Source of the DNA: Pseudomonadota bacterium
GTDB taxonomy: Bacteria; Desulfobacterota; Desulfuromonadia; Geobacterales; Pseudopelobacteraceae
Assembly: GCA_019352135.1 (NCBI GenBank)
Contig: JABBNX010000014.1
Coordinates: 1 to 38,283 of the forward strand
Direction of reading: 5' to 3'
Length of the DNA stretch: 38,283 nt
Within the stretch, counting starts at the first letter, position 1, and each line of letters opens with the position of its first letter. The notes under the pieces were generated by a model that saw only the letters and a program-made list of their open reading frames with translations, was not told the DNA's origin and searched no databases. Of the stretch, positions 1-38,283 are shown one piece after another. Made by a program: the position numbers and the translations under genes.

Positions 1-2483
1 CCGGTACCTGGGGCATCATTTTTTGCATCAATTTTCATGATGATAGTGCCGTTGGCATTAATATGAGGGGTAACTTCCAGAGAAAGTGTTGCGGCGACGA
101 ACGCTGTAACCGCACCGGTTGTCGCAGTTGTATTCTGGTAAGGAATCTGTTGTCCCTGTGAGATTTTCGCTGCTTTATTATTGAGTGTTGCAACTTTCGG
201 TGACGATATGATTTTGATCATTCCGGCACTGGCAGCTGCGTTCAAACGGAGATCAAGAGAAATATTACTGGAAAGTTTGCCGAATGAAATTCCCATTGAA
301 CCACCGGGAGAACCGCTGGCTCCACTTGTTGGCGCTGCATTGGCCAAACCACCAAAACTGGTGTCAAGCTGATTGATCCCCATGAATGACCCTGATCCAT
401 CACGATAATGCAAGCCCCAGTTGACACCAAGGCTACGAGTAAAAGTAGATGTTGCCTCAACTATACGGGCTTCAATCATGACCTGCTTTTCAGGTACATC
501 AAGCAGTTTTAAAAGTTTACGCATATCATTAAGCGCTTGGGGAATATCTTTCACAATCACGGTGCTCGTGCGAGCGTCTGTTGAAATCACCCCTCTATCA
601 CTCTTTAGAGCAGTAAACTGAGCTGCTATTGTCGTGACATCCGAATAGTTCACAGTATAAATTTCTGTTTTCAGTTCAATGCCCTTGGCAAGAGTTTTTT
701 TAATCTCCAACTCTTCATCCGCTTCAGACTTGAACTTACCTTTACCCTTGATAATTATGATATTGCCTTCTTCACGTTTTTCGAGGTTTTTTGTATCAAG
801 GATAATATCCAATGCTTGATCCCACGGGACATTAACCAACTTGAGGCTGATTGAACCGGTCACATCATCACCAAGTACAAAGTTCTTATTGCTGACCTCG
901 GAAAGAAGTTGAAAGATTTTTCTAACATCTGCATCCGCAAACTCCAGCGTTACTTTACGCCCTTTATAGACATGTTTATAACCAAGTTGATTACCGGTAG
1001 AACTTAAAACTGGCGCAAGTTCAGATGGAATTTCCTCTGTACTTGACGGAAGAGGTTTCTGGGGAGCACATTCGCTTTTAGGTTTAGCAGCTTCAATGAC
1101 AAGTTTATTTGCCGCTAATCCTTCTGGATGTTTGAAGTCAACATAAATCATATCTCCTTCCTGATGATATTCGAAAGGAGCATCTCTACGCATAACAATA
1201 CGGATTTTTGTATTGGTACCGTGCTTTGTTTTAACCAAGAAAGGAGTGATACGTAAAACAGGTGATACAAAAGAGCGGGTTTCAAGCGAACGTTGAAGTT
1301 TACGGGGTAATGTTGCATTTTTGATAGTCAATGTTACATAACCAGGCGTTTTTACCGGCGGAGCAACATCTATATTCCCGTTTATCTTGACAGATATTCG
1401 AGAAACGTTGCCAATTACCTGAAAATCGATCATCTCGACAACAGCAGGACCGTTTTGATCTTTTAGTTTATTATCACCAACAAGATTTATATTTTTCGGT
1501 ACAACGTGCGTTACTTCTTCCGGCTTTACTTCATGTTTAATTTCCTGAGGTATTACCGGTTTCAACTGAGGTTTTTCAACGCTGGTTGAGACAAGTTTCG
1601 TATGAGCATTCTCATCAACCGGCTTTCCATCAAGCGTAATGACAACCCCGGCATTTGTTTGTACAGCAGTTGCCTCAGGAAAAACACCATTTACCGAATC
1701 CAGAACAACACGAACTTTATCCGGGTAAATACCAATGCGAGCAGAGCCAACTCCTGAAGCATTCAATGGCAACAGACGGGTTGGCAAACCACTTTTTACG
1801 TTCATGAGATCAACAACATACCGTTCAGGCTTATTAAGCCTGAACGTATTAAAACTATTTATTGCACCATCCAGCGAGAGTGTGATTTTATTATTGTTTA
1901 CTGATATAGCGGAAAGGGTTCTGTCCGGCGCTTCAGTATCGGCAGCCGGCACCGAATAAGGCGCAGTAGTTCGGGGTTGGGAAACTTCAGCGGGCGCATC
2001 AGCAAGCTCTTTTTTTACAGCAGGCAATGTATTTTCTGCCAGCGATGGAAAAGAGATCTTCAGTTCTCCAGGATTAGTCGGTAGCGCATATATCAAAGCT
2101 TCACTGTCATGTACCAGCTCTATTTCCACCCGGGTTAAAACACCTGCATCAGTGTCAAAACGGCTGGCGGTAACTGTTTTAAAGTTTCCCTTGTCAATGA
2201 TTAGCGGTGCAGAAAAATTTCCTGGCGTCACTTGAGAAAAATCAATTACCAGACGAAGCGGTGATGTTGTCTTATAGCTTGTGTATGTAGCGGGATGAGT
2301 CAACTTTATAGTTAGATCTGTGGCGGGCCCATCGCCTGCAGAAACTATAGATTCAATGGATGCAATTTTTTTTGATTCCTGCTGCACAGCACAATCAGCA
2401 GCATGAGGCGCAGAAACCACGTACGTTGCAATTATTGATAACGCTATCAAGACAAATTTAAAAGTATGTTTCTTCCACTTCAT
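1..2483 (-). CDS. pilQ: Type IV pilus secretin PilQ (partial, C-terminus off window)
   Basis: Outer-membrane secretin through which the type IV pilus passes. About 827 codons are visible from ATG at 2481-2483, preceded by an AGGAG ribosome site and starting 10 bp after the pilP stop. A signal peptide (basic MKWKKH then a hydrophobic stretch to about residue 30) is followed by two AMIN-like beta domains that bind peptidoglycan in the family (roughly 35-135 and 190-290). A further beta segment follows, then the secretin/TonB short N-terminal domain (residues around FADADVRKIFQLLSEVS), a secretin N1-type domain (VNYSDV, TSTVIVKD, LLDVPEKQVMIEARIVEA) and the start of the secretin barrel (GMIKIISSPKVATLNN, GQQIPYQ). 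The reading frame is open at base 1, so the last part of the barrel and the C-terminus lie outside. It is the last visible gene of the xre-pilMNOPQ operon. Confidence 0.95.
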   Translation of the reverse strand, partial: MKWKKHTFKFVLIALSIIATYVVSAPHAADCAVQQESKKIASIESIVSAGDGPATDLTIKLTHPATYTSYKTTSPLRLVIDFSQVTPGNFSAPLIIDKGNFKTVTASRFDTDAGVLTRVEIELVHDSEALIYALPTNPGELKISFPSLAENTLPAVKKELADAPAEVSQPRTTAPYSVPAADTEAPDRTLSAISVNNNKITLSLDGAINSFNTFRLNKPERYVVDLMNVKSGLPTRLLPLNASGVGSARIGIYPDKVRVVLDSVNGVFPEATAVQTNAGVVITLDGKPVDENAHTKLVSTSVEKPQLKPVIPQEIKHEVKPEEVTHVVPKNINLVGDNKLKDQNGPAVVEMIDFQVIGNVSRISVKINGNIDVAPPVKTPGYVTLTIKNATLPRKLQRSLETRSFVSPVLRITPFLVKTKHGTNTKIRIVMRRDAPFEYHQEGDMIYVDFKHPEGLAANKLVIEAAKPKSECAPQKPLPSSTEEIPSELAPVLSSTGNQLGYKHVYKGRKVTLEFADADVRKIFQLLSEVSNKNFVLGDDVTGSISLKLVNVPWDQALDIILDTKNLEKREEGNIIIIKGKGKFKSEADEELEIKKTLAKGIELKTEIYTVNYSDVTTIAAQFTALKSDRGVISTDARTSTVIVKDIPQALNDMRKLLKLLDVPEKQVMIEARIVEATSTFTRSLGVNWGLHYRDGSGSFMGINQLDTSFGGLANAAPTSGASGSPGGSMGISFGKLSSNISLDLRLNAAASAGMIKIISSPKVATLNNKAAKISQGQQIPYQNTTATTGAVTAFVAATLSLEVTPHINANGTIIMKIDAKNDAPGT

Positions 2484-2493
2484 GCGGAACTCC

Positions 2494-3057
2494 TTATTGC
2501 TTCCTGGGAAGGGTAAGTTTAATAATCTCTTTCCGGACCCTGCCGTTATCATCTTTAAATTGCTCTAAAACATCAACGCCATTTGTTGTTATCGAAGTAA
2601 TCCTGCCATTATTTTTTCCAATCGACATGCCAACTTTTAGTACATACCCTTTGCCACCGGGATCGGTTACCATCGCACTATTTCCCCGACCGCCGACAAT
2701 TATGCCAATCAACTTAAACTGACTAACTTCAAAACTATGGATCGGTAATGAATTCCGCTGGGTTTTTATTTGTGCATCAAGTGAGTTTTTTGGCTCAGCT
2801 TTAACTGCCACAAAAGGTTTAAATGGGTCTTTTTTATTGCTGAAATCAAATTGATTTGTCAATTGCGGTGGGAGTCGTAAAGCAGAGCTCATCTGTTTTT
2901 GGATGGGTTTGGGTGGCACAACAGCAGTTTTATGCTGCGGCACAGGGGCAGCAACAGGAGTTTGCGTTTGGTCTTTGTTGCATGCGGCACACAGCAGCGC
3001 ACATACAAAAACTGCAGCAATCATCAACAAGCTATTATTTTTTTGCTTTTTTATCAT
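2494..3057 (-). CDS. pilP: Type IV pilus assembly lipoprotein PilP
   Basis: Inner-membrane lipoprotein that connects the PilN/PilO dimer to the periplasmic part of the PilQ secretin. I chose the ATG at 3055-3057 (187 residues). It gives a compact lipoprotein signal, MIKKQ then a hydrophobic stretch ending in lipobox LCAAC with the lipidated Cys at residue 26. An upstream in-frame start at 3099 would place extra residues before the signal and lie deeper inside pilO. The body carries a proline-rich linker and the PilP fold features NKKDPFKPF, FKLIGIIVGG and KGYVLKVGMSIG. The start overlaps the 3' end of pilO by 23 bp, implying translational coupling, and pilQ follows after 10 bp. Confidence 0.95.
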   Translation of the reverse strand: MIKKQKNNSLLMIAAVFVCALLCAACNKDQTQTPVAAPVPQHKTAVVPPKPIQKQMSSALRLPPQLTNQFDFSNKKDPFKPFVAVKAEPKNSLDAQIKTQRNSLPIHSFEVSQFKLIGIIVGGRGNSAMVTDPGGKGYVLKVGMSIGKNNGRITSITTNGVDVLEQFKDDNGRVRKEIIKLTLPRKQ

Positions 3058-3637
3058 CCTTAATCTCTTTCTTATCAAGGAAGCGGAATGTCGTAGCAAG
3101 ACACGTAACCTTGGTCATCATGCGATTATTAACACTCTTTATATCCGAAAAAGAGACATTTGTTATATTTACGATTCGAGGCAAATTTGCTACTGCCGCA
3201 AAAAAATTTGCAACACTAAAATAGGACCCTGAAACAACAATATCGACCGGCACTTCCGCATAAAAATCTTTGATGATCTCAGGCTTGGGACGAAATGTGA
3301 GAAAATCCAACCCGGTGCTTTTACCCAGAGTCGTGATACTGGTCAGTAGAGACGGGATTTCTTTAGAGTTTGGCAGTTCAGCTAATGCCAGCACTAATTG
3401 CTGGTTCAGTTGATCATATTCTGCTTTCAGTTTTGGAAGATTATTGGCGACCCTTGTTTTTTCATTTATTTCAGTTTCCAAACTAACTAGCTGTGCCTTG
3501 GTCTCATTAAGTTCATTGTACTTTGGAAGAAACAGAAACCAAACTAACGCTGCAGCTTCAAGAATAGAAACCAAAACAAGAATCGTAATTTTCTGTTTAG
3601 TTGGAAGCTTAAGTATTTTTTCTATATTTGGATCCAT
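3035..3637 (-). CDS. pilO: Type IV pilus inner-membrane protein PilO
   Basis: Bitopic inner-membrane protein of the pilus alignment subcomplex, heterodimerising with PilN and binding PilP. The 200 residues show a short cytoplasmic N-terminus (MDPNIEKILKLPTKQK), one transmembrane helix at about 17-37, a charged coiled coil at about 40-95, and a periplasmic ferredoxin-like domain (LLTSITTLGKSTGLDF, PVDIVVSGSYFSVANFFAAV). The C-terminus is lysine-rich. A ribosome site, AGGTGGG, lies upstream of the ATG. The gene sits 25 bp after pilN and overlaps pilP, the standard pilMNOPQ order. Length and architecture are normal for the family. Confidence 0.95.
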   Translation of the reverse strand: MDPNIEKILKLPTKQKITILVLVSILEAAALVWFLFLPKYNELNETKAQLVSLETEINEKTRVANNLPKLKAEYDQLNQQLVLALAELPNSKEIPSLLTSITTLGKSTGLDFLTFRPKPEIIKDFYAEVPVDIVVSGSYFSVANFFAAVANLPRIVNITNVSFSDIKSVNNRMMTKVTCLATTFRFLDKKEIKDDKKAKK

Positions 3638-3662
3638 ATTCAGCCCACCTGAATGATGTACA

Positions 3663-4226
3663 TTATTTTTTTAACCCGGAAGGCGCTGTTGATTCCAGCT
3701 TCATCGTCAGATCGAATTTCTTCAGCTTAATACCGGCCATCTCTGTTTGTTCAGAAACCACGAGCTCTACCGACATGAAATTGTTAGACGCTTCAAGCGC
3801 TTTCATAAAGTCTGCAATCAACTCATCAGTGAAGGCAACGCCTGATATTTTTACATCTTGACCAGATTCACTATAATTTGTAAGCCACAACTTGTCCGGA
3901 GTAAGATCACTCAGACTTTCCAATCTCTGTGCAGGACCTGTTTTGTTTGTTCGCAACTGCGAAAGAACATCAAGTTTTTTCTTTACCTGATCTTTCAGGG
4001 TTTTCAATTCTTCAAGCTTGCCAATTTTCTTTTTAAGTTCAGATATTTTTTGATTCGCCGATATTATGTCTTCTTGTGCAGCAGCAAGCTGAACACGCTT
4101 GACAAAATAAAGAGATGCAATAATTACAGCAATCACAACAAAAACAAAACTTGCCAAGGCAATTTGCTGCATTGCAGTTTCTTTTTTCTTGGCTGCTCTG
4201 ACGGGTAAAAGATTAATTTTAATCAT
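3663..4226 (-). CDS. pilN: Type IV pilus inner-membrane protein PilN
   Basis: Bitopic inner-membrane partner of PilO; its short cytoplasmic N-terminus docks into PilM. The first residues, MIKINLLP, are the conserved PilN peptide that binds the groove of PilM, and they are intact here. A transmembrane helix follows at about 21-44, then a coiled coil at about 48-100 rich in Lys/Glu/Leu, and a compact periplasmic domain (LTPDKLWLTNYSESG, VKISGVAF, DFMKALEAS). Length 187. The ATG overlaps the pilM stop by 4 bp (ATGA), so translation is probably coupled to pilM, matching their stoichiometric complex. Confidence 0.95.
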   Translation of the reverse strand: MIKINLLPVRAAKKKETAMQQIALASFVFVVIAVIIASLYFVKRVQLAAAQEDIISANQKISELKKKIGKLEELKTLKDQVKKKLDVLSQLRTNKTGPAQRLESLSDLTPDKLWLTNYSESGQDVKISGVAFTDELIADFMKALEASNNFMSVELVVSEQTEMAGIKLKKFDLTMKLESTAPSGLKK

Positions 4227-5290
4227 TTGTCCCCTACCCTCCTGATAGCAAGCCCGACTGGCACTGCCATAAACGGGCCGATCTCCTGAAGGTATTCAGG
4301 GTCAAAATCTTTTTCATTATATTTCAGCTTTGCAAAAGGATTAAGTTTCTCAATTGGCAAGCCGATTTTATCAGAGATCATATCAATGAGATTGTAAACT
4401 TTTGAACACCCGCCGCTTATAAAAACACCAGAAATACGATCGTCATTTGCAGTTGAATTATAAAAATCAAGCGAACGCCGGATTTCCTGAGTAATAGATT
4501 CGTTAACTTTTAAGACAACCCCCCGAAGTAATTCATTATTTGACTCGTGCGCAAGCATTTTCCCTATTTCTGCATCTTGACTACTTAACCCAATTTGTTT
4601 CTGGATCTCCTCTGAATAGAGATTACCCCCCATTTGCACGTCTCGCGTAAAAAGAGTAATGCCATCTTTTATAACATTGATATTCATAATACTGGCACCA
4701 ATGTTTATTAATGCGAGAACATCTTCAGAACTATAATCGTGATTAACTTCAAAAGCATTTTGGACGGCAAAAGAATCAACATCAACAACTGATAGTTGCA
4801 TTCCCGCTTCGCTGAACACTGCAATATAATCGTTGATAATATCTTTTTTGCTAGCCACCAATAAAACATTCATCTTGGATGGGTCAGTGTAATCGGGAGA
4901 TAGAATCTGAAAATCCAAATTCACATCATTAATATCAAAAGGAATGTATTGCTCAGCTTCCCATGAAATTTGATCTTCAAGTTCTTCTTGCGGCATTGCC
5001 GGAAGTACAATTTTCCTGATAATGACTGAGTTGCCTGAGATTGAGCAAGCAACATCTTTTACTTTTATGCCGAGACTTGCCACCAGACTTTTTATTACTG
5101 CAGCAATTGAAGCACTATCCATCAGCGAATTATCAACAATCGCCTCAGAAGGCAATGGGGCAATTCCCGCATTCAGCAGCTGAAAAGACCCTTTATTGTC
5201 TTTCAGTTGAATCACCTTCACGGAACTAGAGCCAATGTCTATGCCTATAACTTCTTTTTTATTCTTAAAAAGAAACATATTCAGTCCCAT
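4223..5290 (-). CDS. pilM: Type IV pilus assembly ATPase-fold protein PilM
   Basis: Actin-like cytoplasmic protein that binds the PilN N-terminus and links the assembly motors to the envelope subcomplex. The 355 residues show the actin/FtsA fold signatures: phosphate-1 loop GIDIGSSSVKVIQL near residues 16-29, SHS2-like insertion, ALINIGASIMNINVI phosphate-2 region, and VFISGGCSK adenosine motif near 290. A cysteine lies in the last motif. The start ATG at 5288-5290 shares a base with the stop codon of the upstream xre gene (TAATG). A second in-frame ATG four codons on (MFLFKNKK) would match other PilM starts and cannot be excluded. Confidence 0.95.
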   Translation of the reverse strand: MGLNMFLFKNKKEVIGIDIGSSSVKVIQLKDNKGSFQLLNAGIAPLPSEAIVDNSLMDSASIAAVIKSLVASLGIKVKDVACSISGNSVIIRKIVLPAMPQEELEDQISWEAEQYIPFDINDVNLDFQILSPDYTDPSKMNVLLVASKKDIINDYIAVFSEAGMQLSVVDVDSFAVQNAFEVNHDYSSEDVLALINIGASIMNINVIKDGITLFTRDVQMGGNLYSEEIQKQIGLSSQDAEIGKMLAHESNNELLRGVVLKVNESITQEIRRSLDFYNSTANDDRISGVFISGGCSKVYNLIDMISDKIGLPIEKLNPFAKLKYNEKDFDPEYLQEIGPFMAVPVGLAIRRVGDK

Positions 5291-5496
5291 TATTCCTGAT
5301 CCTGAAATACTTTATTTCTATCTTCTAGGCTGTATCCCAGTGCTAAAATAATTTTTCGCATGGTCTCCATCCGGCATTCTTCGCCACGCTCAACCCGTGC
5401 TACAGTCAATACGGAAATATTAGCCTTACGCGCAAGTTCTGACTTGCTCATCAGCTTAGATTCACGAATAGATTTTACTTTATTCTTATTCTTCAT
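5290..5496 (-). CDS. Small XRE/Cro-C1 family DNA-binding regulator
   Basis: A 68-residue protein that is essentially one helix-turn-helix domain. SKSELARKANISVLTVARVERG (around residues 18-39) has the XRE pattern, with recognition helix ISVLTVARVERG, followed by RKIILALGYSLED, the usual final helices. No dimerisation or ligand domain is present. It leads the pilM-Q operon and its stop overlaps pilM's start, so its level is tied to that of PilM. The region ahead carries a promoter flanked by two palindromes sharing CATAAT/ATTATG, so autoregulation of the whole operon is a reasonable inference. I know of no characterised function for it. Confidence 0.85.
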   Translation of the reverse strand: MKNKNKVKSIRESKLMSKSELARKANISVLTVARVERGEECRMETMRKIILALGYSLEDRNKVFQDQE

Positions 5497-5514
5497 TGGC
5501 TCTTATTTCTTATA

Positions 5515-5531
5515 CATAATTAAATATTATG
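5515..5531. promoter_or_regulatory. Palindrome at predicted start site of xre-pilMNOPQ
   Basis: Inverted repeat CATAAT-N5-ATTATG, overlapping the expected transcription start of the predicted promoter just upstream. It shares its half-site with the palindrome at 5571-5584. The position suits a repressor operator; the likely binder is the XRE protein encoded immediately downstream, which is inference. Confidence 0.4.
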
Positions 5532-5534
5532 TGA

Positions 5535-5562
5535 AATTTACTATAATTCAGACACATGTCAA
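5535..5562 (-). promoter_or_regulatory. Predicted sigma70-type promoter for xre-pilMNOPQ
   Basis: On the minus strand a perfect -35 TTGACA (5557-5562) is followed after 16 bp by TAAATT (5535-5540) as a possible -10. The regulator's ATG lies about 40 bp downstream. The -10 is only four of six matches, so the precise start is uncertain. Palindromes lie on both sides. Confidence 0.5.
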
Positions 5563-5570
5563 GATAATTT

Positions 5571-5584
5571 TGCATAATTATGCA
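5571..5584. promoter_or_regulatory. Perfect 14-bp palindrome upstream of the xre promoter
   Basis: TGCATAATTATGCA is a perfect palindrome placed 8 bp upstream of the predicted -35. It contains CATAAT and ATTATG overlapped by two bases, the same half-sites as at 5515-5531 but with different spacing. Operator for a small dimeric regulator is the simplest reading. Confidence 0.4.
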
Positions 5585-5618
5585 TGAAATAAAAAAAAAT
5601 TACAGAAGATTAAGTCCT

Positions 5619-6241
5619 GTCCCCCCGGCAAAGCCGGGGGCTTGATTTGTGAACCGCTCAAAGCGGTAAGATGAAACAGTGAGCCGCCTGAAGGCGGCTA
5701 CGTCGGTAGTTGTAGCAGATCAATTCTTCGATCTTCAGTTTCCTGATGGCGGATGTACTATCGAATCACCTGTTCGTCTCGGCCAACGGTGGATACAAAA
5801 TAACCGCGTACCCAAAAGCTTTAACCTACGAAGTTGCGAGTTCGACCACCATAGGTTCTGGCAATGTGAATAGCGCTTTTCCCTTTGATATATCCGGCAA
5901 CCTGCGCCACTGCGTACTTCTGTAGAATTGATATATGCAATGAAATTGGTCGGGGCATAATTGCCCCTCTAAAACCAGGCTCTCGCGCTGAAGCACAAGT
6001 TCTCAAAAGTCTCACCGAGGTCCTTACGGATACGACCATAGTGAACTTTTCGATGATATTTTGGAATCAAAACTATGTGGTACTTGCACTCCCATGCTGA
6101 ATGGCATAAGCTTTCAATGTTGGTCAACGGAAGCCTCCTTTGCCGGGAACTTTGAGTGGTTCACAACTGGGAGGCTTTCACTTTATCCTGGAACTGTCAA
6201 ACTTTTGAGGTCCCCCGGCATTCCTATTTTACTAACGGGGG
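5619..6241 (-). mobile_element. Decayed IS200/IS605-family element
   Basis: The stretch contains a broken IS200-type tnpA and hairpin-rich ends, with no tnpB. At the tnpA 3' side are three small hairpins: stem CCCCCGGC/GCCGGGGG with AAA loop at 5622-5640, ACCGCT/AGCGGT at 5653-5667, and GCCGCC/GGCGGC at 5683-5698. At the 5' side are an 8-bp stem AAGCCTCC/GGAGGCTT at 6131-6138 and 6170-6177 and a second one, CCCCCG...CGGGGG, at 6212-6240. Both ends contain CCGGGGGAC on the minus strand. There are no terminal inverted repeats, as expected for this single-strand transposing family. Exact boundaries are approximate. It lies 18 bp after the fimT stop and just ahead of the xre-pil promoter. Confidence 0.75.
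5698..6127 (-). pseudogene. tnpA: IS200-type transposase TnpA remnant (frameshift and stops)
   Basis: HUH/Y1 transposase remnant. The first segment, from a possible TTG at 6127, reads SLCHSAWECKYHIVLIPKYHRK then YGRIRKDLGETFENL, the normal TnpA N-terminus, before meeting a stop. A second frame continues with KYAVAQVAGYIKGKSAIHIA, RTYGGRTRNFVG, stop, FWVRGYFVSTVGRDEQVIR, stop, YIRHQETEDRRID. The tyrosine of the YIRHQE motif, the expected nucleophile, remains. However, the HUH metal motif expected as PDHVHM is replaced by sequence reading MPRPISLHI after the frameshift. At least one frameshift, two nonsense codons and a lost ATG make it inactive. Confidence 0.85.
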
Positions 6242-6258
6242 CTTTTAAGCAATTGAAA

Positions 6259-6807
6259 TTATTTTTTAAGTATGCTAACCCGCCCAGTAGCCGAAATAGT
6301 TATAATATACTTCTGAATTGAATCAGAATTGATCGAGACATTACCGTCGCAGGCAATACCCGATGGCGATTTCAATTTCACTGTGCCATTAGTAGCGAAC
6401 TGTGCATAGACAACATTTGTCGAAGTGCCAGTCGCCAAACTCCTGATAGTTACAGTATTTGGCACAGCTTGTGTTTCTGTAGTTGCGAGCCAGGCTGCAC
6501 TCACCAAGTCGTAAGATTTCCAGCTATAGGTGCCGTCTACCGGATTAATTATCACCATCTGCGGCACATTTGTTGTTATCGCTTCAGACCTTGCTTTACG
6601 AAGCATTGACGTCATCCCACGCGCCGTGGTTTTGAAGTCAATGGAACGCCGATAATCAAGAACTGACGGTGTTGCTATCGCCACTATTATTCCTAGAAGT
6701 GCGATACAGACCAACAGCTCGACTAACGTGAATCCAGAACGAGCAGTAAATTTACCAAGTCGGAATCTGTCCACAATGTAACCAAATCGGTTGCTAAAAG
6801 TACCCAT
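6259..6807 (-). CDS. FimT/FimU-type minor pilin (GspH domain)
   Basis: Minor pilin expected at the tip/priming complex of the type IV pilus. The ATG at 6805-6807 gives 182 residues with a 24-residue basic leader ending ARSG and the class III cleavage site G/FTLVELLV with Glu at +5. A hydrophobic helix follows and then a GspH-like beta domain (MTSMLRKARSEAITTNVPQMVII, GTYSWKSYDL, FATNGTVKLKSPSG). The C-terminal ISATGRVSILKK resembles FimT/FimU ends. No good ribosome site precedes this ATG. An upstream in-frame start at 6903 would lie inside pilY1 and give an implausibly long leader. It follows pilY1 by 58 bp and is last in the operon. Confidence 0.85.
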   Translation of the reverse strand: MGTFSNRFGYIVDRFRLGKFTARSGFTLVELLVCIALLGIIVAIATPSVLDYRRSIDFKTTARGMTSMLRKARSEAITTNVPQMVIINPVDGTYSWKSYDLVSAAWLATTETQAVPNTVTIRSLATGTSTNVVYAQFATNGTVKLKSPSGIACDGNVSINSDSIQKYIITISATGRVSILKK

Positions 6808-6865
6808 ATTGTTTACATATTTCTGAGAATACAAACGATGACGGCATGTAAAAAAAGTGGCCAAT

Positions 6866-9800
6866 TTATTTTTGTCTCCAGTACATCGGAATAACAGTCC
6901 CACCTTTAAGCGGATCTACATTAATGATGTTGCTACCTGTACTAGTTAACGCTTTAACTGTGCCATCTGCGGCGACGACAACAACAACACCGGACGGAAT
7001 ACCGGTGCCAAGCGCTTGCTTCCGGTCACTGCGCAGTAAAACTTTACCAGCAGAGTTAGTAGAGTTCTTGTTGACAGTTGTGGTAGAGTCATTGGTCGTG
7101 TCATAATTGATAACAGAGTTGCCATTGCGATAATTTAATGCGTATAGCGTTGCCACTCCCACATCAGACGAGCATAACGTTGTAGTTGCTGCAGATCCCG
7201 GCTTGAAGGTTGTGAAATATGCCACCTTATTAAACACTGTTGGGGCAGCAAGTACTTTTTCACCATCATTTGTAACTTCATTTAGCTTAATAAACCAACC
7301 GTAGTTTGAAGATGAACTCAGTGTATTTAAGATTGCATCAACTGTTGCTTTATTTGCAACGGTATTCGTGTTTGTTTCTTGGATCGTGTCAGCAGTAACA
7401 TCAAGCATATTGGTTTCGTACTTCGTAGTCGTAGTAATCGCTGGGCCATAATCTTTCAGTGCATACATACGGTCGGTTACCGCGAGATTCAACGGGTGCT
7501 CACGATCGCCGGTGCCGAAAAACAGCATCTTGTAGCTTGGTTCCGAAACAATTGACGGCGGATAAAAGATTTTTCGGCCACGATCTGTATCAGTAGAGTT
7601 CAATGGATTTGAGCTGAATATTTTCGAACCGGTCCAACTTGATGAATTCGCCGAACTCAGGTCGAAGCGCCATATGTTGCCACCGGTATCTCCAGCATAA
7701 ATACGATTTGTATAACCGGAATTCGTCGCATCAATTGTTGCAAGATTCGTAGGGAACGAATAGACCAGTGCTGGATTGGTTGTTGCCGACGCCGTCGCTC
7801 CGTAGGTATAACTCCATAGTATGGCCGGTGGATTCGCTGTTGCCACAGTTGGCACACCACCAGTCAGAGTTGCGAGAGTTACAATATAGATACCACGCCC
7901 TTTTGCGGAAGTATAGTATGGAGCCGTACCAGTTCCTGGATTTGAACTTGTAAAATTACCAGTGCCTGTTGCAGAACCAGCAATGCCGGTTTCAACACCT
8001 TGAAAGTTTTGCGTGGCACCGTAGCGACCGTCTTCGTGTGGGTTGTCATACCCGGCACCGAATACAGCCGCTATTTTATCCGTGCTGCCAGTACGTATTT
8101 TTATTATTTTCGGCTCGCTCCATGTTTCTGCAAGCTCAGAGAAGCCATTAGTTGCATTAGAAAAGGTCCAGAGTAGCGTTGGCGAAGCTGGATTAGACAC
8201 GTCCAATGCGTAGTAGTTCCCAGTCGTAGGCGACCGGTCAGAGCCTCCACCGCGACCTTCGCCAAAAATGATGATAACTTTGTCACCGTGCGCTGTATTG
8301 ATAATCCCGTCATTTGACTTGTTGTAGGTATAGGTAGTAACACTCGAATCTACAAAATATGAATGAGTAACACCGGCCGGAATATTCTGCAATGTTGGTA
8401 GCAAATCCGGTGGAACAAAAGACCAAGCCTCAGTTCCGTTGTAATCGTTAAACGCATGGAGCATCCCGTCATTGCTGCCGACAAAAATCAGAGATTTATT
8501 CGCAGTAGTCGCCTCAGCTGAAGACGAGTAAGTTGCATAATTGACTACCACTGGGCGTGAATGTAATACATCGCCCATAATCCACTCACGGTTTTCGGTG
8601 GTATTTCCATTTATATTATGATCGTATGTGTCTGTGCCACGAATAAAGTTAACAATTTTGTCACGATCAGAGGTAAGCGTGACATTAAGCATCGCTGGCG
8701 AAACGTGCGTAGTATCAAAGTCAACTAACGAAGTGCTTGCAGAAGAAAGCATCGTCTTAATAACACGTGCCGATGGTGTCGTATTTTCCAATTGTCCGCC
8801 AACACCACCCTTATCTACATCGCCACCATCAACGATAGATCCCCAATAGGATTGTGTCGTACTTCGGAAGCTTCCATTAGAAAAACCGCTGGGAATAGTG
8901 GCCGCGGTATTATCGTCTATTCCAAACGGAGCAGCATTGTCAACCCAAGTCGCAAAGTTGCCGTTCGCATCTTTGATATTAAGATTTTGCGTCGTTGTGT
9001 CTTGGATTAGCCCATACTTCTTCAAGTTTCCAATCCACGAAACTCCAGTTTGTGGGGTAAAAAAGCCCATATAGACACGATCAGCGCCATAGGTGCGATT
9101 CTGCGGGCTAACCGGTACGACCGGGGCAACAAAAGTAGAATTGACTTCATTGATAGACGAAACGATTTGTAGCAGTGATCTGGTTAATCCAGCTTCGTCT
9201 CCGGCGTTATAGTATTTTCCGCGACCATGTGTACTATCCGCAGCTATCCCGAGCATCGCGATAGCATTAGCATCCGAGCCGCTGAGACCAAAACCGATGG
9301 TGTAGGTTGAGATGTTCTGAGTACTGTTATATAAGTATTTGGCAATTGCCGGTGTTGCGTTGTTAATGCCGGTGTTATTGTTCCCAATCGGAAAGTTGCT
9401 GCAATACCTAGATTTACAACCATCTGGTTCGCAACTATTAGTATCGCATATCGTTCCAAGCAAATTCGCTTGATCCGTAGTATACCCATCCCTATTTGCC
9501 AATCCGTCTGTTATCAATATGACATAATTCTTCTGGCAAGGTGCTTCTATCGGCGCGGTCGCTGTAGTAAGTTTGCCATTAACTACCCCGATAGTCGAAT
9601 CAAATGCCGGGGCGCCGCAATTGCTGCCTGCAGCGTCACAATTTCCAAACGATCGACCGGCCTCCAGAAGCAATTGACCAGGAAACGTGCCGATTGCCTC
9701 TGTTTCACCATAAGGCGGCGGAATCGTTGGCCAAGCGAATTTGATCGCATTAATTGCAGCCTTAAAAGCATCCTTATTCGTCGTTGTCGATGAAGTTGAA

Positions 9801-10537
9801 GGGAATGGGTCATCCATCTTCTTAACGGAGGTGATATACGGAGTTGAAGAGGAAGCTGGTGAACCAGTAAATTTCATAAATTGTCCTCCTCCTGTCGCCG
9901 AAGGATCTTCTTTCTTATAAAATGTCATCAGCCCGAATTTGATGTTTGGCGTAGAATTCACCATGTTTTTGAGAACGCGTATGGCAACATCTGCTTTAGT
10001 GACAACTATACTCGATGGAGAATTTAGATAATTAAGGTAATTTCCAGTGGCGTATGATTTTGTTGAGTTTGAACCGCAGGTACCATTCGAGTTTAGCTGC
10101 TTATTATTGCTTAGATAGTATCCATTGCTAATTAGCGAAGACGTATACATGCTACCACATTTGTTGCTCGGCAAGCTATTCAGTGTCGTAGAAACATTAT
10201 TTGCGATAGAATTTCCGACCAAGTCACCGACCGTATTACTTATTAAATATACGTTTCTGGGATCACAGTTTATTGTTCCGGTATTACCAGTGGTGGCAGA
10301 AGTACAACCCATTACCGTCGGTGTGTAAATAGTATTTGCGTCGTACTCTCCTCCGGAGATCGGATCCCTCATACTCGAGGAAGTATCTAAGGCAATAAGA
10401 ACATTCGGCTGTAATGTTGAAGCGACACCATAAATCGATGTATCTCCCGGATACATATCTGGCTCTGCGAAGGCACACGTAACATTAAAAAACAGTGCCG
10501 AGAGGCTAATAACACATAGGTTATATCTAGTTTTCAT
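6866..10537 (-). CDS. pilY1: Type IV pilus tip adhesin/biogenesis factor PilY1
   Basis: Large secreted tip protein that promotes pilus assembly, surface sensing and adhesion in characterised species. The 1223 residues begin with a signal peptide (cleavage near AFA/EP, residue 24). A von Willebrand A-type domain follows with an intact MIDAS start DTSSSM at residues 51-56, a region FGLMTFYKK near 200, and NYVILITDGLANRDG around 340. The C-terminal half carries the PilY1 beta-propeller: FVGSNDGMLHAFNDYNG, then KVIIIFGEGRGGG, IAAVFGAGYDN, NRIYAGDTGGNIWRFDL and MLFFGTGDREHPLN. Several cysteines lie in the N-terminal half (CDTNSCEPDGCKSRYC). GGAGG lies 6 bp before the ATG. It sits 12 bp after the small secreted-protein gene and belongs to the pilVWX unit. 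Confidence 0.95.
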   Translation of the reverse strand: MKTRYNLCVISLSALFFNVTCAFAEPDMYPGDTSIYGVASTLQPNVLIALDTSSSMRDPISGGEYDANTIYTPTVMGCTSATTGNTGTINCDPRNVYLISNTVGDLVGNSIANNVSTTLNSLPSNKCGSMYTSSLISNGYYLSNNKQLNSNGTCGSNSTKSYATGNYLNYLNSPSSIVVTKADVAIRVLKNMVNSTPNIKFGLMTFYKKEDPSATGGGQFMKFTGSPASSSTPYITSVKKMDDPFPSTSSTTTNKDAFKAAINAIKFAWPTIPPPYGETEAIGTFPGQLLLEAGRSFGNCDAAGSNCGAPAFDSTIGVVNGKLTTATAPIEAPCQKNYVILITDGLANRDGYTTDQANLLGTICDTNSCEPDGCKSRYCSNFPIGNNNTGINNATPAIAKYLYNSTQNISTYTIGFGLSGSDANAIAMLGIAADSTHGRGKYYNAGDEAGLTRSLLQIVSSINEVNSTFVAPVVPVSPQNRTYGADRVYMGFFTPQTGVSWIGNLKKYGLIQDTTTQNLNIKDANGNFATWVDNAAPFGIDDNTAATIPSGFSNGSFRSTTQSYWGSIVDGGDVDKGGVGGQLENTTPSARVIKTMLSSASTSLVDFDTTHVSPAMLNVTLTSDRDKIVNFIRGTDTYDHNINGNTTENREWIMGDVLHSRPVVVNYATYSSSAEATTANKSLIFVGSNDGMLHAFNDYNGTEAWSFVPPDLLPTLQNIPAGVTHSYFVDSSVTTYTYNKSNDGIINTAHGDKVIIIFGEGRGGGSDRSPTTGNYYALDVSNPASPTLLWTFSNATNGFSELAETWSEPKIIKIRTGSTDKIAAVFGAGYDNPHEDGRYGATQNFQGVETGIAGSATGTGNFTSSNPGTGTAPYYTSAKGRGIYIVTLATLTGGVPTVATANPPAILWSYTYGATASATTNPALVYSFPTNLATIDATNSGYTNRIYAGDTGGNIWRFDLSSANSSSWTGSKIFSSNPLNSTDTDRGRKIFYPPSIVSEPSYKMLFFGTGDREHPLNLAVTDRMYALKDYGPAITTTTKYETNMLDVTADTIQETNTNTVANKATVDAILNTLSSSSNYGWFIKLNEVTNDGEKVLAAPTVFNKVAYFTTFKPGSAATTTLCSSDVGVATLYALNYRNGNSVINYDTTNDSTTTVNKNSTNSAGKVLLRSDRKQALGTGIPSGVVVVVAADGTVKALTSTGSNIINVDPLKGGTVIPMYWRQK

Positions 10538-10549
10538 GCAATCCTCCAG

Positions 10550-10954
10550 TTACAATGTTGATGCTCGGCCATTTTTGCCTTGCATATCGAATACTGGTAC
10601 GGAAAAATTTAGCCGGTTCCCAGTCGCCCAATCCAATGGTTCATCCGTCTTGAAACATGTTCCGTTCGGGTGTAGGCCTCCTCGCCAGAGTCCGGTAGAT
10701 TCAAGAGCCTGTCGTGCATCAGCGCAAGGGACCGCTGACGGAAACATTCCGTTTACACCTCTGATCCAACCGAGATTGGACCGAAGTCGGCAATATACAC
10801 GATGCGGTTGAAATCGACCGGCGTAAGTAACCGTAGCATCATAGCCCGATACAATATTACCGGATACTTTTTCGGATGTCGCATGTACCGGAGTCGTGCT
10901 GTAACTTAACGCCATAAAACAAAATAAAGATCCTATTAACAGATATCGAAGCAT
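10550..10954 (-). CDS. Small secreted cysteine-containing protein between pilX and pilY1
   Basis: I do not recognise a family. I chose ATG at 10952-10954 because GGGGAGGA lies about 7 bp upstream; an earlier in-frame start at 10990 would lack such a site. The 134-residue product has a clear signal peptide (MLRYLLIGSLFCFMALSYS, cleavage probably after VHA). The mature part holds three cysteines (YCRL, VPCAD, GTCFK) and several aromatic/Gly motifs (LGWIRGVNG, GLWRGGLHPNG, NRLNFSVPVFD). It lies 35 bp after pilX and 12 bp before pilY1, so it is almost certainly co-translated with the tip genes. Its place suggests a periplasmic or extracellular helper or subunit of PilX/PilY1, which is inference from position. 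Confidence 0.75.
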   Translation of the reverse strand: MLRYLLIGSLFCFMALSYSTTPVHATSEKVSGNIVSGYDATVTYAGRFQPHRVYCRLRSNLGWIRGVNGMFPSAVPCADARQALESTGLWRGGLHPNGTCFKTDEPLDWATGNRLNFSVPVFDMQGKNGRASTL

Positions 10955-10989
10955 ATAATATCCTCCCCTGTAATGTAGAAGTACTGTCA

Positions 10990-11580
10990 TTATTGTGGTA
11001 CAACTTTTGCGATCTGTGCTTCTATTGTTGCTGACGAATTGTTTGGCTCAGTTGCAATTGCAGTCGAAACAAAATAGTTTGCTTTAAAGCTTGTTGATCC
11101 TCCCAAGCTGGAATCTTCCTGTGTCCCATAACCAGGAGGAAGATTACCGCTTCCGACGAATTCAACTTTAACTTGTACCGTTGAATTGTTCGGCAGAGTA
11201 ATAACATTATAGCTAGTTCCGGTTGCTACACCTTCGGCAAAGTTTGAATTCAAGCTATGACCTCCAGCCGCGGGCCACGTGGTGGTGTTGCCATTCAAAG
11301 AGAGATAAATCTGGCTATAGGTCTCTGCAAATTGCAGTGCAGCATCTGCGGAATAAAAAGCAACCTGGTTATTATGGCTATTTCCGGTGATCTTCAGTTC
11401 GGAGGTCGTACTGTCAAGCAGTGTTGTACCTAGAATGCTAAGCAGCAGCAATGTTATAAGTACAATAATAAGGACAATTCCATCTTCGTTGTCAAGACTG
11501 GAACCATTACGACGAAGTCTGAGAACCGGTTTCAGCACTTCCTTGGATTTGCTCTCGCTTTGCATAACCTGTTCGGTCAT
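10990..11580 (-). CDS. pilX: Minor pilin-like protein PilX
   Basis: PilX-family minor pilin; with PilV, PilW and FimU-type proteins it primes pilus assembly and holds PilY1 at the tip. The 196 residues have a long basic leader (about 33 residues) followed by the PilX_N signature DGIVLIIVLITLLLLSILGTT, with a cleavable Gly before Ile. Next come the conserved ITGNSHNNQVAFYSADAALQFAE, typical of PilX (the A-x-AA-Q-x-AE motif), and a beta-rich C-terminal domain. Glu at +5 is absent, as is common in this family. The ATG overlaps the pilW stop by 4 bp. Confidence 0.9.
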   Translation of the reverse strand: MTEQVMQSESKSKEVLKPVLRLRRNGSSLDNEDGIVLIIVLITLLLLSILGTTLLDSTTSELKITGNSHNNQVAFYSADAALQFAETYSQIYLSLNGNTTTWPAAGGHSLNSNFAEGVATGTSYNVITLPNNSTVQVKVEFVGSGNLPPGYGTQEDSSLGGSTSFKANYFVSTAIATEPNNSSATIEAQIAKVVPQ

Positions 11581-12446
11581 CGCTTATTCCTCAGCATTAT
11601 TAAAGAAGTCAGTTGTTTGTTTTTCGGTCCGGAGCTCGTTGCAGCTGTGCCATCGAGAGTAACTCGGACTGCCCGAATTGTGTTGGGCGAGGAAGAAGGC
11701 GGTACCGAATCTTCAGTACCGTCCTCATACACGTAGGAGAATCTCAACTTAGAAATATAACTCGCGATAATGTCTTCGCTGCCATTCGTCGAACGCGCTA
11801 AACAGGTCTGGTTTGCCGGACAGCTCCCACCGGTTACCAGATAGAACTGAACGATGTCAAAAGGACCGTGTGCGGTGAGGCTTGCAGCTTTAGCAAACAT
11901 ATCGCCATTCGCAACATCTCCGTCGCCTACTGCAAATGCACCAGAGCCATTAACCGAAAGGCTTTGGCTAGCTGGTATGCCCGACACAATTAGCGTCGTA
12001 TATGTAGCAAAAACGGGAGTATCCGTTAAAGGTTTAATAAGCCGGACTCTATCACCGTTTGCAAACCCCGAAGAAGAATCAACAGCCGAACTATACATTG
12101 CATAGACTGTGGTTCTTGTTTTAGTTTTTGTTGCACGGGCATATATGCCATCGGACGACGCGGTATTTATTGTTACGCTTGAGGTCCAATTGCCAAATAT
12201 ACCAGCAGCCAATGGAGTCGTTGTCAGCGGAACCAGAGTCCCGGCATTCTTGAGAGTACTTGTAATTGACTCCATCGCCATACGAAGGTTCTGCTGCATC
12301 TCGATGGTCTCATCTTGAACATACGCATTTTTTAAGTGCGCGATATAGAGTGAAAATATAGCTCCTAGCACTATGCCAAGCATGGCGAGAACAACGAGAA
12401 TTTCGACGAGTGAAAATCCACGATTATTTGAGTTAACTACTTTCAT
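11577..12446 (-). CDS. pilW: Minor pilin PilW
   Basis: PilW-family minor pilin of the type IV pilus tip complex. The 289 residues begin with a short leader, MKVVNSNNRG, and cleavage motif G/FSLVEILVVLAMLGIVLG with Glu at +5. The helix continues into MQQNLRMAMESITSTLKNAGT, a characteristic PilW stretch, and then a large beta-rich domain. That domain holds two cysteines (GGSCPANQTCLA) likely forming a local disulfide, and a segment (ISKLRFSYVYEDG) near the C-terminus that is typical of the family. It overlaps both pilV (4 bp) and pilX (4 bp), so the three pseudopilins are translationally coupled. Confidence 0.93.
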   Translation of the reverse strand: MKVVNSNNRGFSLVEILVVLAMLGIVLGAIFSLYIAHLKNAYVQDETIEMQQNLRMAMESITSTLKNAGTLVPLTTTPLAAGIFGNWTSSVTINTASSDGIYARATKTKTRTTVYAMYSSAVDSSSGFANGDRVRLIKPLTDTPVFATYTTLIVSGIPASQSLSVNGSGAFAVGDGDVANGDMFAKAASLTAHGPFDIVQFYLVTGGSCPANQTCLARSTNGSEDIIASYISKLRFSYVYEDGTEDSVPPSSSPNTIRAVRVTLDGTAATSSGPKNKQLTSLIMLRNKR

Positions 12447-12964
12447 ATAATCCTCTTAAAGCCAGAAAGCGTCATTGGACTAAATCCAGGGCCATGGATT
12501 GTAACCGCAACCATGACATTTCCAGCACATATACTGTTTGATGACGTTCCTATTGTGATGGAATATGTTGCGGTATATGTCCCCGCACCCGTGACCGTAA
12601 TGCTTGTTGCAGCACTATTAGGGTCTAAATCATACGATACGTCTGTAGAATTGTTGACAAACAGAGGATCATCAATACCCTTCGCCAAAATATCTTCCAA
12701 AGCTGCCTGTCCTAAATTATTTGCAACTGAATATCGTGCAGCTTTCTGGTTGGCACTCATGGAAACTACAAACATTGATACAACCGCCATGACGCCTATT
12801 AGCAACAACGTTAACGCTACGAGAACTTCCACAAGAGTGAAACCTTTATTGTTGGCAAATGAGCTCTTATCAACAGGGAGAAGACTGTAATTGTTAGATT
12901 TGGATTCATTGAGTGGGGATAAGAACTTTTTAGTATCTATCCATTTATATACGCATGACTCCAT
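12443..12964 (-). CDS. pilV: Minor pilin PilV
   Basis: PilV-family minor pilin. I chose the ATG at 12962-12964 because TTAGGAG sits 5-6 bp upstream; a TTG five codons earlier is in frame but overlaps that ribosome site. This gives 173 residues with an unusually long leader of about 40 residues before the cleavage site NNKG/FTLVEVLVALTLLLIGVMAVV. Glu is at +5. The following ANQKAARYSVANNLGQAALEDIL is the usual PilV helix end, and the remaining beta domain is small. It is the first pilin gene of the unit, about 80 bp after the zinc-ribbon gene. Confidence 0.9.
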   Translation of the reverse strand: MESCVYKWIDTKKFLSPLNESKSNNYSLLPVDKSSFANNKGFTLVEVLVALTLLLIGVMAVVSMFVVSMSANQKAARYSVANNLGQAALEDILAKGIDDPLFVNNSTDVSYDLDPNSAATSITVTGAGTYTATYSITIGTSSNSICAGNVMVAVTIHGPGFSPMTLSGFKRII

Positions 12965-13044
12965 GGATTCTCCTAACAATACTTAATGGCACTAAAATTG
13001 TTTGTACATTTTAAACATACTGAACTACAAACCTACCAATGATG

Positions 13045-13572
13045 TTACCTCTTGTAAACTGACAGGACAACAGTGGCTGAAATGAGCAACAATAATACAC
13101 CAAGAATAATCATATTTCTTTTCGAAAACATTTTCACCACAAGCCGCTCCATCGGCGTCAATATTTTCCCTCGACAATAAATACATACCTTCAGTTCTGG
13201 CGCAATCAGTTTTTGGCAATAGGGACAGTTAACCATTTTTTCTTTCACGATTGGCTTTTGTTGTTGTTTCTTTTTGCGCTCCGCCAGTTTTTCTGCCTTC
13301 AACTCTTTATATTTTTCATATTCGCGGGCGTAATCTTTATAGATTAATGATCCAGTTATCGTTGCAAACAGCTCTTCAAGCTGTTTCAGGTTTTCTGAGG
13401 CACCAGCTCGCACAATAGAATCAGACGAGCGCATTGCCTTGCCATAATCGTCCTTCAACTTCCGATAGGTTCTCTCCACCTGTTCAGGATTGTCGCTGAA
13501 CGAAAGCCCCATTGCCTTGTAGCAAAGCTCGATATCGGAAAACTCCTTTTCCTTCTCTGAAACATCACCCAT
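13045..13572 (-). CDS. Zinc-ribbon, single-pass membrane protein with J-like N-terminus
   Basis: Not a named family I can assign. The 175 residues fall into three parts. First is an acidic/basic helical N-terminus (about 12-105) whose pattern FSDNPEQVERTYRKLKDDY...YKDYAREYEKYKE resembles a J-domain without the HPD motif. Second is a zinc-ribbon CPYC-x9-CIYC at about 115-132. Third is a C-terminal transmembrane helix at about 150-170 with a short basic tail. The membrane would hold the soluble part in the cytoplasm. The start has GGAGG upstream. A sigma54 promoter lies about 80-95 bp ahead and pilV follows, so it is probably the first gene of the minor-pilin operon. An assembly or regulatory role is a guess. 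Confidence 0.8.
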   Translation of the reverse strand: MGDVSEKEKEFSDIELCYKAMGLSFSDNPEQVERTYRKLKDDYGKAMRSSDSIVRAGASENLKQLEELFATITGSLIYKDYAREYEKYKELKAEKLAERKKKQQQKPIVKEKMVNCPYCQKLIAPELKVCIYCRGKILTPMERLVVKMFSKRNMIILGVLLLLISATVVLSVYKR

Positions 13573-13650
13573 TCCTTTTCCCCTCCGACTACCAATTGCA
13601 GATCATACAAAAATGTTTGACATCCAACATTAAAACAATATCGATTCTGA

Positions 13651-13666
13651 AGCAAAATTAGTGCCA
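13651..13666 (-). promoter_or_regulatory. Sigma54 (-24/-12) promoter for the pilVWX-pilY1 unit
   Basis: The minus strand reads TGGCACTAATTTTGCT, i.e. TGGCAC-N5-TTGCT, with GG and GC separated by exactly 10 bp as RpoN requires. The predicted start is near 13640, leaving a leader of about 68 nt before the zinc-ribbon gene at 13572. rpoN itself and a sigma54-dependent activator are encoded upstream in this window. Confidence 0.8.
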
Positions 13667-13761
13667 CATATTTAAAAAAGCTATCTACCTATAATAAAGC
13701 CTGTTTTTCACAACATCAGTCCTGCTATGCAATTTATACATAACAAAAGTGATATAAAGAA

Positions 13762-13796
13762 GCCTCTTGCTATGCAATCTTTTCATAGCAAGAGGC
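13762..13796 (-). terminator. Intrinsic terminator after the cysteine-rich pseudopilin
   Basis: A perfect 13-bp stem, GCCTCTTGCTATG (13762-13774) with CATAGCAAGAGGC (13784-13796), and a 9-base loop. On the minus strand the stem is followed by TTCTTTAT, a moderate U tract, so it fits termination of the long run ending at 13883. On the plus strand no U tract follows. Confidence 0.7.
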
Positions 13797-13882
13797 CATT
13801 TAGCTGTTCATATTTCAGTAAAACGTAATACACTTAACAATAGATGACTCGGTTACGCCAAATTTTCAAAAGAATGCCAGCA

Positions 13883-14449
13883 TTACAACAGTTCCCACAC
13901 CCCATTAGCACATCGACGCAACACATAGCCCACAGCAGATGAATTTGACGTAAGCGCCATGGCACCTCCCTGACCGTTTACGAGGTACACGGTACCAGCA
14001 TTGCTGGTCATATCCCGATTACAAACCATCGTGTTGTTGACCTGGAAAGTAACGCCGTCTTCTGTAGCAGCCAACCCCGGCACTGGTCCGCACGTCCCAT
14101 ACCCGAAATGCAATCCTCCGCCTTTACCTGCCACTTTGAAGGAACGCAGGACCTCATCGTCAGCTGTATTCCAACTGCCGTCCATCCCCCGATCTGACGC
14201 AAGCGCAACAGTGCTGTTGTCGGTGTTAAATGCTACTGCATGAGCCTGATCTGATGAGAGTGCCAATGCTTTGGCTTCTTTAACAACCTGGCATATATCG
14301 TACATGGTGATCTTCAAAACACAGTTACCGTAGTAAGCAGCAACAACCGGCATTGCAATGACACCTAAACAAATAATAACAGCCAAGACAATGACAAGTT
14401 CCAAAAGGGAAAAGCCTTCAGCATTGGTGCGACTATGTTTCTGCGCCAT
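13883..14449 (-). CDS. Cysteine-rich GspH/FimT-type pseudopilin
   Basis: Pseudopilin of a type IV pilus or type II secretion-like system. The 188 residues carry a short leader, MAQKHSRTNAEG, and the class III site G/FSLLELVIVLAVIICLGVIAMP with Glu at +5. The GspH-like globular domain has KEAKALALSSDQAHAVAFN, SDRGMDGSWNTADDEVLRSF and GVTFQVN. It contains five cysteines beyond the helix (NCVL, DICQ, GTCGP, VCNRD, RRCAN), unusual compared with the other pseudopilins here, suggesting disulfides. It is the last gene of the run and follows the DsbC-like gene by 42 bp. It is separated from the other fimT-like gene by the whole minor-pilin operon. Confidence 0.85.
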   Translation of the reverse strand: MAQKHSRTNAEGFSLLELVIVLAVIICLGVIAMPVVAAYYGNCVLKITMYDICQVVKEAKALALSSDQAHAVAFNTDNSTVALASDRGMDGSWNTADDEVLRSFKVAGKGGGLHFGYGTCGPVPGLAATEDGVTFQVNNTMVCNRDMTSNAGTVYLVNGQGGAMALTSNSSAVGYVLRRCANGVWELL

Positions 14450-14491
14450 AACAAGGAACCTTCCTCTAGGACTGCATCGCCAGCATAAATT

Positions 14492-15265
14492 CTATTTCCC
14501 TTCAAGCTCCTTCTTCATCGTTTCCGCATCGCGCATCCCGACCTGAATTGTCCCGTCCGGCAATATCAGGGTAGGAGTACCCGAAATGCCGTGAGCATTG
14601 GCAAATTTTATAATCTCATCAATCGCTTTTTTACTGCTTTCCTTGACAGGTTTTGGCATCTCTTTACCATCAAAGGCCTTGTCGAGCAGTTCATGGTTCT
14701 TTGACTCCAATATTGCTCTTGATTTGTCATAAGATCCGGGATGCATCGGCAGTGGGAAAAGCATAACGTATATAGTTACATCCGGGTCAATCTTTATCAG
14801 CTTTTTCAGCTCGGCGTGACCTTTTCGACAGTAGGGACAATCAGGATCGGTAAAAACATACAGTTTTTTGGTCCCCTTGGGATTGCCAATAACCACGGCA
14901 TTTGCCACCGGGATAGTTTTAACATCGACGGACGTCACCTGCTTAGGTTGTGGCAAAGCCGAAACCGGCTGCAGAGTTTCAAGATCGATTATCATTCCCT
15001 GCAGAAGATGTTTTTTACCGTAATCAATGAAAATGACACCCTGCTTATCGTTCTTTTCCACAAGGAGCTCGAAAAGCCCCTTTGCGGGAGCCTGCTTGAC
15101 GGATTTAACCGTTATACCGGTCTTCTTTAACAGTGCATCGGCGTCTTTTACAGAAAGATTGTGACAGGAAGCACACTCACCGCCGCAGCCATTTTGCGGC
15201 ATGGCATGCGCGGAAGAAACAGCACTGATTGTTACAGCTACAGCAATACAAATAATTTTAAACAT
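14492..15265 (-). CDS. dsbC: DsbC-like periplasmic thiol:disulfide isomerase with CxxCH motif
   Basis: Thioredoxin-fold protein likely to isomerise or reduce wrong disulfides in the periplasm. The 257 residues have a signal peptide cleaved near AHA/MP (residue 21). A short insert with C27 and C31-A-S-C34-H35 forms a CxxCH heme-c attachment motif. A DsbC-like dimerisation domain follows (about 36-125), then the catalytic domain with FTDPDCPYC (C143/C146, the DsbC/DsbG-type active site) and the cis-proline loop SGTPTL (P231). The extra cysteines ahead of the dimerisation domain are not part of standard DsbC. The gene lies 28 bp after the response-regulator stop and just before a cysteine-rich pseudopilin, a plausible substrate. 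Confidence 0.88.
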   Translation of the reverse strand: MFKIICIAVAVTISAVSSAHAMPQNGCGGECASCHNLSVKDADALLKKTGITVKSVKQAPAKGLFELLVEKNDKQGVIFIDYGKKHLLQGMIIDLETLQPVSALPQPKQVTSVDVKTIPVANAVVIGNPKGTKKLYVFTDPDCPYCRKGHAELKKLIKIDPDVTIYVMLFPLPMHPGSYDKSRAILESKNHELLDKAFDGKEMPKPVKESSKKAIDEIIKFANAHGISGTPTLILPDGTIQVGMRDAETMKKELEGK

Positions 15266-15293
15266 GGTAATTCCTTTCTAGATTATATATGCG

Positions 15294-16664
15294 CTACTCT
15301 ATGCCATATTCCTTGATTTTGTAAAGCAGGGAGCGATGACTGATTTCAAGTATTTTTGCTGATTGTGTTCGATTACCACCGGTTTTTGCAAGCGCTTTCC
15401 AAATAAGCTCCCGTTCGATAGCTTCCTCGGCTTTTTTAATAGAAAAATTTTCACCACTGGCTGCATAGCCGGAGGCATGTTCATCAATCAGGCGAATAGC
15501 AGGCGGTAAACAGGCCGCGGTAATACGGCCACCATCACAGAGGATGCTGGCTCGCTCAAGGACATTTTCAAGTTCCCGTACATTGCCCGGCCAGCGATGC
15601 GCCATCAGGGTACGCATTGCATCCGGCTCGATATGTAGAATCTGCTTGCCTTCACCATAGTCCGAATGTTTCAAAAAATGCTCTGCCAACAAAGGGATGT
15701 CTTCAACCCGTTCACGGAGCGGCGGCAACTGCAGACAAAAGACATTCAGCCTGAAATACAAATCCTCCCGAAAGCGTCCTCCTTCCACATCAGCCGACAA
15801 GTTCCGTGATGTGGCAGAAATCACCCTGACATCCACTTTTTGGGAAACGGCTCCCCCTACCCGTCTGATTTCACCCTCCTGCAAAACCCTCAGCAGCTTG
15901 ACTTGCAGCGAGACCGGCATCTCTCCGACTTCGTCAAGAAACAATGTGCCACCATCGGCCTGTTCAAAAAGTCCCGACCGGTCACTGGACGCATCGGTGA
16001 AGGCGCCCCGTATATGCCCGAACAATTCACTCTCCAGCAGGTTTTCAGATATAGCTCCACAATTTACTGCCACAAATTGCTTTTGTGACCGAAGGCCGTT
16101 GTTATGGATGGCACGGGCTACCAGCTCTTTTCCTGTGCCGGACTCACCCAGGATTATTATGGTCGTCTTCAAGTCGGCAACTCTTCTAATCTGTTTAAAT
16201 ATTTCCTGCATCCGACTGTTACGGCTGAGTATCCCGCCGTAGGAATACTGACCGGCGACCACTTCCCGCAATTGGCAGTTTTCTTCTTTCAGGCGTTCCC
16301 GCTCTTCGGCTTTTTTGAGTACCATTATAATTTCGTCTTTTTTGAACGGCTTCGAGATAAAATCATAGGCGCCCAGCTTCATGCATTCTACTGCAACTTC
16401 CACGGTACCGTAGGCCGACATCATAATGATCGGTGCCGTGACATGTTGTTCCAGTGCCCGCACCAAAAAAGTCTTACCATCCATTTCCGGCATCCGGATA
16501 TCACACAAGATGAAATCGTAGACATTATCCATAAGGCAGCAGAGTCCCTCTTCTCCATGAGCAGCAAGGATAACGCAGTACCCCTGGCGAGTCAGCATGA
16601 CCGACAACATATGACGCATATTTTCTTCGTCATCAATGACCAGAATATGTTGACCGTTACTCAT
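15294..16664 (-). CDS. Sigma54-dependent response regulator (NtrC/PilR type)
   Basis: Phosphorylation-controlled activator of RpoN promoters. ATG at 16662-16664 with AGGAGG upstream gives 456 residues; upstream in-frame codons would overlap the kinase gene. The receiver domain (about 5-120) has DD at 11-12, phosphoacceptor D55 in CDIRMPEMDG and K105. The AAA+ domain has Walker A GESGTGKE (173-180), Walker B LFLDE near 241-245 and an arginine-finger region FRLNVF. The sigma54-contact loop reads GAFTDA (220-225) instead of GAFTGA. A Fis-type HTH ends the protein (GGNRTQSAKILEISHRSLLYKIK). It overlaps the kinase gene by 8 bp. It is analogous to PilR by context, but strict PilR identity is unproven. 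Confidence 0.93.
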   Translation of the reverse strand: MSNGQHILVIDDEENMRHMLSVMLTRQGYCVILAAHGEEGLCCLMDNVYDFILCDIRMPEMDGKTFLVRALEQHVTAPIIMMSAYGTVEVAVECMKLGAYDFISKPFKKDEIIMVLKKAEERERLKEENCQLREVVAGQYSYGGILSRNSRMQEIFKQIRRVADLKTTIIILGESGTGKELVARAIHNNGLRSQKQFVAVNCGAISENLLESELFGHIRGAFTDASSDRSGLFEQADGGTLFLDEVGEMPVSLQVKLLRVLQEGEIRRVGGAVSQKVDVRVISATSRNLSADVEGGRFREDLYFRLNVFCLQLPPLRERVEDIPLLAEHFLKHSDYGEGKQILHIEPDAMRTLMAHRWPGNVRELENVLERASILCDGGRITAACLPPAIRLIDEHASGYAASGENFSIKKAEEAIERELIWKALAKTGGNRTQSAKILEISHRSLLYKIKEYGIE

Positions 16665-18156
16665 GCCCCCCTCCTTCATCAATTCGCCCCAGCGGTAACC
16701 AGACAGTAAAACAACTGCCTTTGCCAATTGTGCTGGTTGCCGAGATACGCCCGCCAAATCCCTCAATGATCCGTGCGGAGATTGCCAAACCAAGACCTGT
16801 CCCCTTCCCGGGCGGCTTGGTTGTAAAAAATGGATCAAAAATATGCTTCATGGACTCATGCGGGATTCCTGTGCCGGAATCAATAACGTCCAAGCGTATG
16901 TAGTCCTCCTCTTGTCCGGCTTTTATCTCTATAGTTCCGCCATCAGGCGTGGCATCTCGGCTATTAAGAAGCAAATTGATAACCACTTGCTGAAGCTGGT
17001 ACTGATCACACCCGGCAAACAATGATTCTTCTTCAATTTCAAGATGAAGATTCAATTGTTTGAAAACTCCCTGCTGCTTCATCAGATCGAGAACAGAGGA
17101 GACAACATTGCCCATGTCAGCATTTTCTTTACCCGATATTCGCGGCCGGGAATAATCAAGTAAGCCCCGTACTATCCGGTCAATCCGAGAACAATCTTCT
17201 GTGATGCGCCGGGCATAATCGTGAATAACGGCATTATCAGGCTGTTCTCCTGCAGTAAGTTCTGCATAGCCCATGATTGACGCAAGCGGCGTTCCGATTT
17301 CATGCGCCATTCCGGCAGCCAATAGACCGATGGAAGCCATTTTCTCGGTGCGAATCGTTTCTTCCCGTGCTTGACGAATTTCACAGTTTGCATTTTCAAG
17401 GGCAGCCATCTGCTCCGTAACCTGATGATCTTTTGCTATAAGCGTTGAGACCATTTCGTTAAAAGCTTTTGCCAATCGGGCAATTTCGGCACTCCCTGAT
17501 ACATGCAGCTTCTGCCCATACTGACCTCCGGTGATCTTTTCCGTTGCGGTCAATAAACGGTTAATCGGATTGACAACAATTCTTGTCAAAACAAAAGAGC
17601 CCAGGCCAAGTAATAATATAAAATCCAGTACAAAATAAGCCATCAACATCTGCTGCGTTCGGTTCAGGCGGGCTTTTTCAGAAGCCAGAGAGAGCAGCAG
17701 ACCAGCTTTACCGACAACCTGCCCGTTACGCATAACGGTCAGAATGCTAATGACGCCTCTCCCATCCGGCTGGATAAAACTCCCGTCTGCAGTTTCTGAT
17801 AATCCTTTGAACGGAGCATACAAATCACTTTCAGCCCGGCCAGTACTAAAAACCGGCTTTCCGTTTCTATCCAGCAGAGTCAGACGGCCAAAAGCAGACT
17901 CTTCAGAAAGTCTGGCAATATAGTGTGATGCCTGGGAGTCAGAGGGCAAAAAACCTTCCGGAGAGGTAAGTACTGAATCAGGAAGCAAACTGACAAAAGC
18001 CTTGAGCAACGTGCGAGCATGCTCACCTTTTTGAGCGTACAGATCGTTGGCAGCAGTTTTGAAAGCCAGCACACTGAAGAGAAGCCAGGTTAATACCAGC
18101 AGCAAGCCCAGAAAGGCGAGGATTGAAACAGTCAGACTAGGACGGTAGCGGGCCAT
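16657..18156 (-). CDS. Membrane sensor histidine kinase (HAMP, HisKA, HATPase)
   Basis: Probable partner of the adjoining sigma54 response regulator. The 499 residues show a transmembrane helix at about 10-31 and a periplasmic sensor of about 130 residues (RLTLLDRNGKPVFSTG suggests a PAS-like/Cache fold). A second transmembrane helix follows at about 171-193, then a HAMP linker (PINRLLTATEKITGGQYGQKL), a coiled segment and the dimerisation box AGMAHEIGTPLASI with H285. The ATPase domain has N, G1 (DSGTGIPHESM), F and G2 (GKGTGLGLAIS) boxes. It has two membrane spans, unlike classic six-span PilS, so the signal may differ. The ATG follows the pilD stop by 1 bp, linking expression to the peptidase. 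Confidence 0.9.
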   Translation of the reverse strand: MARYRPSLTVSILAFLGLLLVLTWLLFSVLAFKTAANDLYAQKGEHARTLLKAFVSLLPDSVLTSPEGFLPSDSQASHYIARLSEESAFGRLTLLDRNGKPVFSTGRAESDLYAPFKGLSETADGSFIQPDGRGVISILTVMRNGQVVGKAGLLLSLASEKARLNRTQQMLMAYFVLDFILLLGLGSFVLTRIVVNPINRLLTATEKITGGQYGQKLHVSGSAEIARLAKAFNEMVSTLIAKDHQVTEQMAALENANCEIRQAREETIRTEKMASIGLLAAGMAHEIGTPLASIMGYAELTAGEQPDNAVIHDYARRITEDCSRIDRIVRGLLDYSRPRISGKENADMGNVVSSVLDLMKQQGVFKQLNLHLEIEEESLFAGCDQYQLQQVVINLLLNSRDATPDGGTIEIKAGQEEDYIRLDVIDSGTGIPHESMKHIFDPFFTTKPPGKGTGLGLAISARIIEGFGGRISATSTIGKGSCFTVWLPLGRIDEGGGHE

Positions 18157-18157
18157 G

Positions 18158-18946
18158 CTATCCCTGATAAAAGCCGCTCAGGCCGAGGTACCACCGGATG
18201 AGCGCTTTCCCATAGAAAATATACAGCACTGCACCGAACGCGAGGTAAGGACCAAACGGGATCGCCAGCTTGGAATCTTTTTTCTGAAGCACCATTATGG
18301 TAATACCAATCAGCGAGCCAACAAGTGAACTGGCAAAGATGATAAACGGCACGGCTTTCCAGCCGAGAAAAGCACCCATCATTGCCAGCAGCTTGATATC
18401 ACCGCCGCCCATGCCTTCCTTGCCTGTCAGCCGGTGGTACAGGAAGGCAACCAGCAGCAGACTGCCTCCACCCAGCAGAATACCAAGCAATGAATTCAGC
18501 CACCCATGACCTTTCAGAAAAAACGACAGGGCAAATCCCACGACAATACCGGGCAACGATATTTCGTCAGGGATAATCTGGTGCTCAATGTCGATAAAGG
18601 TAATCACCACCAGAGCAGAACAGAACAGGAACAGGGTTGCAAATGCCAGCGTCGGTCCGAAGCGAAGGAAAAGCAGCAGGGCCAGAACTCCGTTAAGCAG
18701 TTCAACCAGCGGGTACTGAAGGGAGATATGGGCACCACATCCCCGGCATTTCCCCCGCAAGAACAGATAGCTCAATACCGGAATATTGTCATACCAGCGA
18801 ATTTGATAGGAACAAAGAGGACAATGTGATGGAGGGGAAACGATTGATTCATCCTTCGGCATGCGGCAGATGCAGACATTCAGAAATGAGCCGACCACCA
18901 TGCCGAAAACAAATACAAAAAGAGAATAGATCATGAGTGGTGTCAT
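18158..18946 (-). CDS. pilD: Prepilin peptidase/N-methyltransferase PilD
   Basis: Inner-membrane aspartyl protease that cleaves after the leader Gly and methylates the new N-terminal residue of pilins. It should process the pseudopilins encoded nearby. ATG at 18944-18946 gives 262 residues and shares a base with the ptsI stop (TGATG); an upstream start would lie deep inside ptsI. Visible motifs are GSFLNVCICRMP, zinc-binding cysteines C42-x-x-C45 and C67-x-x-C70 of the cytoplasmic domain, catalytic D119 in FIDIEHQIIPD, and the second catalytic D183 in MGGGDIK. Roughly eight hydrophobic segments are present. Length and motifs are complete, so the bifunctional form is expected. Confidence 0.95.
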   Translation of the reverse strand: MTPLMIYSLFVFVFGMVVGSFLNVCICRMPKDESIVSPPSHCPLCSYQIRWYDNIPVLSYLFLRGKCRGCGAHISLQYPLVELLNGVLALLLFLRFGPTLAFATLFLFCSALVVITFIDIEHQIIPDEISLPGIVVGFALSFFLKGHGWLNSLLGILLGGGSLLLVAFLYHRLTGKEGMGGGDIKLLAMMGAFLGWKAVPFIIFASSLVGSLIGITIMVLQKKDSKLAIPFGPYLAFGAVLYIFYGKALIRWYLGLSGFYQG

Positions 18947-20688
18947 CAGTCGATACTTTCCGCAACATCCATAGTGATTTGGGACTTGAGGTACATTTCC
19001 ACTTCCGCTGCGGTAGAAAAGGCAAAACATCCCTCGGCTATTCTGATAGCGCGTTCCAGTGTGCAACGACGAAGTATCTGTTTTACACGTAGAAGTGACC
19101 CTGCACCCATCGAAAGTTCATCAAAGCCAAGCCCAAGCAGCACCGGGAGATAAAGCGGGTCACCAGCCATCTCACCGCAGAGGCAAGCAGGAATTCCGGC
19201 TTCATGGGCGGCCTGGACAATCTGCCTTAAAGACCTCAACACCGCAGGATGGAGCGGTTGGTACATATGTGATAGTTGTTCATTACTGCGATCTATTGCC
19301 AAGGTATACTGAATCAGGTCATTCGTGCCAACACTGAAAAAATCAACTTCGCGTGCCAGCAGATCGGCGACAGTGACTGCAGCAGGTATTTCAATCATCA
19401 CGCCAACCTGAATAGTGCTGTCATACGGGGTATTGGAGGCTATCAGTTCCCGCTTGGCCTCCTCTAACAGTGCTTTTGCTTTACGCACTTCCTCCATCCC
19501 CGAAATCATCGGGAACATAATTCTGACCGGGCCATCAGCACTGACCCGCAAAATTGCCCTGAGCTGTTTTTTAAATTCATCCGGCATGCTTAATGACAGG
19601 CGGATCGCCCGGATACCAAGAGCCGGATTGAGCTCCTCAGTATGATATATTCCCTCAAGCAGTTTATCGCCACCGGCGTCCAGAGTCCGAATGGTCAAAG
19701 GATGCGGTGCAATTGCCAGCTGCATCAATCGATACATCGCCAGCTGTTCCTCTTCATCCGGCATAAAAGCGCGGTTCATAAAGAGCATCTCCGTACGGTA
19801 TAAACCGACGCCGCTCCCCCCGTGCCCCAAGACTGAAACACCTTCTTCCGGTATCTCGACGTTTCCTTGTAACAGCACAGAATGTCCGTCAAGGGTAATT
19901 GCCGGTAATGAAACGGTTTTAAGGAGCTCATATTCAATATATTCATAATACTGCTTACGGCGGAGTGATGACTGGAACATTTCCTGATCCGGGTCAATAA
20001 TCACCATACCGGATAAACCATCGACAATAACAGCTGCACCATCCAGCAGAACATCTGTTATATCCTCAACACCCATAACCGCCGGCAGATCAAGAGCGCG
20101 TGCAAGTATGGCCGTATGTGATGTTCGACCACCAATTTCTGTAATGATAGCATGGACATTGTTACGGTCGATCTGAAGCATGTCAGCCGGAGAAATATCA
20201 TGTGCCGCAATTATAAGCTGACCTTCATGCTGCGGCAATGGCTCCTCAGTTTCACCAGTCATGCTGCGTAGCACACGTTCGATCACTGTTTCCACATCGC
20301 TGATACGTTCACGAAGATATGGATCATCAATACGAGCAAAGGTTTCACGATATCGATGCAGAGTTCGCCGCAAGGCCCCTTCGGCATTAATCATGCTAGT
20401 TCTGATAATCTCTGATGTTTCAGTTACCAGACGTTCATCTGCAAGTATCATCAAGTGGGTTTCAATAAAAAAGAGGTTGTCTTCACCGCTTGTTTCGGCG
20501 AGGCGAGATTTGAGTGATTCAAGTTCGACGCGGGTATCTGCAATTGCCTGAGCCAAGCGAGCCGTTTCATGAGCTACTGATTCCAAGGAAATCGGATACT
20601 CGGAAACAACAGTTCTACGGCGATCAATAATACGTAGCCTCCCCATTGCAATCCCGGGCGAAGCCGCGATTCCAGTGAAAGACTGCAT
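18946..20688 (-). CDS. ptsI: PTS enzyme I (phosphoenolpyruvate-protein phosphotransferase)
   Basis: Cytosolic enzyme that takes phosphate from PEP and passes it to HPr. ATG at 20686-20688 with GGAGAGGA upstream gives 580 residues; a TTG five codons earlier overlaps ptsH. The protein begins FTGIAASPGIAMG, has the active-site histidine in GGRTSHTAI (H191), the PEP-binding core (LYRTEMLFM, LDAGGDKL, MIEIPAAV, FFSVGTNDLIQYTLAIDR) and the acidic/cysteine loop ACLCGEMAGDP. No GAF domain is fused, so it is the standard form rather than PtsP. It is 1 bp from ptsH and shares a base with pilD. No sugar-specific EIIB/EIIC is visible here, which supports a regulatory role. Confidence 0.95.
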   Translation of the reverse strand: MQSFTGIAASPGIAMGRLRIIDRRRTVVSEYPISLESVAHETARLAQAIADTRVELESLKSRLAETSGEDNLFFIETHLMILADERLVTETSEIIRTSMINAEGALRRTLHRYRETFARIDDPYLRERISDVETVIERVLRSMTGETEEPLPQHEGQLIIAAHDISPADMLQIDRNNVHAIITEIGGRTSHTAILARALDLPAVMGVEDITDVLLDGAAVIVDGLSGMVIIDPDQEMFQSSLRRKQYYEYIEYELLKTVSLPAITLDGHSVLLQGNVEIPEEGVSVLGHGGSGVGLYRTEMLFMNRAFMPDEEEQLAMYRLMQLAIAPHPLTIRTLDAGGDKLLEGIYHTEELNPALGIRAIRLSLSMPDEFKKQLRAILRVSADGPVRIMFPMISGMEEVRKAKALLEEAKRELIASNTPYDSTIQVGVMIEIPAAVTVADLLAREVDFFSVGTNDLIQYTLAIDRSNEQLSHMYQPLHPAVLRSLRQIVQAAHEAGIPACLCGEMAGDPLYLPVLLGLGFDELSMGAGSLLRVKQILRRCTLERAIRIAEGCFAFSTAAEVEMYLKSQITMDVAESID

Positions 20689-20689
20689 A

Positions 20690-20956
20690 TTATTCCTCTC
20701 CAAAACCGTTGGTAATCAGTTCACCAATGGTCTGAAAAGCTTCAGTTTCATCTGCACCGTCAACCGTCAACGTGACAGTAGAGCCCTTTGAGGCTGCCAG
20801 CATCATAATGCCCATTATACTTTTACCGTTAACTTCAATCCCCTCCCGGGAGAGCTTGACGTCAGAACTGAAATGGCTGGAAGTTTTCACAAAGAGAGCT
20901 GATGCTCGAGCATGTAATCCAAGCTTATTTACAATTATAAATTCATTCTGGAGCAT
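20690..20956 (-). CDS. ptsH: PTS phosphocarrier protein HPr
   Basis: Small phosphocarrier between enzyme I and EIIA. The 88 residues have H15 in NKLGLHARAS, the enzyme I phosphorylation site, and S46 in GKSIMGIMML, the site used by HPr kinase. Both residues are present, matching the neighbouring hprK. The ATG follows the EIIA gene by 27 bp and ptsI begins 1 bp after the stop. Length and fold features are standard. Confidence 0.95.
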   Translation of the reverse strand: MLQNEFIIVNKLGLHARASALFVKTSSHFSSDVKLSREGIEVNGKSIMGIMMLAASKGSTVTLTVDGADETEAFQTIGELITNGFGEE

Positions 20957-20983
20957 ATTTCAGGTTTCCTTAACGGCTCAGGT

Positions 20984-21376
20984 TCACTTTAAGAATTCTC
21001 CAGCGACAATAATGCCTTCACGACCAGATCTGTGCAAGTTTGTTGCAAGTTCGGTGACAGACATAAGTTCGCGACGAGAGCAGAACTCTATCAACATCGG
21101 CAGGTTCACCCCGGTAACAACCTCAATACACCCCTCTTTCAAAAAAGACATCGCCATATTTGATGGTGTGCCCCCAAAAAGATCGGTCATAATAATAGCC
21201 CCGTCTGACTGCACAGCTTCAACGGCTGACACTACGCGAGCCATGATATCATCAGCTCGTTCATCGGGAGCAACCTCTACCGTTGCGCAGTTTTCAATAG
21301 TTCCGACAATCATCTCTGCCGACAATTTGAGCGCACTCGCCAAACCAGCGTGGGTCACAATTACTATTCCTATCAT
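20984..21376 (-). CDS. PTS mannose-family EIIA-type protein
   Basis: A 130-residue EIIA(Man) domain: MIGIVIVTHAGLASALKL carries the phospho-accepting H9, followed by GAIIMTDLFGGTPSNMA and VVTGVNLPMLIEF, both typical of ManX/EIIA folds. It stands alone without fused EIIB and without EIIC/EIID genes nearby, so it probably acts as a signalling output of the PTS rather than in sugar uptake. The ATG overlaps the rapZ stop by 4 bp. Confidence 0.92.
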   Translation of the reverse strand: MIGIVIVTHAGLASALKLSAEMIVGTIENCATVEVAPDERADDIMARVVSAVEAVQSDGAIIMTDLFGGTPSNMAMSFLKEGCIEVVTGVNLPMLIEFCSRRELMSVTELATNLHRSGREGIIVAGEFLK

Positions 21377-22236
21377 TTAAGCCCCTTATCAATATCTCTG
21401 TGGGTAATTCGCACTGAGGGCCACGTCTCCTGCAAGTGCAGTCCGGTGGCCTCTGCTATGGCAACTGATCGATGGCGACCACCGGTACAACCAATTGAAA
21501 TTGTCAAATATGATTTCCCTTCCTGACGATGTGCGGGCAACAGCATATCCAGCAGCGGGAAAAAGTAATCAAGAAACTGTGCAGTGACTACATTATCAAG
21601 GACATAATCACGGACAGCATCATCAAGTCCTGAACCGTCTTTCAATTCCGGCACAAAGAATGGGTTCGGAAGAAACCGAACATCCATGACAATACCTGAT
21701 TCAAGAGGCACGCCGTACTTGAATCCAAATGACTGAACCTCGACGACAAGCTGATTTTCTTTCTCTTCCCCTCGAATAATTCTCAGGATGAATTCCTTAA
21801 GCTGGTGTACGGTAAACTCCGAGGTGTCAATTATTCTGGTTGCCATCTGGCGCAGAACACCCAAACGATCGCGTTCAATACGGATACCCTCTGTAACCGT
21901 GCACTGATCGTCTACCGGATGGCGGCGACGCGTTTCAGAAAAACGCCGCACAAGAATTTCGTCCAGGGCATCAAAAAAGAATATCTCGACGGTGTGGCCG
22001 GCTCCGGTAATCTTGTGAAAGGCGTTTTCATACCCTTTGAAAAATTCCCGGCCCCGAATATCAGCCACCAGTACGATGCCCTTGAACGTCTCACCCGATT
22101 TGCCGATCAAATCAACAAAAGGCTTGAACAGACGTACCGGCAAATTATCGATACAATAATACCCCTCATCTTCCAGGGCTCTGACTGCAGTAGATTTCCC
22201 GGAACCAGACATACCGGTGATTACGATAATACGCAT
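21373..22236 (-). CDS. rapZ: RapZ-family nucleotide-binding RNA adaptor protein
   Basis: RapZ/YvcJ-type GTP/ATP-binding protein. In enterobacteria RapZ guides RNase E to GlmZ, controlling glucosamine-phosphate synthesis; the role in this lineage is not known to me. The 287 residues have Walker A GMSGSGKS (8-15), VLVADIRGREFF Walker B-like segment, and RRRHP linker. The C-terminal domain with SFGFKYGVP, DVRFLPNPFF and GCTGGRHRSVAIAE is the conserved RNA/ligand-binding part. Position next to hprK and PTS genes is usual. It starts 3 bp after hprK. Confidence 0.93.
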   Translation of the reverse strand: MRIIVITGMSGSGKSTAVRALEDEGYYCIDNLPVRLFKPFVDLIGKSGETFKGIVLVADIRGREFFKGYENAFHKITGAGHTVEIFFFDALDEILVRRFSETRRRHPVDDQCTVTEGIRIERDRLGVLRQMATRIIDTSEFTVHQLKEFILRIIRGEEKENQLVVEVQSFGFKYGVPLESGIVMDVRFLPNPFFVPELKDGSGLDDAVRDYVLDNVVTAQFLDYFFPLLDMLLPAHRQEGKSYLTISIGCTGGRHRSVAIAEATGLHLQETWPSVRITHRDIDKGLK

Positions 22237-22239
22237 ACT

Positions 22240-23199
22240 TTACTCTACCTCATCTCCGAGCGGCCTGACTTCAATACGTGCCAGAAGACGTTCTTGAAAA
22301 TCACGGGCCGAGTGATATCCCATCCCTTTAAGCAGATTATTTCGAGCAGCAACCTCAATAATTGAGCCTAGATTGCGGCCGGGCCTGACAGGTATAACGA
22401 TATGCGGTATCTCAATACCAAGAATCGCAACCGTACTGTCATCAACACCAAGCCGATCATATTCGCGTGACTCATCCCACTCCACCAATTCCACCAGCAT
22501 ATCAACTATTTTCTTATCACGAATGGCCGAGACCCCGTAAAGATCCTTGATATTGATAATGCCAAGACCGCGGATCTCCATCAGATACTGAAGCGGTTCC
22601 TCCGCTTGTCCAATCAGTACAGCCGGCATCTTCTTCTTTATGAACACCATATCATCTGCTACCAGCCGGTGTCCACGTATCACCAGATCAAGGGCACATT
22701 CGCTTTTGCCGATGCCGCTTTTGCCGGAAAGAAGTACTCCGACCCCCAGTACATCCATCAGAACGCCGTGAAGATGAGTCGTCGGCAACAACCTTTCTTC
22801 AAGAAATTTAGTTATCAGTGATATAAAGGTTGATGATTGGTGAGGAGTTGCAAGTACCGGGATATCATGTAAATCTGCCAGATCAAGCAGTTGCTGCGGT
22901 GGGAGTAAGTTTTTGGTAACAATAAAGCAGGAGATTGGAAAATTGCAAAGTGCAGCAAGATTCTCTGCTGCTATGTGGCTATCAATCTGCTGGATATAAG
23001 AAATTTCGGTATTACCGAGCACCTGCAACCGACTTGGATGCAGGTGCTCGCAGTAACCGGCCAAAGCCAGTCCCGGTTTCTGAATTCGTGAGCTGGTGAC
23101 ACGATGTGAAAGGCCCTGTTTGCCAGCCAGCAGTGACAGACTGAGACCGTACTCATTATCAGTCAACAAGTCCTGTATCGAGAGAGAAATACCTTCCAT
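22240..23199 (-). CDS. hprK: HPr kinase/phosphorylase
   Basis: Enzyme that phosphorylates HPr at Ser46 and removes the phosphate, adjusting PTS flow to energy status. I prefer ATG at 23197-23199 (319 residues), which matches the usual start position; a TTG 12 codons earlier overlaps the end of hpf. Neither has a strong ribosome site. The N-terminal domain (about 5-135) is followed by the catalytic domain with LSGKSGIGKSE P-loop (about 157-167), GHRLVADD, the conserved EIRGLGIINI signature, and a C-terminal GMGYHSARDFQERL. The HPr-like S46 target is encoded downstream in the same operon. Confidence 0.92.
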   Translation of the reverse strand: MEGISLSIQDLLTDNEYGLSLSLLAGKQGLSHRVTSSRIQKPGLALAGYCEHLHPSRLQVLGNTEISYIQQIDSHIAAENLAALCNFPISCFIVTKNLLPPQQLLDLADLHDIPVLATPHQSSTFISLITKFLEERLLPTTHLHGVLMDVLGVGVLLSGKSGIGKSECALDLVIRGHRLVADDMVFIKKKMPAVLIGQAEEPLQYLMEIRGLGIINIKDLYGVSAIRDKKIVDMLVELVEWDESREYDRLGVDDSTVAILGIEIPHIVIPVRPGRNLGSIIEVAARNNLLKGMGYHSARDFQERLLARIEVRPLGDEVE

Positions 23200-23215
23200 A
23201 ATAGCTTGAATAGAT

Positions 23216-23764
23216 CTAGGCGCGATGTGGCTCAATCAAGCCGTAGTTTCCGTCTTTACGGCGATACAGCACGTTGATATCGCTGCTGTCAGCATCAGTA
23301 AACACAATAAAATCCTTATGAAGAAGATCCATTTGCATAACAGCCTCTTCTATAGACATCGGTTTTACGGTTTCAGTGGTGGTTTTGATAACGACCGAAC
23401 CGGTACTCGCTTCAATACTCTCGGCTTCAAAAATCTTTTTAGAAAGTTGACGGCCATGTTCATCGCCATTCGGTTTATGAGCTTTAATTTTTTCCTTATA
23501 GCGCACAAGCTGACGTTCAATTTTGTCGATGACCGCATCAACGGCGGCATACATGTCGTTAGTCGACTCGGAGGCTTTTGTGCTGATTCCTTTTGAATTA
23601 ATAACGATTTCAACAATGTGGCGTATTTTCTTTTCTACAGAAAAGTAGACCTGTACATTAATCGGGTCGTCAATATACTTTGTTACCCGCTCAAGTTTTT
23701 CTTCAGCATATGCCTTGAGGGCATCGCTCTGATCCATGTGCCTGAATGTCATCGCTACCTGCAT
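23216..23764 (-). CDS. hpf: Long-form ribosome hibernation promoting factor (HPF/RaiA)
   Basis: Ribosome-binding protein that drives 100S dimer formation in stationary phase. The 182 residues have the N-terminal S30AE domain (MQVAMTFRHMDQSDALKAYAEEKLERVTKY, VEIVINSKG, MYAAVDAVIDKIERQLVRYKEK). After a variable linker comes the C-terminal dimerisation domain (KPMSIEEAVMQMDLLHKDFIVF, DINVLYRRKDGNYGLIEP), so this is the long form. GGAGG lies just before the ATG. It follows rpoN by 57 bp, a common neighbour pairing. A hairpin lies in that gap. Confidence 0.95.
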   Translation of the reverse strand: MQVAMTFRHMDQSDALKAYAEEKLERVTKYIDDPINVQVYFSVEKKIRHIVEIVINSKGISTKASESTNDMYAAVDAVIDKIERQLVRYKEKIKAHKPNGDEHGRQLSKKIFEAESIEASTGSVVIKTTTETVKPMSIEEAVMQMDLLHKDFIVFTDADSSDINVLYRRKDGNYGLIEPHRA

Positions 23765-23796
23765 ACAATCCTCCTGTGTGGTTATGTTGTGAAATA

Positions 23797-23823
23797 GACG
23801 ACTGCCAAGACAGGCAGATCGTC
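23797..23823 (-). other. Hairpin between rpoN and hpf
   Basis: GACGA/TCGTC plus CTGCC/GGCAG make a 10-bp stem with one bulged base and a 6-base loop, directly at the rpoN stop codon. On the minus strand only TATTTC follows, too few U residues for a firm terminator. It may be a weak attenuator or an mRNA processing or stability element separating rpoN from hpf levels. Confidence 0.35.
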
Positions 23824-25264
23824 AAAAATGTCGTTTACGTTCAGAAGATGACCCGAAGTTAAGCATTTCGCGATACTTGGTTACGGTACGGCGAGCTATA
23901 TTTACCGTCTGTCCTGTCAGTAACTCAGCAATTTTTTGATCGGATAATGGTTTTTGCGGATTTTCCTTTTCAATAATCTCCTTGATTTTGTTTTTAACGC
24001 TCTCGGAAGCGACAAAATCTCCTTCGCTGGTTGAAAGGCCGCTGTTAAAGAAATATTTCAGCTCCAGTAGTCCTTGCGGTGTCTGCATATACTTATTGGT
24101 AGTGACCCTGCTGATAGTTGACTCATGCATGCCGATATCTTCTGCAATATCTCTCAGCACCAAAGGGCGAAGATACTCGATACCATGATCAAAGTATTCG
24201 CGCTGAAACCGGATTATACTTTTTGCGACCTTATATATGGTTCGCTGCCGCTGTTGAATACTCTTGATCAGCCAGGCAGCGGAACGCATTTTGTCACTAA
24301 TATAATGCTCGGTCTGGGAATCGATTGTACCATTTCCACGAGCATCAGAATACTGGGTACTGACTTTCAGGTTGGGTAACCCTTCTTCATTCAGCATGAC
24401 GACATAATCATCACCCACCTTGTGAACGAAAATGTCGGGAGAAATATATTGTACGTCATCCGTGCTGAACGAGGAGCCGGGGCGCGGGTCAAATCCGGAA
24501 ATAATCCGGGAAGCTGCCAGCACCTGATTTAAATCAACTTTCAAAGAACGGGCTATCTGTTTATAGTTTCGCTTTTCCAGGTCACCAAGATGATTCTGCA
24601 GGATACTTTCGACAATACTTCCCTTCATGCCCAGATTTTTGGCTTGAATAAGCAGACATTCACGCAGATCACGAGCAGCAACTCCGGGAGGGTCAAATTC
24701 CTGGATGCAGTCGAGCACATCCTGAACATCATCTTCCGTAGCAGAACTTGCCGCAGCAATTTCATCGAGAGACGCCCGTAAATAACCATAATCATCAACA
24801 TTACCGATGATCACTTCACCCACACGAACATCCATTTCCGAGTACTGCCCCATATGAAGCTGCCACAGCAGGTGATCAATCAGGGTACCTTTACGTGTCA
24901 GCAGGTTTTCAAAGGAAGGGCGTTCATCATCACCTCCGTACTGCTGCTCACCGGAGCTATAGTTGTAGCCGTCGAGGTAGCTGTCCCAGTCCCGCAGCGT
25001 TTCCTCACCGGTTTCAACCTCATGAAAATCCACACTATCCTGCGCAGGTTCAATTTCCTGTTCAGCCACCTCAAGTGTGTCGGGCTCACGGATTTCTTCC
25101 AGTTCAGTGGATTCTTCAAGGAGCGGGTTTTCCTCCAATTCCTGAACGACAAGATCCTGGAGCTCCAAACGTGTCAACTGAAGCAGCTTGATAGCCTGCT
25201 GCAACTGGGGAGTCATCACCAGTTGCTGGGACATTTTCAGTTGTTGACGCATCTCCATTGCCAT
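23822..25264 (-). CDS. rpoN: RNA polymerase sigma54 factor RpoN
   Basis: Alternative sigma factor that binds -24/-12 promoters and needs an AAA+ activator. The 480 residues have the Gln/Leu-rich region I (MRQQLKMSQQLVMTPQLQQAIKLLQL), an acidic region II (about 50-115), the core-binding domain (LLWQLHMGQ, IGNVDDYGYL, FDPPGVAARDLRECLL, ISGFDPRPG), the HTH segment (LRDIAEDIGMHESTISRVTTNKYMQTP) and a C-terminal RpoN box ARRTVTKYREML. The ATG has GAGGT about 8 bp upstream. lptB lies 126 bp upstream, the usual lptB-rpoN order. At least one likely target promoter is in this window. Confidence 0.97.
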   Translation of the reverse strand: MAMEMRQQLKMSQQLVMTPQLQQAIKLLQLTRLELQDLVVQELEENPLLEESTELEEIREPDTLEVAEQEIEPAQDSVDFHEVETGEETLRDWDSYLDGYNYSSGEQQYGGDDERPSFENLLTRKGTLIDHLLWQLHMGQYSEMDVRVGEVIIGNVDDYGYLRASLDEIAAASSATEDDVQDVLDCIQEFDPPGVAARDLRECLLIQAKNLGMKGSIVESILQNHLGDLEKRNYKQIARSLKVDLNQVLAASRIISGFDPRPGSSFSTDDVQYISPDIFVHKVGDDYVVMLNEEGLPNLKVSTQYSDARGNGTIDSQTEHYISDKMRSAAWLIKSIQQRQRTIYKVAKSIIRFQREYFDHGIEYLRPLVLRDIAEDIGMHESTISRVTTNKYMQTPQGLLELKYFFNSGLSTSEGDFVASESVKNKIKEIIEKENPQKPLSDQKIAELLTGQTVNIARRTVTKYREMLNFGSSSERKRHF

Positions 25265-25390
25265 GAAACGTTGACCTCATACCCTATAAAGAAATTTATT
25301 TACTACTTGACCCCTACAAACAGGTTACGTGTATTAACAAATAATTTCTGTTTAAAAAGCAAGATATGGCTCGTGCATACTGCCAGTAAA

Positions 25391-26131
25391 TTAGAGGCGG
25401 AAGTCTTTACCCAGATAAATCTCCTGAGCTTTTTTACTCCCGGCAATCTCATCCGGCGTACCATGTTCCAACACCACACCACCGCTCATAATATACGCCG
25501 AATCACAAACACCCAGGGTTTCCCGCACATTATGATCAGAAATCAATACGCCAATATTTTTGTTTTTGAGAGAAACAATCAACCCCTGAATATCGGCGAC
25601 TGCAATTGGATCAATGCCTGCGAACGGCTCGTCCAGAAGAATGAATGAAGGGTTTGTTATCAGTGCCCTGGCAATTTCAACCCTTCGCCGTTCTCCGCCT
25701 GAAAGCGCGTACCCCTTGGAGGAGGAAATGTGTGTAATAGAAAATTCCTCCAGCAATTGTTCCATTTTCTCTCGACCTCGGCGTTTGTCAGGCTCAACAG
25801 TTTCAATAATAGCCATCAGGTTATCTGCCACCGACAATTTGCGAAAAACAGAAGCTTCCTGAGGAAGGTAGCTAATGCCGCGGCGAGCTCGTTGGTACAT
25901 CGGGAGCGCCGTAATTTCCTCATCGCCAAGAAAAACCTGGCCGCCATCCGGCTGCGCCAACCCGACCACCATATAAAAGGTCGTTGTTTTTCCGGCACCG
26001 TTCGGCCCAAGCAATCCAATAACCGTTCCAGAGGTAATCGAGATGTCAACGCCACAAACTACCTCTCGACTGCCATATTTTTTCTTGAGTGCTTTTGTCC
26101 AGAGCGTTGAAGATTTAATGACTTCCGGCAT
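25391..26131 (-). CDS. lptB: LPS export ABC transporter ATPase LptB
   Basis: Cytosolic ATPase that powers LPS extraction by LptFGC. The 246 residues have Walker A GPNGAGKTT, Q-loop (YLPQEASVFRKLSV), signature LSGGERRRVEIARAL, Walker B FILLDEPFAGIDP and H-loop SDHNV. The sequence LPQEASVFRKL is characteristic of LptB rather than of other ABC ATPases. AAGGA precedes the ATG, which lies 17 bp inside the end of lptA, so the two are coupled. lptF and lptG are not in this window. Confidence 0.95.
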   Translation of the reverse strand: MPEVIKSSTLWTKALKKKYGSREVVCGVDISITSGTVIGLLGPNGAGKTTTFYMVVGLAQPDGGQVFLGDEEITALPMYQRARRGISYLPQEASVFRKLSVADNLMAIIETVEPDKRRGREKMEQLLEEFSITHISSSKGYALSGGERRRVEIARALITNPSFILLDEPFAGIDPIAVADIQGLIVSLKNKNIGVLISDHNVRETLGVCDSAYIMSGGVVLEHGTPDEIAGSKKAQEIYLGKDFRL

Positions 26132-26636
26132 CTTTTTTCCTTGCCGGCGGATTAATTACCGCCTCAACACGCGCTTTCGGATCACCACCGCTCGACACAT
26201 CACTCCTCTCATCATCGAGGTAATACGTAATCACTTTGCCGCTGATGCTGTCACCCCCTTGGACTACCCGAGGAGTTCCGGTCAACACAATACGGCCATT
26301 ACGGCTATCGTAAACCGCCTGATCGGCAAAACCGGTTCTGTTCTGTTGGACTATCCTTACATTACCGAATGCTTCAACTTTTTGGACTTCTCCGGTTTTA
26401 TCTGCATAACTTACGACAAGTTTATCGGAAAAAATGGTTATATCGCCCTGTTTTGCAACAACCTTACCGGAGAATATCGCCGTCTTTCCTTTATTGTCTG
26501 CGGACATTTCATTTGATTTAATAGTTATCGGCTGATTTGAACGATCCTTGTAGGCCGGTGGTGCAGCCGTAACCTCTGATGCCGGAAAAAGACACCACAC
26601 GCTGGCCATCATCATGAAGAGTAGCAGTAATTTCAT
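26115..26636 (-). CDS. lptA: Periplasmic LPS transport protein LptA
   Basis: Periplasmic bridge protein of the Lpt machine, forming the jellyroll groove that carries LPS. The 173 residues have a signal peptide ending near VTAAPP and an OstA-like domain: ITIKSNEMSADNKGKTAIFSGKVVAKQGD, IFSDKLVVSYADK, EAFGNVRIVQQNRTGFADQAVY and IVLTGTPRVVQGGDSISG. The C-terminus is a short charged tail. It is 54 bp downstream of lptC and overlaps lptB. Confidence 0.93.
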   Translation of the reverse strand: MKLLLLFMMMASVWCLFPASEVTAAPPAYKDRSNQPITIKSNEMSADNKGKTAIFSGKVVAKQGDITIFSDKLVVSYADKTGEVQKVEAFGNVRIVQQNRTGFADQAVYDSRNGRIVLTGTPRVVQGGDSISGKVITYYLDDERSDVSSGGDPKARVEAVINPPARKKDAGSH

Positions 26637-26690
26637 CGTTTAAAACCTTAACTGACACCAAATGATCGTGTACAAAACGTCCACATATTT

Positions 26691-27260
26691 CTATCTGCCA
26701 CTGATTACAGCACTAACCGTAGAAGAAAAACGGGCTAGCTGATTATTGACACTTAACTTCATTCCAACGGCGGTAAGACGTAATCTTTGTTGCCGGAATA
26801 TCACCGGATCAGCAGTAGAAAATTGAGCGGTTGCGCCTGTATATATAATTGAATCTGTTTTAAAACTGGCACCATCTTCGGTCACAAGATGGACATGACC
26901 ATTAAGGCGGACTGTTTTTGCCACACTGGAATACTCGCCCTTGTCTGCTGTTACTGTTACCATTCCATGCGACCGCGTATGCTGAAACTCCATCCGGATA
27001 TCCGATAAATATGCCTTATCGCCGCTTTTATCATACTCAACCCGTTCTGCAACAAGCTCCCAGACAACAAGCCCATCTTTAATTTCCGAGAAGCGGGCCT
27101 TTTTCAGGGCAACATCAATATTGTGGGGGAGCTGTTGATGTGCCGACTGAACCGGCGCTGAGTCGTGAGGACCGCTCCGGAAAACGACAGTCGCGATACC
27201 GGCAATCGCAGCAATCACAAGTAGTGCCAGCAAAGGCTTGATATAAACGGGCGATACCAT
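26691..27260 (-). CDS. lptC: LPS export system protein LptC
   Basis: Bitopic inner-membrane protein linking LptB2FG to LptA. The 189 residues have an N-terminal transmembrane helix (about 8-27) and one OstA-like periplasmic domain (ARFSEIKDGLVVWELVAERVEYDK, LSDIRMEFQ, VTADKGEYSS, VRLNGHVHLVTEDGASFKTDSIIY), typical of LptC/YrbK. No strong ribosome site precedes the ATG. An 84-bp gap separates it from kdsC, leaving room for an internal promoter I cannot define. Confidence 0.9.
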   Translation of the reverse strand: MVSPVYIKPLLALLVIAAIAGIATVVFRSGPHDSAPVQSAHQQLPHNIDVALKKARFSEIKDGLVVWELVAERVEYDKSGDKAYLSDIRMEFQHTRSHGMVTVTADKGEYSSVAKTVRLNGHVHLVTEDGASFKTDSIIYTGATAQFSTADPVIFRQQRLRLTAVGMKLSVNNQLARFSSTVSAVISGR

Positions 27261-27344
27261 AATTAGGTAGGAACTATATCATTGAGGAGGAGCACTGTCC
27301 AGCACAACGTAATAGGGTAGATGTTTTTGGCACAAAGATTGTAT

Positions 27345-27860
27345 CTACAATTCATAACGGGCCGCAACCTCACCCCAAAGGCCCCGCCCTTTAAGAATCA
27401 GATCGCAAACTTCACGTACTGCGCCACGTCCGCCAGAGCAGGATGTGACATAGTGGGCGGCAGTGCGGGCTTCTATCAGCCCATCGGCAGGAGCCGCAGC
27501 AAAAATTACTCGTCTCATCACCGGAACATCAATAACGTCATCTCCCATATAGGCAATTTGACTGTCGGCAAGCCCGGTTCTTCGTTTTACATCAAGATAG
27601 CTTTCCAGCTTTTTCAGCGCCCCCTGATAAAGAAGCTCTATTCCAAGTTCTTTGGCCCTGAATTCTACTACTGCAGAGGTACGACCGGTAATAATGCCGA
27701 CTTCAATCCCATGACGTTGCAGCATTTTAATACCATGCCCATCCTTGACATTGAACACTTTGGTTTCAATTCCGTTAACGTCGTAAACAATGCCGCCATC
27801 GGTCATAACGCCATCAACATCAAGCAGTAACAAACGAATATCCGCTAATTTCTCATTCAT
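27345..27860 (-). CDS. kdsC: KDO 8-phosphate phosphatase KdsC
   Basis: HAD-superfamily enzyme removing phosphate from KDO-8-P to give KDO. The 171 residues have the catalytic DVDGVMTDG (nucleophile and acid Asp), KVFNVKDGHGIKMLQ, GIITGRTSAVV, and YMGDDVIDVPVM (metal-binding Asp). The C-terminus (GGRGAVREVCDLILK) is the family tail that closes the active site. The start shares a base with the kdsD stop, consistent with one KDO operon. Confidence 0.95.
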   Translation of the reverse strand: MNEKLADIRLLLLDVDGVMTDGGIVYDVNGIETKVFNVKDGHGIKMLQRHGIEVGIITGRTSAVVEFRAKELGIELLYQGALKKLESYLDVKRRTGLADSQIAYMGDDVIDVPVMRRVIFAAAPADGLIEARTAAHYVTSCSGGRGAVREVCDLILKGRGLWGEVAARYEL

Positions 27861-28828
27861 CAGGCGATACCCGCCTTGAGAATATCATGAAGGTGAATAA
27901 TGCCACACGGGATGGGGTTTTGATCATTTTCAAAAACGAACAGGGAGGTAATGGCACGTTGTTCCATGATCTGCAGCGCTGCGGCGGCAAGTTCGGAGCG
28001 TTTGATGCGTAGTGGGCCATGTTTCATAATTTTTGAGGCATGCTGATTGAGGATATCAAAACCCTTCTCAAGTGACCGGCGCAAATCTCCATCGGTGATA
28101 ACACCTTTCAGAGCACCGCTTGCATCGCAGACACCGGTTACACCAAGGCCTTTATCGGTAATCACAAACAAGGCCTCTTTCATCAAGGTTTCTTCTAAAA
28201 CCAGCGGAATTGCTTCGCCGGAATGCATCAGGTCTTCAACCCTCAAAATCAGTTTTTTCCCGAGTGATCCACCGGGATGGAATATGGCAAAATCTTCCGC
28301 TTTAAAACCGCGCTTAACCAGCAGAGCGACAGCCAGAGCGTCACCCATGGCCAGCGTAGCCGTTGTCGAAGCGGTAGGTGCCAGGCCAAGCGGGCAGGCC
28401 TCCTCCGCCACTGAGACATCGAGAAAAACATCGCTTGAGCGGGCCAGATTTGATGCCGGGTTACCGCTCAGAGCCACCAGGTGCGCTCCCAGACGTTTAA
28501 TTGAAGGAAGTATTCTCAGGATTTCTTCAGTTTCGCCACTGTTTGAAATAGCAATCACGACATCTCCGGTCATAATCATTCCCAGATCACCGTGAATCCC
28601 TTCTGCCGGATGCAGAAAAAATGCGGGGGTTCCGGTAGAAGCCATGGTGGAGGCTATTTTCTGTCCAACCAGACCGGATTTGCCCATCCCGCTGACAATC
28701 ACCCTTCCTGTACTCATCAAAATCAAGTCAATCGCTCGCTCGAAAGAATTATCAATGCGTTCAGCCATCGCTGAAAGCGCCAGCGCCTCTACCCGGATTA
28801 CCCGGCGTGCTTCATCCATAACGTTCAT
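27860..28828 (-). CDS. kdsD: Arabinose-5-phosphate isomerase KdsD
   Basis: Converts ribulose-5-P to arabinose-5-P, the first step of KDO synthesis. The 322 residues have a SIS domain ([71 protein letters not shown]) and a C-terminal pair of CBS domains (about 205-320), with the usual [16 protein letters not shown] linker. The ATG overlaps the kdsA stop by 4 bp. Alternative GutQ-type identity is possible by sequence alone, but the operon supports KdsD. Confidence 0.95.
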
Positions 28829-29664
28829 GCCACCGGCCTTTGCTTAACAACAGAATCAAGCGTTTTCAGAGTTTTAAGAAGTCCGGGAAGCTCACTCAGG
28901 GGAATCGAATTTGGACCATCACAGAGTGCCTTGTCAGGATCTTCATGCACTTCCATAAAAATTCCATCAATCCCGGTAGCAACAGCCGCCCGCGATAAAT
29001 ATTCCACAAATTCGCGCTGGCCGCCAGAGCTATCCCCTTGACCTCCGGGGAGTTGCACGCTGTGAGTAGCGTCAAACACCACCGGATACCCGGTGGCACG
29101 CATAACAGGAAAACTGCGCATATCCACCACCAGGTTATTATAGCCGAAAGAAGCGCCCCGTTCGGTAAGGATAATGTTCTCGTTGCCGCTGGCGGCAATT
29201 TTTCCGGCAACATTTTTCATATCCCAGGGGGCCAGAAACTGCCCTTTTTTTACGTTAATTACCCGGCCGCTTTTTGCAGCCGCTATCAGTAGATCGGTCT
29301 GACGACAGAGGAAGGCGGGAATCTGAAGAACGTCCAAGACTTCGGCAGCCGGAGCAATCTGCTCGATAGAGTGAATATCCGAGATCACTGGAACACCCAG
29401 CGCCTCTTTGACTTTGCGCAATATGGCAAGGCCCTCTTTCAGCCCCGGGCCACGATACGCATTAATCGAAGTTCGATTGGCCTTGTCATAAGAAGCCTTG
29501 AAGATGAGGGGAATAGAAAGCCCATTACAAATCGCCATCAGACGTTCGGCATGCCGCATAGTTGCAATTTCATTTTCAATTACGCAGGGACCGGCGATCA
29601 AAACCAGTGGACGATTGTTACCAATTATCACGTTCCCGGATATAACTAATTCACGTGTCATCAT
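28825..29664 (-). CDS. kdsA: KDO 8-phosphate synthase KdsA
   Basis: Condenses PEP with arabinose-5-P to KDO-8-P. The 279 residues show [89 protein letters not shown] and [19 protein letters not shown] cysteine in GPCVIE is at the metal-ligand position used by class II metal-dependent enzymes, so metal dependence is a fair inference. Two consecutive ATGs follow AAGGAG; the second would give ideal spacing and a protein one residue shorter. The gene abuts the pyrG stop. Confidence 0.95.
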
Positions 29665-31305
<1,641 letters not shown>

Positions 31306-31310
31306 TTATA

Positions 31311-32075
31311 TTATTTCGATAGCTTGCGATACTGCTCTTGAGCCTTCAGCAAGTCATCAGGTGTATCCACACCAATTGACTCAAACTCGGTCTCAACAAC
31401 CCGTATTTTAATGCCATTTTCGATTGCACGCAGTTGCTCAAGTTTTTCGGATATTTCCAGAAACGTAGCCGGCATAGCAGCATATTTCAACAGAAACTCC
31501 CGGCGATAGACATACAGACCAACATGCTTATAGCAGAGCAGTTTGCCACAACAAAATGATTCATCCTTCAAGTCTTTCCATTTATCGCGAAAAAATGGGA
31601 GTGGTGAACGTGAAAAATAGAGGGCATTGCCACAGTTATCAGTCACCACTTTGACAACATTGGGAGAAAGAAAATCATGCAGACACTTAATGCGGGTTTT
31701 TACCGTTCCCATTTGAAGGTCGGCCTCTTCAAGGAAGGGTTGCACGGCTTGGTCAATCATGGCCGGGTCAAGAAGCGGTTCATCACCCTGGACATTGACG
31801 ATGATGTCGGAATCCAAAATTGCAGCAACCTCTGCCAACCGGTCGGTGCCAGTTTCATGGCTGGTAGAGGTCATGATCGCTTCTCCACCAATCATGCTGA
31901 CCGCATCAGCAATACGAGGATCATCAGTTGCAACAATTACCCGGGAAATTAACGTTGACCGGGACGCACGTTCATAGACATGCTGGATCATCGGACGTCC
32001 GTCAATTTCCGCCAAAGCCTTGCCGGGAAAACGAGTCGATGCATAACGGGCCGGAATAACCGCTGTAATTTTCAT
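31311..32075 (-). CDS. kdsB: CMP-KDO synthetase (3-deoxy-manno-octulosonate cytidylyltransferase)
   Basis: Activates KDO with CTP for transfer to lipid A. The 254 residues have the nucleotide-binding N-terminus [39 protein letters not shown], and the substrate region NVQGDEPL. These are followed by [36 protein letters not shown] and [10 protein letters not shown]. All conserved cytidylyltransferase motifs are present. It is the first gene of the long run and has a predicted promoter with a palindrome in its leader. Confidence 0.96.
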
Positions 32076-32124
32076 ATCAGAGCAACCTTTTAATTTAACG
32101 GGAATTTTGACGAAAACGTCGTGT

Positions 32125-32139
32125 GTCCTACGGTAGGAC
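32125..32139. promoter_or_regulatory. Inverted repeat in the kdsB leader
   Basis: GTCCTAC-G-GTAGGAC, 7-bp arms around one base, begins at about the predicted +1 of the kdsB promoter. It could be an operator for a dimeric regulator or, less likely given the tiny loop, a 5' mRNA hairpin. No U tract follows on the minus strand, so it is not a terminator of the preceding kinase gene. Confidence 0.4.
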
Positions 32140-32144
32140 GTGAC

Positions 32145-32173
32145 AAGTTACCGCAAAAACAGAGGGGTGTCAA
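32145..32173 (-). promoter_or_regulatory. Predicted sigma70-type promoter of the kdsB run
   Basis: Minus strand shows a perfect -35 TTGACA (32168-32173), 17-bp spacing and TAACTT (32145-32150) as a weak -10. The predicted start is near 32138, about 60 bp ahead of kdsB. The -10 is a poor match, so confidence is moderate. Confidence 0.5.
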
Positions 32174-32217
32174 GGTGCGAACAGGTTTTTGAAAGCGTCA
32201 GAAGCATCAGTTTATAT

Positions 32218-34185
32218 TCATCCCGCACACAACTGTTTTCCCCCCAACTTCTCGCTTAATACTCTGCGCAGCTCTATTACGTTATATGGTTTGTGTAAAA
32301 AACCTGCTTTGTCATCCATAGCAGTAATAACTTCTACCGACTCTGCACCGTACCCGCTGCAGAGTATAATCGGCACCGCCTTATTGAGCTTACGCAACTC
32401 ATGGTATGCTTCAATGCCGCCCATAACAGGCATGATCAGGTCAAGTATAACCAGATCAATCTCGGAGCCATATGTCTTGTACAGTCCAAGCGCCTCACAA
32501 CCATTAGCGGCATCTATGACAGAAAAGCCAAGCGTTCCTAACAGGGTCGTTCCAATATTTCGTAGTGTATCCTCATCCTCAACCAGTAAAACAGTGGCAT
32601 TGGGTAGTACTGGCACAGCCGCCTTGGTCGGTAGTGAGGTTTCACCCTGCTCATAAGCACCCGTTATAGGGATATAAACCTTGAATGTTGTACCAACGCC
32701 CTGCGTGCTAGACAGTTGCAAGGTACCGTTATGCGCTTTCAGGATACCGAGTATTGCGGACATGCCGAGTCCGCGGCCAGTAAATTTGGTAGTGTAAAAC
32801 GGCTCAAAGAGACGGCGTGTGGTCTCATCACTCATGCCGCAACCGGTATCGGAAACCTCCAGGCAGGCATAGCTGCCGGGGAGGATTTTGCTACCGAAAT
32901 AATCGATTTCAGGTTTCTCCAACTGAATGAGTCTCTTTTTCAGTCCCACAGTGATGGTCCCAGCCATCTCACCAATTGCTTCACTTGCATTAATGATCAG
33001 GTTCATAACCACTTGCTGGATCTGACTACTGTCACCGGCAATCATCGGGATGTCGCGTTTCATGTCAAGTATGATGGTCACATTTTTTTTGATGGCGGAT
33101 GTAAGCATTTTTACAATTTCATCCACCAGCAGCCACATGCTGAACTCTGTCTGGAGCAGCGTACTTTTCCCGGCATAGGTCAGCATCTGACGGCAAAGGT
33201 CAGCAGCACGGTTAGCGGAAGATTCAATTAACTGAAGATGGACGTTACGATCAACATCCGTGTCAATGTTTTCTTTCAGAATGTAGCAATGGCCCAGAAT
33301 AATAGTCAGAATATTGTTGAAATCATGAGCAATACCTCCAGACAAAACACCGAGGCTTTCCAATTTTTGCGTATGCTGAAGTTGCCTTTCCAAATTCTGG
33401 CGCTCTTCCTCAGCTTGCTTTCGCTTGGTAATATCACGCATGACATGAACACAGCCGGTTATTGCTCCATCATCAAAGAGCGGGGATACCGTTACATCAA
33501 ACACACCGTTAAGGAGTTCTCTTTCAAATGTTTCTCGATGTTCCAGGCCATCCTGTGCCACCTTGGAATGGGGGCAACAGCTGTGTGAACCAGAGACGCC
33601 ATCTATAACTTCGTAACATTTTCGCCCCACGATCTCTTGAGGAGTCAAACCACACCGGGCAGCCATAGCCCTGTTGACGCGTGTTATGGTGTGGTCAAGA
33701 TCGATAATTGAGATCAGATCGGGAACAGCATCGAAGGTTTTCTCCCAATCATTTTTAGCACGAAGAACCGCTTCATCAGTTTGCCTGCGAGCGACTATCA
33801 ATGCCCATGTCATTAATGCGTATTTTACAATACGGTGCAGGTCATCAAAAGCTTCCGGAGACTTCACGATATAATCCTGCGCACCAATCTTCATGGCCTC
33901 AACGGCAACTTTTTCATTGCCGTACGATGTCATCAAAATTACCGGCCACGCCCCCGCAGCCACGGCGACCAATTCACTGCCGGCTCCATCAGGCAATCGA
34001 TAGTCAGTCATAACGAGACTGGGAGAGGTGCGTTCAGAAACCATCTTGGCAGCGCGTATGGTACCAACAATCTCCAGACGATACTCTTCTGCTGCCTCTT
34101 CAATAGAGCGTTGAATAAGCTCGGCGTGCTGGTCGTTGCCTTCAACAACCAGTATGAGTGGTGCTGTGTTGCTATCGCTCACCAT
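32218..34185 (-). CDS. Cytosolic hybrid histidine kinase (REC-PAS-HisKA-HATPase-REC)
   Basis: Two-component hybrid without membrane segments. ATG at 34183-34185 with AAAGGA 7 bp upstream gives 655 residues; an earlier in-frame start at 34224 lacks support. Domains in order: receiver (about 8-125) with D61 in MTDYRLPDG; PAS (about 138-255) containing a cysteine group (GRKCYEV, SHSCCPHSK); HisKA with SGGIAHDFNNILTIILGH; HATPase (SDTGCGMSDETTRRLFEPFYTTK, GRGLGMSAI); and a C-terminal receiver (LLVEDEDTLRN, D582 in DLIMPVMGG). The first receiver probably accepts phosphate from another kinase, plausibly the hybrid encoded 61 bp upstream. No output domain is present. Confidence 0.9.
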   Translation of the reverse strand: MVSDSNTAPLILVVEGNDQHAELIQRSIEEAAEEYRLEIVGTIRAAKMVSERTSPSLVMTDYRLPDGAGSELVAVAAGAWPVILMTSYGNEKVAVEAMKIGAQDYIVKSPEAFDDLHRIVKYALMTWALIVARRQTDEAVLRAKNDWEKTFDAVPDLISIIDLDHTITRVNRAMAARCGLTPQEIVGRKCYEVIDGVSGSHSCCPHSKVAQDGLEHRETFERELLNGVFDVTVSPLFDDGAITGCVHVMRDITKRKQAEEERQNLERQLQHTQKLESLGVLSGGIAHDFNNILTIILGHCYILKENIDTDVDRNVHLQLIESSANRAADLCRQMLTYAGKSTLLQTEFSMWLLVDEIVKMLTSAIKKNVTIILDMKRDIPMIAGDSSQIQQVVMNLIINASEAIGEMAGTITVGLKKRLIQLEKPEIDYFGSKILPGSYACLEVSDTGCGMSDETTRRLFEPFYTTKFTGRGLGMSAILGILKAHNGTLQLSSTQGVGTTFKVYIPITGAYEQGETSLPTKAAVPVLPNATVLLVEDEDTLRNIGTTLLGTLGFSVIDAANGCEALGLYKTYGSEIDLVILDLIMPVMGGIEAYHELRKLNKAVPIILCSGYGAESVEVITAMDDKAGFLHKPYNVIELRRVLSEKLGGKQLCAG

Positions 34186-34246
34186 TAGACAATCCTTTAA
34201 CAGATGACAAATGCACAAAAACAACTGGAATTTATGCCACTACTTC

Positions 34247-38116
<3,870 letters not shown>

Positions 38117-38145
38117 TAATTACACCTTATAAATAAAATGCGTGC

Positions 38146-38283
38146 CTAATCACAGGATGCTGCTTTTCTTCCCTTGCCGACCATAACCACGCCGGTTTTA
38201 CTGTTCATGATGATCTTCCTGCCGACTCGCCCGCCGACATCATTGCCGCCGCTAAATCCGCCATGGATTCCCGCGGGTTCGGC
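38146..38283 (-). CDS. C-terminal fragment of a protein, possibly CheD (partial)
   Basis: The last 45 codons of a minus-strand gene that begins outside the window; the frame is open to base 38283 and stops with TAG at 38146-38148. The segment NDVGGRVGRKIIMNSKTGVVMV resembles the C-terminal strand pair of CheD chemoreceptor glutamine deamidases (typically E-D-x-G-G-x-x-G-R-x-x-x-F-x-x-x-T-G). The tail GKGRKAASCD is not informative. It ends 29 bp before the hybrid kinase start, so they may be cotranscribed. Only a short piece is visible, so the family call is tentative. Confidence 0.5.
   Translation of the reverse strand, partial: AEPAGIHGGFSGGNDVGGRVGRKIIMNSKTGVVMVGKGRKAASCD

Follow-up and report, generated by a model that had tools for sequence, protein, structure and literature searches.

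The tips of type IV pili in this member of the Geobacterales appear, from sequence comparisons, to be switched on by a dedicated two-component regulator of their own. The element concerned lies in a 38,283-nucleotide stretch of DNA (the window, by which we mean the whole stretch analysed) taken from an assembly of 275 contigs. The minus-strand 16-mer at 13651-13666 is very probably a working σ54 promoter of the zinc-ribbon-pilV-pilW-pilX-hypothetical-pilY1-fimT operon, activated by the NtrC-type response regulator encoded at 15294-16664, whose gene forms part of a kinase-regulator pair 1.6 kb upstream. Support at the sequence level comes from the promoter and its upstream dyads, their near-fixed geometry, conservation across the order, restriction to one class of operon, and co-loss with the regulator.

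Gene neighbourhood of the promoter

On the minus strand, rpoN is followed at some distance by genes for a prepilin peptidase, a histidine kinase, the regulator, a DsbC-like protein and a FimT-like prepilin, after which comes the promoter. Beyond it lie the zinc-ribbon gene, pilV, pilW, pilX, a hypothetical gene, PilY1 and FimT, and then pilM-Q. The rpoN, σ54-activator, peptidase and pilV/pilW/pilX/PilY1/fimT genes named in the first-pass annotation are thus all present at the locus.

23822-25264, minus strand: rpoN (σ54), sole copy in the genome
18158-19066, minus strand: prepilin peptidase PilD (open reading frame; syntenic in relatives)
16657-18156, minus strand: partner histidine kinase with HAMP, HisKA and HATPase domains, overlapping the regulator gene
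15294-16664, minus strand: NtrC-type response regulator, the proposed activator (receiver, σ54-interaction AAA+ and Fis HTH domains)
14492-15265, minus strand: DsbC-like periplasmic protein; CxxCH motif invariant (domain search, alignment)
13883-14449, minus strand: FimT-like prepilin encoded ahead of the promoter (its translation shows a prepilin leader)
13045-13572, minus strand: zinc-ribbon membrane protein of 175 aa, first gene of the operon (open reading frame)
12443-12979, minus strand: pilV-like minor prepilin (N_methyl)
11577-12446, minus strand: pilW-like minor prepilin (N_methyl)
10990-11580, minus strand: pilX-like minor pilin (PilX_N)
10550-10990, minus strand: hypothetical secreted protein inside the operon (open reading frame)
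6866-10537, minus strand: PilY1, 1223 aa (PF05567 T4P_PilY1, E 1.3e-12)
6259-6903, minus strand: FimT/GspH-like minor pilin (domain search)

The FimT-like prepilin had no Pfam match at E 0.001, and the zinc-ribbon protein had no match in Pfam or NCBIfam. The latter has a CxxC-CxxC ribbon, preceded by a helical N-terminal part and followed by a membrane segment at the C-terminus. The CxxCH motif of the DsbC-like protein, which is heme-c-like and lies in the N-terminal domain, is invariant in all 8 aligned orthologs and may be compared with TfcP, a c-type cytochrome which assists PilY1 in Myxococcus (PMC8833165).

The -24/-12 element

The first-pass annotation had described a minus-strand TGGCAC-N5-TTGCT, with 10 bp from GG to GC, some 80 bp ahead of the zinc-ribbon gene. 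The motif is indeed present, conforms to the σ54 consensus TGGCAY-N5-TTGCW with GG-N10-GC spacing, and lies 79 bp from the ATG of the zinc-ribbon gene when measured from the -12 GC.

13651-13666, minus strand: σ54 -24/-12 promoter TGGCACTAATTTTGCT (exact motif; spacing to the dyads kept in relatives)

If transcription begins about 12 bp past the -12 GC, the start is predicted near 13640.

Assessing so short a motif by frequency gives a mixed picture. This is the one zero-mismatch match in the window, where shuffles lead one to expect 0.05 (an exact match arose in 5 of 100 shuffled windows). Matches with two mismatches number 29 against 12 expected. Across the whole genome the exact pattern occurs five times and its reversed control four times, although four of the five exact sites fall outside open reading frames of at least 80 aa. 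Judged by the genome count, the 16-mer alone is weak evidence, a lead that falls short of proof. Because the exact motif performs no better genome-wide than its reversed control, conservation was used as evidence instead.

The same counts, both the five against four in the genome and the excess of two-mismatch matches in the window, would also suit a fortuitous match in the AT-rich spacer, with transcription of the operon then coming from upstream or from a σ70 promoter. We hold this to be very improbable. A hairpin separates the upstream gene from the promoter, the promoter consensus scan listed no σ70-like site on the minus strand of the intergenic stretch, and dozens of diverged genomes keep a fixed geometry of dyads and -24/-12 element which is found zero times on the opposite strand.

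Tandem dyads upstream of the promoter

Overlooked in the first-pass annotation were two copies of a dyad, CTATGnAAnnnTTGCATAG, lying 45 bp apart upstream of the -24/-12 element.

13725-13743, minus strand: proximal candidate activator site, dyad TTATGTATAAATTGCATAG, centre at about -94 (array conserved)
13770-13788, minus strand: distal candidate activator site, dyad CTATGAAAAGATTGCATAG, centre at about -139, 45 bp from the proximal dyad
13762-13796, minus strand: terminator-like hairpin enclosing the distal dyad (arms of 16 nt, 94% complementary)

The centres are counted from the assumed start near 13640. Activators of σ54 usually bind at upstream distances of this kind, around -94 to -139, and by position (80-150 bp from the start) and conservation both dyads are putative upstream activator sites. 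Allowing 0-1 mismatch, the whole genome holds the promoter pair and one further site; the latter, a one-mismatch dyad on contig C106, was discounted as it lies inside a coding region.

The RNA of the hairpin around the distal dyad folds at -25.2 kcal/mol (z -4.15). Its T tract is weak and it is absent from the list of the consensus terminator scan; it probably ends the transcript of the upstream fimT-like gene. One might therefore take the dyads for plain terminator or repeat hairpins with no part in regulation, the more so as the distal copy sits in a GC-capped hairpin in the relatives of the window and as such a hairpin persists in two genomes that are without the array (G038 and G039). Yet the proximal dyad is uncapped and conserved at 76-80 bp from the -24 element, other genera have the pair at the stop codon of the regulator gene, and terminators would not be expected to keep a 42-45 bp spacing in phase with a promoter. 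We give the hairpin explanation scarcely any credence, and read the dyads as candidate operators of the σ54 promoter.

Conservation of the arrangement

Orthologs of the zinc-ribbon gene occur in 20 of 76 family genomes, most of them with a -24/-12 element in the upstream region, while orthologs of the response regulator, scoring far above the next paralog, occur in approximately 70 of the 76. Scanning homologous loci had been proposed in the first-pass annotation as a check on the promoter. We scanned the regions downstream of regulator orthologs for dyad pairs with a score of at least 24, chosen without regard to σ54. The -24/-12 element was conserved: at 39 of the 40 family loci so selected its distance from the start of the second dyad is 76-80 bp, and the exception (L110) shows the same distance if its single clear dyad is counted as the distal one. 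The two dyads are 42-45 bp apart in these relatives. Scores for the -24/-12 element come from a weight matrix set by hand, which makes the thresholds approximate.

A uniform scan of 119 loci (926 kb) returned 111 co-oriented combinations of dyad and -24/-12 element in 82 loci, and none on the opposite strand. All 111 belong either to this promoter or to two homologous PilY1-type operons whose regulator is encoded elsewhere. Other families of the order were positive at 32 of 38 regulator loci, whereas none of 185 control stretches taken from these loci was positive. The tandem-pair scan mostly failed in these families because they carry a single dyad, 80-133 bp from the -24 element, and a looser scan recovered the loci. 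Named carriers of the arrangement include Oryzomonas japonica and Geomonas oryzae, both of them cultivated, and G. edaphica. The proposal that σ54 acts on the tip/priming operon is thereby supported, in so far as the order-wide recurrence of dyads and -24/-12 elements can indicate it.

The location of the array varies: it lies at the stop codon of the regulator gene, before dsbC, in most genera, and after dsbC or dsbC-fimT in the relatives of the window. It went unrecognised in 18 of the 67 family genomes in which the regulator is present or likely present. Some of these cases are contig ends or sub-threshold sites; G017, G023, G044, G045 and G047 are unaccounted for. Conversely, one genome (G030) has two arrays on different contigs (L175 and L181), each with its own -24/-12 element, and its regulator may serve two tip operons.

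Natural deletions and relocations

Several genomes have lost the kinase-regulator pair. In G038, G039, G041, G043 and G075 (loci L118, L316, L317, L318 and L321) it is cleanly deleted between pilD and dsbC, the order rpoN-hprK-rapZ-(ptsI)-pilD-dsbC being otherwise intact, save that rpoN of G039 is on another contig. No orthologs of regulator or kinase were found elsewhere in these genomes. The array of dyads and -24/-12 element is missing in 5 of 5, while rpoN, pilD and dsbC are retained. A tree of DsbC indicates approximately three independent losses of the pair, and the association of its loss with that of the array gives a Fisher p of 0.002, relatedness being ignored. This co-loss, together with the conserved array, lends support to the earlier suggestion that the nearby σ54 activator controls the operon.

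In four further genomes the array is found away from the regulator, in each case accompanying a PilY1 or minor-pilin operon. G016, G020 and G028 carry the zinc-ribbon operon, dyad(s) and -24/-12 element on a different contig from the regulator (G028 with one clear dyad only), and in G021 the array lies within an 88-kb contig and the kinase-regulator pair at the edge of another. Regulator and array are thus lost jointly, yet the array would seem able to work at a distance, the behaviour one would predict for a trans-acting regulator.

The putative activator

The regulator has the architecture of the NtrC class, with a receiver, a σ54-interaction AAA+ domain and a Fis-type HTH. Its best NCBIfam match was AtoC, at 502 bits under that model's cut-off of 714 bits, and no PilR model was among the 25 listed. 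The second-best regulator match in the genome, on contig C48, was considered as a PilR and rejected, since the genes in front of it are transporter-like and no pilA is close by.

The loop contacting σ54 reads GAFTDA, as against the GAFTGA of NtrC-class activators. GAFTDA occurs in nearly all regulator orthologs read across the order, GAFTGA in one genus (g7), and the variant does not track the presence of the array. A survey of Desulfovibrio counted GAFTDA among the loop variants expected to remain active (PMC4641369); for VfmH of Dickeya, which has GAFTDA, σ54 interaction was not detected (PMC10714721).

A concern is whether the promoter is real but its dyads serve another σ54 activator, the product of a gene outside the locus. 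The genome contains 32 σ54-activator domains, 31 besides that of the locus regulator, and the four genomes with array and regulator on different contigs would suit such an arrangement. Against this, array and kinase-regulator pair were lost jointly in about three lineages, the array lies right at the regulator stop codon in most relatives, and the regulator HTH, near-invariant among orthologs, finds its closest match elsewhere in the genome at 48%. We consider a different activator improbable, though less so than the other two alternatives. Our preference for the locus regulator is based on its proximity, the co-loss, the near-invariant HTH and the lack of a close HTH paralog.

A possible sequence of events is as follows. 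The kinase would sense an envelope or surface cue and phosphorylate the regulator, which would then oligomerise on the two dyads, centred some 94 and 139 bp ahead of the start, the distal one placed inside the putative terminator hairpin of the preceding gene. DNA looping could bring the AAA+ ring of the regulator to σ54-polymerase at the -24/-12 element, and the tip/priming complex would be produced upon this activation.

rpoN and pilA in context

The first-pass annotation had contrasted the tip operon, as σ54 target, with the major pilin, and had proposed a closed local circuit of sigma factor, activator, peptidase and target. The first half of the contrast holds, the tip operon being of σ54 type, but so is pilA. 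That gene, on contig C54 (G000:C54:3442-3742, L271), has a -24/-12 element, TGGCAGAGATTTTGCT, at C54:3727-3742, 67 bp before its ATG. It encodes a short pilin of the geopilin type that shares 80% identity with the G. sulfurreducens PilA sequence used as query, and its element is in line with the RpoN element and control described for pilA of G. sulfurreducens (PMC2725144). No dyads were found at pilA on C54, so that of the two promoters they are confined to that of the tip operon. On this sequence evidence the contrast should read that the tip as well as the major pilin is under σ54, via a separate activator.

The closed circuit was overstated, since rpoN is a global sigma factor and pilA too is of σ54 type. 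A single rpoN stands beside 32 σ54-activator domains, and genomes that have lost the regulator still keep it. In nearly all genomes of the family 7-10 kb separate it from the regulator gene, a synteny that holds within the family; in G. sulfurreducens, rpoN and the pil locus are far apart by locus tags (GSU1887 and GSU2038; PMC2700814).

Possible tip cassettes

What follows the promoter differs between genomes. The window has the zinc-ribbon gene, pilV, pilW, pilX, the hypothetical gene, PilY1 (1223 aa) and fimT, whereas most relatives have a giant protein of 1400-1980 aa early behind the promoter and prepilins after it. Giant PilY1-like proteins replace the PilY1 of the window behind the same promoter at L123, L138, L143, L178 and other loci. 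Two giant proteins are distant relatives of the window PilY1 by BLASTP (24% identity, E 1e-15 and 4e-20). Of the giant downstream proteins, two received no PilY1 call from Pfam, and two others were given just Ig-like (Big_5 in some giants) and CopC domains. Conservation is far stronger in the regulator and DsbC than among the tip proteins.

We regard it as quite possible, if still short of probable, that across the order tip identity resides in a cassette open to exchange (either minor pilins come first, with a 1223-aa PilY1, or a giant PilY1-like adhesin of 1400-1980 aa leads) behind one fixed, dedicated two-component/σ54 promoter. The sequences suggest that tip modules have been exchanged while the switch stayed fixed; rapid divergence from a single ancestral operon is a possible alternative. 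If module exchange is the correct reading, the supply of tips would be controlled independently of the major pilin, and an old switch could accept new tips. The shared promoter pattern also offers a regulatory reason for the occurrence of unrelated PilY1 tips at one locus, as noted in G. metallireducens (PMC2700814).

Work on Geobacter-type pili addresses adhesion, biofilms and extracellular electron transfer, and we found no description of the control of their tip/priming complex in the open-access literature searched. A defined promoter, two candidate operators and a named regulator, for which natural deletions and relocations serve as controls, make tip control directly testable in cultured relatives.

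Comparison with known systems

Three systems invite comparison. Firstly, PilS-PilR/RpoN likewise joins a σ54 promoter and a two-component NtrC-class activator at a type IV pilus gene, the major pilin gene pilA (Pseudomonas, PMC6058289; RpoN element of G. sulfurreducens, PMC2725144). Here, however, the proposed target is the tip/priming operon in place of pilA, the kinase carries a HAMP domain, and pilA lacks the dyad. Neither is the regulator-kinase pair found beside pilA, as it is in PilS-PilR: pilA on C54 has neither this pair nor the dyads.

Secondly, there is AlgZ/FimS-AlgR. As general background, AlgR is a LytTR-type, non-σ54 regulator outside the NtrC class which does not use -24/-12 promoters, whereas here an NtrC-class regulator and a -24/-12 promoter are present. 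The likeness is that of a two-component system specifically tied to a comparable operon, fimU-pilVWXY1Y2E of Pseudomonas (PMC5979040).

Thirdly, a direct link between an NtrC-type regulator and pilY1 is already published. In the HsfB-HsfA system of Myxococcus xanthus, the NtrC-like HsfA binds the promoters of the pilY1.1 and pilY1.3 operons (PMC9109919). As is proposed here, an NtrC-like response regulator is directed at pilY1 operons that also encode minor pilins (PMC9109919). HsfA differs in having other targets too (lonD and secondary-metabolite genes), and in activating one pilY1 while repressing another (PMC9109919). In the present case, by contrast, the regulator adjoins its proposed target, and the candidate site is essentially confined to the tip operon.
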